Shown: piece by piece, positions 1 through 64,000 of the stretch | Position numbering within the stretch: the stretch's first letter is position 1 | How the letters are laid out: every line of letters begins with the position of its first letter | Assembly: GCA_025928545.1 (NCBI GenBank) | Contig: JAICJH010000022.1 | Location: 1 to 64,000, forward strand | Length of the DNA: 64,000 nt | Origin: Bryobacteraceae bacterium | GTDB taxonomy: Bacteria > Acidobacteriota > Terriglobia > Bryobacterales > Bryobacteraceae | Reading direction: 5' to 3' | Position numbers and translations under genes: made by a program | The notes under the pieces: generated by a model | Database searches by the model: none | The model's input: the letters and a program-made list of their open reading frames with translations, nothing else | Told to the model about the DNA's origin: nothing

Positions 1-903
1 GCCGCGGCTCAAAGCCGGCTTCAGGATGTTCGCTGCATCGAGCGATCCTTCGGCCGAACCCGCGCCGACCAGCGTGTGTAGCTCGTCGATGAAGACGATG
101 GAGTTCTGATTCTCCATCAACTCTTTCATGATCGTCTTGAGGCGCTCTTCGAACTGGCCGCGATACTTGGTGCCCGCGACGATCAGCGAGAGATCCAACG
201 CCAGAATGCGCTTATCGGCAAGGAACGAAGGAACATCGCCATCGGCGATTTTTTGCGCCAGACCTTCCACAATCGCGGTCTTGCCAACGCCTGGTTCGCC
301 AATCAGCACCGGATTGTTCTTGGTGCGGCGGCAAAGAATCTGAATAACGCGCTCGACTTCCCCATCGCGGCCGATCAGCGGATCGAGCGAGGTGTCCATA
401 GCGGCCGGGGTGAGGTCGCGCGAAAACTCGGCGAGAAGCGAACTTTCCTTGGGGCGGTTCGCCGAAATTTTTTCGGATTGCGTGCGCTGCAGTTCTTCGC
501 GAATCGAGGAAAGCCGGAGCCCGCGTTCGTGCAGGATTTCCGCGGCGAAACACTTCTCTTCACGCAGCAGGCCCAGCAGCAGATGTTCGGTGCCGATGTG
601 CTTATGATTCAGCCGTTCCGCTTCTTCGGCGCCATATGCCAGCACGCGCTTGCACTCGTGGCTGAGCGGAAGATCGACTGAAGTGGAAACCTTCTCGCGA
701 GCTGTTGTGTGGCCTTCAATCTGCTTCCGGATGGAATCGACGGCAGCATGGGAACGCAGAAAGCGATTGGCCAGTTGCTTATCTTCGCGGAGCAACCCCA
801 GCAGCAGATGCTCGGTTTCGATATACGGGCTGCCGAACTGGCTCGCTTCGTATCGTGCGAAAAAGATAACTCGCCGGGCTTTTTCCGTGTATCGCTCAAA
901 CAT
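1..903 (-). CDS. clpC: ATP-dependent Clp protease ATP-binding subunit ClpC, N-terminal part (cut by window edge)
   Basis: This is an AAA+ unfoldase that feeds substrates to ClpP in the cytoplasm. The first 301 codons are visible and the gene runs off the left edge. It starts at an ATG ([20 protein letters not shown]). Two Clp-N repeats each carry the motif [13 protein letters not shown], at about residues 26 and 105. The first AAA module follows, with [13 protein letters not shown], the Walker A motif GEPGVGKT and the Walker B/sensor stretch [19 protein letters not shown]. The double Clp-N repeat and spacing fit ClpC rather than ClpA or ClpB. About 100 bases separate its start from the next minus-strand gene upstream, so it may have its own promoter, although I see no clear motif. 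Confidence 0.95.
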
Positions 904-1003
904 GATAGGTCGCTCCCTGGTATCGCGCGTCCGTCAAACGGTACTCGTCCACCACTACTATAAAGATACTCCGCGTGACGCTTTGGTTGCAAAGCGAATT
1001 CGC

Positions 1004-1699
1004 TCAAACTTTGCAGAGAGCGCCGGCCCTCAGTTGTAGTACGCGCCCACATGCCTCGGCGAAGCGATGATTGTGCGTCACAAGAATAGAAGTCATGCCG
1101 CGCTTGAGCCGCAGGTGTGCTAACAAAGCAAAGACTTTCTCACCGGTGGCTTCGTCCAGATTGCCTGTCGGTTCGTCGGCGAGCAAAAGCGACGGAGCTC
1201 CGATGAGCGCGCGCGCGATGGCTACGCGCTGCTGTTCTCCACCGGATAATTCGCCCGCGCGATGTTCGGCCCGATCTGCCAGACCGACTTCATCCAGCCT
1301 CTCTTTTGCCTCAATGAGAGATTTCGTACGGTTTGCGCCGCTCACCAGTCTTGGGAGCATGACGTTCTCGGCGCAGGTAAATTCCGGCAGCAGGTGATGC
1401 TGCTGCCACACATAGCCGATTTCCCTATTGCGGAAACGGGCTACTTCCCCTTCCGAGAGGGAAGCAATATCACGGCCGCGGATCCGTACCGCACCGCTGG
1501 TCGGGCGATCCAGTCCCGCGATCAGATGCAGCAGCGTGCTCTTGCCGGCGCCGCTTTCGCCCATAACGGCAACTTGCTCGCCTTCGGGGACTTCCAGTTC
1601 CAGATTGCGGAAAACCACCACTTCGCTCGTACCGGATCGATATACCCTGGACAGGTTTTCGAGGCTGACCAATGGTTGTGAGGGCGTGGGCGGGACCAA
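1004..1699 (-). CDS. ABC transporter ATP-binding protein, LolD/MacB type
   Basis: This is a cytoplasmic ATPase of 231 residues, the usual size for the LolD/MacB/FtsE group. Walker A is GESGAGKS (residues 47-54). The signature is LSGGEQQRVAIARAL and Walker B is LLLADEPTGNLDE. A conserved H-loop (VTHNHRF) lies near the C-terminus. The TGNLDE motif is typical of exporters that act on lipoproteins or substrates in the outer leaflet. No partner permease lies nearby, so its substrate is unknown; a lipoprotein-release or MacB-like partner may be elsewhere. The gene is divergent from the oxidoreductase beginning at 1753, and the 53 bases between them must hold both promoters. Confidence 0.9.
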   Translation of the reverse strand: MVPPTPSQPLVSLENLSRVYRSGTSEVVVFRNLELEVPEGEQVAVMGESGAGKSTLLHLIAGLDRPTSGAVRIRGRDIASLSEGEVARFRNREIGYVWQQHHLLPEFTCAENVMLPRLVSGANRTKSLIEAKERLDEVGLADRAEHRAGELSGGEQQRVAIARALIGAPSLLLADEPTGNLDEATGEKVFALLAHLRLKRGMTSILVTHNHRFAEACGRVLQLRAGALCKV

Positions 1700-1752
1700 G
1701 CTTCAGTTTATCCTCTATCTCCCTGTATGCACTGCGGTATTCTCGATTCTGC

Positions 1753-2700
1753 ATGGTGAACTGGCTGGTGATTGGAATCGGAGATGTTACCCGCAAGCGA
1801 GTGATTCCGGCGATTCTTGCCGAACCCCGTAGTGCGTTCCACAGCGTAGTGACCCGAAGTTTGGAGAAGGCCGCAGCCTATCCGGGAGTCAAAGCATATA
1901 CCGACATCAACGCTGGGCTTCAGGATGATGAAATCGACGCGGTCTATTGCGCGTCGCCGGTGGCGCTGCACGCGACTCATACAATCGCGGCGCTCCGCGC
2001 GGGCAAACACGTTTTGTGCGAAAAACCAACCGCGATGAATTATGCGGAAGCGGAATCGATGGTTGCAGCGGCGAACGAAAGCGGGCGCCTGTTCGGCGTC
2101 GCATTCTACCGGCGGCTCTTCCCCAAACTCATACGCACGAAGGAGTTGATTCGGCAGGGAGTAATCGGACAACCGGTTCTGGCGGAAGCCAATCATCACG
2201 GCTGGCTCGAAAGCGACGCGCGCGGGTGGCTGCGGGACCCGGCGGTGGCGGGTGGTGGACCGCTGTTCGACACGGGTTCGCACCGGATCGATGCCTTTAA
2301 CTTTCTGTTTGGCAGCCCGGTACGGGCAACCGGGTTGCGGTCGAATACGGTGCATCGAATGGACGTTGAGGATTCCGCTACTTTGTTGATGGATTATTCC
2401 GGCGGAACGCGTGGCGTGGTCGACGTGAGATGGAACTCCCACACTGTTCGCGACCAGTTTCGGGTTATCGGCACCGATGGCGAAATCGACCTGACTCCGC
2501 TGAATGGACCCCAATTGAAGGTGACCTCGACATCGATGACCAGGGAAGAGCAACATCCGACGCACTCGAATGTTCACTATCCAATTGTGGAGAACTTCGT
2601 AAACGCGGTAATGGACGGCTCGCCGCTGGCGGCTCCAGGGACCGAGGCCATTCGAACTGACTGGGTAACGGCTGAAGTGATGGCTGGAACGCGGCTGTAA
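1753..2700 (+). CDS. Gfo/Idh/MocA family NAD(P)-dependent oxidoreductase
   Basis: This is a predicted cytoplasmic sugar or polyol dehydrogenase of about 315 residues. The N-terminal Rossmann motif is atypical for a nucleotide fold (WLVIGIGDVTRKRVIPAI, a GxG-D variant). It is followed by YCASPVALHATHTIAALRAGKHVLCEKPTA, whose EKP is the family's hallmark with the catalytic-region lysine. The C-terminal half has GGGPLFDTGSHRIDAFNFL, matching the conserved G-G-hydrophobic-D-x-G-x-H pattern of the substrate domain. I chose the ATG at 1753 because it begins exactly at the Rossmann strand; an upstream extension would overlap the divergent ABC gene. The GntR regulator follows 61 bases downstream on the same strand and may control it. 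The substrate cannot be told from sequence. Confidence 0.9.
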   Translation: MVNWLVIGIGDVTRKRVIPAILAEPRSAFHSVVTRSLEKAAAYPGVKAYTDINAGLQDDEIDAVYCASPVALHATHTIAALRAGKHVLCEKPTAMNYAEAESMVAAANESGRLFGVAFYRRLFPKLIRTKELIRQGVIGQPVLAEANHHGWLESDARGWLRDPAVAGGGPLFDTGSHRIDAFNFLFGSPVRATGLRSNTVHRMDVEDSATLLMDYSGGTRGVVDVRWNSHTVRDQFRVIGTDGEIDLTPLNGPQLKVTSTSMTREEQHPTHSNVHYPIVENFVNAVMDGSPLAAPGTEAIRTDWVTAEVMAGTRL

Positions 2701-2761
2701 ATCTACGCTTGTCGTAACAGATCTTTACAATCGGCCTCCCGGAATTGAGTAGGATAAAGAA

Positions 2762-3499
2762 TTGAGGAAGAAGCCCATTCCGGCCGAGGTGACTGCCATT
2801 CACGTCGCCGATTCGCAGCCCTCCAGCCTGTCGGCGCGCGCTTATCAGACCATTCTTCGACGCATCTTGAAGGGTGGAGTTCCGATCGGAGGCGAACTTT
2901 CCCGCCGGAAGCTGGCTGTGGAACTGGGGATGAGCATTCTGCCGGTGGCGGAAGCCCTGCAGCGCCTTCAGAATGAGGGAATCGTAGAGACGCAGCCTCG
3001 TGTCGGCACCCGGGTCAAGATTCCCACTGCGGCGGACATCCGTGAGAGGTATGAGATTCGCGAGGCGCTGGAAAGCCAGACTGCGCGGCTTTTCTGCCGC
3101 ATCGCGACTCCTGAGAATCATGCCGAGCTGCTTCAGATGGCGGAGCATGTGGACGCGCTCTACGCGCAGTGTTTCGACGGCATAAAAAACGATGCCGATT
3201 TTCTTTATCTGGTTCAGGACACTCACGCCCGATTTCATTTGCGAATCGCGGAGGTGAGTGGCTGCACGGCGCTTCGGGCAATGCTGGAAGCGAACCAGGT
3301 TCTGACCTTCAACTGGCTGTACTATGTGGCGGCCAGCCGGCCATCGCTGCCTCCTCGATTTCATGCCGATCTGGCGGAAGCTCTCTGCACCAACGACGAA
3401 GACGCTGCCGACCGGGCAATGCGTTCGCACGTTCGCTATGGGCGGGAACACATTATCGGCGAGATACCCACGGAACAACTGGTAGCGGCTGCGCGCTGA
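2762..3499 (+). CDS. GntR family transcriptional regulator (FCD domain)
   Basis: This is a DNA-binding repressor or activator of 245 residues. The winged-helix N-terminus (about residues 20-90) includes AYQTILRRILKGGVPIGGEL, SRRKLAVELGMSILPVAEAL and the recognition stretch LQNEGIVETQPRVGTRV. The C-terminal alpha-helical FCD ligand domain includes YEIREALESQTARLF and a metal-site-like DTHARFHLRIAEVSG (Asp and His residues). The start is a TTG preceded by GTAGGATAAAGAA, which gives an acceptable ribosome site. FCD regulators usually respond to small carboxylates or sugar acids, so the adjacent Gfo/Idh/MocA gene is a plausible target (inference). An imperfect palindrome GTAAATCT...AGATCTTTAC just downstream of the oxidoreductase stop could be an operator. 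Confidence 0.88.
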   Translation: MRKKPIPAEVTAIHVADSQPSSLSARAYQTILRRILKGGVPIGGELSRRKLAVELGMSILPVAEALQRLQNEGIVETQPRVGTRVKIPTAADIRERYEIREALESQTARLFCRIATPENHAELLQMAEHVDALYAQCFDGIKNDADFLYLVQDTHARFHLRIAEVSGCTALRAMLEANQVLTFNWLYYVAASRPSLPPRFHADLAEALCTNDEDAADRAMRSHVRYGREHIIGEIPTEQLVAAAR

Positions 3500-3727
3500 G
3501 AAGGCCCGGCAGAGATGCCGCTAAGGATTCTACGTCGGTTCGACGCGACATATTCCGGGCTAAGGTTGCAAGTTATGGTGCGACGCGGAAGTTTGGGTAT
3601 GCTCTGCGGTATTGCGAAGACGCGCGGCGCTGCAGCCTTCGCGGATCGCCTCCCTTATGGAATCACGTGTTAGGGCCAGGCAATCCATCTTGCGGTTTAT
3701 GTGCCGGATGTTACGTCTTTCGGTACT

Positions 3728-3982
3728 ATGAAACGTGCCCGGAAAAGACGATGAGATCGAGAAGGTTCGAAGGACAGAGCAGCGTCGTGGAAGAAAACCG
3801 GTCAACGAGGATCTGATCCGGGAGCGGAATCGCGAGCAACGGCATTTCGGCGGGCGCTTGAATATTACACCGATGAACGAATCAAGGACTTTATGCTGAA
3901 ATACGGGATTTCGCAGGGGTCGACCGAGTGGGATGCGGTATTGAAGACGTGGAACGATTTGCACGAACGGGAGCGGTGGTAG
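3728..3982 (+). pseudogene. Possible frameshifted small basic protein
   Basis: Three overlapping frames together read as one small, highly charged protein. It starts MKRARK at an ATG near 3728. It continues in another frame with DEIEKVRRTEQRRGRKPVNE and ends in a third frame with ERIKDFMLKYGISQGSTEW ... LHERERW and a stop at 3982. Each part looks like real coding sequence, but at least two frame changes are needed. I do not recognise the family. It may be a decayed gene, or an intact one with base errors. Confidence 0.3.
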
Positions 3983-4184
3983 TTTTAGAATCGGCCCATC
4001 GCTCGATCTTACGGGTGTTGCTTTTGATTTGTTCCAGGCTCAAACCACGATCCAGATCATGTTGAAGGAAAATGTCAGCCAACTTGTCCGCGGCCGCAGT
4101 CAGCGCTTTTTCACGCTCGGTGCCTGGTGTGAGTTTGGAAGCCGCCGATCTGCCGCTGCTCAATTTCCTGGCCGTACCGTTCAT
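3891..4184 (-). CDS. Small hypothetical protein, uncertain
   Basis: This is a 97-codon frame. Its first two thirds have a natural-looking composition (GTEREKALTAAADKLADIFL, then HDLDRGLSLEQIKSNTRKIE). The last third is antisense to the frameshifted small protein on the plus strand and looks like non-coding shadow. No family is recognised. The frame sits in a roughly 900-base stretch (3500-4441) without any confident gene, between the GntR regulator and a TonB receptor. It may be a genuine short gene whose true end is altered. Confidence 0.35.
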   Translation of the reverse strand: MNGTARKLSSGRSAASKLTPGTEREKALTAAADKLADIFLQHDLDRGLSLEQIKSNTRKIERWADSKTTTAPVRANRSTSSIPHPTRSTPAKSRISA

Positions 4185-4441
4185 ACCCTGATCGTATCAC
4201 GGCGAAAGCTCGATATTCCCATGGTACCGGGACAAGGCGCTCAAATCGCTAACACCCGTTTTTCTGTCACATCTCCCAAGGCGGCGCGAGTTGCTCACCC
4301 GTCCAGAACTGCAAGACTGATCCGCCCAAACTTGGCTGCGTGGCAGCGGGAGAGATGCGAGTTGGATGTTCGTCAAGATTGACTGCGAAGCTCGGCAGCG
4401 ATGCCGCCTTGCCGTATTTGCCGCACATGATATGCTGCACA

Positions 4442-6385
4442 ATGCTGCACGTCCTCCGCACTTCTCCTAAAGACAGGCCGGAAATCCATGCCTGTCTGTT
4501 CCTGTTGCTCGCGGGCTGTTTAGCGTCGGTTCCCCTCGCAAGGGCTCAGAACACCGACGCCACACCGGCCACAGTCGTTACCGTCACGGCGCAGGCTATG
4601 CCGCTGTCTTCCGTACCGGCTTCCGTCACTATCCTGACTCGCGATTACATCGAGAGCAGCCACGCGAACAATGCGGCAGACCTGCTGCGCAGTACTCCGT
4701 TCCTCCAGGTTGGACAAGCCGGAGCCAGTGGCGGCTTTACGACCGTCAATATCCGCGGCAGCAAGGCGAGTTTCACTGTCGTGATGATTGACGGCATTCC
4801 TGTGAACGATATTACGAACCTGCTGGGCGGCGCGTTTGATTTTTCGAGCCTCGCGGTCGACAACATTGAGCAGGTAGAGATTGTGCGGGGACCGCTCTCG
4901 TCCGTCTACGGTTCGGACGCCATCGGCGGCGTAATCAATTTCATCTCGCGCAAGGGCTCGAAAAAATCGCTACTCGATCTTTCGGGCGAGCTTGGAAGTT
5001 TCTTGCGCAGGCAGTTCAAAGCCAGCACAGCGGGGACGTGGAAAGCGCTGCAATATTCCGCCAGCGCGTCGCGTCTCGATGTTGATGAACAGGTGCTCGA
5101 TGATGGCTATTCCGAAAGTGCGCTCGCCTTGAGCGGCAGCATCGCTCTTGGGAAGAATGCCGTTCTCGACTTCACCACACGCTGGATGGACGACCGCAGC
5201 GCCGGCTTTCCGACAGGCAGCGGCGGGCCCGAGTTCGCGCTTTCCCGGCAGCCCCAAAGCGATTATGCGAAAGAACTGATTCTGGGCACGAGTCTCAAAG
5301 GCCAGGTTCATCCGTGGTGGACTTATACGGTGGATCTGGATCGGGTGAACAGGAAAGACGAGAACAACACGCCGGCTGTGCTCGACAAGCTTCCTCCGAG
5401 TTTTCGCTCGCTGCCGCCTTCCACCAGCAACAGCGACTTTACGCGGACCCGGTTTGGCGCGACCACCCGTTTCGCTCTTCGCCGCGATCTGACGTTTGGA
5501 CTTAGCGCGGCGGTTCTCCGGGAAGATGGCAATCTGGCGGGCTTCCTGGCTGTGACGCTGCCGCAATCCTTCCAGCTGACACGCACCACATTTCTGGGCG
5601 GATCTTCGCTCGAGTATTCCAATTCGCGCCTGACGGCAATCGCGGGCATCAGCTTCGACAAGACGGAAGGCTTCGGTGAAGTCACTTCGCCGCGCCTTGG
5701 TCTGAATTGGCTTTCGGCGGAACATGGGCCTCGGTTCAGGACGAGTTGGGCGAAAGGATTCAAGCTGCCATCGTTTTACGCCTATGGGAATCCGCTGGTG
5801 GGTAATAAGTCTTTGCGGCCGGAACGTGGCAATTCTTTCGATGTCGGAGTCGAACAGGTGATCGAACCCGCGCACGTTACGTTATCAGGCACCTGGTTCC
5901 GCAATAATTTCCACGATCTGGTGGACTTCGATTCGGCAACTTTTCATCTGGTCAACCGAAGTCAGGCGTTGATTCGAGGGTTTGAATTCGGCGCGGAATA
6001 CGCACCGGGTGGCAAGGTGCGGTTCGGCCTGGATTTTTCCTATCTGACGTGGAAGATACAGCCCGCGGTCCAGCCGTTCCGCGACATACCCCACGGCAAC
6101 GGCGGCGTTCACCTCGAATGGAAACCGTCTGAGCGTTTCCGCGCGCGTGTCGAGACCCAGTGGATGGGCCGCCGCTATGATTTTCAGACGCCCGTGCCGA
6201 ATCAGACTTCGACGGGCGGCTATTCCAATTCGAATTTTTCAGCCAGTTACGATCTGGACCCGAAGTTCACGTTCTTTGTGCGGGCGGATAATTTTCTCGA
6301 CAGCCACTATCACGAGTACATTGGATTTCCCAGCCCCGGCGCTGCTGTGCGCGCGGGAGTGCAGTTCCACGCTCGCCCGAAGTAG
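4442..6385 (+). CDS. TonB-dependent outer-membrane receptor, BtuB-like
   Basis: This is an outer-membrane active transporter of about 647 residues, close to the compact size of BtuB/cobalamin or siderophore receptors. A signal peptide (FLLLAGCLASVPLARAQ) is followed by a short segment resembling a TonB box (ATVVTVTAQ). The plug domain has PASVTILTRDYIESSHANNA, VNIRGSKASFTVVMIDGIPV, VEIVRGPLSSVYGSDAIGGV and INFISRKG. The rest is an amphipathic beta-barrel, with the conserved TSWAKGFKLPSFYAYGNPLV and RPERGNSFDVGVEQ near the end and a C-terminal aromatic strand. I chose the ATG at 4442; another in-frame ATG lies at 4427. It ends 17 bases before the convergent ABC permease. The ligand is unknown, and I saw no cobalamin riboswitch upstream. 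Confidence 0.9.
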   Translation: MLHVLRTSPKDRPEIHACLFLLLAGCLASVPLARAQNTDATPATVVTVTAQAMPLSSVPASVTILTRDYIESSHANNAADLLRSTPFLQVGQAGASGGFTTVNIRGSKASFTVVMIDGIPVNDITNLLGGAFDFSSLAVDNIEQVEIVRGPLSSVYGSDAIGGVINFISRKGSKKSLLDLSGELGSFLRRQFKASTAGTWKALQYSASASRLDVDEQVLDDGYSESALALSGSIALGKNAVLDFTTRWMDDRSAGFPTGSGGPEFALSRQPQSDYAKELILGTSLKGQVHPWWTYTVDLDRVNRKDENNTPAVLDKLPPSFRSLPPSTSNSDFTRTRFGATTRFALRRDLTFGLSAAVLREDGNLAGFLAVTLPQSFQLTRTTFLGGSSLEYSNSRLTAIAGISFDKTEGFGEVTSPRLGLNWLSAEHGPRFRTSWAKGFKLPSFYAYGNPLVGNKSLRPERGNSFDVGVEQVIEPAHVTLSGTWFRNNFHDLVDFDSATFHLVNRSQALIRGFEFGAEYAPGGKVRFGLDFSYLTWKIQPAVQPFRDIPHGNGGVHLEWKPSERFRARVETQWMGRRYDFQTPVPNQTSTGGYSNSNFSASYDLDPKFTFFVRADNFLDSHYHEYIGFPSPGAAVRAGVQFHARPK

Positions 6386-6402
6386 ATGGGCAGCACGCTG
6401 GC

Positions 6403-7866
6403 TTATCGCCCAGGAAGCTTGCCCAGCAGACGGCCGAGCAGCTTCAGGCTGTAGTACGTAACGCGCTCGCGAACCTGATCCATGTCGGCTGGCGGACGTC
6501 CCAGACCAAGCGGCTCCAGTTGATGGGCCGCGCTGTCGTCTCCTCCCGAAGGGTGGACGGCTACCCAGAAGAGAATGCGAATGAGATCTGCTTTCGGAAT
6601 ATCCTGTTTGAGCTTGTCGAACACAATCAACGGGACGTAGCTCTCAAGAATCTCTGTCTCAAGGACATCCGGCACCGCGGCTACGTAGAGCACGTTGCGC
6701 ACGTGCTGCACCGGATCGTCTACCTGGCCGGGAGCCCAGTCTGGCAGGGCAGCGGCCAGGTTATTCAACTGATCGAGCATGTCGTCGGGAGGATCCACAC
6801 CGGGTCGCGCAATCGGCGAAACGATTCCGGTATCGGGTGGCAGTCGTGTGAAATCCACGTTCTGCATGATTTCAACAACGGTGACTTCCTGCCACCTTGT
6901 CGAACGCCGGGCCATCTGCGTCCCGCTGCCGGCCTTTGCGGCGGGCTCGGGTGCGAGAGGTGAAGCTTCGGCTTGTGTGTTAGCCGGCGCATCGGCTGCC
7001 GGCGCACTGGTTTTTGTGGCGGCTACTTTCGCGGACGGCTCCGGCCTGCGCCTGAACTCGGCGGCGCTTCCGACAATCACCCATGCCGCCAATACCGCTA
7101 CCAGCCATTTCTTGCCGCGTGAAGCAAACTTCTGCTGCGCATCCCAGCGGAACATCGCAGCTCCGGCGGCAAATCCCGCGATGCCGATGAGCAGTAACGC
7201 CGCTAAATCGAAATATGAAGGCGCCTGGCCGGTAATGCACGCCTGAAGACTCTGTACCGCGTACTTGCCGGGAAGAAATGCGGCCAGGTGTTGCGCCCAG
7301 TTCGGCAGGCTTTCGAGCGGCACGGCAACCCCGCCGACGATCAGCATGGGGAGGAAAATACATTGTCCGAGTGCCTGAACCGAGGGCACGTTATCGGCGA
7401 TAGTTGCAATCACCAGGCCGAGACCGAGAAATGCGAACGCCACGAACGTGAACGCCAGCGATAGCTCAAGCGGATGTTTGGGGAAGGGCATCCCGATAGC
7501 CATCGCCAGAGCAAGCTGGAGTAATCCGGCGGTAATCAGAATGAAAAAACGGACAAGCACCGCGCTGGCGACCAGGCTTTGCGTGGGAACCGGTGTCAGC
7601 TTGTAGCGACGCCAGACTCCGCGTTCGCGTTCGCTCACCATCGTGGTGGGCATGCCGAGACAAGCGCCGCCGAGAATCGTTACGGTGAGCAGTTGTCCCA
7701 TGTGGCGCGCCATGGGCACCGTCTCCGCGCGGTACAAAACGCGAAAGGCCAGCAGAAAAATCGCGGGGAAGAGATAGCCGTAAAACATCCCCATTTTGTT
7801 GCGGAAGTAGAGGCGGAAGCTTTGGCCGAATTGCCCAGGCAGGCCGTTCGTTGGCGTATTAGTCAT
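6403..7866 (-). CDS. ABC-2 type transporter permease with a long C-terminal extension
   Basis: This is the inner-membrane subunit of an ABC-2 exporter, 487 residues. The first roughly 255 residues are a typical ABC-2 permease with about six hydrophobic segments and the conserved cytoplasmic loop VSERERGVWRRYKLTPVP. The family is usually 250-380 residues. Here an extra membrane segment (WLVAVLAAWVIVGSAAEF) is followed by an Ala/Pro-rich linker and a soluble domain of about 170 residues that I do not recognise. It overlaps the ATPase gene by eight bases, so the two are translationally coupled. It lies at the end of the oxidase-ThuA-cupredoxin gene train, and the substrate is unknown. Confidence 0.88.
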   Translation of the reverse strand: MTNTPTNGLPGQFGQSFRLYFRNKMGMFYGYLFPAIFLLAFRVLYRAETVPMARHMGQLLTVTILGGACLGMPTTMVSERERGVWRRYKLTPVPTQSLVASAVLVRFFILITAGLLQLALAMAIGMPFPKHPLELSLAFTFVAFAFLGLGLVIATIADNVPSVQALGQCIFLPMLIVGGVAVPLESLPNWAQHLAAFLPGKYAVQSLQACITGQAPSYFDLAALLLIGIAGFAAGAAMFRWDAQQKFASRGKKWLVAVLAAWVIVGSAAEFRRRPEPSAKVAATKTSAPAADAPANTQAEASPLAPEPAAKAGSGTQMARRSTRWQEVTVVEIMQNVDFTRLPPDTGIVSPIARPGVDPPDDMLDQLNNLAAALPDWAPGQVDDPVQHVRNVLYVAAVPDVLETEILESYVPLIVFDKLKQDIPKADLIRILFWVAVHPSGGDDSAAHQLEPLGLGRPPADMDQVRERVTYYSLKLLGRLLGKLPGR

Positions 7867-8803
7867 TTCGTCCGCCGCCAGTCAGGTCGATCAGAATATC
7901 TTCGAGGGTTGCCTTCCGCACGCGCAATTCGACGATATCGAGCTTGTGTTCGTCGAGCAACTGCATCAGTGCAGCCAGCGTGCGCGTGGCCTGAGTGGTG
8001 GAAAAACGAACCCCCGAATTTTCGCCGGCCAGATCCTGTATTCCGGGAAGGTTTGCCAGCAGGCTTGAATCGAGCGGCTGCGCGGTAGCCAAAAAGACCC
8101 ACGGAGCGGCGGTTGATTGAGAGATCAGTTCGCGCGGCGCGCCTGTCGCCACAACTCGCCCGCGGTCCAGAATAGCGATGCGATCGCACAGCCGTTCCGC
8201 TTCATCCATGTTGTGCGTGGTCAACAGAACGGTGTCCCCGTCCTGCTTCATACGGAGAATTTCCGCGTGCAGATCGCGGCGCGCCACCGGATCCAGCCCG
8301 GTAATGGGTTCGTCGAGGACGATCAGTTCGGGATTATTGACGAAGGCGAGGGCAAGCGCCATGCGTTGCCGCTGGCCGCCCGAGAGGGTATCGAAATATG
8401 CGTCGGCCTTATCCAGCAGTGAAAACCGCTCCAGCAGTCGTTCAGGTTCAGCCGGATCGCGGTAGAAGCCGCCGAAGACCCGCAGGGCTTCGCGCGGCGT
8501 GATTTTATCCTGAAGAGAAGTGGTTTGTAATGCCGCGCCGATCTTTTGTTTGACATCCGCCGGATTCCTCCTGGCGTCGATCCCAAACATTTCTATCTCG
8601 CCCGAGTCCGGCTCGCGCAGACCGAGGATGCATTCGACCGTGGTCGTCTTGCCCGCTCCGTTCGGGCCGAGCAGGCCGAAGATTTCGCCATCCAGGATAT
8701 CGAATGTGACTCCGCGGGCGGCTTCGATCTTGCCGTAGTTCTTTCGAAGATCGCGAACGCAAACTTTCGCCGCGGGCGCTGCGCCCCTACTTTGCAACGA
8801 CAT
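7859..8803 (-). CDS. ABC transporter ATP-binding protein (ABC-2/drug-export type)
   Basis: This is the cytoplasmic ATPase (314 residues) partnering the overlapping ABC-2 permease. Walker A is GPNGAGKT (46-53), the signature is LSGGQRQRMALALAFV, Walker B is ELIVLDEPITGLDP and the H-loop is LLTTHNMDEAERLCDR. The C-terminal about 90 residues form the accessory domain seen in CcmA/DrrA-like ATPases (VVATGAPRELI, then a region ending in VRKATLEDILIDLTG). The start overlaps the end of the cupredoxin gene by 17 bases, which suggests continued co-transcription with it. Confidence 0.93.
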   Translation of the reverse strand: MSLQSRGAAPAAKVCVRDLRKNYGKIEAARGVTFDILDGEIFGLLGPNGAGKTTTVECILGLREPDSGEIEMFGIDARRNPADVKQKIGAALQTTSLQDKITPREALRVFGGFYRDPAEPERLLERFSLLDKADAYFDTLSGGQRQRMALALAFVNNPELIVLDEPITGLDPVARRDLHAEILRMKQDGDTVLLTTHNMDEAERLCDRIAILDRGRVVATGAPRELISQSTAAPWVFLATAQPLDSSLLANLPGIQDLAGENSGVRFSTTQATRTLAALMQLLDEHKLDIVELRVRKATLEDILIDLTGGGRND

Positions 8804-9248
8804 TCAGGACGCCGTTCATCGTCTTCCAGTGGCCCGGGAAGGTGCAGATGATTACGTACTGGCCGGGTGCAGCCGGCGCTTTGAATTCGAAAGTCGTGGT
8901 TTTCTTTGGCTGAAGGACGGGCGCGACGTAAAGGATCTGCGGCAGCTTCGGGACGTAGTTGACGTCCTCGCCGGTGTCGTCCCGCACCATCTTATCGGCG
9001 GCCGCGCCAATGATCTTGAGCGAACCCGGCGCGCCGATCATGAAGTTATGCTGTGCCGTGTCGGGATTAATGAAGGAGATCGAAACTGTCTGGCCCGCCG
9101 TGACCGTCAGTTCTTTCTTGTCATAGGACATTGTGCCGTCGTCATTCGTGACGGCATTCATCACGATCGGCTCGCCCGCAGGCAGAAGCAGAGCGGCCAA
9201 TAGTGCGACTGCCGCAAATTGAGTAAAGCGCATCCCGATTTTTGTCAT
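8787..9248 (-). CDS. Exported plastocyanin/azurin-like type-1 copper protein
   Basis: This is a periplasmic blue-copper electron carrier of 153 residues. A hydrophobic signal segment (about residues 8-25) is followed by a cupredoxin fold. All four type-1 copper ligands are present: His67 (AQHNFMIG), then Cys135, His140 and Met144 in IICTFPGHWKTMNG. The C-x4-H-x3-M spacing and the middle insertion resemble auracyanin/azurin. Its place between the cytochrome oxidase genes and an ABC exporter makes it a candidate soluble electron donor to the oxidase (inference). A second in-frame ATG lies five codons inside. It starts six bases after the ThuA stop. Confidence 0.88.
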   Translation of the reverse strand: MTKIGMRFTQFAAVALLAALLLPAGEPIVMNAVTNDDGTMSYDKKELTVTAGQTVSISFINPDTAQHNFMIGAPGSLKIIGAAADKMVRDDTGEDVNYVPKLPQILYVAPVLQPKKTTTFEFKAPAAPGQYVIICTFPGHWKTMNGVLNVVAK

Positions 9249-9253
9249 CTCGT

Positions 9254-10114
9254 TTACTGGCCGCGTCCCGCGCCGCCGCGTCCCGGATTGCCGGAAGCCG
9301 CGCGTGCAGCCCTCGCCGCCGCCTGTGCCACCGTCCGTGCTTCGAGTGCGGCCTGGTATTTCTGGTAGCCCTGACGGGTGGGTTCATCCACGACCCATTG
9401 CACCGAATTCTGCAGCATCTTCTGGAATTCCGGTTTGCTCCACGTCTTTTCATCGTGGCCGTAGGCTGTATAAAAAACCCGGCCTTTGCCCTGCGTTCTC
9501 ACCCAGGTGTAGGGCTCTTTGCCTTCCGCATCCACGCGCTCCATTAAGACGGTACGATCCACCGGATTGTGTTTATTGTGGACATACGTCTCATCCCATG
9601 TGACGAAAGGTTTGATGCCCTGCATGATTGGATGATCGGGAAGAATGATGTTGGCGGTGAAGTCGCCGGTGCCGTGACGCTGAAAAGCGCCGCCCACCAG
9701 GGCGATAAATTTCTCCGAATTACCGAACATCGCGGAGGCGCAGTGAATTGCGATCAGCCCCTTGCCACCTTCCACGAAATCCAGCAAGGCCTTTTCCTGG
9801 GAGGGTGTAATCGTCGTGTGATTGGCATACATCATCAGGGCGTCGTAGTTCTGAAGAACGTCCGGACGTAACGCCTCCTCCGGAGTGAGCACCAGACTCA
9901 CCAGAATGTTCTGCCGCGCCATGGGTTCCGCCATGAGCGGATAAAGCTGAATCGAATTGTGGTGATCGGAACTGTGGCCGAGGTAGAGGACTTTGATGGG
10001 ACGGCCCGGCAGTGGCGCGGGTTGAGCGGACAGGTTGAGGGCAAAGGCCGCAAGGGAAAGCGCGCTCAAAATACGCGCGATCTGTTTAGTTTTTGGCAGG
10101 CTGGTTGATCTCAT
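9254..10114 (-). CDS. Exported ThuA-domain protein
   Basis: This is a 286-residue secreted protein with a signal peptide ending near LNLSAQP. The ThuA fold (a class I amidotransferase-like domain named after trehalose utilisation) is shown by IKVLYLGHSSDHHNSIQLYP, the block GGKGLIAIHCASAMFGNS with the Cys at the nucleophile-elbow position, and HPIMQGIKPFVTWDETYVH. The C-terminal segment HDEKTWSKPEFQKMLQNSVQ is typical of the family. The last 25 residues are Ala/Arg/Gly-rich (NPGRGGAGRGQ), like tracts in other exported proteins in this window. The start overlaps the stop of the upstream small CxxC protein by four bases. The substrate is unknown, and its presence in an oxidase operon is unexplained. 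Confidence 0.88.
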   Translation of the reverse strand: MRSTSLPKTKQIARILSALSLAAFALNLSAQPAPLPGRPIKVLYLGHSSDHHNSIQLYPLMAEPMARQNILVSLVLTPEEALRPDVLQNYDALMMYANHTTITPSQEKALLDFVEGGKGLIAIHCASAMFGNSEKFIALVGGAFQRHGTGDFTANIILPDHPIMQGIKPFVTWDETYVHNKHNPVDRTVLMERVDAEGKEPYTWVRTQGKGRVFYTAYGHDEKTWSKPEFQKMLQNSVQWVVDEPTRQGYQKYQAALEARTVAQAAARAARAASGNPGRGGAGRGQ

Positions 10115-10356
10115 CTCGTCTCCGGTTTTGTCGTCATTTTATCGCATTTTTGTGTTGCTGCTGTTTTTCTCAGGAGAAGAAACACGCCCGCGAAAACTGC
10201 CAGGGCGGGAATCATCATCAGAACGATGCCCTTGTTGAATGCGCTTCCGAGCGACGCATCCTGTTCGACCGCCAGTCTGCACAGGGAACACTGCGCCCAT
10301 ACCTGCGATTGCGCAGCGAGCGATAAAAGTAATGCTGTGGCGAGTGCTCGTTTCAT
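10111..10356 (-). CDS. Small exported membrane protein with CxxC motif in the oxidase cluster
   Basis: This is an 81-residue protein with a signal peptide (ATALLLSLAAQSQVWAQ), directly followed by CSLCRLAVEQ and then one strong membrane segment (IVLMMIPALAVFAGVFLLL). The C-terminus is short and polar with one further Cys. The exported CxxC next to a membrane anchor suggests a thiol or copper-handling role in oxidase maturation, but this is inference and the family is not named. Translational coupling is evident on both sides: four-base overlaps with subunit IV upstream and ThuA downstream. Confidence 0.75.
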   Translation of the reverse strand: MKRALATALLLSLAAQSQVWAQCSLCRLAVEQDASLGSAFNKGIVLMMIPALAVFAGVFLLLRKTAATQKCDKMTTKPETR

Positions 10357-10646
10357 CGATGAGTCCCCAGCTGGAATAGCCGGAAAGCATCCGGGAAGAA
10401 ACCAAACAGCAGTGCCAGGATCAGAATCAGGGGTGGCAGCAGCGTGAGGACAAGCGTCAACCGCTCATGCCCCAGATGCATGAACCAGTTCATGTTCATG
10501 CCAGCCTTCACTACCGAGAGCAGCATCAGAATCAGCATCATCATTCCGGGCGAGAATACGTGTTGATACGCCAGGATGAGTTCGATTCCGGTGAGGGCGA
10601 GCAGATAGATCCAGATCCATCCGTACAGGCGGTTTTGTTCTGTCAT
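10353..10646 (-). CDS. Cytochrome c oxidase subunit IV (caa3-type small subunit)
   Basis: This is a 97-residue inner-membrane protein with three hydrophobic helices, the size and topology of the prokaryotic COX4/CtaF family. Typical landmarks are a first helix IWIYLLALTGIELILAY, the middle segment VVKAGMNMNWFMHLGHERL (the conserved K-A-x-x-x-x-x-F-M-H-L block), and a final helix before DAFRLFQ. The ATG overlaps the stop codon of subunit III by four bases, so the start is fixed by operon structure. Confidence 0.88.
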   Translation of the reverse strand: MTEQNRLYGWIWIYLLALTGIELILAYQHVFSPGMMMLILMLLSVVKAGMNMNWFMHLGHERLTLVLTLLPPLILILALLFGFFPDAFRLFQLGTHR

Positions 10647-11275
10647 TTGGGTGCCACCGACATGAGATAGATGAGCGGGAAGATAAACATCCAGACCAGA
10701 TCGACGAAGTGCCAGTAGAGTCCGCAGATCTCGACGTCTTCGTGCGTGCGTTTGCCTTTGCCCGCGCCCAGCGCGACGATGCCCAGATAGATCACGCCGC
10801 TGAAGACGTGGAACATGTGGAGTCCGGTGAGGCCAAAAAATGAAGCGCCGAATAATGGCGAGCCCCACGGATTGCTCCAGGGACGAACACCTTCCTCAAT
10901 CAGATGGAGCCACTCGCGGGCGTGCAGGACGATGAACGCCGCGCCGCCCAGCATGGTGAACAGGATGTATTTGACAACTGCCGGCCGGTCGCCCCGCTTC
11001 GAGGCGGAAACAGCCAGGGCCATCGTCAGACTGGAAGTCAGCAGGCAGAATGTCATCAGGCTGGCGAAGGCGATGGAAGGCCACATGGGGAACGGGGTCG
11101 GCCAGTTACTGCTGGCCGTTCGCGCGTACATGCAGGAGATCAGCAGCGAGCCGAAAGTCAGAGAATCGGAAACCAGGAACAGCCACATCCCAAGTTTTTT
11201 GTGTCCGACCGCGTAGGGCGATCCGCCGCCACCCCACGGCGTGGATGCCACAGCTTCTTTCGTGAGAGGCGTCAT
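10643..11275 (-). CDS. ctaE: Cytochrome c oxidase subunit III
   Basis: This is a 210-residue inner-membrane subunit of the haem-copper oxidase. It begins MTPLTKEAV and has five hydrophobic helices. Conserved features include LGMWLFLVSDSLTFGSLL (the family's W-x-F-L-x-S-E/D block), FIVLHAREWLHLI, FFGLTGLHMFHVFSGVIYL and LYWHFVDLVWMFIFPLIYL with the final His and Asp. The ATG at 11275 overlaps the end of the neighbouring subunit III-like gene by four bases, so a longer frame upstream is rejected. Confidence 0.93.
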   Translation of the reverse strand: MTPLTKEAVASTPWGGGGSPYAVGHKKLGMWLFLVSDSLTFGSLLISCMYARTASSNWPTPFPMWPSIAFASLMTFCLLTSSLTMALAVSASKRGDRPAVVKYILFTMLGGAAFIVLHAREWLHLIEEGVRPWSNPWGSPLFGASFFGLTGLHMFHVFSGVIYLGIVALGAGKGKRTHEDVEICGLYWHFVDLVWMFIFPLIYLMSVAPK

Positions 11276-11841
11276 AGGAAAATCACCAACAACAGATAAA
11301 GCCACAGCGCGCCCATAAAGTGCCAGTAAATGGAAGTCACCTGAAGTGTATTTGGTTTGAGTCGAACGGCCGTCCACGCCAGAGCGGCGACGCCGCCCAG
11401 AACGTGCAGAGCGTGCAGGCCAGTCAGTACGTAATAGAAGGATGCCTGCCGTCCGGTGTTCAGGTACAGGCCTGCATTTGCAAGTTGACCGAAGACTCCG
11501 ATTTGTCCGGCCACAAATGCCAGCCCGAGCAGCAGCGTCCCAATCACCCATTTGGCGGATGAATGGCGGCGCGCCTGTGCCAGGGTGCAGCTACTCAGCA
11601 GCAGGACCATCGTATTGATCCAGATCAGGGGCTGAAGATGAATCTGTTTCCACAGCGGGCCGAGCCCCTGGCTGACGACATATGCGCTCGTCAGTCCGAT
11701 GAACATCATCGAGATAGCGGCGAGCGTCAGGAATATCCCGGTGAGGTGAGTCCTGGATGAAAGTGGCCCGCCCTGCCCACCACGTCCGCCACCATCAGGT
11801 GGAACGGTTATCGGCGGGGGTGCCGCGATAGTCGTCGCCAT
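11272..11841 (-). CDS. Second, shorter cytochrome c oxidase subunit III-like protein
   Basis: This is a 189-residue paralogue of subunit III with five predicted membrane helices after a Pro/Gly-rich N-terminal tail (DGGGRGGQGG). The family end pattern is kept: SFYYVLTGLHALHVLGGVA and SIYWHFMGALWLYLLLVIF. Having two subunit III-type proteins side by side is known in some bacterial caa3-type clusters; one probably serves as an alternative or partial subunit. Its ATG directly abuts the stop codon of subunit I, and its stop overlaps the canonical subunit III by four bases. Confidence 0.88.
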   Translation of the reverse strand: MATTIAAPPPITVPPDGGGRGGQGGPLSSRTHLTGIFLTLAAISMMFIGLTSAYVVSQGLGPLWKQIHLQPLIWINTMVLLLSSCTLAQARRHSSAKWVIGTLLLGLAFVAGQIGVFGQLANAGLYLNTGRQASFYYVLTGLHALHVLGGVAALAWTAVRLKPNTLQVTSIYWHFMGALWLYLLLVIFL

Positions 11842-13605
11842 TTAGTTGTCTCCCTCCGCTTCGGGCGTTGTCTGCATCGTGAAGTCGGAAGGTGCGCCAG
11901 GGACGCTGTATTCATAAGGTCCGCGATAAACAATCGGATCCGTTTCGCCGAAATTATCATGCGGTGGCGGGGAGGGAATCACCCATTCGAGCGTGGTCGC
12001 CTCCCATGGATTTGGGGGAGCCTTTTTGCCACGCCAGATACTCCAGAAAATGTTGAACAACAGGATCAGCTGCGCGGCGCCTGTGACAAATGCGGCCGTT
12101 GAAATGTGAATCGCCAGCGGCTGCAGTTTGCTGAGGTAGGCGAATTCGGTGAACTGCGCATAGCGACGGGGAGCGCCGGCCATGCCGAGGAAGTGCATGG
12201 GGATGAAGATCGAGTAGACACCGACGATGGTGATCCAGAAATGGAGCTTGCTCAGCGTTTCATTCATGTAGCGGCCGAACATCTTCGGGAACCAGAACTG
12301 GAGGGCCGCGAAGATGGAGAACACCGCGGCCAGCCCCATGATTACGTGGAAATGCGCGACGACGAAATACGTGTCATGGAAGTAAACGTCGATGGCCGGT
12401 TGCGCCAGCAGAAGTCCGGTCACGCCTCCGGTGACAAAGAACGAAACGAACCCGAGGGCATACATCATCGCAGCCGTGAGACGAATTCGCCCGCCCCAAA
12501 GGGTAGCCAGCCAGTTGAATACTTTGATTGCCGAAGGCACGCCGACGGTGAGGGTGAGTACCGAGAACACCATTCCAACCAGCGGGCTCATGCCGCTCGC
12601 GAACATGTGGTGCCCCCACACGATGAACCCGATAAAGCCAATGGCGAAAATCGCGGTAACCATCGCTTTGTAGGCGAAAATCGGCTTTCGCGAAAAAGTG
12701 GAAAGGATATGGGACGTGATGCCCATACCCGGCAGAATGATGATGTAAACCTCGGGATGGCCGAAGAACCAGAAGAGGTGTTGCCAAAGGATGGGTGAAC
12801 CGCCGCTGGTGGTAACGATTTTGCCGCTGACCACCATGCCGGACGAAAGGAAGAAACTGGTTCCGGCGAGACGATCCAGCAACAGCAGAATGCCGCCACC
12901 GAGAAGCACGGGAAATGCCAGCAGCGCAACCGTCGAGGCCGTGAACCAGGCCCAGACGGTGAGTGGCATTCGCATCAGGCTCATCCCCTGGGTGCGCATG
13001 TTCAGCGTGGTGGTGATGAAGTTCAGCGCGGTGAGCAGGGAGGCGACGCAGAAGATCGCAATGCTGACAATCCAGAGCGTCTGCCCCGCGCCAAGCCCCG
13101 GCCCCGCGATCTTGCCCAGCGCGCTTAACGGCGGATAGGCTGTCCAGCCGGAAATCGGAGCGCCGCCCTCGACGAACATCGAAGCCATCAGCACCATCAG
13201 GGCTACGAATGTCGTCCAGAACGATAACATATTGAGCACGGGAAACGCCATGTCGCGCGCGCCGATCTGAATCGGAAGTATGAAATTGCCGAAGCCGGAC
13301 AGGGGGACCGTCGTGAGCAGGAAAAAGACCATGATCGTCCCGTGAATCGTCAGCACGGCCAGATAGAACTCGGGCGACATTACGCCTCCGGGAAAGCCGG
13401 TTGGGAAGATGTGTTCCAGCAGCGGAAACTGCGCATCTGGCCAGGCCAGGCGCAGTCGCATCAGCATCGAGAGTGTGGTGCCCAGCACCGCTGAAAACAG
13501 ACCCAGAAAGAGGTACTGAAGACCGATCACCTTATGATCTGTACTGAATACGTACTTGCGGATGAAGCCGGTTGGCGCGGCATGAACCGCAACATGGGTT
13601 GACAC
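11842..13605 (-). CDS. ctaD: Cytochrome c oxidase subunit I (A-type haem-copper oxidase)
   Basis: This is the catalytic membrane subunit that reduces O2 and pumps protons, 587 residues and full length. Twelve helices are predicted. The binuclear-centre motif is FWFFGHPEVYIIILPGMG, with the His-Tyr pair of A-type oxidases. The CuB His pair is in GHHMFASGM, and the haem ligands are in HDTYFVVAHFHVIMG. The K-channel and D-channel regions look ordinary. The start is a GTG (protein begins MSTHVAVHAAP) that shares one base with the stop codon of subunit II in the sequence TAGTG. Gene order II-I-III-III'-IV is typical of a caa3-type operon. Confidence 0.97.
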   Translation of the reverse strand: MSTHVAVHAAPTGFIRKYVFSTDHKVIGLQYLFLGLFSAVLGTTLSMLMRLRLAWPDAQFPLLEHIFPTGFPGGVMSPEFYLAVLTIHGTIMVFFLLTTVPLSGFGNFILPIQIGARDMAFPVLNMLSFWTTFVALMVLMASMFVEGGAPISGWTAYPPLSALGKIAGPGLGAGQTLWIVSIAIFCVASLLTALNFITTTLNMRTQGMSLMRMPLTVWAWFTASTVALLAFPVLLGGGILLLLDRLAGTSFFLSSGMVVSGKIVTTSGGSPILWQHLFWFFGHPEVYIIILPGMGITSHILSTFSRKPIFAYKAMVTAIFAIGFIGFIVWGHHMFASGMSPLVGMVFSVLTLTVGVPSAIKVFNWLATLWGGRIRLTAAMMYALGFVSFFVTGGVTGLLLAQPAIDVYFHDTYFVVAHFHVIMGLAAVFSIFAALQFWFPKMFGRYMNETLSKLHFWITIVGVYSIFIPMHFLGMAGAPRRYAQFTEFAYLSKLQPLAIHISTAAFVTGAAQLILLFNIFWSIWRGKKAPPNPWEATTLEWVIPSPPPHDNFGETDPIVYRGPYEYSVPGAPSDFTMQTTPEAEGDN

Positions 13606-14399
13606 TATTGAGCGCTCCTTGCCTTCAGCCAGGTGTCGAAGGCGGCGTCAGTCATGACGAGAAATCTCGCGCGCATCTTATAGTGCTGCATGCCGCAGAG
13701 TTCGGCGCAGGCGACCTCGTATTCGCCTGTCCTGGTGGCCGTGAAATGCACCGGAATGCCCATGCCGGGCACGGCGTCCTGTTTGAAGCGCAGCACCGGC
13801 ACAAAGAAGCTGTGCAGAACGTCGCGGGATCGGATAATCAGCTGGATCGGCCTGTTGACTGGCACCGCCACCACGTTCTGGGTCGTAATGTCGTCGTTCC
13901 CGGCGGGGTCGCCGTCATCCAGTCCGATGTAGTTGCCTTCGGAATCGTCCACCTTATCCGGACGAGTCCTGCCGAATTTGCCATCGGGGCCGGGATAGCG
14001 GAAGTTCCACGCGAATTGCTGCCCCGTCACTTCGATCGTCATTGCGTTGGCAGGCGGATCGGTGAGGTACTCGCGTGCCCAGATACGGCTACCTTCCAGA
14101 CCCAGACCGACAAAAACCACCGCGGTGACCACGGTCCACGTGATTTCCATGCCGCGGTTCTCGTGCCAGTAAAGCGCAGAACCGGGTCGCTTGCCTCCGT
14201 AGCGCCACAGGAACAAACCCAGCAGAATGTGGGCGAGGACGAACGCGAAGCCCGCGATACCCAGCGTGAGGTTCATCTGCCGGTCGACATCGGCGCCCTC
14301 CAGGGAGACGAGCTCCGGGAGCCAAACCGGGTGAACGATAAAGGCCACGGCGGTTGCCAATGCCAGCACCCAGAAGAAGACAGCGATCAGCTTTGCCAT
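13605..14399 (-). CDS. ctaC: Cytochrome c oxidase subunit II
   Basis: This is the electron-entry subunit of the oxidase, 264 residues from the ATG at 14399. Two N-terminal membrane helices are followed by a periplasmic cupredoxin domain. The CuA site is complete: His196 (VLHSFFVPV), Cys231, Cys235, His239 and Met242 in CAELCGMQHYKM. The aromatic electron-entry patch is GQQFAWNFRYPG. There is no fused haem-c domain at the C-terminus, so electrons must come from a separate carrier, perhaps the cupredoxin at 8787-9248 (inference). An acidic insertion (DKVDDSEGNYIGLDDGDPAG) lies in the middle. A longer upstream frame exists but overlaps the TPR gene in another frame. Confidence 0.95.
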   Translation of the reverse strand: MAKLIAVFFWVLALATAVAFIVHPVWLPELVSLEGADVDRQMNLTLGIAGFAFVLAHILLGLFLWRYGGKRPGSALYWHENRGMEITWTVVTAVVFVGLGLEGSRIWAREYLTDPPANAMTIEVTGQQFAWNFRYPGPDGKFGRTRPDKVDDSEGNYIGLDDGDPAGNDDITTQNVVAVPVNRPIQLIIRSRDVLHSFFVPVLRFKQDAVPGMGIPVHFTATRTGEYEVACAELCGMQHYKMRARFLVMTDAAFDTWLKARSAQ

Positions 14400-14422
14400 A
14401 TCCGTATAACATTCTCCACGAT

Positions 14423-15325
14423 TCATTGTTCCGGCGCCCGCGAAAGTTCGTCGAGCTTCTTTTTCGCGAACGGCCGCGCATAAGCGGCCGGAACCGAATG
14501 GGCGGTAGTGCTCGCGGCGAAGCGGTAAAACCGCATAGCCGCTGCGGGGTTGCCCAGCTTCTCCCAGGCCTGTGCCAGCAGGCAGGCGATGAAAGGATCG
14601 GTGTTGTCCGCGAGGGCCAGATTTTTTTGCGCTGCCACAAAGTCGCCGTTGTAGAAATCGACGTAGCCCTCCAGGTATGGAACGTACTCCGCCTGTTCCG
14701 GGATTCGTCCTTTGTCGAGGATTGCCTTTGCTTCCGCGACCAACTTCTTTGCCACGGCTGGCTTGCCCCGCCTGGCCGCCAGTCTGGCGCGGGCGTGCGC
14801 CCAGCGGAAATTCCAGAGATCGACCCGATCCTGCTTGATTCCCGGCTGCTGCAGACCTGTCAGGTGTCCTTTCTCGTACCAGGCATCGGCGCGGGACAGG
14901 TCGTCGGCATCGATACAAAGCCGCCCCATCTCGTCGGCAACTTCTCCGGCGTTGTAGAAATCCTGCGTCGTCAGATAGAAATCAAAGGCTTCGTTTTCGT
15001 ATTTTTCAGCGCCTTTGCATTCTCCGGCGAAGCCGTGTGCGATCGCCATAGCGCGTTGGGCCAGCGCGCGGTCGAGCGGTTTTGCAGCAGATTTGATGGC
15101 ATTGGCGAAATACTCCTGAGCTTCGGTGTACTGGCCCATCAGATCCAGAACGACGCCGAGTCCGTTATTCGCGTCCAGAGATCGCGGCGATTCCTTCACT
15201 GCCTGGCGAAGTACGGCAAGAGCTTCGTCCAGCCGGCCCTGCCGTATGAGTTGGGAAGTGGTGATCTGTCCGGACAGCTGGGTTGCAGCCAATAACGCCG
15301 CAAGAACTACTGGAACGGGTTCCAT
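14423..15325 (-). CDS. Exported TPR protein upstream of the oxidase genes
   Basis: This is a 300-residue protein with a short signal-like N-terminus (VVLAALLAATQLSG) and several tetratricopeptide repeats. Examples are GRLDEALAVLRQAVKESPRS, NNGLGVVLDLMGQYTEAQEY and the C-terminal LLAQAWEKLGNPAAAMRFYR. It lies 23 bases upstream of subunit II on the same strand and 28 bases downstream of another TPR gene, so it probably belongs to the same transcript. A periplasmic scaffold role is likely, but the partner is unknown. Confidence 0.8.
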   Translation of the reverse strand: MEPVPVVLAALLAATQLSGQITTSQLIRQGRLDEALAVLRQAVKESPRSLDANNGLGVVLDLMGQYTEAQEYFANAIKSAAKPLDRALAQRAMAIAHGFAGECKGAEKYENEAFDFYLTTQDFYNAGEVADEMGRLCIDADDLSRADAWYEKGHLTGLQQPGIKQDRVDLWNFRWAHARARLAARRGKPAVAKKLVAEAKAILDKGRIPEQAEYVPYLEGYVDFYNGDFVAAQKNLALADNTDPFIACLLAQAWEKLGNPAAAMRFYRFAASTTAHSVPAAYARPFAKKKLDELSRAPEQ

Positions 15326-15353
15326 GTCTCAGATAGTCAGCATATCGGATCTA

Positions 15354-17735
15354 TTACCAGTCGCGAGGTGGCATGGTTTCGAAAAGACGGATTGAGGCGT
15401 CCGTACTGCGTGCGCCGTGTGTAGCCGCTGTGTCGAGCGCGGCTCGGGCCTCATCGAAGCGCTGAAGGCTGGCCATGATGACGCCGCGGGCAATCCATAC
15501 ACCCGCCACTTCCGGCCATGCGCGCTGCACTACATCCAAAGCTCGCAAAGCGTCTTCCGTTTTACCCGATAACTCCAGAACGGCGACTTTCGTGAGCGGA
15601 ATCGCAGGCTCCTTTGGAAGCGCGGCAGCTGCCCGATCCAGCATTTGCAGGGCTTCCTGCGTACGTTTATTCGCGTTCAGGATGATGGCTTTCTGCCAGT
15701 ACAGATCCGCCCGTGAGGAGTCGGCCCGGATCGCCAGATCGAGGGCGTCCAGAGCCTCAGCAGCCTTGCCCGATACGTCCAGCATCTGTGCCCGAGCCAG
15801 GTAGTAATCGGCATTACGCTGCGCAACGGGAGCGCGATCCAGTTGCCGCAAGCCCTCCGTCGCGCCCTGCGCGGTTCGGCCCAGCGCGTGGAAAGTTGCG
15901 ATAGCCAAATCCACGTCCACCCCGGAAGCCGGCCCGGCCGCGGTAAGCAATTCTCTTGCAGCGGCGTACTGTTTGGCTTCGAGCAGTGCGCGCCCATCGT
16001 CGGCGAGAACGCCCGAGCCCGGCTTCAGGCCGGCAATCAAATGCGCGGTCGCTGCCGCCTGATCCATCCGATTCTCTTCCAAAAGCAGTTTCAGGTAGTG
16101 CGACTGCGCCGCGGCATCGGCTGGATTATCTTTGATTGCCTTTTCGACTCGCGCGCTGTAATCGGCGCGCTGCTCCTCAGGTGTGAGGCTCAGAAAGTGC
16201 ATCAGGTCCACAGGACCCTGCGAAGGTCGTTTTTGCCGGTAGCGTTCCAGCAGTGCTTCGGAATCGGAGGCTTGTCCGGCTTCGGCCAAGGCATTCGCGA
16301 GATGGAGCAGGACAGTGGGCTCGCCGGGCAAATCGGCGGCCCGGCGCAGCACGCGGATTGCATCGTCGAGACGGTTCAGGGCGATATAGGTTTGTCCCAG
16401 GCGATCCAGAACCGCGGAATCTTTGGACTCGGCGGCAGCGGCTTCCAGATCGGGCAGGGCGGCTTCCGGCTTGCCCTGCTTGTAATAGAGAGAACCCCGC
16501 ACTGCGCGCGCGGCCAGGAAATCCGGTTTCAGCTTCAGCGCCTTATCCAGACTTGCAATACCCTGCGTCGGGTCGCCGGCGCTCTGAGCGACGCCGAGTT
16601 CGTAATAGCCCATCGGATCGTTCGGGTGCCGGTCGACAAACCATTCGAGGTCCGCCGCGCCGGCTTCAAACTTGCCCATGTGGATGGTCGCGTAGCCGCG
16701 CTCCCGCCGCGCTTCGTCATCGCCAGGGGTGAGCCTGGCATAACGGTCCCATGCAGCCGCGGCATCCGCCCATGCGCCGAGTTCGTTAGCCGTCACCGCC
16801 AGAAGCCTCTGGACGTCGGCTCGTTCGGGTGCAAGCTGGGCGGCCTGCGCCAGCCAGCGGATCGCGTTCTCCGGCTGCCGTAAGTTGGATTCGACGAAAG
16901 CAAGGCTGTAGAGCACGTCCACGTTCCGCGGTTGTTCCCGCACAGCGGTTTCGAGTACCTCGCGAGCGCGTTCGTTATGGCCGGCGTAAAGAGCAACTAC
17001 GCCGAGATCGTACAGCACGTGGAAATCGGAGGGGTCCGCGGCGTGCGCATGAGTGAGAAAAGTCTCGGCCTGTTCGTACTGTCCCGCCTGAGCCAGCGTC
17101 CATCCGATGGAAGCGCCCAGGCCCGGGTCATTCTGCGTAGCGAGAGACAGGCGCGAATTCAGTGCGGCGGCTTCCTTCCGGCTGTCGGGAATCAGATCAA
17201 GGGCCACCAGTCTTTGCGCCGCGACCTCCGGGGCATTCTGCTCTTTGGCGGAAATCCGATCAAGGTAGGCAAGCGCGCCCCGGGGATCCTTTTGCCGCAG
17301 GGCGGCCTGGGCGAGTTGCAGGTTCGCCAGACGATTTGCGGGTTCGAGCGTCAGTGCCTGCTGAATCGCTTCCCGTGCTGCCTTCGCATCGCCGGCGCTC
17401 AACAGATGCTGCGCGTATCGGGCCCGGATTGTGGCCGAGCGCGCAGCCGCGGTCATGGCGCGGTGATGAAGGGCATCGGCTTCCGGGAATTTCTTTTGGC
17501 CATCGAGCGCCATACCGAGCAGGCTGAGAGTTTCGGCATCGGTGGGGTGGAGTTTCAGTTCGTTCCTGAGCAGTTTCTCCGCTGCCGGGAAGTCCTCCCG
17601 CTGAAGAGCCGCATTCGCCTGGGTGAGGCCGCTCACGGCAGCCTTCGCGGTATGAACCTGGGCCGCTAAGGTAGCCGAAATAAGCAACGCCAGCACCAGT
17701 AACCTTGCGCATCCAGGATGGCGATTCAAGTTCAC
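15354..17735 (-). CDS. Large exported TPR protein
   Basis: This is a 793-residue protein made almost wholly of tetratricopeptide repeats after a signal peptide (LLVLALLISATLAAQVH). More than fifteen helix-pair repeats can be read, for example LRNELKLHPTDAETLSLLGM, REVLETAVREQPRNVDVLYS and DAIRVLRRAADLPGEPTVLL. There is no catalytic motif. It is the first gene of the minus-strand train that runs through the cytochrome oxidase genes. It is divergent from the CRTAC1-type genes, with only about 65 bases between the two starts. TPR proteins often sit beside ASPIC/UnbV proteins in Acidobacteriota. Confidence 0.82.
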   Translation of the reverse strand: MNLNRHPGCARLLVLALLISATLAAQVHTAKAAVSGLTQANAALQREDFPAAEKLLRNELKLHPTDAETLSLLGMALDGQKKFPEADALHHRAMTAAARSATIRARYAQHLLSAGDAKAAREAIQQALTLEPANRLANLQLAQAALRQKDPRGALAYLDRISAKEQNAPEVAAQRLVALDLIPDSRKEAAALNSRLSLATQNDPGLGASIGWTLAQAGQYEQAETFLTHAHAADPSDFHVLYDLGVVALYAGHNERAREVLETAVREQPRNVDVLYSLAFVESNLRQPENAIRWLAQAAQLAPERADVQRLLAVTANELGAWADAAAAWDRYARLTPGDDEARRERGYATIHMGKFEAGAADLEWFVDRHPNDPMGYYELGVAQSAGDPTQGIASLDKALKLKPDFLAARAVRGSLYYKQGKPEAALPDLEAAAAESKDSAVLDRLGQTYIALNRLDDAIRVLRRAADLPGEPTVLLHLANALAEAGQASDSEALLERYRQKRPSQGPVDLMHFLSLTPEEQRADYSARVEKAIKDNPADAAAQSHYLKLLLEENRMDQAAATAHLIAGLKPGSGVLADDGRALLEAKQYAAARELLTAAGPASGVDVDLAIATFHALGRTAQGATEGLRQLDRAPVAQRNADYYLARAQMLDVSGKAAEALDALDLAIRADSSRADLYWQKAIILNANKRTQEALQMLDRAAAALPKEPAIPLTKVAVLELSGKTEDALRALDVVQRAWPEVAGVWIARGVIMASLQRFDEARAALDTAATHGARSTDASIRLFETMPPRDW

Positions 17736-17800
17736 TCCACGTCGATTATATCGACTGCGCGGGTGGCCGGTCCCGCAGCGATGCTGTTATCCTCGTCGTC

Positions 17801-19591
17801 ATGACGCGCCGGGAAATCTTGTCGTTGTCCGCTCTCGCGCTCCCGGCAGTCAGCCCGACGGCGCGTGCGCAGTACAGTTCCATGGCTTCTCGCGGAGCCA
17901 CGGCGGCGCCGCGCGGCAAGCCATCAGGACTGCCCTTCAACGCCAGTTTCGTCAATGTTGCAGCAGCCGCCGGATTGCGTGCCCCGGTCGTCTATGGTGA
18001 CGAAGGCCATGCCGATTACATCCTTGAAGCCATGGGGTGCGGCGCGGCTTTCATCGATTACGACAACGATGGCTGGCAGGACATTGTCGTGCTGACTGGC
18101 CGCCGCCGAACCGGTCCCACGCCGCCGGACGCGACTATCCGGCTTTATCACAATAATCGCGACGGCACTTTCACCGATGTCACCGCGAAATCGGGGCTGG
18201 GGCGCAGCGTGTGGGCCGCGGGCATAGCGGTTGGCGACTATGATAACGACGGGTTCGACGACATCTTCGTCACCTGCTACGGCCAGAACATTCTGTTTCA
18301 CAATGATGGCAAAGGCGTGTTTTCAGACGTTACGGAGAAGGCGGGGTTGATCCATCCAGGGGCTTTGTATGGAACTGGTTCCACATGGATTGACTACGAC
18401 CGGGACGGCAAGCTCGATCTGTTCATTGGACATTACCTGGCGTTCGACGAAACGAAGATCCCGATGCGCGGCAAAGAAGCCTCCTGCAATCGCAAAGGCG
18501 TTCCCGTGTTCTGCGGCCCCGGGGGGATCCAGCAGCAGAGCTTCCGCCTGTACCACAACAACGGCGATGGAACGTTTACGGATGTCAGCGAAAAGTCGGG
18601 TGTGCTGGCGGTCAAGCCAGGTTATCCGCTGGGTGTCTCGGCGGCCGATTTCGACGGCGATGGCTGGCCCGATATTTACGTGGCGTGCGATACCTCGCCG
18701 GCTCTTTTGTTCCACAACAATCACGACGGCACGTTTACGGAGCGGGCGCTACAGAGCGGCGTGATGTTCAATGAAGACGGCCGCGAACAGGGTGGCATGG
18801 GTCTTGGCATCGGCGACTTCGATAGCGACGGCTTGCTGGATATTTTCAAGACTCATTTCAGCGACGACACCAATGTTCTCTATCGCAACACCGGTTCGGG
18901 GCATTTTCGGGATGTAACGACGCGGGCCGGACTGGCCGTGGAGACCCGTTTTGTGGGCTGGGGCGCCGGGATCGAAGACTTCGACAACGACGGCCTTCCC
19001 GACATTTTCTACACCACAGGAATGGTCTATCCGGAAGCGGAAAAGAACGAACCAGGCGCGGCGTGGAAGTCGCCCAACGTTTTGTTTCGCAATCTTGGCA
19101 GCGGAAAGTTCGAGGAGTTGTTCGAACAGGCGGGCCCGGCGATGAAAGAAGTGCACTCCAGCCGTGGTCTGGCGTTTGGCGATTTCGATAACGACGGCGA
19201 TCTGGATATTCTCGTCATCAATCTGAATGAGCCGCCGTCGCTATTGCGGAACGATGTGGCCGGTTCGAATCACTGGCTGAAGGTCCTGCTGATCGGAACC
19301 ACGTCTAACCGAAGCGCGATTGGCGCGCATGTTTTCACCACCTATGGAGGAAAGCGGCAGGCGAAAGCCGTCATGGCGCAATCGTCTTATCTGTCCGCGA
19401 ATGACCGCAGACTGCACTTCGGCCTCGGGGAGGAGAAGACGGCATCGCTCGACATACGCTGGCCCAATGGCGCGGAGGAGCAAGTCGCCGATGTGGCAGC
19501 CGATCAGTTGGTCGTGATTCAGGAAGGGAAGGGCATTGTGCGCAGAGAGCAGTTCGCGCGCAAGCCGACGCAGCCGGAACAGAAGAAATGA
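17801..19591 (+). CDS. CRTAC1-family protein: FG-GAP/VCBS repeats with C-terminal ASPIC/UnbV domain (copy 1)
   Basis: This is an exported 596-residue beta-propeller-like protein. The N-terminus (MTRREILSLSALALPAVSPT) has a twin-arginine-like RR pair and a signal peptide ending at ARAQ. Calcium-loop repeats follow, such as AFIDYDNDGWQDIVVLTGR, VGDYDNDGFDDIFVTCYG, AADFDGDGWPDIYVACD and AFGDFDNDGDLDILVINL. The C-terminal ASPIC/UnbV domain includes SAIGAHVFTTYGGKRQAKAV, SSYLSANDRRLHFGLGEE and IRWPNGAEEQV. The ATG at 17801 gives the signal peptide directly. A near-identical architecture follows at once, with a four-base ATGA overlap. The function is unknown; relatives bind calcium and may be adhesins or carbohydrate binders. 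Confidence 0.9.
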   Translation: MTRREILSLSALALPAVSPTARAQYSSMASRGATAAPRGKPSGLPFNASFVNVAAAAGLRAPVVYGDEGHADYILEAMGCGAAFIDYDNDGWQDIVVLTGRRRTGPTPPDATIRLYHNNRDGTFTDVTAKSGLGRSVWAAGIAVGDYDNDGFDDIFVTCYGQNILFHNDGKGVFSDVTEKAGLIHPGALYGTGSTWIDYDRDGKLDLFIGHYLAFDETKIPMRGKEASCNRKGVPVFCGPGGIQQQSFRLYHNNGDGTFTDVSEKSGVLAVKPGYPLGVSAADFDGDGWPDIYVACDTSPALLFHNNHDGTFTERALQSGVMFNEDGREQGGMGLGIGDFDSDGLLDIFKTHFSDDTNVLYRNTGSGHFRDVTTRAGLAVETRFVGWGAGIEDFDNDGLPDIFYTTGMVYPEAEKNEPGAAWKSPNVLFRNLGSGKFEELFEQAGPAMKEVHSSRGLAFGDFDNDGDLDILVINLNEPPSLLRNDVAGSNHWLKVLLIGTTSNRSAIGAHVFTTYGGKRQAKAVMAQSSYLSANDRRLHFGLGEEKTASLDIRWPNGAEEQVADVAADQLVVIQEGKGIVRREQFARKPTQPEQKK

Positions 19592-21375
19592 CGCGCCGGG
19601 AAATACTGTCGCTCGCCGCGCTGGCTCCGTTTGCTTCCGCGCCAGCGGGCGCTCAATCGGGCACACCCTCCCGCGGCATGGCGTCGCGCAACGTGCGGCC
19701 CGCGCCGCGAAGTGCTCCATCGGGAATCCCGTTCAACGCGAGTTTTGTCAACGTCGCTAAAGAGGCGGGGCTGCACACTCCGGTGATTTACGGCGATGAA
19801 GGCCGCGCCGATTATATTCAGGAATCCATTGGTTGCGGAGTGGCTTTCATCGATTACGATAACGACGGCTGGCAGGATATCGTGGTGCTCACGGGCCGCC
19901 GCCGCACCGAACCAACTCCCGCGGAAGCTACGATTCGCCTGTATAAAAATAATCGCGACGGCACGTTCAAAGATGTGACCGCGCAATCGGGTCTGGGCCG
20001 CTCGGTGTGGGCGACAGGAATCACGGTCGCCGATTACGACAACGACGGATTCGACGATATTTTTATTACGTGCTACGGCCAGAACATCCTGTTCCACAAC
20101 GATGGCAAAGGCGTGTTCTCGGATGTCACGAAGAAGGCGGGCCTGGTGGCGGAAGGGGTTCACTTTGGCTCCGGCTGCACATGGGTCGATTACGACCGCG
20201 ATGGATTGCTGGACCTATTTGTCGGCCATTACGTGGTATTCGATAAGGAAAAAATTCGTCCCCGCGGAGGCGATCCCACCTGTTCCTGGCGGGGTGTCCG
20301 CGTTTATTGCGGTCCCATGGGACTGCCAAGCGAAAAATGCCGGCTTTATCACAACAATGGCGACGGCACTTTCACCGACGTCAGCGAGAAAGCCGGAATC
20401 CTGAAAGCCAGCGGCAGTTACGCATTGACCGCGGTGGCGGCCGATTTCACCGGTGACGGCTGGCCCGATATTTATGTTGCCTGCGATAGTTCACCAAGTT
20501 TGTTGTTCGTAAATAACCAGGACGGAACCTTCAGCGAAAAGGCTCTTCAGAACGGGATTGCGGTGAACGAAGACGGGAAAGAACAGGCGGGCATGGGTCT
20601 CGGCATCGGCGATTACGATACCGACGGACGCCTGGATATTTTCAAAACCCACTTCGCCGCCGACACGAATGCGCTCTATAAAAACACGGGAAGAGGCGTG
20701 TTTCGCGATGTCACGAATGTCGCCGGATTGGGCGTCGAAACGCGTTTTGTCGGGTGGGGCGCGGCAATGGTCGACTTCGACAACGACGGTCTGCCGGATC
20801 TGTTTTACGTTACAGGCATGGTGTCGCCGGAAGTGGAACGCGAACTCCCGGATACGCCCTACAAGACCCCGAACATTCTGTTTCGAAATCTCGGAAACGG
20901 CCGCTTCGAGGAATTGCTGGATCAGGCAGGCCCTGCGATGAAGGAATCGCACTCCGGCCGCGGCGCCGCGTTCGGAGATTTCGACAATGACGGCGATGTC
21001 GACATTCTGATCATGAATATGAACGAGCCGCCTTCACTGCTGCGAAACGACGTCAGTGGAGAAGGACACTGGCTCAAGATTTTGCTGGAAGGCACGGTTT
21101 CGAACAAGAGTGCGATCGGCGCCCAGGTCATCGTGCAGTATGGAGAACGTAAGCAAGCACAGGCAGTTCTGGCGCAGTCGTCATACCTGTCCGTCAACGA
21201 TCGGCGGCTGCATTTCGGACTCGGCAAAGAAGCGACCGCCAGCATTGAAATACGTTGGCCCAACGGTGATTCAGAGACTGTTAAGGGTGTCGCTGCCGAT
21301 CAGTTTTTGGTGATTCGGGAAGGCTTCGGGCAGGTCAGAACACAGCGATTTTCCCAATCACCAGACCAGAAATAA
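19588..21375 (+). CDS. CRTAC1-family FG-GAP/ASPIC-UnbV protein (copy 2)
   Basis: This is a 595-residue tandem paralogue of the preceding gene. The two proteins align along their whole length without large gaps; both open with MTRREILSL. Shared blocks include GRADYIQESIGCGVAFIDYD (close to the copy 1 sequence), GLGRSVWATGITVADYDNDG, FDDIFITCYGQNILFHNDGK and the ASPIC end SSYLSVNDRRLHFGLGKE and IRWPNGDSETV. The start codon lies in the overlap with copy 1, so both are made from one transcript. The duplication is old enough for third positions to differ widely. Confidence 0.9.
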   Translation: MTRREILSLAALAPFASAPAGAQSGTPSRGMASRNVRPAPRSAPSGIPFNASFVNVAKEAGLHTPVIYGDEGRADYIQESIGCGVAFIDYDNDGWQDIVVLTGRRRTEPTPAEATIRLYKNNRDGTFKDVTAQSGLGRSVWATGITVADYDNDGFDDIFITCYGQNILFHNDGKGVFSDVTKKAGLVAEGVHFGSGCTWVDYDRDGLLDLFVGHYVVFDKEKIRPRGGDPTCSWRGVRVYCGPMGLPSEKCRLYHNNGDGTFTDVSEKAGILKASGSYALTAVAADFTGDGWPDIYVACDSSPSLLFVNNQDGTFSEKALQNGIAVNEDGKEQAGMGLGIGDYDTDGRLDIFKTHFAADTNALYKNTGRGVFRDVTNVAGLGVETRFVGWGAAMVDFDNDGLPDLFYVTGMVSPEVERELPDTPYKTPNILFRNLGNGRFEELLDQAGPAMKESHSGRGAAFGDFDNDGDVDILIMNMNEPPSLLRNDVSGEGHWLKILLEGTVSNKSAIGAQVIVQYGERKQAQAVLAQSSYLSVNDRRLHFGLGKEATASIEIRWPNGDSETVKGVAADQFLVIREGFGQVRTQRFSQSPDQK

Positions 21376-21518
21376 ATCCATCCCGAATTTTGTGCGAATT
21401 ATCACACAATCGTAGTGTCTCCCATTGTTTCCCGAATTGACTTGGGATATTCTTTCTGCAAGTAGTGGAACCGGTTCCGCTTGTCCAGGCGGGCCGCATT
21501 TTAGAAGGGGGACCCAAG

Positions 21519-24500
21519 GTGTTATTTCAAAAAGTCGCGTTTTCCGTGTCAGCAGCGATACTGATGAGCGCATCCGTTTTTGCCCAAACTCAGAGTAGTT
21601 CCGTACTTGGAACCGTCATCGATCCGGCAGGCGCCAGTGTTCCTTCAGCCTCGGTTACGTTGACGAACACGGGTACTTCCGCCGTCAACCGAGCGACCAC
21701 CGACAGCGGCGGACTCTTCCGCATCACGAACATTTTGACGGGAAATTATTCTGTCAAGATCGAAGCTAAAGGTTTCAAGACATTTACTGTCAGTGACATC
21801 GCGATCGGAGCCGGCGATACCCGCGATTTAGGTAAGCTCTCTCTCGCCTTGGGCAGCGCTGCCGAATCGATCTCCGTAACCGCGGAAATGGCGGCAGTTC
21901 AAACCGCCAGCAGCGAACGGGCGCCTCTGATCGATACGGCGGACGATCTGAATGTCGTCGCCATCAAGGGACGCGACATGATGAGCTACATGAAACTGCT
22001 GCCGGGCGTTGTCGACACAAATAACGGACGCGATGCCTCGGGCGGATCCATCCTGGGCAGCCTGACGTTCAGCGGCAACACTGGCATTGTGGGCTATTCG
22101 GTGGACGGCGCCACCGATATGGACACAGGGTGCGCCAGCTGTTTTGCGCACTTCGAGCCGAATATCGACGCCATCTCAGAAGTGAAAGTGCTGACCTCGA
22201 ATTTCGCCGCAGAATACGGCCGCAATTCCGGCGCGACGATCAGCGTCACGACGAAGAGCGGCACGCAGCAATTCCACGGGTCCGCATGGTGGACACATCG
22301 CCATGAAGAATTCAACGCCAATACGTTCTTCAACAACCAGACGGGCGTTGGGCGTCCCCGCTACCGCTACAACATTCCGGGCTGGAGTTTCGGCGGTCCG
22401 GTCTACATTCCTGGTCACTTCAATAAAAACAAAACCAAACTCTTTGCTTTCGGCTCGCAGGAGTACACGAGACAGTTTCTCCCGGTAAATACCCAGTACC
22501 GGTCGATGCCGACTAAACTGGAGCGCGCGGGAGACTTTTCGCAGAGCTTCCTTGCGCCCACAACGGCGCAGGCCGCTGCCGGACAAACAGGCAGTCTGAT
22601 TGTGGTCAAGGATCCGCTCAATAACAAAACTCAGTTCCCCGGCAATGTTATTCCGGCAAATCGATTCAACGGCTGGGGACTTTCCATGCTGAACTTCTTC
22701 CCGCTGCCGAATGCTCAATTCAATCCCGGCACGGCGCAGTTCGGCCAGGACAATTACCAGGAGACGGCCTCCGGTACACACCCAAGGCGCAACGATATTC
22801 TGCGCGTGGATGTGGTCGCCACCTCAAAACTGAATGGGTATTTCCGGTATGGCCACGATTTCGATACCTCCGACACCCTGTTCGCGATTTCTCAGTTCAA
22901 CACCGGCAATATCAAACATCCGAATCCCGGTACCGGCATGGTCACGACAGTGAACTATACCTTCAGCCCGACGCTGGTGAATCAGGCCACCTACAACTTC
23001 AGCTACAACTACTTCTCGTACTACGAAGACAATCCTGCGCAGATCGCAAGAACCCTGCTGAATGGCGCCGCCGGAACTCCGCAGGCGGGGCAACCGCTGC
23101 CCAGCCTCTTCCCGCTTCATCCGATCGGACCAGGAGTCGGAGGCGAGTTGCTGGAAGGTCCCGGCAATTGCTCGAATGGATACTGCAACTACATTCCGAA
23201 CTTCAGCTTTGGCGGCAGCACTCCGCCGAACGCCGCCAGCGGGAACGGGCAGGCCAATCAGATCGATTACGTCAACACCAACCGCATCAAACAGTTCAGC
23301 GATAACCTCAGCAAGATCTGGGGTAATCACAGTATCAAAGCTGGTATCTACGTCGAATACAACCGCAAGCTTCAGCCAGGCGGCCCCAGCTATCTGGGTA
23401 ATTACAGCTTCTCCCAGGACAACAATAATCCTCTGGATTCGGGCGACGCATACGCCAATGCCCTCCTCGGAAACTACGACAGCTATAACGAAAACAGCGC
23501 CCACTTCGTCTACAACGTCTTCTACTGGAACACGGAGTTCTTTCTTCAGGACGACTGGCGCGTCGGCAAGCGCCTAACCCTGAATTACGGCGTCCGCTTC
23601 TATCACCTGTCACCGCAGATCGATTTGAATAAGGAATTCGGATATTTCGATCCGGCACGGTACAAAGCATCCGCGGCACCCCGAATTTACACACCGAAAT
23701 GCCTCACCACGAATCCGTGCAGCGGGGCAAATCGCGTTGGTGTCGATCCGGCGACCGGCGCTACGGTTCCAGCCGCACAGATCGGATTGTTTGTGCCTAA
23801 CTCGGGCGACTACGCCAACGGCATGGTCGTGGCAGGCGTGAACGGCGTGCCGCTCGATACTTACACCAACGCTTATATCGTCGTTTCGCCCCGCATCGGT
23901 TTTGCATACGATGTTTTCGGCGACGGCAAGACAGCTCTCCGCGGCGGTTTCGGCACCTTCTACGACCGGCTGGATGGCAACCAGGTTTACAGCATGTCCG
24001 GACTACCGCCGCTCGGTTACCAGCCCACCGCCCTGTACGGGACGATAGCCAGCCTGGCGACGACGCAGGGATTGTTTGGACCCAGCAACTTTACTCAATG
24101 GACTGGCTACACGCCCGTTCCGCAGAGCCGCAGCGCCAGTCTGGGTATCCAGCACAATTTCTGGGGCACGCTTGTTGATGTTTCCTACCAGGGAACCTGG
24201 GGATTGAACAGGAACCTTACGGCCAACATTAATTCGATTCCTCTGGGCCGGGATTACGATCCGGCTTTCCACGATCCCACCTCAGCGAATAATGCGAACA
24301 CCGGACAGCAGGCATTCCTGACGACGTCACTGCTGCGCACGAATTATCCGGGATCCGGCGCCATCAGTGTACGTACTTTTAATGGCAGGTCGGACTACGA
24401 GGGACTTCAGGTGAACATCAAGCGGCGTATGTCAAAGGGCCTTCTCTGGACTGCCGCCTACACCTACTCGCACAGTTTCTCCCTTGCCGCATTCGATCCT

Positions 24501-25151
24501 CTGGTCACCGATGCGCGCGCGCGCAACTGGGGACCGCAGAATTCGGATCGCAGGCACATTCTGCAGATCAGTTATGCATATGACCTTCCGAAAGTTGGGA
24601 AGATGCTGCGAAGCAAGCCGCTTGGCGCCCTTACCGATGGCTGGAACCTGTCCGGTATTGCTTCGTTCTCGACGGGTTCGCCCTTCACGCCTGGCTTTAA
24701 CTGGACGGATAATCGTGACATCACGGGTTCCAGCAATGAAGGCGCCCGTATTAATGTAATTGGCGATCCTCACGCAAACGTTCCGCAGGGAACTCCCGGT
24801 CTTCCCCACGGAGTGATTAACTTCAACCCTGCGGCGTTCGCTTCACCGCTGGCATATCCGATTGCCGGATATGCATCGATTGGTAATGCCGGCGTCAACA
24901 TCATGCAGGGTCCCGGCTATGCCAACTTCGATATGACGCTCGACCGGAAGATCAATCTGCACAGTGAAAAACGTCAGCTCCAGCTCAAAGTTGAGGCTTT
25001 CAACGTCTTTAACCACGTGCAGTTTACGGGAGTAAACAGCACCTTCAACTTTAGTGCTGTGACAAACCTGAACACGAATGCAAACATCGGCGCCCTGACC
25101 GGCGAACGCGGTGCGCGCATTCTGGCGAGCGAAATCCGCATCCAGTTCTAA
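21519..25151 (+). CDS. Oar-like TonB-dependent receptor with N-terminal carboxypeptidase-regulatory domain
   Basis: This is a large outer-membrane protein of about 1210 residues, a type strongly expanded in Acidobacteriota. The GTG at 21519 is preceded by a strong ribosome site (GAAGGGGGACCCAAG). A signal peptide ends at SVFAQ. The CarboxypepD_reg-like beta-sandwich follows (SSVLGTVIDPAGASVPSASV, then TGNYSVKIEAKGFKTF), then a plug region (FSGNTGIVGYSVDGATDMD, TSNFAAEYGRNSGATISVTT). The barrel is long, with many aromatic strand repeats and FGTFYDRLDGNQVYSMSG, and ends in an aromatic-rich strand (LASEIRIQF). The substrate is unknown, possibly glycans or peptides. A clear terminator follows 50 bases after the stop. 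Confidence 0.93.
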   Translation: MLFQKVAFSVSAAILMSASVFAQTQSSSVLGTVIDPAGASVPSASVTLTNTGTSAVNRATTDSGGLFRITNILTGNYSVKIEAKGFKTFTVSDIAIGAGDTRDLGKLSLALGSAAESISVTAEMAAVQTASSERAPLIDTADDLNVVAIKGRDMMSYMKLLPGVVDTNNGRDASGGSILGSLTFSGNTGIVGYSVDGATDMDTGCASCFAHFEPNIDAISEVKVLTSNFAAEYGRNSGATISVTTKSGTQQFHGSAWWTHRHEEFNANTFFNNQTGVGRPRYRYNIPGWSFGGPVYIPGHFNKNKTKLFAFGSQEYTRQFLPVNTQYRSMPTKLERAGDFSQSFLAPTTAQAAAGQTGSLIVVKDPLNNKTQFPGNVIPANRFNGWGLSMLNFFPLPNAQFNPGTAQFGQDNYQETASGTHPRRNDILRVDVVATSKLNGYFRYGHDFDTSDTLFAISQFNTGNIKHPNPGTGMVTTVNYTFSPTLVNQATYNFSYNYFSYYEDNPAQIARTLLNGAAGTPQAGQPLPSLFPLHPIGPGVGGELLEGPGNCSNGYCNYIPNFSFGGSTPPNAASGNGQANQIDYVNTNRIKQFSDNLSKIWGNHSIKAGIYVEYNRKLQPGGPSYLGNYSFSQDNNNPLDSGDAYANALLGNYDSYNENSAHFVYNVFYWNTEFFLQDDWRVGKRLTLNYGVRFYHLSPQIDLNKEFGYFDPARYKASAAPRIYTPKCLTTNPCSGANRVGVDPATGATVPAAQIGLFVPNSGDYANGMVVAGVNGVPLDTYTNAYIVVSPRIGFAYDVFGDGKTALRGGFGTFYDRLDGNQVYSMSGLPPLGYQPTALYGTIASLATTQGLFGPSNFTQWTGYTPVPQSRSASLGIQHNFWGTLVDVSYQGTWGLNRNLTANINSIPLGRDYDPAFHDPTSANNANTGQQAFLTTSLLRTNYPGSGAISVRTFNGRSDYEGLQVNIKRRMSKGLLWTAAYTYSHSFSLAAFDPLVTDARARNWGPQNSDRRHILQISYAYDLPKVGKMLRSKPLGALTDGWNLSGIASFSTGSPFTPGFNWTDNRDITGSSNEGARINVIGDPHANVPQGTPGLPHGVINFNPAAFASPLAYPIAGYASIGNAGVNIMQGPGYANFDMTLDRKINLHSEKRQLQLKVEAFNVFNHVQFTGVNSTFNFSAVTNLNTNANIGALTGERGARILASEIRIQF

Positions 25152-25200
25152 CAGGATGCGGAAGAACCCAAAATAGCCGCCGATTCACGCCGATAAGGAG

Positions 25201-25235
25201 AGAGCCGCCCGCGATAAACGCGGGCGGCTCTTTCC
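25201..25235 (+). terminator. Rho-independent terminator after the Oar-like receptor
   Basis: A perfect 13-bp stem (AGAGCCGCCCGCG at 25201-25213 with CGCGGGCGGCTCT at 25219-25231) has a five-base ATAAA loop and is followed by a TTTCC tail. It lies between the plus-strand receptor and the convergent minus-strand cytochrome gene, so it may also work from the other side. Confidence 0.85.
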
Positions 25236-25266
25236 ATTTCAGGGATGTCGCCGAAAGGATTGTCCG

Positions 25267-27564
25267 TTACTCTCCCAGTTTCTGCAGCAGTTGGAGCGCA
25301 TCCGCCTTCGCCTCGGCATCGGTCCCGTTGGCCGCCAGTTTCAAATGTTCGATCGCGCCGGCCCGATCGCGCTTGAGGCCGAGCGCCACCGCGAGCTCAT
25401 ACTGAGCCCGGCCCGAATCCGGCCGCAGCTGCACCGCAATCTGCAATTCACGAAGCGCTCCATCCACATCGCCTTTGCTGCCCAGCAGAGAACCCAACAA
25501 CTGGTGGGCACCGGCGAGCTTTCCATCCACGGCAAGGGCGGCCTCCAGTTGGCTCTGCGCTTCCGCCGCTTCGTTGAGGCTCGCCAGCATTCGGGCGTAA
25601 TCGAGCCGGGCCTGCGCGAAGGACGGATCCAGCCGGATACTCTGCCGGAAGTGATACTGCGCCTCCACGGTCTGTCCGCGCGATGCCAGCAGCCCCGCCA
25701 GATTCGCGTGAAGGGGCGCGCTGCCTGGCCGAATCCGCATGGCTTCGCGGACCTCGCGTTCCGCTCCCGGAGCGTCGCCCTCCTTCAAAAGGAACGTAGC
25801 CAGCGAACTCCGAACATCCGCTTCCTCGGGATCGAGTGCGATCGCTTTTGTAAACGCCGCCTTCCCCTCCACGTTCCTGCCCGACATATACAATACCTGG
25901 GCAAGCATTCCCCATGCCTGTGAGTCGCCTGGCGCCTGCGCCGTCACGCGGCGCAAAGTTGATTCCGCCCGGGTGAGTTGGCCCGCTTCCATCTGCGCGC
26001 TGCCCAGATTTCGCAGGATAATCATCGAGCCTGGTGCGCGTCTCACCGCCTCTTCCAAATAAGGAAGCCCTTTGGAGACTTGCCCGGCACTGCGAAATCC
26101 GTTGCCCAATGCCGTATAGAATCCCGGCTCCGGCGAAGGGTTTGTTTTGAGCAGACTTTCCAGACGCGGCAAGCCTTTCTCAAGATTGCTGCCGTCATGG
26201 ATCTGGGCGACCGCCGTATAGAGTGCGGCCTCCTGCGCATTTGCCCCGGGTACCGCCGGGTAGTACGGAACTACCTCGCCGCGATAAGCGGTAGCGGAGT
26301 TCTCGCCGAGCTCCTGTTTTTCCGCCAGCAAGTTCCCGGCCGGCGGACGGCGCTGAATCAGGTGATCTGTCATGACGACATGTACGACATCGTCGGTGCG
26401 CCGCTTTGGCATGTGGCAACGGATGCAGTCGGCGTCCGCGTTATGCGATGCGGCGGCCGCAGTCGCCTGAGCGATCGCGCCTACGTGGCAATTGCGGCAA
26501 ATCCCGTTGTAGCGCGCCGCCGCGGTTTCCGGCGCGGGCGCGGTGTGCGGGTCGTGGCACGTTGTGCAGCGCAGCTTGCCCGCACTTTTCAGAAAGCATT
26601 GCGATTCCCGCAGCCGGTAGGCGGTATGCGCAATCTCGAATCTGCCCCCCATGCCACCCGCGCGGTCGAACGTGAGGCGAAAGTCGCCCATCGGCTGCCC
26701 GGGCACGTACGAAAACGGGCCGCGGCCGAACCGCAGAAGCGAATGCGGCAGGGACTGCGCGCTGGTCTGGAGGTGGCACTGCATACAGACTTCCAGTTCA
26801 CGGTCCGCGGTGAGGCGCTTCGGATTCACGATCGCGGCGCGGATTTCCTCCGCCTTCGCGCCAGGCCTGCCCGCCGCTTCCACGTGTTTCCGGCCCGGTC
26901 CGTGGCATCGCTGGCAATCGATCCCCTCCGGCAGCGACTGCGGAAACTCCGGTACCGCATCGGGTTCTTCATCACGCTTCGCAAGCGTCGGATAAGCATT
27001 GTGGCAGAACATGCAGGGATAGTTCACCAGCCGGGTGGATCCCGGATAGTCCGGCCTGTCGTAACCCGGCGACATTGCCCAATAGCCTCCGCGTTCCGAA
27101 TACCAGGCGAGCGGCAACTGCTGCAAAGTGTTCTGCTCGGTCCTGTGAACATAGCTCCGGTTGTGATTGCCGGAACCGATGACATAATCCACCTGCTTTT
27201 CGTCGACATTGGTTTCGCGCCCGTCGAAACCAATTTGCCAGCGGCGCTGATAGTACTTGCCGCCGCGTTCAGTCATTTCCAGATAAGTGTCGGACGACTC
27301 GTGATAGTAAGGCTTCCCGAAGGTCTCAACCGCGTTTTGCCGCTGAAGACGGTAAAAGGAACGCCCCATCCCCGTTTTGCCGAAGCTCTCCGCAATGGCT
27401 GGATGACAGGTGGCGCAGAGCGCGGAATCCACGTAACTATTGGGGCTCGAAGCGGGCGCAACCGGCTTCCGCACAGGTTGTCGCTGGGCCAGTGCGGCAG
27501 TGCCCGCTATCGCCAGGGCCGAAAAAAGCACGCGGTAATTCCACAGCGACCCGGCTCCGGACAT
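25267..27564 (-). CDS. Exported multihaem c-type cytochrome (seven CxxCH) fused to TPR repeats
   Basis: This is a periplasmic protein of 765 residues with a signal peptide (ALAIAGTAALAQRQ). Seven haem-c sites are readable in order: CATCH, CMFCH, CQRCH, CMQCH, CTTCH, CRNCH and CIRCH, all in the N-terminal about 380 residues. This arrangement resembles the cytochrome c554/NrfB-like 'doubled CXXCH' groups. The second half is a run of at least six TPR repeats (for example ALGNGFRSAGQVSKGLPYLE, RPDSGRAQYELAVALGLKRD). A 16-residue-type haem attachment with a TPR scaffold suggests an electron-transfer partner docked to other proteins. It converges on the Oar-like receptor. Confidence 0.92.
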   Translation of the reverse strand: MSGAGSLWNYRVLFSALAIAGTAALAQRQPVRKPVAPASSPNSYVDSALCATCHPAIAESFGKTGMGRSFYRLQRQNAVETFGKPYYHESSDTYLEMTERGGKYYQRRWQIGFDGRETNVDEKQVDYVIGSGNHNRSYVHRTEQNTLQQLPLAWYSERGGYWAMSPGYDRPDYPGSTRLVNYPCMFCHNAYPTLAKRDEEPDAVPEFPQSLPEGIDCQRCHGPGRKHVEAAGRPGAKAEEIRAAIVNPKRLTADRELEVCMQCHLQTSAQSLPHSLLRFGRGPFSYVPGQPMGDFRLTFDRAGGMGGRFEIAHTAYRLRESQCFLKSAGKLRCTTCHDPHTAPAPETAAARYNGICRNCHVGAIAQATAAAASHNADADCIRCHMPKRRTDDVVHVVMTDHLIQRRPPAGNLLAEKQELGENSATAYRGEVVPYYPAVPGANAQEAALYTAVAQIHDGSNLEKGLPRLESLLKTNPSPEPGFYTALGNGFRSAGQVSKGLPYLEEAVRRAPGSMIILRNLGSAQMEAGQLTRAESTLRRVTAQAPGDSQAWGMLAQVLYMSGRNVEGKAAFTKAIALDPEEADVRSSLATFLLKEGDAPGAEREVREAMRIRPGSAPLHANLAGLLASRGQTVEAQYHFRQSIRLDPSFAQARLDYARMLASLNEAAEAQSQLEAALAVDGKLAGAHQLLGSLLGSKGDVDGALRELQIAVQLRPDSGRAQYELAVALGLKRDRAGAIEHLKLAANGTDAEAKADALQLLQKLGE

Positions 27565-27655
27565 GGGTAAATTCTCTCATGAAACACATGGTTTTCGCGA
27601 TCCGGTTTTCATGTAGAATAGCGGGGAATCTTCATATCGGGAGCCTCCATACTGA

Positions 27656-28690
27656 ATGTCCATCGCCCGTTTCGCGCTTGTTGTCTTATCTGTTTTTCTT
27701 CCAGCCTCTCGTTCATTTGCAGCGGATGCAAAGTGGATTCATATGACTTCGCCGCACTTCGAACTCTATACCTCGGAGAGCGAGGGCGATGCGAAATCCG
27801 CCCTTTCTCATCTGGAAGCTACCCGCGCTTTTTTTCTGGCGGCGACCCATTCTCACGACCCCGGCGGCCAGTCCGTTCGGATCGTTGCTTTTCACACGGA
27901 AGGCGATTACGCGAAGTATAAGCCGGCCGAAGTACGCTCGGCGAAGGCCTACGGCGTGGCGACCGGAGCTTCGGGCCAGCGAACCATCGCTTCACTTGGG
28001 TTGAAGCCGGACATGCTCGACCAGGTATTCCGCGAGTACACTCAACTCGCGCTCGACGACTCCGCGCCCCCGCTGCCGTATTGGTTTCGCGCAGGTCTTT
28101 CGACCGTCTACTCCACGCTCAAACCGGCCGACAACGGGATGAATCTCGGGGCCGCGCCGCGCAGTAGCTTTCGTAATGGCGAGGTTGCCGACGTCGATCT
28201 CAATCTGCTTTTCGGCGCCGGCCGCGACGCTCTTCTTGCTTCCCGGGACAAGGCGGCCGTGGATTTCAACACCACTACAATCAGCACCGGCTCCAACAAC
28301 GGAGCCCTGGCGACAGCCGGATCGCGAGACCCAGGTGGATCTTCCGCCGCAGCCTTGTCCTCAATCCAGAGCACGCTGGCGCAATCGCAGGATTTCGCGC
28401 GCGCGTCGTGGATGCTGGTTCACATGTTGATCTTCCAGCAGGAGTATCGCCCGAAATTCGGCGAGTTTATGCGGACACTGGCGACCGGCGTTGAAACGGG
28501 TACGGCATTCAACAAGGTTTATTCCGCGCCACTCAGCAAGGTGCAGGCGGATCTGATTCTCTATTCGAAGCAGACCGGTCTCATGGTCATGACCGCGCCC
28601 TTCAAAATCGAAAAGCTCGCGGCGCCGGAGGTTCGGCCTGCTGCAAAAGAAGAACTGGATCAGGTCCTCGCCGCACTCAATAAGCGATAG
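27656..28690 (+). CDS. Exported protein of unknown function, DUF1570/peptidase-MA-like
   Basis: This is a 344-residue protein with a signal peptide (FALVVLSVFLPASRSFAAD). The start of the mature part, WIHMTSPHFELYTSESEGDA, is the common opening of acidobacterial proteins related to DUF1570. It is followed by VRIVAFHTEGDYAKYKP and, later, PPLPYWFRAGLSTVYSTL, where a zinc-protease HExxH would usually lie. Here no HExxH is seen, so a proteolytic role is doubtful. It is divergent from the cytochrome gene, with about 90 bases between starts. The C-terminal third is helical. Confidence 0.7.
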   Translation: MSIARFALVVLSVFLPASRSFAADAKWIHMTSPHFELYTSESEGDAKSALSHLEATRAFFLAATHSHDPGGQSVRIVAFHTEGDYAKYKPAEVRSAKAYGVATGASGQRTIASLGLKPDMLDQVFREYTQLALDDSAPPLPYWFRAGLSTVYSTLKPADNGMNLGAAPRSSFRNGEVADVDLNLLFGAGRDALLASRDKAAVDFNTTTISTGSNNGALATAGSRDPGGSSAAALSSIQSTLAQSQDFARASWMLVHMLIFQQEYRPKFGEFMRTLATGVETGTAFNKVYSAPLSKVQADLILYSKQTGLMVMTAPFKIEKLAAPEVRPAAKEELDQVLAALNKR

Positions 28691-28717
28691 CGGTGCGCGG
28701 TTGAAGCTCCCCGCAGG

Positions 28718-29491
28718 CTACGGAATAATCAACGCCGGCAGGGTCTTAAGCGGACTGGCCTTCATGCCCTGACCTGCGCTGAACGTAAATGTGACAGGCG
28801 CCACGGGTTTCCCTGCGGCCACGGTGATTGTCTGACTGCTGGAACCGAACTGTTCGTGAATCGCCGTCAGCGTGTAAGTCCCCGGTGGCAGGCCTTTCAC
28901 TTCGAATGCTCCGTCCGCATCCGAAACTGCAAAGTAGGGATTCGAAATAACGTGCGCCACGGCTCTCATCCAGGGATGCTGATTGCAGAGGATCGCTACC
29001 GTCACTTCCGGTTTGGCAAAAGTCTTGACGATCGGGGGTTGACCGGCACGCTGGCCCACGTTGAAGTCCTCATTCACTTCCGCGAGTGCATGGACATTGT
29101 GCGTGGTGGCATCGCTGTTGGTGACCTTCAATTGCTGACCGGGCATAATACCGAACACGTGCGGACTATAGGTACAACCGTTCTGATCGAGAGCGACGGC
29201 CTCCGCCGGAGCCGGAAATGTCTTGCCTTCCAGTCCCTTGCTGACGTAGACAAAAACGTTCTTGATCGAGCCGTCGGCTTTAATGACGATTTTCTCCGGA
29301 AACACCGGACCGGAGTGTTTGGACGCGCAAACCGCATCGGCGTCCATCGAAATGGGTTTGGGCTTCGGCGCCACGCCTTTGAAAACGGCTTTGCCTTTCA
29401 CGCTGGTCTGGCCATACGCGGTCCCGAGACACAGGAGTGCGAGGCAGCTTAGCAGGCTGAAATTACGGAGTGAATTAAGGCGCATACTCAT
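28718..29491 (-). CDS. Exported cupredoxin-like protein with C-terminal carboxypeptidase-regulatory domain
   Basis: This is a 257-residue secreted protein. The signal peptide is followed by QTSVKGKAVFKGVAPKPKPI. A cupredoxin-like middle has THNVHALAEVNEDFN and VAILCNQHPWMRAVAHVI, where the His, Cys, His and Met could form a type-1-like copper site. The last about 75 residues form a CarboxypepD_reg/CNA-B-like sandwich (VSDADGAFEVKGLPPGTYTL). The start is the ATG at 29491, six bases after GGAA. Similar proteins accompany methylamine-type or copper oxidoreductases, but no such partner is adjacent here. Confidence 0.78.
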   Translation of the reverse strand: MSMRLNSLRNFSLLSCLALLCLGTAYGQTSVKGKAVFKGVAPKPKPISMDADAVCASKHSGPVFPEKIVIKADGSIKNVFVYVSKGLEGKTFPAPAEAVALDQNGCTYSPHVFGIMPGQQLKVTNSDATTHNVHALAEVNEDFNVGQRAGQPPIVKTFAKPEVTVAILCNQHPWMRAVAHVISNPYFAVSDADGAFEVKGLPPGTYTLTAIHEQFGSSSQTITVAAGKPVAPVTFTFSAGQGMKASPLKTLPALIIP

Positions 29492-29538
29492 ATGGATTCC
29501 AAGGCAATTATATCGCCGCCCTTTGGATTCGCCGCCGA

Positions 29539-30531
29539 TCAGATATCCCGTACGCAGCGAAATCCGATGTTTCCCGTGCCGCTGTCCGGGGTGTTCGACG
29601 TGCGCGCCGCAACCCGGTAACGATTGCAGTAAGAGCGATGACACAAATACGATCCGCCCTTCATCACTTTTGCCGCTCCACGCAGCGGCCCGGTGGGATT
29701 GGCTCGTGTCGCTGTGAGGTGATAAGTCCGGTCAAACCAGTCGCTGCACCATTCCCATGCATTCCCGGTCATGTTATGGAGCCCGTAGCCGTTCGGCGGG
29801 AATGCGTCCACCGGGGCAGTGCCCGCGTATCCGTCCTCGGCTAAATCGAGATCCGGGAAATCGCCCTGCCATACGTTGGACAGATGCAGGCCTCCAGGCG
29901 TCAACTCGTCGCCCCAGGGAAATGTCTTTTGCTCCAGTCCGCCCCGGGAAGCAAATTCCCACTCGGCCTCTGTCGGGAGGCGTTTACCGGCCCAGTCGCA
30001 ATATGCCTGCGCGTCATTCCACGAAACGTGCGTGACAGGGTAATTCTGCCGCTGGTCGAACCCCGAATCCGGACCTTCCGGATGCCGCCAACTGGCGCCA
30101 TTCACCTTGCACCACCAGGGTGCCGCGCCAACCGTGGCGACACACAGCTCGGCGTATCGTTCGGCCGGAATATGCCCGCGAAAAACAAACGACCAGCCGA
30201 ATCTCTCCGATTCAGTCACATAACCTGTCTTGTCTGCGAACTCTGTGAACTGGCGGTTCGTCACCGCGTTGGTGTCGATATAGAACCCGTCGACCAGCAC
30301 CTTGCGCACAGGACCTTCACCATCTCCCGGGTTGGCGTCGTCCGACTCGTTCCCCATGAGGAAGATGCCGCCGTCGAGCTTCGTCATCCCTTCAAAGGAT
30401 CCGCTCGTAATCCGCCGACGATTGGCCGAAACACCCCGCGATTCCTCCAGCGCCACCGCGCGGCGTGCGCTGGGAGCGCAGCACGGGTGCACAAGGCCGG
30501 CTTCGGCGAACGCTTTGAATTCATTGTTCAT
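29539..30531 (-). CDS. Formylglycine-generating enzyme (SUMF1 family)
   Basis: This copper-dependent enzyme oxidises a Cys in CxPxR motifs of sulfatases to formylglycine. It has 330 residues. Characteristic blocks are GGIFLMGNESDDANPGDGEG, FYIDTNAVTNRQFTEFADKT, APWWCKVNGASWRHPEGPDS, NYPVTHVSWNDAQAYCDWAG, KRLPTEAEWEFASRGG and GNAWEWCSDWF. Both catalytic cysteines of true FGEs are present, Cys297 and Cys302, in GGSYLCHRSYCNRYR, so this is not merely an EgtB/PvdO-like relative. The N-terminus carries a paired-cysteine segment, HPCCAPSARR (residues 15-24). The start overlaps the upstream PPIase stop by four bases. No sulfatase is encoded in the window. Confidence 0.93.
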   Translation of the reverse strand: MNNEFKAFAEAGLVHPCCAPSARRAVALEESRGVSANRRRITSGSFEGMTKLDGGIFLMGNESDDANPGDGEGPVRKVLVDGFYIDTNAVTNRQFTEFADKTGYVTESERFGWSFVFRGHIPAERYAELCVATVGAAPWWCKVNGASWRHPEGPDSGFDQRQNYPVTHVSWNDAQAYCDWAGKRLPTEAEWEFASRGGLEQKTFPWGDELTPGGLHLSNVWQGDFPDLDLAEDGYAGTAPVDAFPPNGYGLHNMTGNAWEWCSDWFDRTYHLTATRANPTGPLRGAAKVMKGGSYLCHRSYCNRYRVAARTSNTPDSGTGNIGFRCVRDI

Positions 30532-31223
30532 GCCCGGCTGATCTCCGCCTTCTCGCGTAAACCGCGAACATAAATCCGGACTGCTTCGTCCCTGCGCCGT
30601 TGCCACAGTTCCGCTTCAAGCTGGGGCCGCACTTCGCTGAAAGGCCTGATTCCGGCCGGTTTCCGGGCATGCAGTCTGGCAATGTGATATCCGAAGCAGG
30701 TGCGAAACACGCCGCTGATCTCCCCCACGCGAAGGCCGAATACGATTGCTTCGAACTCTTCCACCATCTCACCGCGGTGGAAAAAACCAAGATCGCCACC
30801 ACGTCCAGGGCAGTCGGAATATTGGTCGGCGAGTTCCTCGAAACTCCCGCCGGCCCGCAGTAATCGGTCGACGTCGTTGATTGCGGCCAGTGCCTCGTCC
30901 TCACCGGAAGTTTCATCCACGTTCTTCACGATGTGGAACGCATGCACGCCTTCGGGCCGAAAAAAACTTTCCCGATTACGCCGGTAGAATGCCTCGGTCT
31001 CGCTCTTGCCAGGCCGCGCTACAACTGCCGTGATGTCGGCGAGCAAACGCTCGATCGCCAGGTCGGCGGTCGCGTCATCGGCAAGCGATACCGGATCCAG
31101 GCGGGCCGAATTCAGGCGTGCGGCCTGGGATAAAAGAACGCGGGTAATCACCTGCTCCCGCGCACGCTCGCGCGCCTGAATCGCAATCTCCAATCCATCT
31201 GCCTCGGGGAATTCCTGACGCAT
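30528..31223 (-). CDS. Parvulin-type peptidyl-prolyl isomerase (start uncertain; frame continues to about 31292)
   Basis: This is a foldase of the PrsA/SurA/NifM group. From the first ATG it has 231 residues: a helical N-terminal part, then a parvulin domain (RPEGVHAFHIVKNVD, AGGSFEELADQYSDCPGRGG, DLGFFHRGEMVEEFEAIVFG, FRTCFGYHIARLHARKPAGI). The reading frame stays open upstream with family-like residues (LRVNDEFVDDEWIRAETAAI) as far as 31315, but contains no ATG, GTG or TTG. A CTG at 31292 is preceded at six bases by AAGAGG and may be the true start. It is translationally coupled to the formylglycine-generating enzyme. No signal peptide is seen. Confidence 0.82.
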   Translation of the reverse strand: MRQEFPEADGLEIAIQARERAREQVITRVLLSQAARLNSARLDPVSLADDATADLAIERLLADITAVVARPGKSETEAFYRRNRESFFRPEGVHAFHIVKNVDETSGEDEALAAINDVDRLLRAGGSFEELADQYSDCPGRGGDLGFFHRGEMVEEFEAIVFGLRVGEISGVFRTCFGYHIARLHARKPAGIRPFSEVRPQLEAELWQRRRDEAVRIYVRGLREKAEISRA

Positions 31224-31312
31224 CTTCTTAGAGATGGCCGCAGTCTCGGCGCGGATCCATTCATCGTCTACAAATTCGTCGTTTACGCGCAGAAGCAGCC
31301 TCTTGTGAAGAT

Positions 31313-31355
31313 TCTCTCAAAAACAAAGCCCCGGTGGCTGTCTTCCACCGGGGCT
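31313..31355 (-). terminator. Terminator-like hairpin upstream of the PPIase gene
   Basis: An 11-bp perfect stem (AGCCCCGGTGG at 31327-31337 with CCACCGGGGCT at 31345-31355) has a seven-base loop. Read on the minus strand it is followed by TTTGTTTTT, the form of an intrinsic terminator. No minus-strand gene lies immediately upstream, so it may act as an attenuator for the PPIase/FGE operon, or end antisense transcripts from the region to its right. Confidence 0.6.
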
Positions 31356-31456
31356 GGTGGTGACTCCACCACCCGCATCCGCGGTTTTCGATTGAAAATA
31401 AAGCCGCTTAAAATGGCACTCCCGCTGCATACTCTTACGCGGGAGAATTTGAGACC

Positions 31457-31858
31457 ATGAAAAAACTGAGTCTGATGTTGGCGGGCGCGCTGATGATGCT
31501 GGCTCCGATCGGAGCTTCGTCCGCGGTACGCGTGTTCGTCCGTCCGCGTTTCTATGCAGGACCGCGAATCGGCTACGGTTACGGTTTTTACAATCCATAC
31601 TGGGGCTCCGGATACTATCCTGGCTACTATCCCGCCTATCGTTACGACGACACCGGTACGGTAAAGATCGGCACCAAGTCGAAGGAAGGCGAAGTGTTTG
31701 TGAACGGCGCATATGCAGGCACCGTGAAAGACGATAAGACAATGCATTTCCGCCAGGGCAACTACCGCATTGAAATACGCCGGGGTGGACAAACCATGTT
31801 CAATGAGAACGTTTACGTGACTGCCGGTAAGACAGTGCACATCAATCCGGAAATGTAA
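31457..31858 (+). CDS. Small exported Gly/Tyr-rich protein with PEGA-like domain
   Basis: This is a 133-residue secreted or lipid-associated protein. The signal peptide (MKKLSLMLAGALMMLAPIGA) is followed by a Gly/Tyr/Pro-rich stretch (YGYGFYNPYWGSGYYPGYYP). A compact C-terminal sandwich has the PEGA-like pattern GTVKIGTKSKEGEVFVNGAY, AGTVKDDKTMHFRQGNYRIE and KTVHINPEM. PEGA domains are found on surface proteins. It stands alone, between the PPIase/FGE pair and the DUF1080 gene. Confidence 0.75.
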   Translation: MKKLSLMLAGALMMLAPIGASSAVRVFVRPRFYAGPRIGYGYGFYNPYWGSGYYPGYYPAYRYDDTGTVKIGTKSKEGEVFVNGAYAGTVKDDKTMHFRQGNYRIEIRRGGQTMFNENVYVTAGKTVHINPEM

Positions 31859-31903
31859 CGACGCCATCGATTCGAAGGTTGGATCGCGCTGTCCTCGCGC
31901 AGT

Positions 31904-31945
31904 GGGTATCATCGGGGAGACCGCCCCTCAGGGGCATTGATACCC
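31904..31945 (+). promoter_or_regulatory. Structured leader just upstream of the DUF1080 gene
   Basis: GGGTATCA (31904-31911) and TGATACCC (31938-31945) form a perfect eight-base stem. Inside it, GGGG (31914-31917), CCCC (31924-31927) and GGGG (31931-31934) can pair in alternative ways. The ribosome site GGAGGAAG begins only about seven bases after the stem, so folding could affect translation. I do not recognise a known riboswitch. Confidence 0.4.
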
Positions 31946-31962
31946 GTCAGCGGAGGAAGTTC

Positions 31963-32892
31963 ATGGCATCGAAGAAGATTTGGCTGGGCGCATTGTTCCT
32001 GGCCGCGCCGTTCGCATTTTTCGGGCAGTTCCCAGCCGGCGCACCGGGCGGAGCAGCCGGCGGATCCGGACGCGGCGGGCGTGGTGGTGGCGCGTTCGCT
32101 CCCGCTCCGCCTCCCATGGCGGATTTCAACGATCACACCGGATTCACGCAAATCTTCGATGGCGTCAGTCTCAAGGGCTGGGATGGCGACCCGAATGTAT
32201 GGAAGGTCGTGAATGGGGCGATTGTGGGGTATTCGCCCGCTGACAAGCCTGTCGGCACCACCTTCATCATCTGGCGCGGCGGCGAGCCTGCCGATTTCGA
32301 TCTCAAGGCCGAAGTGAAAGCTGAAGGAACGGGCGCCAACACCGGCATCCAGTACCGCAGCCGAAATGAAGTTCCTACTTTCGGCCGTGGACCTGGCGCC
32401 GGCGCTCGCGGCGGTTCCGGTGGCGGTACGGCATTTGCCGGTGGACAGGCCGGTGCCGCAGGCGCTTCGGGTCGCGCCGGTGGTCGTGGCACACCGCCCG
32501 ATCCACGCTGGCAGATTGCCGGTTACCAGGCGGATTTCGATTTCGTGAACCGGTACAGCGGTCAGTTGATGGATTCGTCAAATGCGCGTTTTATTCTGAC
32601 GCCTCGCGGCACGGTCGTCGTTTCGGAAGATGGGCAGCCTGCAAAAACTCTGGCTTATCTGGGCAATACGAACGAACTGGCGGGTTATGTCAGAATCAAC
32701 GACTGGAATCAGTACGAAGTCATCGCTAAGGGCAACACGATGACCCACATCGTCAACGGCCATGTCATGAGCATCACTATCGACAACGACACGAAATTGC
32801 GTGCGCTGAAAGGCCTGCTCGCGTTACAGATTGAAGGCAACGGCGGCGTTACCATTTCATACCGCAATCTGTGGCTGAAGACCCTGAATTAA
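31963..32892 (+). CDS. Exported DUF1080 (3-keto-disaccharide hydrolase-like) protein
   Basis: This is a 309-residue exported protein. A signal peptide (LGALFLAAPFAFFGQFPAG) is followed by a Gly/Arg-rich tract. The DUF1080 jelly-roll domain has HTGFTQIFDGVSLKGWDGDP, FIIWRGGEPADFDLKAEVKA, GANTGIQYRSRNEV, IAGYQADFDF and VNRYSGQLMD. The end has VIAKGNTMTHIVNGHVMSI and GLLALQIEGNGGVTISYRNL, which are conserved in the family. A second Gly/Ala/Arg-rich tract of about 35 residues is inserted after the NTGIQYRSR strand. The start follows GGAGGAAG by four bases. The family acts on keto-sugars or binds glycans. The stop overlaps the convergent TIGR03435 gene by four bases. Confidence 0.9.
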   Translation: MASKKIWLGALFLAAPFAFFGQFPAGAPGGAAGGSGRGGRGGGAFAPAPPPMADFNDHTGFTQIFDGVSLKGWDGDPNVWKVVNGAIVGYSPADKPVGTTFIIWRGGEPADFDLKAEVKAEGTGANTGIQYRSRNEVPTFGRGPGAGARGGSGGGTAFAGGQAGAAGASGRAGGRGTPPDPRWQIAGYQADFDFVNRYSGQLMDSSNARFILTPRGTVVVSEDGQPAKTLAYLGNTNELAGYVRINDWNQYEVIAKGNTMTHIVNGHVMSITIDNDTKLRALKGLLALQIEGNGGVTISYRNLWLKTLN

Positions 32893-33674
32893 TTTGCGGT
32901 GGGCATACGTTCCATGTGATCGATGACAAGCACGCGAAGCGAAAGAGTCTTGAGCGTTGCTTTCAGGCCCAGTTGCTTATCCAGTGCTGCCAGCAGTTCA
33001 CTCGGACCCGGTCTATTGGGGTCCGCGGGCGCGGTCAGGTCGATATCGTAATTCCCCTGGATCCCCGTCGCATCCACCAGCGGACGATCGAGAATATTCA
33101 TGCTGTTCAGCGCATCGAGAAAACCGGCAACTGTAAGGCCGGATTGTGCGCCGCCCAGTTGACTGCTCACATGCCATACGCCCGCCTCCGTTTTAGTGGA
33201 GTATTTCGGGAAATCGGTCGGCTGAGCCGGATTGACGGCGGTGCGAAGTTTGGCTCCGCGCTCGGAAGCACGCACTTCGAACGCCCGCATGTCGCGCGTT
33301 TCCCAGTGTGCTGCGAAGGCGAAGCGAGTGGCGAGCAGGTCCTGAAACATGAGCTGCAGTTGCTCAGGGCTCGTTCCTGGAGCGAAGGTGACTGAAACGT
33401 CATATCCGATAAAGCCGCGGTCACCGGCGACCCAGTCCGGCCAGACCACCTGGTAATCGGGTAATCCCCAGGCTCGGCGCACCAGATGTTTCACGCTGGC
33501 CTTCTGAAGGATGACGCGTGCCGTATCGTAGCGCGTGGACGGCCGGTCGGACGACTGGTTGACTTTGACGGATGCGGCTTCGAACTGCGGCTTATCGGCC
33601 TGCCTTTGGCTGAAGGAGATCGCGGGGAGCAGGGCGAGGCAGGCAGTGACCGGAATCGTTTTTTTGTAATTCAT
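32889..33674 (-). CDS. TIGR03435 family exported protein
   Basis: This is a 261-residue protein of a family almost confined to Acidobacteriota such as Solibacter, in which it occurs in many copies. The signal peptide ends around AISFSQ. The family opening KPQFEAASVKVNQSSDRP is followed by ASVKHLVRRAWGLPDYQVVW, DWVAGDRGFIGYDVSVTFAP, GTSPEQLQLMFQDLLATRFA, LDRPLVDATGIQGNYDIDLT and the end LKTLSLRVLVIDHMERMPTA. The function is unknown. Members often sit near BlaR1-like antirepressor or regulatory genes; none is near here. Confidence 0.92.
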   Translation of the reverse strand: MNYKKTIPVTACLALLPAISFSQRQADKPQFEAASVKVNQSSDRPSTRYDTARVILQKASVKHLVRRAWGLPDYQVVWPDWVAGDRGFIGYDVSVTFAPGTSPEQLQLMFQDLLATRFAFAAHWETRDMRAFEVRASERGAKLRTAVNPAQPTDFPKYSTKTEAGVWHVSSQLGGAQSGLTVAGFLDALNSMNILDRPLVDATGIQGNYDIDLTAPADPNRPGPSELLAALDKQLGLKATLKTLSLRVLVIDHMERMPTAN

Positions 33675-33857
33675 TCCGCAGTATATAGCCCATCATGACA
33701 AGAAAACAGGACGGATGCATTTGTTTCGTCCTGGATGCAGTTACATTTCGTCCCACCCGGGCATCGCCATAACCTGGCAACCCCATTGATATACTTCCTG
33801 TCGAGACGAACGTTCTCCGGCATCCGGACTCGTTTCCCGATGCCGAAAGGAGTCGCA

Positions 33858-35462
33858 ATGCGCATCAAAGGATTGAGTCTGGCCATACTGGTCTGCGTTC
33901 CGCTTATAGGCGGTATCAAAGAGCCGATCAGGGTAGATGGGGGACAAATCACCGGCGCGCCGGGCTGGGCCCGCGGTGTACGCGAATATCTCGGCATCCC
34001 GTTTGCCGCGCCTCCGACAGGAAACCTGCGCTGGCGTCCCCCGCAGCCCCTCGTTGCCTGGCAGGGCGTACGTGCGGCGGATCGGTTTTCTCCGGCGTGT
34101 ATGCAGAAACAATACGCTGTGGACAGCAGTTCCTGGAATCGCGGCCTGATCAACACGAGCGAGGACTGTCTTTATCTGAACGTCTGGACGCCGGCCACCT
34201 CGGCCGACGAAAAACTGCCCGTGCTCGTCTGGATTTATGGTGGCGGCGGCACGAACGGCTCGTCCGCCGAACCCATCTACGACGGCAACGCCATCGCGAA
34301 AAAAGGCGTGGTCGTGGTCAGCATGAATTATCGGGTGAATGTGTTCGGCTGGATGGCGCATCCGGAACTGACGAAGGAATCGGAACATCATGCGTCGGGA
34401 AATTACGGATCGCTGGATCAGTTGGCCGCTATCCGGTGGGTTCGGGCGAACGTCGCCGCATTCGGGGGAGATCCCGCCAAGGTCACCATCTGGGGTGAAT
34501 CGGGCGGAAGCCGCAGCGTCAATTTCCTGGCCGCATCGCCGCTGATGCAGGGACTTGCGAGAGCGGCTATCGCGGAATCACACACCGCTTTCGGCCGCAT
34601 GTCGACGTTGGCGGAAGCCGAAGCCAACGGCACGGAGTTCATGAAAGCGGCAGGCAAGTCTACGCTGGCCGAGCTTCGGAGTATGTCGTCCGCCCAGATT
34701 ATGGAGGCGTTCGATAAGCATCCGGCGGGGCTCAATGCGGCAATCGTGGATGGATGGTTCATGCCGCAGGACATTTATACGATTTACTCGCAGGGGAAGC
34801 AGAACGATTTGGTGCTGCTCACCGGCGGCACGAATGACGAGGGCGGGACGATAACCGCGATCGGTGCTCCGGCCGCGGCCGCCGCGGGCGGTGGTGGACG
34901 CGGGCGCGGCGGAACACCCGACACGCTGGCGAAATATACCGAATGGGCCAGGACATCGTTCGGCAAGCATGCCGATGAATTGCTGAAGCTCTATCCCGCG
35001 AAAGACGATGCCGGCGCGGTTGCGGCATATCACGATGTGAACCGGGATATCAATTACGCGGGCCATCGAACATGGGCTCGCCTGCAGACCACCACTGGCA
35101 AAGCCGCGGCGTACATTTACGTGTTCAGCCACAACCCGCCCGGCCCCGATGGAAATACTCAGGGCCCGGCGCACCGCGCGGTGCACTTCTCCGAAGTGAT
35201 CTACGTTTTCAATAATCTGCGGATGAAGGACAATCCGTGGACGGATCGCGATCGTGAGGTCGCCGACACAATGGCAACGTACTGGACGAACTTCGCGAAG
35301 AATCTCAATCCGAACGGCGCGGGCCTTACAAACTGGCCGGTGTATAACCCGAAGGACGAATACTGGCTGAATATCGGAGATCCGGTTCGCGTGGAAAGGT
35401 TCAATTCGGCCGGTCTGGATCTGATCGCGGCTGTGCAGGAAGAACTTCGGCGCGCGCGCTGA
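33858..35462 (+). CDS. Exported type-B carboxylesterase
   Basis: This is an alpha/beta-hydrolase of 534 residues that cleaves carboxyl esters. A short signal segment (LSLAILVCVPLIGGIK) is followed by the family opening VREYLGIPFAAPPTGNLRW. The SEDCLYLNVWTPA block, the oxyanion-hole stretch VLVWIYGGGG and the nucleophile elbow VTIWGESGGSRSVNFL (Ser in GESGG) are clear. Asp/Glu and His partners are expected later, the latter around PAHRAVHFSEVIYVF. A low-complexity Ala/Gly/Arg tract (APAAAAAGGGGRGRGGTPDT) is inserted at about residue 335-355. The start has AAAGGAG six bases upstream. The TAXI gene follows 35 bases downstream. Confidence 0.9.
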   Translation: MRIKGLSLAILVCVPLIGGIKEPIRVDGGQITGAPGWARGVREYLGIPFAAPPTGNLRWRPPQPLVAWQGVRAADRFSPACMQKQYAVDSSSWNRGLINTSEDCLYLNVWTPATSADEKLPVLVWIYGGGGTNGSSAEPIYDGNAIAKKGVVVVSMNYRVNVFGWMAHPELTKESEHHASGNYGSLDQLAAIRWVRANVAAFGGDPAKVTIWGESGGSRSVNFLAASPLMQGLARAAIAESHTAFGRMSTLAEAEANGTEFMKAAGKSTLAELRSMSSAQIMEAFDKHPAGLNAAIVDGWFMPQDIYTIYSQGKQNDLVLLTGGTNDEGGTITAIGAPAAAAAGGGGRGRGGTPDTLAKYTEWARTSFGKHADELLKLYPAKDDAGAVAAYHDVNRDINYAGHRTWARLQTTTGKAAAYIYVFSHNPPGPDGNTQGPAHRAVHFSEVIYVFNNLRMKDNPWTDRDREVADTMATYWTNFAKNLNPNGAGLTNWPVYNPKDEYWLNIGDPVRVERFNSAGLDLIAAVQEELRRAR

Positions 35463-35497
35463 CGTGCTTCGCGACATTCACTCAAGGAGAGGTTCCT

Positions 35498-36583
35498 ATG
35501 TTGGTTCGAATTCAGGCCGTTCTTGTACTTTTTCTGCTGGTGTTTTGTCTGAGTCCGGGAAGAGCGCAGAATAAGCGCGCGCCTGGCCAGGCCTCCGTAT
35601 CCGCCACCATTGCCGCAAAGAAACCCGTATTTGCCGGCGCCTGCAAAGCGTGCCCCTGGGGAGTGCTCGCGCGCGTCACCGCTGATGCGCTCAAATTTTA
35701 CGGATATGACACGACGATTTGCTGGGTCTGCTGGTCGAACTTCGGTCCGCGCGAAATGGCCGACAAAACCAAGCCCGTCATGCCTCCTGGGGCTGAACTC
35801 ACCAACGCCGAATACATCGAACCGCCGCCGGACGCGGTGCCCGACATCAGTGCCACGAGCGAATCCAATCTGATCGATGCGTGGAATGGAACCGGCGCTT
35901 ACGCCCGCGATAACAAGCAGAGGCATAATTACCGCGTGATCGCCGTGGTCCGGACATCCACCTATATGATTGCGGCGGCCAGCAGGAAGTCCGGAATCAC
36001 AAGCCTCAGCCAGATTAAGAACCGCACGCAGCCGACCTGGATCGTTGGCACGAATCAGACTATTTTCGATTATTACGGCATTAAGACCGAAGATCTGCAG
36101 GCCAAAGGCGGAGGCCTCATGCCGCAGCAGGGGCTGGGGCCGAACATGGTCACCCGCGAGAAGCGGGCATCGGGCGACGTGTTCATCGGCACGGGTCTGC
36201 TCGCCAATACGCCCGAACAAAGGTCGTGGTACGAGGCAAGCCAGCTCAATGACCTCGTATTTCTGGACATGGACGAACCTCTGCTGCAAAAACTGGCACA
36301 GGAGCCCGGCTATGAACGCGCCACTATGCCTCTGGCGCTTTTCCGCGGCGTGGACCGCCCGATTCCGACCGTGATGCGGCCCAACCACTTCATCTATGTT
36401 CGCGACGACGCGCCGGATGACTTCGCGTACCTGGTGGCCAAAGCGCTCGATGAACACCGGCAGTTGTTTCAGGTTCAACTGGAGCCGTGGTATTACGATC
36501 CTCAAACCGTTGCCGTGAGCAAGGTGATACCGATGCATCCCGGAGCGATGAAGTACTATCGCCAGCGCGGGTTTGTCAGGTAG
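35498..36583 (+). CDS. TAXI-family TRAP transporter solute-binding protein (orphan)
   Basis: This is a periplasmic binding protein of 361 residues with a signal peptide ending at GRAQ. It resembles the TAXI group by IIAAASRKSGITSL-like strands, IFDYYGIKTEDLQA, GDVFIGTGLLANTPEQ and the C-terminal IPMHPGAMKYYRQRGF, which is the family's sugar-acid/TAXI end motif. TAXI proteins normally deliver substrates to a fused 4TM-12TM TRAP permease, but none is encoded nearby. It has an unusual set of Cys residues early in the mature part (CKACPWG and CWVCW). It probably shares a transcript with the carboxylesterase 35 bases upstream. Confidence 0.75.
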   Translation: MLVRIQAVLVLFLLVFCLSPGRAQNKRAPGQASVSATIAAKKPVFAGACKACPWGVLARVTADALKFYGYDTTICWVCWSNFGPREMADKTKPVMPPGAELTNAEYIEPPPDAVPDISATSESNLIDAWNGTGAYARDNKQRHNYRVIAVVRTSTYMIAAASRKSGITSLSQIKNRTQPTWIVGTNQTIFDYYGIKTEDLQAKGGGLMPQQGLGPNMVTREKRASGDVFIGTGLLANTPEQRSWYEASQLNDLVFLDMDEPLLQKLAQEPGYERATMPLALFRGVDRPIPTVMRPNHFIYVRDDAPDDFAYLVAKALDEHRQLFQVQLEPWYYDPQTVAVSKVIPMHPGAMKYYRQRGFVR

Positions 36584-36589
36584 ATAGTG

Positions 36590-36880
36590 GCGGCAACGGT
36601 GAGCGCGACCATTGGCGGCTTCGACGATATAGAAACCGTCGATTGTGCCGGAATCGTCAACGGCATTGTCAAAGGTGGCCTTCTTATTTTCGGGATTAGT
36701 CCCGACGGCGAGTTTCGCCACCCTGTTCTTTACTTCACTATTCCACTTGGTGTAGGCAGGATCAGGCCCAGCGGGTGGGATATCTATCTGTGGCCAACGG
36801 AGTGTTCCGTAGCCAAACCCCGGGTCGTTGCCAAACGGTTGTTCTTCGCTTGAGCTGTGAAACCGCAATGCCATTGCCAA
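36590..36880 (-). pseudogene. Remnant of a protein-coding gene, family unknown
   Basis: On the minus strand one frame has natural composition and no stop: GTLRWPQIDIPPAGPDPAYT, KWNSEVKNRVAKLAVGTNPE, then ATFDNAVDDSGTIDGFYIVE. It loses this character where it becomes antisense to the TAXI gene (below 36584). No good start is seen. I read it as the residue of a truncated gene, or part of one disrupted by rearrangement. No family is recognised. Confidence 0.3.
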
Positions 36881-36959
36881 AGCGACTGATGCCCTCGGCC
36901 AGATCTTCAGAGCCAACGCGTCTTGCTGTTCTGGCCCGCCAATTGCCGCTTGGAAGTTC

Positions 36960-37244
36960 ATGCAGACTCAAGCGCCGAAATGGCGGATTTCCGAATACAT
37001 TTGTGCCCTCTGCGATGACGAGCGGCATCTGGCACATATCATCAGGATTCAAGACCGATGGTTAGCATATGACGCTACTCATCCCGGCCCAGGTGGAGTG
37101 GGATTCCTGTTCTGCGGGTCGTACGCGCTACGATCCGCTGCGATGAATGCCGCCGATCCATGCCACGCAAGCGGGGAAATGTCCTCACACGCGGACAATT
37201 CGAGCGTTTCGTCCCCCCACGCGTACACTTTACCAGCAATTTGA
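36960..37244 (+). CDS. Small hypothetical protein
   Basis: This is a 94-residue frame beginning at an ATG with GGAAG five bases upstream. The first two thirds look like a real protein (WRISEYICALCDDERHLAHI, IRIQDRWLAYDATHPGPGGV, GFLFCGSYALRSAAM). A CALC motif could be half of a zinc ribbon. The last 30 residues are Ser/His-rich and may reflect a frame change. No family is recognised. The surrounding 36.6-37.4 kb is otherwise poorly coding. Confidence 0.42.
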   Translation: MQTQAPKWRISEYICALCDDERHLAHIIRIQDRWLAYDATHPGPGGVGFLFCGSYALRSAAMNAADPCHASGEMSSHADNSSVSSPHAYTLPAI

Positions 37245-37378
37245 ATGTTTCCATGGACTTGGTGTCCGGCCTTTCCGGCGCAGCGTTCGGTCACGGACTG
37301 ACCGGGTACCGGTACGGCTAACTGCGCAATCCCAAGGCAGGCTATTTTACAAAAGGCTTTTGCGGGCGATAATGGGAG

Positions 37379-37687
37379 TTGATCACCCCGGTTCCGGCGC
37401 AGCGAAAGGCCTTGCAATTATTCGTTGCGCTTCAGTGCGTGGACCTTATCACCACGCTGACCTTCCTGCGACAGGGCACACCTGAGGGAAACCCGTTAAT
37501 CCATTGGGCGCTGGCTCATGCTCTTGCGCCGTGGATTGCCTTGATTGCGACGAAAGGAATGGCCGCGATGGTCGGTCATTACTGCTATCGCAAGGGGCGA
37601 ACGACTCTTCTTCGACGCGCTAACATCGGCTACTGCCTGGTGGTGGGCTGGAACCTGATCGCCATTACCGCCGCGATGGTAGCGTGA
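37379..37687 (+). CDS. Small integral membrane protein, DUF5658-like
   Basis: This is a 102-residue protein with three membrane helices. Landmarks are LQLFVALQCVDLITTLTFLR, GTPEGNPLIHWALAHALAPW (the G-x-E/A-x-N-P-L motif), and GYCLVVGWNLIAITAAMVA at the end. The same pattern occurs in a second copy at 54456-54766 inside the Tad locus. The frame opens at a TTG with a poor ribosome position; a nearby ATG at 37372 is in another frame, so the true start is uncertain. The function is unknown. Confidence 0.6.
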   Translation: MITPVPAQRKALQLFVALQCVDLITTLTFLRQGTPEGNPLIHWALAHALAPWIALIATKGMAAMVGHYCYRKGRTTLLRRANIGYCLVVGWNLIAITAAMVA

Positions 37688-37708
37688 CGCCGCATGGGAA
37701 CGCAGGTA

Positions 37709-37954
37709 TCAACGCAGGAAACGGAGTATTCCGCCTGGAAACCAAACGCGATCTGGCTCGCGCGCAAGCCTGCGCCGGTCCACGGCACGGAACGAGCAGC
37801 CGCAATCCATGCAATAGTATTTTCTGGAGCTCGTAAAGTCATGAACAAAGCGCTCCATTCCAGTGATCCGCCGGATTTTCAATATCCCTGAGTTGCATTT
37901 TGGACATTGAACGGTATTTTCGCACGGACGTTTACCCGCCGGTCTGCCATTCAT
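37709..37954 (-). CDS. Small zinc-ribbon protein
   Basis: This is an 81-residue frame with two paired cysteine motifs, VQCPKCNSGILKIRRI and YYCMDCGCSFRAVDRRR, about 30 residues apart, as in a zinc ribbon. The rest is basic. It may bind nucleic acid, but no partner is seen. It overlaps only non-coding sequence and is convergent with the DUF5658-like gene. Confidence 0.5.
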   Translation of the reverse strand: MNGRPAGKRPCENTVQCPKCNSGILKIRRITGMERFVHDFTSSRKYYCMDCGCSFRAVDRRRLAREPDRVWFPGGILRFLR

Positions 37955-38086
37955 ACTTTTGCTCCTACCGTTTTACAACACAAGCGTCTCGCCTCTCATG
38001 CCACAGATTCTCCCGCGTCGGTTGCCCTGCCAAGAACCTGTCGGCAGTATCCTGCCGCCTCGGTTCCCGCATGCGACATGGACCTC

Positions 38087-38200
38087 GGATCCAAAACTAA
38101 GCGATAAAGATAAGACTTGGAGATACGCAGCCGATGAGCCGCCCGACTCACCCTGATCTTGCCAGCGCTGACCTTGCCGCAGCACGGTACGATGTCACGG
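38087..38200 (-). pseudogene. Fragment of a Fis-type helix-turn-helix (sigma-54 activator C-terminus)
   Basis: A short minus-strand stretch reads KIRVSRAAHRLRISKSYLYR followed by LVLDP. This matches the final helix-turn-helix of NtrC-type activators; the intact activator at 54775-56145 ends similarly (LAARNLHISRTYLHRLIREP). No AAA+ domain or start is present, so this is only a relic. Confidence 0.3.
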
Positions 38201-39346
38201 CCACCGTAGGTTAGAATTCCGTTTCGTTTTCCTCCTAAACTGGGATACAAGCTACTTGGTCGGAGGTGGCTCCGACTCCATGGGAATTTCGAGTTCGCCG
38301 CTCCAGCCGATGCATTTGTTAGACCGCCCGGCACGACATGCGCAGTCTTAGTCGACTCAACAGCTTGAGGACATCGATCAACTGTCCCTAGCACGTCCGC
38401 TGTCCGCAGTGGTGCACACCGTTGTCCACTTCGGAGGACACACGCACATGGTTTTGAGGTACGGCCTTTGTCAAGAACTATTGGAGCCGACGTGTTGCAA
38501 CCAGCTGGCTCCTTTGCCCCGCATGCTTTTCTGTCTAAGAAGTTCGTGCATCTGAGCACGCCCGCAGCGAGCTCCCTTTGGCGATTGTGACCGTGTATCC
38601 AGCGAAGTCCCCATTCGCCGTTTTTGACACCAGACTTGAACTGCCCGGTAAGCGTTCTATCCACGATGCCTGTTTCGTCTTTTACATTTTCGCAACAGCT
38701 TCTGAATTTCTATTCAGTATTGGAGGATATCGATTTAGTTGGGGCAGTCTGGTCTAACAGCGACCATGAAGTCATTGAAGTGTGTTTTGTAGACTTCGCG
38801 CGGCATCCCACGGTCAATGAAATGCATTGCCTGTAGCGAGGGAACATATCCCCTGCGCGGAATGTCGGCAGACTGTGACCTTCGCGAATAGTCAATGGGC
38901 CGAATATGCGAGCTGTGCGTCATCATTGGCGTTCTGTCCGTCCGGTTAACCAATCGCACGCGGTTACCATCGGAGCCTCGCGACCATAAAGTCACGTCAA
39001 TGCGTTTAAAGTGGTCAATCCCGGTCAGATTGCACTGAGTTCTCCGGTTACAGTCACGTCCTGGGTGCGCGCACCGCCCAACCAGCAGATTGAACTCATG
39101 GGGCGCAACCGACGAAGCTGAGCGGCCCGATGAGCGCTGTGCTGGCAGCAACGCTCCGTTGGACCGGACCGATGGAAGTCGCCACCGGTGGCGCAGCCTC
39201 CGCATCCTGCGCAGGTGGCAAATTCAGCGATAGAGAAGCAAAATCCCTCATTCAAGACTGGACACGATTCGGGATGGCTGGTTCAGGCGGCGGCAGCAGA
39301 ATCGTCGGCCCTATGACTATCCGGCGTTTTCAAATTCCGCTATGTT
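38201..39346. other. About 1.1 kb without a confident gene
   Basis: No frame on either strand has a ribosome site plus a recognisable protein. Several frames are open by chance on the minus strand, but their composition (runs of Arg, Ser, Cys) is that of shadow sequence. A plus-strand stretch near 39010-39110 (VVNPGQIALSSPVTVTSWVR in one frame) may be a decayed surface-protein domain. I see no repeats. Confidence 0.4.
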
Positions 39347-41071
39347 TCAATGGAGGCAACCCGCTTTCGTCTCGCACCCGCGTGCGGCGCTTTCATAAAA
39401 AGAGATCTTCGGGGGAGAGAAGTCCGGTTCAATCAGCCATGCGGTGCGGTCGCTGAAATACTTCAAAAGCTCAGCAGCGCGCCGGCGGTCCATCTCTCTG
39501 GCCCAGACGACTTTGGCCCCGTCGACGTCGGCCGAATTGTATACCCAGTCGTCAAAGACGCTGTGGTTGGCGGCATATCGAACGATCGCCAATTGCTTTC
39601 CGGGGAGGCGCTCCAAGCGAGCCGCGACACTTGCGCGCGGGAGACCGAGTGGCTCAGTGCCATACCACATTGTGGGCCAGCGATCGATGGAAATACCGAG
39701 TGGCATGGCGGCTATGCGCACGCCGGCCAGCAGCAGGCAGACCAGAGGCAGGAATCGGACGATCGCAAGGCCACGCGGGCCCGCTGCCCGCAGATGCAGC
39801 ATCGCGAGCATGAGTAGTGCGTAAATCCCTCCGACCAGCGGCGCGACATAATGCGCGGAGAGCCACGCGTTCAACGAAAGACCGGCCGCAAACACACAGC
39901 CCGTGACGACCAGGAAGCGCATACGGCCGTCCCGCACTACCCGGGGCGCCATGAGAAGTGGAGCGAACAGAGCAGGGCCCAAAAAGAAAAATAAGACGAT
40001 TCCGGCCTTCTGCATAGTTCGCGACAGAAAACCACCCACGGTTCTTGCATAGCGGAAATCGCCCAGTTCCGCTTTGGAGTAAAACTCGCGCATTACCGGA
40101 TGGCGGTAAGTCGGCTCGGGACGAGGAGTTTCCCACAGGAAGACCGGGGCGGATGCGTAGGTTGCCCGGTTCACCTGATAGGGCAGAGTCATCGGGTTGC
40201 CGAAGACGCGGTCATTGTAATAACCCATCAGTACCGCGGCAACACCCAAAAGCGCCGCGGGGCCTGCGGCGCGCCGGGCGATCACCCGCGCCGGAGGATG
40301 CGATCCTCTCGCAAGCCACCGAAACAAGGCAATCGTCACGGGAACGCACAATAACATTCCTTCCCAGGCCCTCGAGTTCGCGAGGATCACGATTCCGAAA
40401 GCCATGACCAGGCCGTCGCGTATGCGCGCCGAATGCCTGATGCGAGGAAGGGCACCCAGCACGAGAGACCCGCCGATCGCAGCAGCGGCCCCGCCATAGT
40501 ATCCGTTTACCCAATAGCTGAAGAGGGCCAGCCGGAGAACGGCAAGCATGCCACCGAGAAACGCCCAACTCGCGGGTAGCCAGCCTTGCAGCATCCAGCA
40601 GATTGCCGCACACATAAGAGCGGCGCTGGCGCAGACACCATACCACGGATTGCCTGCCACGACCTTTCCGGCGGCCAGAATTAAGCCTTGCGCGGGGAAA
40701 TACATCGACATGTAGGTCGGCAGCCAGGTGATATGAAAGCTCTCCATGTGCTGCCACATGGGGTGAGTCGGATTTGTCAGTCTCCCGGATGCAAAAGTAT
40801 CTCCGGCCAGAAGGAAGCTAAATTCGTCGTGGATGAATGGTTGAGGTATGCCGACGAGAGGAAGAATACTCAGGCGTATCAAAAGGCCTGCCAGTCCGAC
40901 AGTGAAAACGGCCAGGCGAGGGCATGCGGCAAGACGCCCGAGCCATCGTTCGATGACGGAGAACCATGGCGCCGCCGCCCTCGGCCACGCGCACGCGAAG
41001 GTGATCGCGATCGCGGTCACGCCAGTTTCAATGATCAGCATCGATGGTGCCTGCGCCATATTCGAGACCAT
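39347..41071 (-). CDS. Polytopic membrane protein, probable GT-C type glycosyltransferase (1)
   Basis: This is an inner-membrane protein of 574 residues with about ten or eleven hydrophobic segments. After the first helices it has PQPFIHDEFSFLLAGDTFAS and GRLTNPTHPMWQHMESFH. The Asp-Glu pair in the first periplasmic loop is the catalytic position in GT-C/ArnT-PMT enzymes. Further segments include NGYYGGAAAAIGGSLVLGAL and a long periplasmic C-terminal part (about 120 residues). The donor is probably a polyprenyl-phosphate sugar (inference). It lies 60 bases downstream of a similar gene, likely an operon. The start is uncertain, with an alternative ATG four codons inside. Confidence 0.72.
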   Translation of the reverse strand: MVSNMAQAPSMLIIETGVTAIAITFACAWPRAAAPWFSVIERWLGRLAACPRLAVFTVGLAGLLIRLSILPLVGIPQPFIHDEFSFLLAGDTFASGRLTNPTHPMWQHMESFHITWLPTYMSMYFPAQGLILAAGKVVAGNPWYGVCASAALMCAAICWMLQGWLPASWAFLGGMLAVLRLALFSYWVNGYYGGAAAAIGGSLVLGALPRIRHSARIRDGLVMAFGIVILANSRAWEGMLLCVPVTIALFRWLARGSHPPARVIARRAAGPAALLGVAAVLMGYYNDRVFGNPMTLPYQVNRATYASAPVFLWETPRPEPTYRHPVMREFYSKAELGDFRYARTVGGFLSRTMQKAGIVLFFFLGPALFAPLLMAPRVVRDGRMRFLVVTGCVFAAGLSLNAWLSAHYVAPLVGGIYALLMLAMLHLRAAGPRGLAIVRFLPLVCLLLAGVRIAAMPLGISIDRWPTMWYGTEPLGLPRASVAARLERLPGKQLAIVRYAANHSVFDDWVYNSADVDGAKVVWAREMDRRRAAELLKYFSDRTAWLIEPDFSPPKISFYESAARGCETKAGCLH

Positions 41072-41131
41072 TCGACTAAAAGGTGAAGCAGCCGCGGGGC
41101 CTTATCACCCGCCGAAAAAGAAGCTTTCGAT

Positions 41132-42685
41132 TCATCTGTCGGCAACAGCATGATCCGCCGTGAATCCAGTATTAGCGGCGGAAGGGAACAGAAACCCGAG
41201 GTCTGCCGTGCTGCCTTCAAGAACCTCGCGTCCCCCGGCAGTAACTCGTCGAATTGCGCCGTTCGGAAAACGGGCACTGAGAGCTGTCATGTATTTCGCG
41301 TAGTCCGGATCGTTCGTTGGCAAAGGGAAGATTATGAAATTCCTGAACCCGGCCGCCGGAAGTTTACCCACAAGCCTGGTGTCACGGTTCTCCATTGCGA
41401 AAACACGCGTGCCGGAAGAAAGCCGAACCTCCGGATATTGCGCGACATACCAATCCGGCAGGTAGTAGCCGGCATGGCGGTAACCCAGGAAGTGCGAATC
41501 GAGACCCACGATCATCGTATCGGTGGGCGAGGCGATTCGGGGAAGCGAGCTCACGACGAGTTCCAAGTCGGCTTCAAAGTGCCGGACCGACGCCCACGAA
41601 CAGTAGATCGGCGCGTACAGGAAGACGAAGACGTTGGTGGCGGCGCACGCGGCGATTACGGCCACTCGCGCCGTCGCCTCCAGACCGACTTCTTCATACC
41701 ACTTTGAGAGGCGTAATCCCATCCAGGCAAAGATCGGCGGCGAAATGACCAACAGATAGCCGCTGTTAACGAACCGCAGGAAAATCAGGGTGAAGAACAG
41801 CAACCCGGGGCCGATCCAGATCCATGTAAACAACGTCTTGCGGCGATCAACCGGAGGGTTGCGGCGTGCCCCGCGAAAAATGAGCAAGGCTGCGGTGCCG
41901 AAGCAAAGCACGCAGATTCCGGCAACGGTCAGGGCACGCGCCAGGGAAATCGCGGCGAAGGAATTGAGTGACGTCTGTCTCGCAGGGGCGTTCCGCCAAA
42001 GCGACAACAAAGCCGACCACCAGGCGTTGAAGCCTCCGCTCTGCCGGACCATTGGGATGAACCACGCCGCAAATGTGAGCGAGAGGGCAATGAGTCCGGC
42101 TGGCGCGCGAGCACGTCCTGGTGAAAAGAACCACGAGAACACCAACAGCGGGCCGATAAAAAGGAGAAACGACGGGCGAAACCCGGCAGCCAAACCGGCC
42201 GCGATCGCGGCAGGGATGACGAGCGATCGGCTCCCTTCAAAGACACGCCAGCAGAGGTAGCCCGTGACGCTGGAAAAGAACAGCTCGACAGTGTAAGTCA
42301 GCGCGACCGTCCCGTGAAACCATACCAGCGGCGAAAAAACGAAGATCAGGCCCGTAAAGAAGGCAGCCGATCGGTTCCACCAGTTGCGCGCCAGTACATA
42401 CATAGCGGACATAGCTCCACAACTGGCGGTGACACTGATCGCGACGAACGCAAGGTTGGCGTCGTGGGCGACCAGGTTTACCGCCCGGCCGAGGCATATG
42501 TAGAGGAAATAGCCAGGCGGATGCGGCTGGTGCGCCAGCGGATCGAAACGGTGCAGCGCGAGCGCGAAGTTGACTGAGTCGATGTCGTAAAGGTACCGGC
42601 TCCTGAAAATAATCCGTGTAAGCAGCACTGCGGCATTCAGGAGAGCGAGGTCGATAAGTCCGCCCCGCCCGCCGGAAGCCTGCAT
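41132..42685 (-). CDS. Polytopic membrane protein, probable GT-C type glycosyltransferase (2)
   Basis: This is an inner-membrane protein of about 517 residues from the ATG at 42685. The first loop has RSRYLYDIDSVNFALALHRF and DPLAHQPHPPGYFLYICLGR. The Asp-Ser and His-Pro-Pro-Gly pattern is typical of family 39/DUF2723-like GT-C proteins that glycosylate using lipid-linked sugars. About ten hydrophobic helices and a periplasmic C-terminal domain follow (VVSSLPRIASPTDTMIVGLD, then PDWYVAQYPEVRLSS). The frame stays open 216 bases further upstream, but that part lacks protein-like composition. Confidence 0.75.
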   Translation of the reverse strand: MQASGGRGGLIDLALLNAAVLLTRIIFRSRYLYDIDSVNFALALHRFDPLAHQPHPPGYFLYICLGRAVNLVAHDANLAFVAISVTASCGAMSAMYVLARNWWNRSAAFFTGLIFVFSPLVWFHGTVALTYTVELFFSSVTGYLCWRVFEGSRSLVIPAAIAAGLAAGFRPSFLLFIGPLLVFSWFFSPGRARAPAGLIALSLTFAAWFIPMVRQSGGFNAWWSALLSLWRNAPARQTSLNSFAAISLARALTVAGICVLCFGTAALLIFRGARRNPPVDRRKTLFTWIWIGPGLLFFTLIFLRFVNSGYLLVISPPIFAWMGLRLSKWYEEVGLEATARVAVIAACAATNVFVFLYAPIYCSWASVRHFEADLELVVSSLPRIASPTDTMIVGLDSHFLGYRHAGYYLPDWYVAQYPEVRLSSGTRVFAMENRDTRLVGKLPAAGFRNFIIFPLPTNDPDYAKYMTALSARFPNGAIRRVTAGGREVLEGSTADLGFLFPSAANTGFTADHAVADR

Positions 42686-42815
42686 TGCGACGGCGCGCCG
42701 GGCCTGGCATGACAAGCCACGTGTTGCGAGGCGCGTCACGTCTGTAATCAACCTGGCCAATCCCGAACCTCGTGGGTAACCAGTGCAGGTCGGGGACCGA
42801 TCCGTCTCGCAGCGA

Positions 42816-42879
42816 CTCCGACGCAAGCTGTCACCGAAACCATCAGCGTTGCGGTGATGGGGTCTGACTTGCGTTGGAG
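42816..42879 (+). promoter_or_regulatory. Structured RNA leader candidate upstream of the TonB receptor
   Basis: CTCCGACGCAAG (42816-42827) pairs with CTTGCGTTGGAG (42868-42879) over 12 positions with one G-U. Inside, TCACCG (42831-42836) pairs with CGGTGA (42852-42857), and CCATCA/TGATGG offers an alternative inner pairing. The element ends 67 bases before the receptor's ATG, leaving room for expression control. I do not recognise it as a known riboswitch. GACGCAAG resembles part of the c-di-GMP-I riboswitch, but the remaining core is absent. Confidence 0.5.
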
Positions 42880-42946
42880 AGAGCGATGAGAAAGCTAACA
42901 CTCACTTTCGGTTTGGCCGGAACGGAAAGAGACAGGAGGCAACTAA

Positions 42947-45103
42947 ATGAAAATGCGCACCGAGGAAAACCCGACTTTACCCCCGATGGCTTACCAGGGA
43001 AAGGACAGGCGGGAACCAGCGCGTACGGGCTGTGAACACAGGTGGACAACTAGTCGTTTCCCACTCCGCTCCGTCCGGCTTCCGGCAATCATAGTGGGTT
43101 TCGCCGTGTTGGCCGGCGTTGTACGCGTCCCGACCGCGTTGGCACAAAGCCCGTCCGGACAGACGAACTCCCAGGCGCTCACAGATGCCAGCCTCGAAGA
43201 TCTGCTGAACATTGAGGTTACGTCCGTGTCGCGAAAACAACAAGTGCTTTCGAAGACGCCCAGTGCCGTCTACGTCATCACCCAGGAGGACATTCGCCAC
43301 TCTGGAGCAACGAACATCCCGGACCTGCTTCGAATGGCGCCAGGGCTCGACGTGGCGCGTATTAACGCCAGTACCTGGGCAATCAGTATCCGGGGCTTCA
43401 ATTTCCGTTATTCCGGTCAGGTGCTGGTGCTTGTGGACGGACGCACCGTCTACACTCCAATCTTGTCCGGCGTCTTCTGGGACCAGGTCGCAATACCGCT
43501 CGAAAATATCGACCGTATCGAAGTCATACGCGGCCCCGGCGGAACCGTCTGGGGCGCCAACGCGATGAACGGAGTCATCAACATCATCACCAAGAGCGCA
43601 CGCTATACGCGCGGGACTCTTGTCCGCGCCCAGACAGGCACACAGGATCGCATACAGGGATTTGTACGCTTCGGAGGCGCGGCCGGGGTGAATGGCTCGT
43701 ATCGAGTCTACAGCCGTTACGCCACCAATGAGAATTCGCCCTCCGAGGTTGCCAAGCCGGCCACGGACGAGGCCCACCAGGTGCTGGCAGGCTTTCGGTT
43801 CGACTCAGATCTCTCGCCGAACGACAAGGTGACCGTTCAGGGCGATTTGACGGGTCTCTCCGAAAGTCAGACCATCACCACGCTGCTTCCGGGCGGAACC
43901 GCGGTGCCCCGCACACTCGACGACCGCATCGAGGTTGGCGCCGGGAACATCATGGGGCGGTGGAACCACGTGTTCGGCAACGGTTCCGAAGCCACGGCGC
44001 AGGTCTACTACGATCGATTCCGGAGATTCGACCAGGGATTAAATATCGAAAATACCGGCGATGTCGATCTTCAATATCGTTTCCGTTTCGCGGGATGGAA
44101 CGACATTGTTGCGGGGCTGGGATTCCGAGTCACGGATCAGATTTGGCAGGATGGCTATGAAGTGTCGATCGGGACCGGTCAAAAGCGTGACAATCTGTTC
44201 ACCAGTTTTCTTCAGGACGAAATCAAACTGACGGAGGTCCTCTCGCTCACGCTGGGGACCAAGCTCGAGCACAACCCTTATACCGGATACGAGTTCGAGC
44301 CCGGCGTGCAAATAGCATGGTTGCCGAGCGTCCATCAGACGCTTTGGGCATCGGTCTCGCGAGCGATTCAGCAACCATCCTGGCTTTTCGCGGAGGGGCA
44401 GGTCAATTACGGCATTACTGTCCCCGGCACCGGTGATGTTATCTTCCAGATCGCGGGAAATCCCCGCAGTACCGCTCCGTGGCTTCTCAATTACGAGCTG
44501 GGGTATCGAAGGGAAGTGTCAAAAAGCCTGACGCTCGATTCGACGGTATTTCTGAGCGATTATCATCGCCTTCAGACGGCCGAAGCGTTGCCGCCCTATA
44601 TCGCGGCGGAGCCTCCGCCTGCTCACGTCGTTCTGCCGAATTCCTTCGGGAGTCTGGGTAAGGCAAGGAATTACGGGGTGGAGTTCTCAACTAGCTGGGA
44701 TGTGACGAAACGATGGAGACTTACCGCCGGGTACAGCTTCCTGCAAATGAAGCTTTCGACGGACGCTCGAAGCACCGATTTGGGATTTGTGGCAACCGCG
44801 GGCGATTCTCCCCGGCATCAGGTCCAGTTGCGATCGAATATCAACTTTCCCCGTCAGACCGAATGGGATGTATCGGCATACTATGTCGGGGCTTTGTCGG
44901 GCGGCCCGCAGGCAACCGGGCCGGTTCCCGACTATTTACGTCTGGATACAAGATTCGGCTGGAAGCTGGGTCGAGTGATCGAGTTTTCGGTGGCCGGTCA
45001 AAATCTGCTGGCGCCGCGGCGGTTCGAGTTTCTCGATGCAGTGCAGGTGAATCCGACGGAAGCCGCGCGCGCCGTCGTTGCCAGAGTCACCTGGCACTAT
45101 TGA
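42947..45103 (+). CDS. TonB-dependent receptor associated with a YfiR protein
   Basis: This is an outer-membrane receptor of 718 residues. The ATG follows AGGAGG by seven bases. The N-terminus is unusually long (about 60 residues before mature QSPSGQ), with the hydrophobic export segment at PAIIVGFAVLAGVVRVPTAL. The plug starts LTDASLEDLLNIEVTSVSRK, the typical opening of receptors next to YfiR/GGDEF genes, and continues TPSAVYVITQEDIRHSGATN, QVLVLVDGRTVYTPILSG, VEVIRGPGGTVWGANAMNGV-like and INIITKSA. A 22-strand barrel ends in a short aromatic strand (VVARVTWHY). The YfiR gene follows after 11 bases, so they form one operon. Confidence 0.93.
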   Translation: MKMRTEENPTLPPMAYQGKDRREPARTGCEHRWTTSRFPLRSVRLPAIIVGFAVLAGVVRVPTALAQSPSGQTNSQALTDASLEDLLNIEVTSVSRKQQVLSKTPSAVYVITQEDIRHSGATNIPDLLRMAPGLDVARINASTWAISIRGFNFRYSGQVLVLVDGRTVYTPILSGVFWDQVAIPLENIDRIEVIRGPGGTVWGANAMNGVINIITKSARYTRGTLVRAQTGTQDRIQGFVRFGGAAGVNGSYRVYSRYATNENSPSEVAKPATDEAHQVLAGFRFDSDLSPNDKVTVQGDLTGLSESQTITTLLPGGTAVPRTLDDRIEVGAGNIMGRWNHVFGNGSEATAQVYYDRFRRFDQGLNIENTGDVDLQYRFRFAGWNDIVAGLGFRVTDQIWQDGYEVSIGTGQKRDNLFTSFLQDEIKLTEVLSLTLGTKLEHNPYTGYEFEPGVQIAWLPSVHQTLWASVSRAIQQPSWLFAEGQVNYGITVPGTGDVIFQIAGNPRSTAPWLLNYELGYRREVSKSLTLDSTVFLSDYHRLQTAEALPPYIAAEPPPAHVVLPNSFGSLGKARNYGVEFSTSWDVTKRWRLTAGYSFLQMKLSTDARSTDLGFVATAGDSPRHQVQLRSNINFPRQTEWDVSAYYVGALSGGPQATGPVPDYLRLDTRFGWKLGRVIEFSVAGQNLLAPRRFEFLDAVQVNPTEAARAVVARVTWHY

Positions 45104-45114
45104 AAGAGGTCGAC

Positions 45115-45660
45115 ATGACGACCAGGAATCACGAACTCCGATTTCAATGCTGGCTGGTTTGCGGCCTCGCGATCGCCTTCCATGCGAATGCGCAGCCAAT
45201 CGATGAGTATCAGGTAAAAGCGGCGTTCCTCTATAATTTTGCGCGATATATCGACTGGCCGGCGGTGACTTTCCGGAGCGACAAAGACCCGGTCCGGATC
45301 TGCGTGCTCGGTCGGGATCCGTTTGGCAGTGGGCTTCCGGAAACAGTGAAAGGCAGGACACTGGGAAGCAAATCCTTTGCGGTGTCGAATGTCGCGGACG
45401 CCAGCCAGATCACGGGATGCCAGATTCTCTTTATAAGTTCTTCTGAGCAAAAGCGAATACCCGCTATCCTTTCGGCGGTGCCGTCTGTGGGTGTCCTCAC
45501 GGTTGGTGAGAGCGATGGATTTGCAACCCACGGGGGAATTGTGAACTTTATCCTCGAAGATGGCCGCGTCCGATTTCAGATCAATCGTCAGGCGGCGGAA
45601 CGCGCGCATTTGCAGATAAGCTCGAAATTGTTGAATCTTGCGCAGATCGTGGATAAATAG
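45115..45660 (+). CDS. YfiR-family periplasmic protein (DUF4154)
   Basis: This is a 181-residue exported protein. The signal peptide ends at HANAQP. The family opening DEYQVKAAFLYNFARYIDWP is followed by PVRICVLGRDPFGSGLPETV, CQILFISSSEQKRIPAILSA, VGVLTVGESDGFATHGGIVN and the end QAAERAHLQISSKLLNLAQI. All are diagnostic of YfiR. In Pseudomonas, YfiR is a periplasmic inhibitor of the diguanylate cyclase YfiN. Here it follows a TonB receptor. The nearest CHASE8-type GGDEF protein is at 49175-51634 on the other strand, beyond insertion-sequence debris. The start has AAAGAGG upstream. Confidence 0.92.
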   Translation: MTTRNHELRFQCWLVCGLAIAFHANAQPIDEYQVKAAFLYNFARYIDWPAVTFRSDKDPVRICVLGRDPFGSGLPETVKGRTLGSKSFAVSNVADASQITGCQILFISSSEQKRIPAILSAVPSVGVLTVGESDGFATHGGIVNFILEDGRVRFQINRQAAERAHLQISSKLLNLAQIVDK

Positions 45661-45805
45661 CTCGGCCCGGGAGTGGGCCACGATGTGGCGCAGGAGGACA
45701 GCCACTTGCCGCAGGCCGAGGGATGTGTGCGCACATCCTCCAACGATCAAACTGTGGCTCGATCAGCCGGTTGGAGCGTCGTGTCCGACCCTGTTCGCTC
45801 GCCTG

Positions 45806-45861
45806 GCAGGCTGCTGAAAAACGCCTTTGACTTAGCAACATTTCGTTTTCTCGGCGGTTAC
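45806..45861 (+). repeat. Inverted repeat, left copy
   Basis: It begins GCAGGCTGCTGAAAAACGCC and continues with TTTGACTTAGCAACA and TCGGCGGTTACC. It lies about 90 bases beyond the transposase stop, as expected for an IS end. Confidence 0.65.
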
Positions 45862-45953
45862 CGCGAGTTCTGCGAATCCGGGAAACGGGGCACGTGCGGC
45901 GATATGCGGCCAAATGGCCCTTTTTGCGCCCTGAGGCACACTTCTCCCCTGAC

Positions 45954-47059
45954 CTACGCGGCCTGAATCGACAGGTTCCGCATCCGGACCAGATTGTATG
46001 CCGCCGCAGCGAATGTAAACATCCAGCCCACCCGGTCCAGTCCCCGAAACGGCGTCTTGCGTTGTTGCGCCACAGTTTTATCCACCCGAAGACCTCCTCG
46101 ACGCGCTTGCGTTTTCTATGACTGACGCTATAGCCGTCATGATGTGTCGTACGTCCATCAATGGCGCTACGACGATTCGTATTGCTCTGAACGACGTGTT
46201 GGCGTATTCTTATTTTCGCGGGACGCCGCCACAAAACCTTCTGCGTCATAGCCGCGGTCCCCGCCCAGCGTGACTCGCTGCTTCGACTCCGGTTTGTTGC
46301 CCACCATCTGGGGCGCCGCTGTCCGCTCCGCAGTGCCGGTGGCCTGCGTCGTCCGCACGTCAACCACCAGCCCGTTGCGGTTCTCAGTCACTACATGTCC
46401 CAGATAGCTTAATCGCGATTCAGCGCCGCGCGTCTTCTTATAGAGGCACGCAATTGGATCGGTCAGCGATTCGTGCGTTTCGATTGAGCGCTTCTCTTTG
46501 TGCCAGTTCACCGTGGGGCTGCTGCCGGGATTCGCCGGAGGCGGGTTAAGCTGATCGTAGTCTATGTCCTTGTCTTTGCGCTGAAAGCTCTTCTGTCCAG
46601 CCCATACCTCAATCACCGTTCCATCAACCGAAGCGTTCGTCCGACAGCAGACTCCGATCACCGGCCTGTCCCTCAATCAGTGAGAAGAACTCCTCAGCCA
46701 CGGCACCTTGCAATAAACGGTCCCGATTCCTGGTGAAAACTGTCGGGACGCCAGAGCGGCTCAGTGACCGAGAGAACTACAAACCCGCGGAACAGCAGGT
46801 TGCATTCTATCTGCTCCATCAGCATGCGTCCGCTCCGCACTGAATAGAGCATCTGAAGCAGTGAAGCACGCAACAGACGTTCCGGCGGACTCGAACGCCG
46901 ACCCTCTTCGCCGTAGATTTCGTCGAAGCGTGTGCTCGTCTGCTTCAGCGCTTGGTCCACCATAGTCCGGATCGGTCTCAGCGGATGGACAGCGGCTATG
47001 AATTCCTCCAGACTTCCGTAACTGACAAGCTCGCTCTGCTGTATGTCTTTGCCAAGCAT
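45954..47059 (-). pseudogene. IS5-family transposase, frameshifted
   Basis: The parts of one transposase are spread over several frames. The DUF772-type N-terminus reads EEFIAAVHPLRPIRTMVDQA, then SPPERLLRASLLQMLYSVRS and QIECNLLFRGFVVLSVTEPL. The middle reads AVAEEFFSLIEGQ and DGTVIEVWAGQKSFQRKD. The DDE part includes YLGHVVTENRNGLVVDVRTT and TLGGDRGYDAEGF. The C-terminus reads HDGYSVSHRKRKRVEEVFGW and GWMFTFAAAAYNLVRMRNLS. At least four frame changes are needed (near 46735, 46650, 46200 and 46090), so the gene cannot make an active enzyme. Confidence 0.85.
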
Positions 47060-47324
47060 ACAGAACCAGGCAGGGGCGAGCGATCTTGTTCATGGGTTCC
47101 ATCCGGGAACACAACCTCGGTCCCGTAGTCAATGGATGGCTGCTGGAGTCCGAATGGGAACTCGCCAGACTTGCCCGCCCAGAACCATGGAAGCAATGGC
47201 TCATCAGAATGCTGCTCCGGCGCCCCTGGCAAAATTTATCAAGGCTGTTCGATAAACTCGACTGACGACCTTTCATCAGATCCATGAACTGGGGAAGCCC
47301 GCCCACAGCCGGCCAGCGCGCCAC

Positions 47325-47828
47325 TTATTGATCGAGCAGCAGCGGAAAATAGGTGGTTACGATAGTCAGCGAGCTGTTTCCATAACCACAAGGATCGCTG
47401 AGCCTCACCTGCAATGCCGCGTTGGGAAAAGCAGCATTGGAAACAATTGCAGCGGATACGGGTATGTAGTTCATCAGGCTCTTCGGGCTCATCAAGCCCA
47501 TGGAAAAGCTTCCCCCCAACCACAAGCTGGTGTTACTGCCCGCCGGATCGAAGAGAAAACCGGGGTCGGCTCGGAACGGCATGGTTCCCGCGCTGAGATG
47601 TACCGCGAATGATAGCGGAACGACAACGCAACCGGGGCCGCAGGCTGGCACCAGGATCATTGGAGTAGTGTATAGCGACCCAATGCAGGCGCCATCGCAA
47701 ACGGTTGTCGACTGATAGATGAAACCAGGTCCCTTCTGCACGGAAACACCATTGGACTTGGCGGTTTGCCCCAAGGCGGAGCCGAGGGCAATGAAAACAA
47801 GAGCCGAAACAAAGCGAACGCGTCTCAT
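47325..47828 (-). CDS. Exported protein of unknown function within the IS-like segment
   Basis: This is a 167-residue protein with a signal peptide (VSALVFIALGSALGQ) and a good ribosome site (AAGGAG, seven bases before the ATG). The mature part has four to six Cys (TTVCDGACIGSLYT, PACGPGCVVVPLSF) and a predicted beta-rich end. It resembles short acidobacterial secreted proteins, but I do not recognise a family. It lies on the same strand as the broken transposase, about 270 bases upstream of it, between the two inverted repeats. It could be a passenger or a host gene caught by the element. Confidence 0.7.
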   Translation of the reverse strand: MRRVRFVSALVFIALGSALGQTAKSNGVSVQKGPGFIYQSTTVCDGACIGSLYTTPMILVPACGPGCVVVPLSFAVHLSAGTMPFRADPGFLFDPAGSNTSLWLGGSFSMGLMSPKSLMNYIPVSAAIVSNAAFPNAALQVRLSDPCGYGNSSLTIVTTYFPLLLDQ

Positions 47829-48554
47829 AGTGATACTCCTTTTGTTATTTCAGAAATTCGTTGTTTTGGGTGACTGCACCCTGGCCACAAGCGTGGGGCC
47901 GGTCGCCTATGCGGTGTCAGAGAATGAAACGCCACCGCTTGTACCGGGGGGTATTCGAAAGACAGATTCATCGACGTGCTTTCCGAAGACTAACTGGCGG
48001 AGTTATTCGCCGTCGCCCGGCGGTAGGTTGTCGACGTCGAGATGCCGCTGATGCGGCTACACGCACCTATAACCGAGTTAGTCATCGATAAACGTCTTGC
48101 AACAAAGTGATCATTGCGTCTTTTTCTCCTCTTCGTGTTTTGGCGTCTTTCCCAAAGCCAGTTCGTCTTCGCGAGACTAAGGGCAATTTCACTACCACTT
48201 ATCGGAACGCCTTTTCATTTGACCTTTGTCCACTGTTTGTCATAGTTAGTGGACATGGGAGCACAATCGGGCAAATACAACTGTGTCTGATTGAGAACGG
48301 TGTCCACTTACGGTGTTTATAGTTCGAAAGGCGAATGGCGGCGAACAGAAACAGCCGAAGCCGCGCTATCTCGCCTTCGGTTCGGCGGGCTGCGGGCCGG
48401 ACCCTCCGGCGGCGATTGGATATCCGGTAACCCACCAATTCCTCCGACGAGGCAAGAATATTAGCCGACTGACTTTCGTAAATCGCGGTAGAGAGAATCA
48501 CGCTGCTTGACATATCCCCCGACGCGCTTCCGCTGGGGAGCCGTCGAGCCCAGG
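47829..48554. other. About 730 bases without a gene; one hairpin
   Basis: I see no convincing reading frame here. GTCCACT (48228-48234) and AGTGGAC (48248-48254) form a seven-base stem with a 13-base loop, and GTCCACTTACGG recurs near 48302, which suggests old transposon ends. The stretch lies between the secreted-protein gene and the right inverted repeat. Confidence 0.4.
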
Positions 48555-48610
48555 GAAACCGCCGGGAAAAAGACAATTGCTATGTCAAACGGCATTTTTC
48601 AGCAGCCTGC
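48555..48610 (-). repeat. Inverted repeat, right copy
   Basis: Read on the minus strand it begins GCAGGCTGCTGAAAAATGCC and continues with GTTTGACATAGCAATTG and CCGGCGGTTTCC. It matches the left copy over about 55 bases with a one-base gap or two and scattered mismatches. Confidence 0.65.
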
Positions 48611-48819
48611 TGGCCGGCCCAGAGAGGGAGGAGGCTGAAACAACTGCGGGCTGTGCCGGGCAGATTTCCAGCGGCATTTCGTTTCAAGCTGCTGTGGTCC
48701 CATCCAGAGGCTCTGAAGCGGCGGTGGCGCCTCGCGTCGCGCGGGTCGCGCCGGCGCGGTTGCACGGCATCCTTCGGTATCGGCCCGGCGCGGCCCTCGC
48801 CATGCCTCTCGTGTAGTCG

Positions 48820-49150
48820 TTGGTGACCTATGTTCTGCGTGAGCCAAAATGCGGTATTTCGAGGTAGTCTTCGTTGCGGAACTGTAATCCCCGTGCACCT
48901 GCCCAACGAATCCGGATGAGGCAACAAAACGCGCATGTAGATGATCGGTCAAAGAGGCGCGCACAAAGCGTACGAAGAGGGTGGCTTTGTCAATGCGGGC
49001 AATCAGGAATATCTTTTCCGGCCTGCCCTCTCGCAGACGTGCGTGCATGCTGGTGTCCCATTGAATCAACTCTCCATGAAAGATATGCCGCGGCCGATAG
49101 AAAGTGGCCTTGCGCGGTGTCGCCTTCTCACCTTTCGATTCACTCGCGGG
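48820..49150 (-). pseudogene. Fragment of a DDE transposase (ISNCY/IS1202-like)
   Basis: A minus-strand frame reads TFYRPRHIFHGELIQWDTSM, then EKIFLIARIDKATLFVRFVR. The Asp in QWDTS and in ARIDKAT match the first catalytic region of integrase-core transposases of this group. The beginning and end of the gene are missing and the downstream part loses similarity. It lies just outside the right inverted repeat and next to the GGDEF-EAL gene. Confidence 0.55.
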
Positions 49151-49174
49151 TCGACAACCGGCGTAGCGCGGGTA

Positions 49175-51634
49175 TTATCCAACCATCGCGATTTCTTGTG
49201 GTTGATGTGCCTCATTCGCCTCTTCATGGAGCACCCTGCTGGTAGACTCCTTGTCAACTGGCTTCGAGAAGTAATAGCCCTGTGCGAACGGACAGCCCAG
49301 AGCAATAAGCTGGTCGCGTTGCTCTTTGGTTTCGACACCCTCGGCAACCACGTCAAGTTTCAGAGAACGGGCCATCCCGAGAATCGTCTCTACCATGTGG
49401 CCACTACCCTCTCTGTCGGGGATACCACCGACAAACGATCTGTCGATCTTTAGGGCGTCGAAGGGAAGCTGATGCAGATAGCTCAGCGAAGAATAGCCCG
49501 TGCCGAAATCATCCAGTTCGAGGCCAACCCCTAACTTTTTGAGACGCCGCAGGACGGAAAGACTCAACTGGCTGTTCTCCATGATGGAGCTTTCGGTCAG
49601 TTCGAGCCTCAAAGATGGGGGATTCAATCCGGTTTCGTCAAGCGCATCGGCCACGTCATGAACGAATGCAGGGTCGGCGAGTTGTTTGAGCGACATGTTG
49701 ACGCTGACACTGGGCCGCAGTTCAATTTGAAGTGAGTGGTGCCATTGCGCCATCTGACGGCAGGCTTCTCTCAGGACCCACCTTCCAATCGGAACAATCA
49801 GCCCTGTTTCTTCCGCGATCGGAATAAATTCACTTGGCGGAAGCAGGCCCCTTTCCGGATGGTTCCATCGTATGAGAGCCTCATATCCAACAATTCTGCC
49901 CGTTTGCAACGAGACTTCCGGCTGGTAGAAGATGACGAATTGGGAGCCATCGAGAGCCTTGCGGAGATCGGTTTCCAATTCCATACGCGCGACCGCGCGG
50001 TCACGGATTCCTTCATTGAATATCTCGAATCGGGCCTTGCCTTTGGTTTTCGCCTGATACATAGCGGCATCGGCATTGCGCAGAAGATCTTCAGGCGTTT
50101 TGCCCGAGTCGCCAAGCGCGATGCCAATGCTCACGGTCACGAATACGGGATGGGTCTCGATGTAGACCGGCGGATCCAGTTCCCTGAGGATCCGTTCCGC
50201 CACCGCGACAACGCTTTGGGCATTCCGAACGTCGAACAAGAGAATCGCAAATTCGTCTCCCCCGAAGCGGGCCACAATGGATGGATCGGAGACTCTTGTC
50301 ACGATGTCCGATCCCCGCAGGCTGCTCTGGAGCCTCACCCCAACTTCCATCAGCAGACGATCACCGGCATCGTGCCCCAGGCTGTCATTGACCACTTTAA
50401 ATCGATCCAGATCCAGAAACAGAACAGCGAACGAGCTCGTTCGCGTCTCAGAGCTGCTGAGGCACGACTCGAGCTTGTCGATGAAATAGAGCCTGTTGCG
50501 AAGCCCTGTCAGAGGATCGACCACCTTCCCCTCGGTAATGTCGGTTTGCGAGCCCGCCATGCGCACAATTTGTCCATTTCCGTTACGGACCGAAATACCT
50601 CGGCAAAGCACCCACATGTGAAGACCGCTTTTCTGGCTCATACGGTACTCACAGGCGAAGGCTTCCGGAGCGTCATTCCCGCGCTCGAAAATCTCCGCTC
50701 GCACATGATCCCTGTCACTGGGATGAATGCGGTCGGCCCACTCTTCGAACGCTGGCCGGATCTCACCTGGAGCGTAGCCAAGCATCTGCACCCAGCGCGG
50801 GGAATAATAGATTTCGTTGGATGCGACCTTCCAGTCCCACAGGCCGTCGTTTGCTCCGCGTGCCGCCAGGGCATAACGTTCTTCGCTGTCGCGAAGAGCC
50901 GTTTCCGCCGTCTGACGCGCCAATTCCCGCGACTGAATCTGTGACAACATTTCATTGAAGGCGTCGATCAGGGTTCCGATTTCGTCATTGCCTAATTTTG
51001 TCGCGCGGATCGAGTAATCCTTGTCCGCTGAAACGTGCCGGGCAACGTTTGATAATCCTGCCAGGGGCAACGTGATTGTGCGCTGCAGCCGGGTGACTAC
51101 GGCCAGAGCGCCGGAGAGCGAGGCCATCAGCATGAGGCAAACCAGGCCGACGGAGTCCCAAAGACGTGCGTAGTCGTCCTTCAGACTCGTCTTCAGCAGG
51201 AGTGTACCGATGCGTTGGCCCCCGTCGAGGATCGGGTGAAACAAGGTCAGAGTGGCGCCTTCGAAATAGGTACCGTCCGGGCGCGGCCGTTCGGGAGCTG
51301 GCAAACCGGCAGTATCTGCTCTTTGATAGCTGCTGAACAGGTGATTTACGTCGTTGTAGACAGCGGCCTGCATCTGGTTGCGATCGCTGGCCAAAGCCAA
51401 AAGTGTCTCGTTCTCCGCTCGCTCGTCGCCGAAGCGCAGTGCCGCAGTGCTGCTGGAGGCGATGATCTCAGCGAGGCCGACTATTTCGCGACTGGCTGTC
51501 CTTCGTTGCTGCACAGCCTCGTAAGCGACGAAGCCAGTACCGGCGAGAACCAGCGCAAGACTGCAACTCAAAACAATCAGGAGCGATAGTTTCAGCCCAA
51601 TCGATGTGTTTCTAAGGCCTTTGAAGATGTTCAT
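49175..51634 (-). CDS. Membrane c-di-GMP enzyme: CHASE8-HAMP-PAS-GGDEF-EAL
   Basis: This is an inner-membrane protein of 819 residues that could make and degrade c-di-GMP. A first helix (LSLLIVLSCSLALVLAG) is followed by a YfiN-like CHASE8 periplasmic sensor (IIASSSTAALRFGDERAENE, LLALASDRNQMQAAVYND), a second helix, HAMP, and a PAS/PAC domain (GANDGLWDWKVASNEIYYSP). The GGDEF domain is intact (DPLTGLRNRLYFIDKLE, DLDRFKVVNDSLGHDAGD, RFGGDEFAIL). The EAL domain is intact (GYEALIRWNHPERGLLPP, ELTESSIM, ELDDFGTGYSSLSYLHQLPF, KIDRSFVGG, VAEGVETKEQ). I chose the ATG at 51634 over a GTG 24 bases upstream. It is divergent from the Flp pilin gene. Confidence 0.92.
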   Translation of the reverse strand: MNIFKGLRNTSIGLKLSLLIVLSCSLALVLAGTGFVAYEAVQQRRTASREIVGLAEIIASSSTAALRFGDERAENETLLALASDRNQMQAAVYNDVNHLFSSYQRADTAGLPAPERPRPDGTYFEGATLTLFHPILDGGQRIGTLLLKTSLKDDYARLWDSVGLVCLMLMASLSGALAVVTRLQRTITLPLAGLSNVARHVSADKDYSIRATKLGNDEIGTLIDAFNEMLSQIQSRELARQTAETALRDSEERYALAARGANDGLWDWKVASNEIYYSPRWVQMLGYAPGEIRPAFEEWADRIHPSDRDHVRAEIFERGNDAPEAFACEYRMSQKSGLHMWVLCRGISVRNGNGQIVRMAGSQTDITEGKVVDPLTGLRNRLYFIDKLESCLSSSETRTSSFAVLFLDLDRFKVVNDSLGHDAGDRLLMEVGVRLQSSLRGSDIVTRVSDPSIVARFGGDEFAILLFDVRNAQSVVAVAERILRELDPPVYIETHPVFVTVSIGIALGDSGKTPEDLLRNADAAMYQAKTKGKARFEIFNEGIRDRAVARMELETDLRKALDGSQFVIFYQPEVSLQTGRIVGYEALIRWNHPERGLLPPSEFIPIAEETGLIVPIGRWVLREACRQMAQWHHSLQIELRPSVSVNMSLKQLADPAFVHDVADALDETGLNPPSLRLELTESSIMENSQLSLSVLRRLKKLGVGLELDDFGTGYSSLSYLHQLPFDALKIDRSFVGGIPDREGSGHMVETILGMARSLKLDVVAEGVETKEQRDQLIALGCPFAQGYYFSKPVDKESTSRVLHEEANEAHQPQEIAMVG

Positions 51635-51892
51635 ACGAACGGGTCCTTGTCTAGTCACCCACGGGTGGTTCGCATGCGGACGGCCACGAATGTTACTGAT
51701 TCTGCGTGCCCCCGGAATACGGGATCCCGCGTACCGTGCACCGTCGCTGACATGTGTATCCCGGGGCGGACGATGACTCCTGTCGAGGTGCGCAGAAGCT
51801 GGCCGTGTGTGTCATGCAAACAACGGTGGATTACGCAATCCCGGTGTGGTCGTCTGAATGCGACGGGTAAGGGCGGAAAGGAGCAGGGCCAA

Positions 51893-52098
51893 ATGAAAAG
51901 TTCCGCCTTGAAGCTTTACAGAAGACTGAGGAAATTCACGGCGTCACTGGCTGACGACGACGGTCAGGACTTGATCGAGTATTCACTCTTGCGGGCTCTG
52001 ATCGCTCTTGCCGCGACTGCGGGTATCACCGGCGTTGCCACGCAAGTCGGCAACGCATTACCAGCGTCGGAACGAAGCTGAGCACCTGCACGACTTGA
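51893..52098 (+). pseudogene. flp: Flp/Fap-type prepilin with an apparent single-base frameshift near its end
   Basis: This is the major pilin subunit of a Tad pilus. The ATG has AAAGGAG about eight bases upstream. The class III prepilin site is clear: DDG followed by QDLIEYSLL, with cleavage expected after Gly24 and the conserved Glu29-Tyr30. In the frame as given the protein ends NALPASERS at 52081. If one T is added to the TT at 52058-52059, the frame instead reads NAFTSVGTKLSTCTT and stops at 52098, which is the normal Flp C-terminus. Arg34 in the hydrophobic helix (LLRALIALAA) is unusual. Confidence 0.85.
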
Positions 52099-52134
52099 AA
52101 TATCCGCGAAGAACGGGTTCTTCCGGGGTTCGCA

Positions 52135-52665
52135 ATGCCTCTGAAACCGACGTATCGAAATGACGGAGCCGCTGTGCGACCCACGACTGGATCCAGCGGA
52201 CAGTCCCTGGTCGAATTCGCCCTGATCCTTCCCCTGATTTTCCTGTTGATTCTGAATGTCGTTAATTTCGGGGGATTTCTCTTTGCCTGGATCACCGTCG
52301 CAAACGGTGCCCGCGTAGGTGCTGAGTACCTGGTCAGGGGCACCGCATCGTTGGGCAAGCCGTCGACGCCGACGGCCGCTCAGGTAACGACTCTGGTTAC
52401 GAATGACACTTCGTCCCTGCTCAACCGCGCCAGTCTACAGGTTCGGGTCTGCACCAATAACAACGGAACGATAATCTGCACCGGCAGCGGAACCCAGACG
52501 CCGCCATTAGATCCGGAGCCGGATAGTTTCACGCTCGCTTCGGTCGACGTGACCTACACCTACCAGCCTTTTCTGGTGGCGTGGGATTTCAGCCGGTTGG
52601 GGATCCATCTTACTTTGCCGGCGACAACGATCCATAGACGGGCCGTGATGAGAGTCAACGAATGA
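52135..52665 (+). CDS. tadE: TadE-like pseudopilin (1)
   Basis: This is a 176-residue Tad pilus minor pilin. The TadE N-terminal motif reads SSGQSLVEFALILPLIFLLI with the processing-site Glu at +5, followed by LNVVNFGGFLFAWITVANGA. A long globular domain has two Cys (RVCTNNNGTIICTGSG) likely to form a disulphide. It ends in a four-base ATGA overlap with the next TadE-like gene, so both belong to the Flp operon. Confidence 0.88.
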   Translation: MPLKPTYRNDGAAVRPTTGSSGQSLVEFALILPLIFLLILNVVNFGGFLFAWITVANGARVGAEYLVRGTASLGKPSTPTAAQVTTLVTNDTSSLLNRASLQVRVCTNNNGTIICTGSGTQTPPLDPEPDSFTLASVDVTYTYQPFLVAWDFSRLGIHLTLPATTIHRRAVMRVNE

Positions 52666-53105
52666 ACACCCGGCATCGCCTTTCCGGCAGGAACGGTCAG
52701 GGAATCGTGGAATTCAGCGTGGTCAGCCTCGTGACGTTGTTCCTGCTGTTGACCGTGATTGAGGTCTGCCGCATGGTGCTTGTCTCGACGACGATCGCCA
52801 ACGCCGCGCGCGAGGGAGTTCGATACGCATGTCTTCACGGCGCCACCCGCACGGGAACCGGAGTTGCCGGACCCAGCGGGCCGGCCGACAACCCTGCGGA
52901 GGTCGTCAGGGTCGTTACCAATTTTGCCGGCATGGCACCGCTGGACAACACGAAACTGAGTATCACCGTAATATATCCAGGCGCGTCCAATTCGCCCGGC
53001 CAGCAAGTCATCGTCAGGGTCGTGTATCCCTATGATCCCTGGGTTACTTACTTTCCGGTGCGACCACGGCTTGGCAGTGTCAGTCAGGGGGTGATCGCGT
53101 TTTGA
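52662..53105 (+). CDS. tadE: TadE-like pseudopilin (2)
   Basis: This is a 147-residue TadE/TadF-type minor pilin. The N-terminal motif is GRNGQGIVEFSVVSLVTLFL followed by ANAAREGVRYACLHGAT, typical of TadE. A C-terminal hydrophobic, aromatic end (RVVYPYDPWVTYF) follows. Overlaps of four bases with both neighbours indicate translational coupling. Confidence 0.87.
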   Translation: MNTRHRLSGRNGQGIVEFSVVSLVTLFLLLTVIEVCRMVLVSTTIANAAREGVRYACLHGATRTGTGVAGPSGPADNPAEVVRVVTNFAGMAPLDNTKLSITVIYPGASNSPGQQVIVRVVYPYDPWVTYFPVRPRLGSVSQGVIAF

Positions 53106-54406
53106 GGCCGGCAACAGGATCAAGGCCGATGGAATCCGGTCAGGCCCTCCTGCTCGTCATTGTAGGTTTGAGCCTTTTTGTTCTGGGCGCGCTTGGGCTG
53201 GCTATAGATGGGGCACAACTCTACGCACACCGGCAGATGGCGCAGACCGCCGCGGATGCCGCTGCGCAAGCCGGCGCCATGAGCATTTTCGCCGGAACCA
53301 ACGCCACAGGTGCGAACCCCTTTGCCATCGGAAGTCCTCCAAATTCCTTCATCTGTTCCACGACAGATGGCCGAACGCCCTGCGTCTATGCCGCCATGAA
53401 TGGCTTTGGCGGTTCCAGTGACACGGTGACCGTCTCATTTCCCACTGCGGTCGCCGGTGTGACACTCAACCCCGCGCAAGCGGTTCCGGCTATCACCGTC
53501 ACAATTCAGCGGACGGTGAAGGGCTCGCTCATCCAGATGCTTGGGATAGCTGCGACGACGGTCAGCGCCAAGGCTACCGCGTCGATTGTGGGGACTGTCC
53601 CGGAAACTTGCCTATATACGCTCGACCCCTCCGGATCCAAAGTTTTTCAGATCAACGGTGGTTCGAATGTCACTGTCAATTGTGCGGTAAGTGTGAATTC
53701 CACGGCGGCAGATGCAGGAAGTCTCACCGGAGGATCCACTCTGACGGCCACGGCGGTGCAGGGACGCTTTGAAACGTCCGGCGGAAGTACGATCATGCCT
53801 GAGCCGACTTCGTTGCCGCAACCAGTCACCGATCCCTACCTCAATATTCCAGCGCCGCCGGTTGCCTCGTCGTGTAACCCCGCACACACCAACTATCGCC
53901 TCGGGAGCGGCTATGCGACGATCTCTCCCGGCACATATTGTGGAGGGATTGGCGTGACAGCCGGCGGCAGCCTCACATTCAATCCCGGAATTTATGTGAT
54001 CAAGGGAGGGAGCCTGAGTTTCGCCGGCGGTTCGTCAGGGGCGGGCAGCCATGTCCTGTTTTATCTCACCGGAACGGACGCGAGCTATGGCGGCGTCAGC
54101 GTGGGGGGCGGCGCCAACCTCAACTTCACGGCTCCGTCGTCCGGCACATATATCGGCCTGCTTTTTTTCCAGGACCGTTCGCTTACGCCAGGCGTCACAG
54201 CTGACTTTTCGGGTGGGACTACCATGCAGTTGAGCGGTGGGCTCTACTTTCCGACTACCACCATCAAATATGCGGGCGGCGCTGTCTCTAACGTGATTGC
54301 GATGGTCGCGAAAAACATTACATTCACCGGTGGATCGAGAATCCTCTACGATCCGACAGGCATCACAACCGGCCTGAACGTCGTTGCCGTCGGGCTCGTG
54401 GAATAA
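53102..54406 (+). CDS. tadG: TadG-like pilus-assembly protein
   Basis: This is a 434-residue Tad-locus protein. The N-terminal Tad domain has SGQALLLVIVGLSLFVLGAL, GLAIDGAQLYAHRQMAQTAA and DAAAQAGAMSIF, the putative von Willebrand-free TadG opening. The remaining about 370 residues are Gly/Ser/Thr-rich, with repeated short strands (SGSKVFQINGGSNVTVNCAV, GGSLTFNPGIYVIKGGSLSF), like a beta-helix exported domain. The start is a TTG overlapping the previous stop; an ATG nine codons inside (53129) is an alternative. Confidence 0.82.
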   Translation: MRPATGSRPMESGQALLLVIVGLSLFVLGALGLAIDGAQLYAHRQMAQTAADAAAQAGAMSIFAGTNATGANPFAIGSPPNSFICSTTDGRTPCVYAAMNGFGGSSDTVTVSFPTAVAGVTLNPAQAVPAITVTIQRTVKGSLIQMLGIAATTVSAKATASIVGTVPETCLYTLDPSGSKVFQINGGSNVTVNCAVSVNSTAADAGSLTGGSTLTATAVQGRFETSGGSTIMPEPTSLPQPVTDPYLNIPAPPVASSCNPAHTNYRLGSGYATISPGTYCGGIGVTAGGSLTFNPGIYVIKGGSLSFAGGSSGAGSHVLFYLTGTDASYGGVSVGGGANLNFTAPSSGTYIGLLFFQDRSLTPGVTADFSGGTTMQLSGGLYFPTTTIKYAGGAVSNVIAMVAKNITFTGGSRILYDPTGITTGLNVVAVGLVE

Positions 54407-54455
54407 AAGAATGCAAAATCGATCGGAGGGAACGTCGGCGGCTCGGAAGGGCTTC

Positions 54456-54766
54456 ATGCGATATACGTGGGAAAGCTATTCGGCGGACGCTGTGTCAGCC
54501 GGTCTTACCCTCATGTTTCTTTTTGCCGCCTTACAGATTCTTGACCTTTACTTTGCGCGAGTCATCATTTCGCTTGGCGGATATGAAGCCAATCCGCTGA
54601 TGGGCTTGCCAAAGCCGGCCCGTTCGCCGGGCTCGCGCTGGGGAAGTTGATCGCATTTGTGGTCTTCCTTTTTCTGAACGAGCACCGACCGCGCGGCGTT
54701 CTAAAGATCCAGTTTTTTTACCTCGCCGTGATCTGCTGGAATCTCGCGATTATCGCTCTTGCCTGA
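54456..54766 (+). pseudogene. DUF5658-like membrane protein, split by a single-base frameshift
   Basis: The ATG has GGAAGG five bases upstream. The first frame reads YTWESYSADAVSAGLTLMFL, FAALQILDLYFARVIISLGG and YEANPLMG, then runs into Pro/Arg-rich sequence and stops at about 54650. Adding one G to the GGG after ATG near 54602-54604 restores LAKAGPFAGLALGKLIAFVV, then FLNEHRPRGVLKIQFFYLAV and ICWNLAIIALA up to the stop at 54766. The result is about 103 residues with three helices and the GxxANPLM motif, like the copy at 37379-37687. Confidence 0.75.
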
Positions 54767-54774
54767 CACCTCTT

Positions 54775-56145
54775 TCATGCCACCGCATGATCCACTTCAT
54801 CCAGAGGCTCCCGGATCAGGCGATGAAGGTACGTTCGCGAAATGTGGAGGTTTCGTGCCGCCAGCGTTTTGTTGCCATGACAGTCCTGGATGGCTTTTTG
54901 GGCGATTTTGACCTTATATCCATTCAACTGATCCTCAAAAAAGCCGGACGGTAGTGAATCCCCGACTCCGAGCAGATCGGGCTGCTGCATATCTTCCGGC
55001 AGTTGCTCGGGACGAATGGTATCGTCATCTGTCAAAACGATTGCCTTCTGGATTATGTTCTCCAGTTCGCGGACATTCCCCGGCCAGGCATGATCCACCA
55101 GCAGGGCCATGGCATTAGGCGCAATCGTCGTCACATGTTTTCGGTAGACTTCCGCATATTTCTTAACAAAATGGCGCGCTAGCAACGGGATATCTTCCGT
55201 GTGGTCGCGAAGCGGAGGGGCCTTGATTCCCATGACATTGATCCGGTAGTAGAGGTCAAGCCGGAAGTATCCGTCTTCCACCATCGCCTTCAGATTTCTG
55301 TGGGTCGCGAACACCACGCGCGCGTTCAGCGGTATAGGGGCGTTGCTGCCCAGCCGACAGAATTGTCTTTCCTGAAGAACGCGAAGCAATTTCACCTGAG
55401 TCCTTGCGCTCAGTTCGCCGATCTCATCGAGAAACAACGTTCCGCGTCCTGCCTGCTCGAGATATCCCCGACGGCTTACAGATGATCCGGTGTAGGCACC
55501 CTTCTCGCTGCCGAACAGTTCCCCTTCGATTAAAGTGTCGGGAATCGCTCCGCAGGATATCGGGACAAGGGGATGCTGCCTTCGCTCGCTCAGATTGTGG
55601 AGCGCCCTGGCGATTAATTCTTTTCCAGTCCCGCTCTCACCCGTTATGAGCACGGATACCTCAAGGGGCGCCACTCGGCGGATCATGTCGTAGACGTGGC
55701 AGAGGCGCGCGCTCGATCCGATCATCTGATCGCATCCGGCGGTCTTTTCCCTGAGCTGGCTGTTGATATTTTCCAGATCTCTCCGGAGGCTGCCATACTC
55801 ATGAGCGCGTCGCACAGCCACTCGAAGCTCCGAAAGAGCCGGCGGCTTCCGGAAACAGTTATGGGCACCTCGTTCGACCAGTTCCTGCGCGGTCTCGCGG
55901 CTTTCGTCATCCAGCATGATCACAACCGGCACGCGGGAAACACGGATACGGTCGAAAAAGTCTAATTGTTCTTCTGCATCGCCACCTGCGAGATCCATAA
56001 TGAGGACATCACATTTGCGATTGAGCACCAACCCCATGGCAGTATCGGGCTCCGCTTCAACTGAAAGCTGAAAATCCGCGCCCAAGGTGGGCTGCAGCAT
56101 GAGTTGAAGACCTGTGTCTTTCGAGTACAGCAGAATTCGAATCAT
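54775..56145 (-). CDS. Sigma-54-dependent response-regulator type activator, Tad locus
   Basis: This is an NtrC-like activator of about 456 residues that drives sigma-54 promoters. The N-terminal receiver-like domain has Asp51 (LIMDLAGG) and Lys100 (FRKPP). It has only one acidic residue at the N-terminal site (LLYSKD) and no Thr/Ser after strand 4 (VVIMLDD), so phosphorylation may be atypical. The AAA+ domain has GESGTGKELIARAL (Walker A), GAYTGSSVSRRGYLEQA (GAFTGA variant), GTLFLDEIGEL (Walker B) and DLYYRINVMGIKAPPLRDH. The C-terminal Fis-type helix-turn-helix is LAARNLHISRTYLHRLIRE. The ATG at 56145 follows GAAGGG. I saw no clear sigma-54 promoter nearby. Confidence 0.9.
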   Translation of the reverse strand: MIRILLYSKDTGLQLMLQPTLGADFQLSVEAEPDTAMGLVLNRKCDVLIMDLAGGDAEEQLDFFDRIRVSRVPVVIMLDDESRETAQELVERGAHNCFRKPPALSELRVAVRRAHEYGSLRRDLENINSQLREKTAGCDQMIGSSARLCHVYDMIRRVAPLEVSVLITGESGTGKELIARALHNLSERRQHPLVPISCGAIPDTLIEGELFGSEKGAYTGSSVSRRGYLEQAGRGTLFLDEIGELSARTQVKLLRVLQERQFCRLGSNAPIPLNARVVFATHRNLKAMVEDGYFRLDLYYRINVMGIKAPPLRDHTEDIPLLARHFVKKYAEVYRKHVTTIAPNAMALLVDHAWPGNVRELENIIQKAIVLTDDDTIRPEQLPEDMQQPDLLGVGDSLPSGFFEDQLNGYKVKIAQKAIQDCHGNKTLAARNLHISRTYLHRLIREPLDEVDHAVA

Positions 56146-56885
56146 AATCCCTTCGGCCACATAAAACGCTGATCATGCGTATTAACGTACACAGTATGCA
56201 CGCACGAGCGTGTCCAAACTACCTCTTGTGAGTCGACTTGTGGGATAAATCGATTTATGCCTTTTTGGTTAAGTAATAATACTTATTTACTGAGGACATC
56301 AAAAAAAGCTAAACTATGTAAATAATCACTTTATAACCTGAGCAACCAAAGTGAATATACCTAGATCCACTACACCGCTGCATTTTCCCGAAACCAGACG
56401 ACTTCGGCCAGTCGGGAGATTTTTGGGCTTCTACGCACGGTTGCCGGGCGTGGATACGCTATTTGGCACAGTCGGGGAATTGACTACGTTCGCCGCTGTC
56501 ATTCTTGCCGTGATCCGCGCCACGTTCCCCTCTCTGCAATGTCGCGAGACCGCGATTGTACAGCACAGGATGCCGTTCGCGCCCAGGAATCGACGCTCGG
56601 TGGGACAAGGCTCCTTATCAGGGACCGCGATAGTACCCATCCCGCTCCTCACCATAGCGCCGAATCGCCTCGCGAAATGCTGCGTCACCGCCTGCGTCCG
56701 AGACGTAAAAATACTATCGCGATTCGGTAAACCGCACTCGCGGCCAGTCTAATAGAGTATGAATACTCAGCCAACAGGCATGACTTACTTCCTGACAACG
56801 GGTTTCCGGCGGATCTGCGTTCAGTGGAAGGTCAGGCGGATTAGCGTGTTGGACCGATTGCGGGGTACATGGGCACCGGTTGTAA
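56146..56885. other. About 740 bases without a confident gene; part is A/T-rich
   Basis: The part at about 56200-56350 is markedly A/T-rich for this genome (runs such as AAGTAATAATACTTATTTAC) and is a likely regulatory zone for the divergent activator and kinase genes. The part 56350-56750 has open frames on both strands, one reading LLIRDRDSTHPAPHHSA on the plus strand, which hints at a very decayed integrase-core fragment. The support is weak. Confidence 0.35.
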
Positions 56886-56914
56886 TTGACTACCCCTGGA
56901 CTCGGCGTAACAAT
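56886..56914 (+). promoter_or_regulatory. Possible sigma-70-type promoter of the histidine kinase gene
   Basis: TTGACT (56886-56891) and AACAAT (56909-56914) are separated by exactly 17 bases. The predicted transcript would start about 20 bases before the ATG at 56940. This supports that start, but the -10 box is a weak match. Confidence 0.4.
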
Positions 56915-56939
56915 AGGGCTACAGTGATATATCAGAGAA

Positions 56940-58019
56940 ATGCAAGCCGCTTGGTCCATTGGGCACTTTGGAGGGGCAGGGCGAGAGCGCGTGAGACGTA
57001 TCTCTGCTAAATCCGGTGAGGAAGATGGCAATCATCCCCGTGGTGCGCACGGTCAATTCGATAGCCGCGACCTGCTGGCGGCCCTCGACCGTTGCGGAAT
57101 CGGCGCCGCGGTCACTGGCGCCGATGGTAAGTTCAAGTGGGCCAGCAGGACCTTCTGCCGGATGACCGGCTATAGGGCGGGAGACTTGCGGTCGCTTACG
57201 TGGGCATCGGTCGCACACGCTGCGAGCCCGGCACTTGAGCGGGAATCAACCCGGCACATGTTTGCCGGCAAACCAACAGAATTTTCCATCGGCAGGAATA
57301 AAGGTCAGACGTTGTGGGTGTGCGGCGCAGCGCGCCGGATGGCCCGCGAGGCCAATCAGAAGCCCGGGTTCATCCTGGTGCTGACGGATATAACCGATCG
57401 AAAACAGGTTGAGCAGACCGAGCGGCGGCGCATCGCCCGAGAGTTACACGATACGACGGGACAGAGTCTTGCTGCTCTGGTGGCAACTCTGGGGCAGTTG
57501 CGGGATTCACGGGCTGATACGGCTCCGAGCGAAATCGTTGATGACAGTATTGAACTCGCGAAACAAGCCGCGCGGGAAATCCGGACCTTATCTTTCCTCC
57601 TCTACCCACCGGAGTTAAGCAGTCTCGATCTGGCGACCGCGCTCAGGCAATATGTTGACGGATTCAGCACGCGGAGTGGAATCGATGTTTTATTGAAGAT
57701 GCCGAAGAAGTTGCCCCCTGTCGCCCGCGAGGGCGCGGACGCCTTGTTCCACGTGGTCCTTGAAAGCCTGAATAATGCGTGGCGACACTCTGGCAGCCAC
57801 AAAGTAACGATCTCTCTAACGGCGCCCCGCAACCAAATTCTTCTCGGGATCCGGGATTTTGGCCGGGGGAACCGGCCACATCCGGATCGGCCCGGGGTAG
57901 CGGGGTTATCCGGTCTGGGCATCCCTGCCATGCGTGACCGGATGCGTCTGTTGGGAGGTGATTTGCGGGTCGAATTTGGATCGCGTGGCACTGTTGTGAA
58001 AGCTCGTTTGCCGTTATGA
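56940..58019 (+). CDS. Histidine kinase with PAS domain (NarX/DegS-like, HisKA_3)
   Basis: This is a cytoplasmic sensor kinase of 359 residues without membrane segments. The PAS domain (about 45-155) has DRCGIGAAVTGADGKFKWAS, TFCRMTGYRAGDLRSLTW and the PAC end GFILVLTDITDRKQ. The HisKA_3 dimerisation motif ERRRIARELHDTTGQSLAAL places the phosphorylated His at residue 170. The ATP-binding domain has LNNAWRHSGSHKVTISL (N box), IRDFGRGN (G1) and GLSGLGIPAMRDRMRLLGGD (G2). It overlaps the response-regulator gene by four bases. Its place between the Tad activator and the secretin genes suggests control of pili (inference). A GTG at 56991 is another possible start. Confidence 0.88.
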   Translation: MQAAWSIGHFGGAGRERVRRISAKSGEEDGNHPRGAHGQFDSRDLLAALDRCGIGAAVTGADGKFKWASRTFCRMTGYRAGDLRSLTWASVAHAASPALERESTRHMFAGKPTEFSIGRNKGQTLWVCGAARRMAREANQKPGFILVLTDITDRKQVEQTERRRIARELHDTTGQSLAALVATLGQLRDSRADTAPSEIVDDSIELAKQAAREIRTLSFLLYPPELSSLDLATALRQYVDGFSTRSGIDVLLKMPKKLPPVAREGADALFHVVLESLNNAWRHSGSHKVTISLTAPRNQILLGIRDFGRGNRPHPDRPGVAGLSGLGIPAMRDRMRLLGGDLRVEFGSRGTVVKARLPL

Positions 58020-58726
58020 CGACGGTGATTCACATGCCCGCTTCGATCGTCGTCGTGGATGACCATGCGATCGTGCGCTGGGCGTTGCGCAACCTGCTGC
58101 AATTACAGTCCGGCTGGAAGGTCGTCGGAGAAGCCGCCAGTGGCCAGGCGGGAATCGGCCTCGTTGAAGAACTGCAGCCCGACGTTGTTGTTCTTGACCT
58201 CAGCCTGCCGGAAATGAACGGCGTGGCGGCGATTCGGCCGATCCGCGAAGCTGCCGGGGGAACTCGAGTAATTGTTCTGACAATGCACGACTCGGAAAAC
58301 CTTATTGAGGATGCGATTCGTGCGGGTGCGTGTGGCTACGTCCTGAAATCCGATCTCGAGCAGGAACTGATCAACGGGGTCACGGCCCTGCTGAATGGCC
58401 AGACATATTTCAACTCGCCCACGGCATGCGCCGTCTACCATCGCCTGTGCGGCGAGCACAAACTGGATGCGGGCAGGCAGGTAACGGAGCTTTTGAGTGT
58501 CCGTGAGAACGAAATCCTGAAGTTGCTGGCGAGTGGCTGCACCAACAAGCAGGCTGCGGTGCGACTGCAACTCAGCGTAAGGACAATCGAGAACCACCGG
58601 GCGCGGATTATGCATAAGCTCGAAGTCCATTCATATGGCGATCTGCTGCGTCTGGCTATGGGAATGCAACTGATCGAACCCCGCTCACCGGAATTGACGG
58701 CGCACGACGCGCATCATGATTCGTAA
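58016..58726 (+). CDS. NarL/FixJ-family response regulator
   Basis: This is a 236-residue two-component regulator coupled to the kinase by an ATGA overlap. The receiver is complete: Asp15-Asp16, phospho-acceptor Asp61 (VVVLDLSLPEMNG), Thr89 (IVLTMHD) and Lys111 (GYVLKSD). The C-terminal LuxR-type helix-turn-helix reads LLSVRENEILKLLASGCTNK, QAAVRLQLSVRTIENHRARI and MHKLEVHSYGDLLRLAM. Signal and targets are unknown. It converges on the CpaC gene. Confidence 0.93.
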   Translation: MTTVIHMPASIVVVDDHAIVRWALRNLLQLQSGWKVVGEAASGQAGIGLVEELQPDVVVLDLSLPEMNGVAAIRPIREAAGGTRVIVLTMHDSENLIEDAIRAGACGYVLKSDLEQELINGVTALLNGQTYFNSPTACAVYHRLCGEHKLDAGRQVTELLSVRENEILKLLASGCTNKQAAVRLQLSVRTIENHRARIMHKLEVHSYGDLLRLAMGMQLIEPRSPELTAHDAHHDS

Positions 58727-58839
58727 CTTGTGGCGGAGCTCCGAACCGCTGCTTCGGGATGCGCGGCGTGTAGATCCGATGTGAATACAGGGCCGCAAAA
58801 CGGGAGATCTATCCCGCTATGTTCGGCGGCGAACTCGAT

Positions 58840-60411
58840 CTATGGTTTCGACACAGCCGCCCCTGTCGAAAATCCTGCGGGTTCAACGATTGAGGTCGGC
58901 GACGCGGTCTGCTGCATCTGTTTCGCGTCAGGCTGTTCCATTTGGATGGCTTTTAATAACTTCTCAATCGGCAACGCCGGGCCAGGCGGGGCGACTGAAG
59001 TGGCTGACACGGCGAGATCGCCGGATGACAGCACACTCCGGCTCGTGTTTTCAGGCAGCAGCGGAATCGGCAGATGCAAGTCCGGAATTGTTTGACCCTG
59101 TGGCACCGGCTGCACGATTTCTGGAGTTACTATGACCATCAACTCCGTACTCTCTTTATTGCGGTTTCGCGATTGAAAAAACTTGCCGAGAACCGGTATA
59201 TCTCCAAGGAACGGAATTTTTTCAAATGTATCTGTAACGCGATTATCCAGCAGCCCGCCGATCGCGAAGCTTTGGCCACCATGTAATTCGACTACCGTAT
59301 TGAGCTTGCGAACCGTCAACGCGGGAACGGCGAAGCCATTGACGGTCAGCCCGTGAGTGAAATCCAGTGCGCTCACTTCGGGCGAAACGCGAAGCAATAT
59401 ATTTCCTCTGGGCGTTATGGTTGGCAGGAAAATCAGACGGACTCCGAACTCCCTGAACTGGATCGTCACAGCGGCCGAGCCGCCACCTGTGGAACCTTGC
59501 ACGACCGGGAAGGGGAATTCGCCGCCCGCCAGGAAGCTGGCCTGCTTGCCATTTTGTGCGAGCATGTTTGGCTCCGAGAGGATCTCCAGAAGGCCCCGGG
59601 TTTGAAGCGCCTGAATCGTCGCCCCGAGATTCAAATCCGACCGGAAGAGAAACACGTTGAGCGCATCGGAGAGCGTGATCCCCGGGGCCGGACCCGAACT
59701 GGACGATCCGAATGCGGGCGGAGCGAACTGTCCCGTCGCGGTGGCGCCGATCGTGTTGGTCGCGCCAGTGCTGAAGAGGTTCACACCGAGCTGGCTGCTC
59801 AAATTGCGGTCGACGCTGGCGAATTTGACCCTGAGCAGTATTTGTGGCTCCTGCGCGGGAACGTCGACATAGAGAAGATTCACAGCTTTTCCGAGGGTCG
59901 ATGCGATAGAGACGGCTCGGTCGGCGGACGTCACATCCTTTACCCTTCCCCGCAGGAAGGTGACGTCTCCTTCGGCCGTCAAATGCAGGTCCTGTCCCGG
60001 TAGTTCGAGCTGAATTTGTCGCTCTATTTCTTCGAGCCTGCTGGAGAGAACCTCAACATCGTAGAGAACTCTGTTCCCATCCTGCTGCCAGATAATCATG
60101 CTGGTGACTCCGGGGGCCTTGCCATCCAGCAGTACCTCAAAGGGGCTGACGGCGGATGCAACTGCGAAGTCGCCGAGACCCAGCGCCACGCGCTCTATCG
60201 GAACCGGGCTATCGACGAGAATCGATTTGCCCACTAAAAGCGATACCTTTCGCGGTTCAGCCGTGATGGTACGCGGCGGCGTTTCAGCCGCCATGGATGG
60301 CGACGACTCCTGGATCTGGGATGAATGGTTCTGCGCTTCAGCGCCGGCGAGGAGCAGCACCACCAGGTAGACGGCTGTAATGCAGGTCGTCACGAATAAT
60401 CGCGGTTTCAC
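58840..60411 (-). CDS. cpaC: Tad pilus secretin CpaC/RcpA
   Basis: This is an outer-membrane secretin of 523 residues. The signal region is followed by a pilus N-terminal domain (SLLVGKSILVDSPVPIERVA, EVLLDGKAPGVTSMIIWQQD). A BON-like region follows (LHLTAEGDVTFLRGRVKDVT). The secretin core has EPQILLRVKFASVDRNLSSQ, FLAGGEFPFPVVQG and GVRLIFLPTITPRGNILLRV. The end is KIPFLGDIPVLGKFFQSRNR followed by STELMVIVTPEIVQP. The GTG start has AAGGAG eight bases upstream and overlaps the CpaB stop. The C-terminal 85 residues are Pro/Ser-rich and extend past the secretin domain. Confidence 0.92.
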   Translation of the reverse strand: MKPRLFVTTCITAVYLVVLLLAGAEAQNHSSQIQESSPSMAAETPPRTITAEPRKVSLLVGKSILVDSPVPIERVALGLGDFAVASAVSPFEVLLDGKAPGVTSMIIWQQDGNRVLYDVEVLSSRLEEIERQIQLELPGQDLHLTAEGDVTFLRGRVKDVTSADRAVSIASTLGKAVNLLYVDVPAQEPQILLRVKFASVDRNLSSQLGVNLFSTGATNTIGATATGQFAPPAFGSSSSGPAPGITLSDALNVFLFRSDLNLGATIQALQTRGLLEILSEPNMLAQNGKQASFLAGGEFPFPVVQGSTGGGSAAVTIQFREFGVRLIFLPTITPRGNILLRVSPEVSALDFTHGLTVNGFAVPALTVRKLNTVVELHGGQSFAIGGLLDNRVTDTFEKIPFLGDIPVLGKFFQSRNRNKESTELMVIVTPEIVQPVPQGQTIPDLHLPIPLLPENTSRSVLSSGDLAVSATSVAPPGPALPIEKLLKAIQMEQPDAKQMQQTASPTSIVEPAGFSTGAAVSKP

Positions 60412-61370
60412 GGAAGTTTCTCCTTGAATTCGAAGTGCGCCTCGGTGCGAGCGGTGCCGTTGAGCACCTCAACGATTCGAATCCGGGGCGCCGGAGGCGG
60501 TGTCGAGACTGGCAACGGCGGCGAAGAAGGCGCGGGCATCGGCGAAATGACGGGACCGGGCAAACCAGACCGAGGTGCCTGCAACCTGGGTATTTCGACC
60601 CTCGGCACTTCTGCTCCTGCCTTTGGTGCGTGTTCGTGGCTCTCGACGGAAAGAGGCGCTGGCACGCCGAACAGTTCGGACATGGCGGCACCGGGCGTTG
60701 TGGCCACATGTGAATCCATCGGATTACGCAACACGAGCTGAATATGCGCCTGGTTGCTGGCAAGGCTCAGGGCTTCTGCCTGCTGCGGGGTGACGAGCAA
60801 GTTCACCACCGGGACCACCTGAGGCTTGCCTTCGCTGTCTTTCTGCAGATTCGGACCGGCGGACAGAACCTGGATATTTTGCATCAGCGTCTTTGATCTG
60901 GGCCCCCCGGTCCCGCTTTCTCCAGGAGGAATGCCACTCATGAGAACGTCAACGCGCATTCCGGGCGTCACGAATCCCGATACTCCGACAACCTCATCGA
61001 CCTTTACGGCGAAGGCCCTCATACCGGGCGAGATGAGCGCGGCGAGTCCGGCGCCAGAGCCAGCCGCCGCAAGACGGTTTGAGAGAATGGGTTCGCCTTC
61101 GTATATCGGCGAGACCACGCCGCGGTTCAGCGCACCATCCGATCTGGTCAGCACGCCTTTAGGTACCGCTCCAAACCATTTCGCCATCTTCACGTCCGGG
61201 GCTGCGATGAGCGCGCCCGCGCCGAGGTTCCGTGCAGCGACTACAATGTCGGCCATTGGCGCTGTCGCGGTTGGTCGGCCGCGTGCGCCCAGAGCTCGAT
61301 AAGCAAGGTACCCGATGCAGGCGGCTACCACCAGTGCGCAAACAAAAACCACGAAAAGTTTTCGATTCAT
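60408..61370 (-). CDS. cpaB: Tad pilus assembly protein CpaB/RcpC
   Basis: This is a 320-residue periplasmic component anchored by an N-terminal helix (LFVVFVCALVVAACIGYLAY). The SAF domain has DIVVAARNLGAGALIAAPDV followed by KMAKW. The RcpC part has AFAVKVDEVVGVSGFVTPGM and VDVLMSGIPP, then VNLLVTPQQAEALSLASNQA. The last about 70 residues are very Pro-rich. The four-base GTGA overlap couples it to the secretin. Confidence 0.92.
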   Translation of the reverse strand: MNRKLFVVFVCALVVAACIGYLAYRALGARGRPTATAPMADIVVAARNLGAGALIAAPDVKMAKWFGAVPKGVLTRSDGALNRGVVSPIYEGEPILSNRLAAAGSGAGLAALISPGMRAFAVKVDEVVGVSGFVTPGMRVDVLMSGIPPGESGTGGPRSKTLMQNIQVLSAGPNLQKDSEGKPQVVPVVNLLVTPQQAEALSLASNQAHIQLVLRNPMDSHVATTPGAAMSELFGVPAPLSVESHEHAPKAGAEVPRVEIPRLQAPRSGLPGPVISPMPAPSSPPLPVSTPPPAPRIRIVEVLNGTARTEAHFEFKEKLP

Positions 61371-61679
61371 CTTGCCTACCCGCAGTGACGCAGCGCATTT
61401 CACACACCGGGAACTGCGACCCGAAGTCCGCGTGGAATCATCATCTTGCAAGGCAGCGTGGAGCGGAGGTGTACACCGTCAGAGACATTGGCGGCGCGAA
61501 AGTACGCCCGCGCGGACATTGGGTGCAGACCTTAGATTTAGCTGGGGTTTAACGGTGAATTGCAGCGTTTGAAGTCGAGCAGCCGTTTCCGGGATCTTTC
61601 GACTCCAGCTGATTCTGATGTATCGGGGAGCGTTCAATTGTTCAGCGGGGCAATTGGCGGAGAGTTCCGTGATTAGCGG
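61371..61679. other. Intergenic stretch between cpaB and the DUF192 gene
   Basis: It is 309 bases long. One frame continues upstream of cpaB in phase for 81 bases, but it is Ser/Arg-rich and lacks a ribosome site. No hairpin or sigma-54 site stands out; a partial match near 61437 (CCACGCTGCCTTGCA on the minus strand) has the wrong spacing and lacks the GG. Confidence 0.4.
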
Positions 61680-62156
61680 CTATCGCAGGCGCGCATTTGG
61701 AGGCGTAGTTTCGGTTCGGATGCCGACGACTGAAGACATTGCATCTTCGGTGCACCCGGAATGTTGGGTGGTTCCTCCCAGCCACAAGTGGATTTCCCGG
61801 GGCTGGCAAATCACTAACTGATCTCCAATCCTGGTATGGGATGAGTAGATAGTTCGGGTCCGCAACTCCAATACACTGGCGCAACCAGACCGAATGGGCG
61901 AGATGCGGAATGGGCCAAGGTGCTCCACCAGGTGGATCACGCGGTTTGCTTCGTCGAGATAGACCAGATCGACCGGGAAAAGCATACCGAACGTGTGGAC
62001 GCCGCGCGAAGGAACAATCCAAAGGCCATCTTCCGGGGCGAATTTGACTCGTCCCAGAAGGCCTTTCAGACGCGTAATCGTCGTGTTTGCCGGGGCTACA
62101 TTTAACCCGAGAAAGGATTCGCGGGTCCGATTGAAAACGCAGAAGGTCCGCCTCAT
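61680..62156 (-). CDS. DUF192 family protein
   Basis: This is a 158-residue protein. The DUF192 barrel is recognisable by FNRTRESFLGLNVAPANTTI, TRLKGLLGRVKFAPEDGLWI, PSRGVHTFGMLFPVDLVYLD and GCASVLELRTRTI. The conserved H-T-F-G-M-x-F-P-x-D block is typical. The last about 35 residues are not part of the domain. DUF192 genes are often close to Tad genes in Acidobacteriota, though their role is unknown. Confidence 0.82.
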   Translation of the reverse strand: MRRTFCVFNRTRESFLGLNVAPANTTITRLKGLLGRVKFAPEDGLWIVPSRGVHTFGMLFPVDLVYLDEANRVIHLVEHLGPFRISPIRSGCASVLELRTRTIYSSHTRIGDQLVICQPREIHLWLGGTTQHSGCTEDAMSSVVGIRTETTPPNARLR

Positions 62157-62283
62157 CTACATACTCCGAAAGGAAATCGAGGTCGATGGTTTCGTCGCCG
62201 CTGTTTTCGTGGTTTTCGGTTATCAGGGCAACCGGAGTTCGTCAGCGGCGAACTCCGGCGTCTGGACACAGAGGTTCTCCTGA

Positions 62284-62379
62284 TCAGGTGATCTTTCTGC
62301 GGCGGCGCTGGACGAGAAAGACCAGCACGATAAAGAAGCATGCAGCTGCAATTGCCCGAATCATCGTTACGTTGTCCAT
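62284..62379 (-). CDS. 31-residue single-pass membrane mini-protein (copy 2)
   Basis: This short gene starts MDNVTMIRAIAAACFF, has a hydrophobic helix (AAACFFIVLVFLV) and ends with a basic tail QRRRRKIT and TGA. The ribosome site is AAAGGAG, seven bases before the ATG. Its sequence is closely paralogous to the gene at 62751-62849. It is too short for ordinary gene callers. It may fix itself in the inner membrane with the charged tail in the cytoplasm (positive-inside rule). The family is not recognised. Confidence 0.75.
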   Translation of the reverse strand: MDNVTMIRAIAAACFFIVLVFLVQRRRRKIT

Positions 62380-62674
62380 ACCATTCTCCTTTCCTGGTGA
62401 ACCCGTTCAGAAGTCGTCGCTCGGGGTCCATCTTCCGGTTCCTGCCTTTCTACAGCGCAAGTGGTGCACCTTATCCGACCTGCCGGGTTTCGTGTGAAAT
62501 CAATGATTTGTGAGCTGAGTTATGCATGGGTTGTTCACCCGGGGTTACACAGGGCACCTGTTGTTTGCCTGCGTGAACACTGCACAAGAAGTCCCGCTGA
62601 AACGCTGGTCGATCAATGATAGGTTGATGCCGGATCAGACGAGCATGAACGAACGTAAAGAATTTTGATGGAGG

Positions 62675-62704
62675 CGGCCATCCGGGGGCATGCCCGGATG
62701 GCCG
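62675..62704. other. Perfect 12-bp hairpin between the two mini-protein genes
   Basis: CGGCCATCCGGG (62675-62686) and CCCGGATGGCCG (62693-62704) are exact inverted repeats with a six-base loop. On the minus strand it lies 47 bases after the stop of mini-protein 1. No U-run follows directly, so a processing or stability hairpin is more likely than a simple terminator. Confidence 0.6.
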
Positions 62705-62750
62705 AATCTGGAGGGATGTAGCTGGGGTCGTCATGCGCAGGTATTCATTG

Positions 62751-62849
62751 CTAAGTCACGTTCTTGTTCCGATGATGCCGGACCAGAAAAACCAGTACGA
62801 CAAGAAAGCAAACACCGGCGATCAATCGAATCAGCGTTACGTTATCCAT
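62751..62849 (-). CDS. 32-residue single-pass membrane mini-protein (copy 1)
   Basis: It starts MDNVTLIRLIAGVCFL, has the hydrophobic helix IAGVCFLVVLVFLV, and ends in a basic tail RHHRNKNVT and TAG. The ribosome site is AAAGGAGAGTCTT before the ATG. With copy 2 it shares MDNVT-x-IR, the Cys in the helix and VLVFLV, and also AAAGGAG and AACGTAACG at DNA level. It lies 41 bases after the TadC-like gene on the same strand, so it is likely to be part of the Tad operon. The function is unknown. Confidence 0.78.
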   Translation of the reverse strand: MDNVTLIRLIAGVCFLVVLVFLVRHHRNKNVT

Positions 62850-62889
62850 AAGACTCTCCTTTCTCTAGAGCGAGCAGCGATAGCCCTTC

Positions 62890-63801
62890 TCAGCTGAAAA
62901 ATTGCTGGAATGCCTCAAACATGATGATCATTGACGGTCCCAGCGTCACGACAAAGATCGATGGAAAAATGAACAGGACGAGGGGGAAAACCAGTTTGAC
63001 CGTGGTTTTCGCAGCCTGCTCTTCGGCATCCTGCCGGCGCCGGGTACGCATCGCTTCGGAATGGGCTCTCAGGGACTTACCCACACTCGTCCCAAAACGG
63101 TCGGCCTGAATCAACAGCGCCGTCAGTGCACGTACCGATTCGACGCCAGTCCTTTCGGCACAGTGTTTCCATGCTTCGCCACGCGGACATCCGGCGCGTT
63201 GCTCTAGACTCACCAGAGCCATCTCCTCGGCGATCGCCGGCTGGCTGGTGCGCAGTTCGTCGGCCGTGCGGAGCGTCGCTCTGTCGATGCTTAGGCCGGC
63301 CTCCACGCAAATGACGAGAAGGTCCAGTGCTTCCGGCAGACCGAGGCCGATCTGCAGTTGGCGCCGCCCGATCCGCTGGCCCAGCCAGAAATCCGGCACT
63401 AAATATCCGAGCGCGGCGGCGGTTGTGTAGACGAACAACGGGCTTATCCGGAAAGCACCCGAAATCGTGGCTACGAGACATAGCAGGCAGGGGACGGCGA
63501 CTTTCGCCCCATAAAACACGTTCAGGTATTTCGATTCGCGATAACCGGCCTGTGTCAGTCTTCGTTCCACCGCCGAGACTTCCTTCTCGGTTCGGGGCAG
63601 AACCTTTTGAAACGGGGCCACCAGTTTTTCGATTTTTACCCTCGTCGGTTCTGCAGGCGCTCCCGTCAGCATGGCGGCTCCCTGCGGCGCGGGGCCGATT
63701 CGCGCAATTCTCCGCGATCGCTGCAGGCTGTACAGGACCATCAGGGCGGCGCTGAAAATCAGAAAGAAAGCTGCGAAGAATATTGAAACCGCGATCCACA
63801 T
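62890..63801 (-). CDS. tadC: Tad pilus inner-membrane protein TadC (T2SF domain)
   Basis: This is a 303-residue platform protein of the Tad machine. The first helix is AVSIFFAAFFLIFSAALMVL. The T2SF domain has LPEALDLLVICVEAGLSIDR, RTADELRTSQPAIAEEMALV and VRALTALLIQADRFGTSVGK, followed by SLRAHSEAMRTRRRQDAEEQ and two C-terminal helices (KLVFPLVLFIFPSIFVVTLG). These blocks are typical of TadC. The ATG at 63801 lies just after the TadB stop. Confidence 0.92.
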   Translation of the reverse strand: MWIAVSIFFAAFFLIFSAALMVLYSLQRSRRIARIGPAPQGAAMLTGAPAEPTRVKIEKLVAPFQKVLPRTEKEVSAVERRLTQAGYRESKYLNVFYGAKVAVPCLLCLVATISGAFRISPLFVYTTAAALGYLVPDFWLGQRIGRRQLQIGLGLPEALDLLVICVEAGLSIDRATLRTADELRTSQPAIAEEMALVSLEQRAGCPRGEAWKHCAERTGVESVRALTALLIQADRFGTSVGKSLRAHSEAMRTRRRQDAEEQAAKTTVKLVFPLVLFIFPSIFVVTLGPSMIIMFEAFQQFFS

Positions 63802-63803
63802 GA

Positions 63804-64000
63804 CTATACCTGAATCTTCACGATTTGCCGAATGAGCAAACCGCCGACAACATTCATTCCGCCGGCGGTGTAAAGAAGTTTCAGCCCGATGGGCCGTTTC
63901 CAAAGAATGCTGATTCCCTCTGGATGCACCATGTACATTGCAACGCCGAGGATAACGGGCAGCAGCGCCAGAACCCACCCCGTCGCTCTGCCCTGGGCCG
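63804..64000 (-). CDS. tadB: Tad pilus inner-membrane protein TadB, C-terminal end (cut by window edge)
   Basis: The last 65 codons of a gene entering from the right edge read ATGWVLALLPVILGVAMYMV, then PIGLKLLYTAGGMNVVGGLL and IRQIVKIQV before TAG. This is the usual helix-loop-helix end of TadB/TadC-type T2SF proteins. The stop at 63804 precedes the TadC ATG by two bases, which fixes its identity as the upstream partner, TadB. Confidence 0.85.
   Translation of the reverse strand, partial: AQGRATGWVLALLPVILGVAMYMVHPEGISILWKRPIGLKLLYTAGGMNVVGGLLIRQIVKIQV

Follow-up and report, generated by a model that had tools for sequence, protein, structure and literature searches.

A predicted single-helix microprotein family encoded behind tadC in the Tad pilus loci of Acidobacteriota

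Comparative sequence analysis indicates that two very short tandem reading frames lying behind tadC in a Bryobacteraceae bacterium are members of a true microprotein family that occurs in the Tad loci of Acidobacteriota and has no entry in the domain libraries searched. We consider it highly probable that the encoded mini-protein is the product of a real gene that is functionally tied to TadC.

The window (the whole stretch of 64,000 nucleotides that was analysed) contains two paralogous genes for single-helix membrane mini-proteins of 31-32 aa, each with its AAAGGAG ribosome site (CTCCTTT on the forward strand), in the minus-strand positions reported in the initial annotation (Table 1). The features claimed for them, namely an MDNVT-x-IR start, one hydrophobic helix with a Cys, the VLVFLV motif and a basic tail, are present in both copies, and their neighbours are indeed tadC and a DUF192 gene. 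Downstream of the latter, genes for RcpC and a secretin follow on the same strand, while tadB, tadA, tadZ and a gene for a prepilin peptidase are upstream of tadC, outside the window. A candidate Flp-type pilin with the motif GQDLIEY is encoded on the plus strand within the window, directly ahead of TadE. Also adjoining the Tad genes, at 54775-56160 and 56940-58726, are a sigma-54-type regulator and, by ORF reading, a histidine kinase and a response regulator; matches to sigma-54-type regulators lie beside the Tad genes in two other loci as well (L027 and L028), and this regulator may control the Tad pilus.

Table 1. Features of the tadC to DUF192 region of the window.
Feature	Position	Strand	Description and basis
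tadC (T2SSF platform protein)	62890..63801 (start approximate)	-	Pfam T2SSF, E 2.8e-15
Ribosome-binding site AAAGGAG, copy A	62856..62862	-	Sequence; SD-like sites also in relatives
Mini-protein gene, copy A	62751..62849	-	32 aa; 40 nt past the tadC stop; ORF and homologues across genomes
Perfect hairpin between copies A and B	62675..62704		12 bp, 6-nt loop; sequence; local
Ribosome-binding site AAAGGAG, copy B	62386..62392	-	Read from sequence
Mini-protein gene, copy B	62284..62379	-	31 aa; tandem paralogue of copy A; ORF and sequence
Second perfect hairpin, between copy B and DUF192	62232..62258		10 bp; sequence
DUF192 (COG1430) gene	61680..62156	-	Pfam DUF192, E 1.6e-12; next same-strand gene downstream

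The link to tadC was measured from the partner gene. The class (Terriglobia) was searched with the window TadC, which gave 83 places, spread over 55 of the 101 genomes, and 80 of these places were examined (the window's own, one on contig C43 and one on contig C111, where the contig ends, were left out). Under a fixed rule that combined an SD-like site, a length of 27-57 aa, a strong transmembrane segment and a basic pair near the C-terminus, a qualifying ORF began between -10 and +190 of the tadC stop in 54 of the 80 regions, as against 10 in 623,512 starts at all other positions on both strands, or 0.003 per 200 nt. By position, those 10 are read as four further copies of the mini-protein, five TadB C-termini and one unexplained ORF. 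The ORF behind tadC thus occurs at far beyond chance frequency, and a somewhat relaxed rule finds it behind tadC in 55 of the 80 loci and 49 of the 55 genomes; judged by sequence, some of these same-position ORFs are too diverged for proof of common descent. Of 22 tadC places in other acidobacterial classes, 20 were examined, and five hold a mini-protein gene picked by eye, each with its ATG behind a purine-rich ribosome-like site, while none was seen in seven plasmid-borne tadC loci from Pseudomonadota and Actinomycetota (0/7). Since it is absent from 25/80, 15/20 and 7/7 tadC loci in these three sets, respectively, the mini-protein is not in the universal Tad core.

Searches that started from the mini-protein itself led back to the same gene neighbourhood. 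Among 61 genomes (its own and those of relatives), 18 were matched with an E value of 1 or lower, and seven other genomes held clear homologues with an SD-like site, all seven behind tadC and followed by DUF192 in six and by TadE in the seventh (L027). Of the 10 remaining matches, one genome (G058) has a 51-aa sub-type behind tadC (L018/L129), and the other weak matches, mostly within long frames, are taken as chance. A ten-member profile matched 154 of 399 class genomes at E 0.01 or better, and 30 of these loci, four of them already in the earlier set, were inspected. Both tadC directly upstream and DUF192 downstream were seen in 29 of the 30, the exceptions being L041, where a TadZ-like gene replaces tadC (TadZ-mini-DUF192), and L035, which has no DUF192 within its 3 kb. 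Across the phylum the profile matched 25 of 396 genomes at E 1e-4, four of them outside the class.

The widest survey was a scan of the genomes of 84,980 species in which the core FV[IVM]VLxxLxQRR was sought as a degenerate DNA pattern; it returned 68 stretches, 61 from Acidobacteriota and seven from other phyla. In the seven, the stretch contains neither a Tad gene nor a start codon preceded by a ribosome-like site, and on sequence they look like chance. In all 61 acidobacterial loci tadC lies upstream on the same strand, either adjacent or with another copy of the mini-protein gene between, and DUF192 lies downstream on the same strand in 55; five of the other six are near the end of the stretch and the sixth (L196) has TadE next. 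Membership of a Tad locus in the operon sense was accordingly found in 61/61 pattern loci and 55/80 TadC-anchored loci. From the tadC stop to the first ATG the median distance is 18 nt among the pattern-found loci (60 of them; L147, with a gap of 355 nt, seems to have a misplaced tadC stop, and L158 gives no copy under the strict filter) and 50 nt, with a range of 8-166, in 54 TadC-anchored loci. The order is different in L089 (G124:C81), where DUF192 comes immediately after tadC, and a lone mini-protein gene lies at +5382 from the tadC stop, past the TadE/TadG genes and another large ORF.

Within its own genome the mini-protein was found at three places. Besides the two window copies there is one on contig C43, which belongs to a second Tad operon and again has tadC on one side and a DUF192 gene on the other. 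Matches to TadC are on five contigs (C160, C43, C111, C162, and C97), and mini-protein genes accompany those on C160 and C43. C162 has two dissimilar ones in tandem and C97 none, and on C111 the contig ends directly after tadC, so that the region is cut.

Recurrence of the frame in related Tad loci was checked, and both the frame and an MD-x-x-T...IR motif were found again; some sub-types are without the motif and keep the helix and basic tail alone. Overall the sub-types diverge strongly in sequence, with the helix and basic tail retained. The central Cys noted in both window copies is not conserved in the family, as another residue takes its place in 8 of 10 rows of the alignment. The net charge is -0.3 before the helix and +4.0 after it, and the C-terminal side is the more positive in 54/54. 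A longer sub-type of ~51-56 aa with an extra N-terminal segment, perhaps a further helix or something resembling a signal sequence, is found in L117, L119, L122, L125, L128-L131, L133, L135, L218 and L219.

Selection at the protein level, for which the initial annotation had argued, was examined by comparing synonymous and non-synonymous differences, and the outcome agrees with that argument. In 26 equal-length pairs whose TadC proteins are 70% or more identical (46 unequal-length pairs were left out), pN is 0.18 and pS 0.58 per site, and pN is below pS in 25 of the 26 pairs, which are not independent since many genomes and pairs are related and genomes recur between the locus sets. The exception, L090-L102, perhaps reflects a one-residue shift in the ungapped comparison. 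The two window copies give the same picture when compared with each other (pS 0.61, pN 0.20). The dN/dS of the 61 pattern loci is biased at residues 15-27, because these loci were chosen by a pattern that covers those residues; at sites outside the pattern, pN is below pS in 21/22 comparisons of tandem copies and in 761/765 close pairs of the named loci. It is also lower in 31/31 pairs picked by the identity of the mini-protein, but this choice favours low pN. The substitution pattern indicates that the mini-protein is protein-coding and under purifying selection.

The duplicated state of the gene is real in the window, but it does not extend to the family in general. Two or three tandem copies, with starts 138-364 nt apart, are present in 28 of the 61 pattern-named loci, whereas tandem copies within 700 nt occur in only 4 of the 80 TadC-anchored loci, and duplication is therefore a trait of some lineages rather than of the family.

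The distribution of the mini-protein follows the phylogeny of TadC. In a phylogeny built from 108 TadC proteins (L089 was labelled as having the mini-protein despite the copy being 5.4 kb downstream, L136 as having none, and L132, which is too short, was left out), its presence needs nine changes, while shuffled labels average 35 and none of 500 shuffles was as low. Absence, too, mostly falls by clade, apart from isolated cases such as L076 next to L080. Moreover, in five genomes with two mini-bearing loci, each mini-protein is nearest to one from the same TadC clade in a different genome and does not resemble its genome-mate. One member of a mini-bearing clade, L136 (G089:C677), has a tadC that is apparently frameshifted ahead of the last helix, with no mini-protein gene found; gene decay or a fault in the assembly may account for this. 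Over 53 loci the similarity of the mini-proteins correlates with that of TadB (Spearman 0.45) and of TadC (0.43). Mutual information between the mini-protein and TadC (106 pairs) places 9 of the top 30 column pairs in transmembrane segments, as against 10.9 expected, so that these segments show no enrichment and no contact site stands out. A fusion of the mini-protein to TadC in mini-free loci ("Rosetta stone") was sought by eye in the C-terminal 62 residues of the 108 TadC proteins, and none was seen.

That the family was undescribed, as first proposed, holds for the libraries and the part of the literature that were searched. No family was found above the cut-off in Pfam (11 sequences, one a consensus), in NCBIfam (10 sequences) or, for the sequences tried, in PHROGs, and the profile of the mini-protein had no match among PDB sequences. 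Matches to Syndecan, LPXTG anchor, DLW-39, DUF6903, CcmD and similar entries were below every curated cut-off and are read as chance matches between hydrophobic helices. The titles and abstract openings consulted in the open-licence PMC literature describe no small membrane protein of Tad loci. In the excerpt seen of a study that treats TadB/TadC as a gene fission no comparable part is described (PMC6668835), and the main text of a report on a small membrane protein finder (PMC10903887) contains no word starting with "tad" or "pilus."

The gap between tadC and DUF192, where the initial annotation had placed the genes, is their position in the window and in many other loci, but DUF192 is not needed for their presence. 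It adjoins tadC in 30 of the 80 TadC-anchored regions, and the mini-protein gene is present in 25 of these 30 (and missing next to tadC from the other five) and in 30 of the 50 loci where DUF192 is not adjacent. The latter 30 show that the mini-protein is linked to tadC and not to the tadC-DUF192 interval, and a role for DUF192 as required partner is not borne out. In several loci the mini-protein is kept though the genes that follow look unrelated to pili. DUF192 is itself a frequent neighbour, lying directly behind tadC or the mini-protein gene in many Acidobacteriota Tad loci, mini-free ones included (examples of tadC or mini-protein gene and then DUF192 are the window, L214, L215, L220, L225, L226, L228, L139, and L140); in the literature, a search for the two together led to a report on a Bulleidia genome.

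The 12-bp hairpin between the two copies is perfect, as had been noted, but it is not conserved in the mini-protein family. Perfect stems of at least 9 bp are over-represented yet rare behind tadC, being present in 5 of 81 downstream regions where 0.55 were expected, with two of the five in the window. The 12-bp hairpin is single-copy in its genome, and Rfam gave no match across 61600-64000, so that a hairpin as a family trait is ruled out. Longer inverted repeats were seen in two other loci, a perfect one of 21 bp with a 3-nt loop downstream of the second mini-protein copy in L159, and one of 13 bp in L183.

How might such a small protein serve the Tad machine? We favour, with moderate confidence and by analogy with CydX, an accessory subunit of the TadB-TadC platform that would lie N-out/C-in in the membrane. 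The mini-protein would be co-transcribed with tadC and would insert by its single helix, leaving the short polar N-terminus outside and the basic tail inside, and it would then pack on the TadB-TadC platform as a small subunit that stabilises or tunes it, with the RRRxK tail in the cytoplasm beside the TadA motor or anionic lipid. TadC ends, by hydropathy prediction, in a helix and a short tail. In the excerpt of PMC10790770 that was consulted, the C-terminal helix of PulF faces the periplasm; homology to PulF would put the TadC tail outside, and the mini-protein and the TadC tail would thus start on the same side. Published models of the Tad platform, in the sections seen, mount three TadB-TadC pairs on a hexameric TadA and contain TadA, TadB, TadC and pilin only (PMC11300603, PMC12019362). 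One accessory helix per TadC would suit a ring of three pairs. Against the subunit reading stand the near-equal correlation of mini-protein similarity with TadB and with TadC, the mutual-information result, and the many TadC proteins that manage without a mini-protein.

The closest parallel is CydX (CydY/CydZ). In the sections of PMC4325964 consulted, CydX is a highly variable 37-aa member of the cytochrome bd complex that goes together with a single allele of the partner gene and was sought via synteny. The mini-protein is likewise tiny, plastic in sequence, encoded beside its presumed partner and coupled to particular partner lineages, but it belongs to another machine, shows neither a sequence relation to CydX nor a match to a Pfam CydX family, and its contact with a partner is putative. 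Single-helix accessory subunits of large membrane machines are also known in AcrZ, KdpF and similar proteins; the mini-protein is a single helix too, but the partners are different and no family match lies above the cut-off. With TadB and TadC (CpaG/CpaH) the tie is one of gene order and descent, since the mini-protein gene directly follows tadC in almost every mini-bearing locus and its presence follows the TadC clades; it differs from them in having no T2SSF domain, and no extra C-terminal helix was seen in TadC proteins that go without it.

Size, topology and position would suit a regulator equally well, that is, a peptide made with TadC that controls the stability of TadC/TadB or a conditional switching of the pilus, much as small membrane peptides of the AcrZ or MgtS type act on partner proteins. 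The tandem copies in 28/61 named loci could tune its dose. However, the close spacing behind tadC suggests constant co-production, and there is no sigma-70-type promoter-like site in 61900-63100 of the window; we regard a regulatory peptide as unlikely, though it is the most probable of the alternatives. A more specific mechanism draws on the Caulobacter AlphaFold3 platform, which, in the sections seen, has a ~22 A opening between TadB-TadC pairs, fronted by the first helix of CpaH (TadC) as a possible pilin gate, and for which the authors offer an as yet unidentified regulatory element among the ways in which the direction might be switched (PMC12019362). That the mini-protein is a mobile gate helix of this kind, three of them, one per TadC, sitting at the openings with the basic tail reaching an acidic TadA bundle and setting extension versus retraction, we hold to be a long shot.

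The mini-protein might instead join the filament as a minor or atypical pilin; like it, the Flp (class III) type IV pilins are small proteins with one hydrophobic helix that are encoded in Tad operons. This is very improbable, because no prepilin cleavage motif is present in the aligned members, the charge pattern predicts the reverse orientation, nothing after the helix is able to form a pilin head, and the window has a separate Flp-type candidate of its own. It is extremely doubtful that the ORFs are a mere translated leader or spacer, serving coupling or mRNA stability with an idle peptide: they do sit between two operon genes, with hairpins in the window, but the conservation is at the level of the protein, and the mini-protein is retained in loci without adjacent DUF192 and ahead of unrelated-looking genes. 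Finally, a type I toxin-like hydrophobic peptide, with tandem copies and hairpins as relics of a module, is scarcely credible, as the resemblance (~30 aa, one helix, a basic tail, tandem copies, and inverted repeats close to some of them) is set against a tadC upstream in 61/61 acidobacterial pattern loci and 29/30 profile-found loci (the exception being TadZ-mini-DUF192), a presence that tracks the TadC tree, and the lack of any match to the consensus peptide in plasmid and phage collections.

Tad pili serve in adhesion and surface sensing. A conserved, TadC-tied membrane peptide that is spread across much of a class, yet has no entry in the searched family libraries, would add a part to the Tad machine, and it would offer a simple genetic handle on the Tad platform. 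More broadly, synteny is able to reveal subunits that have been overlooked by domain libraries.
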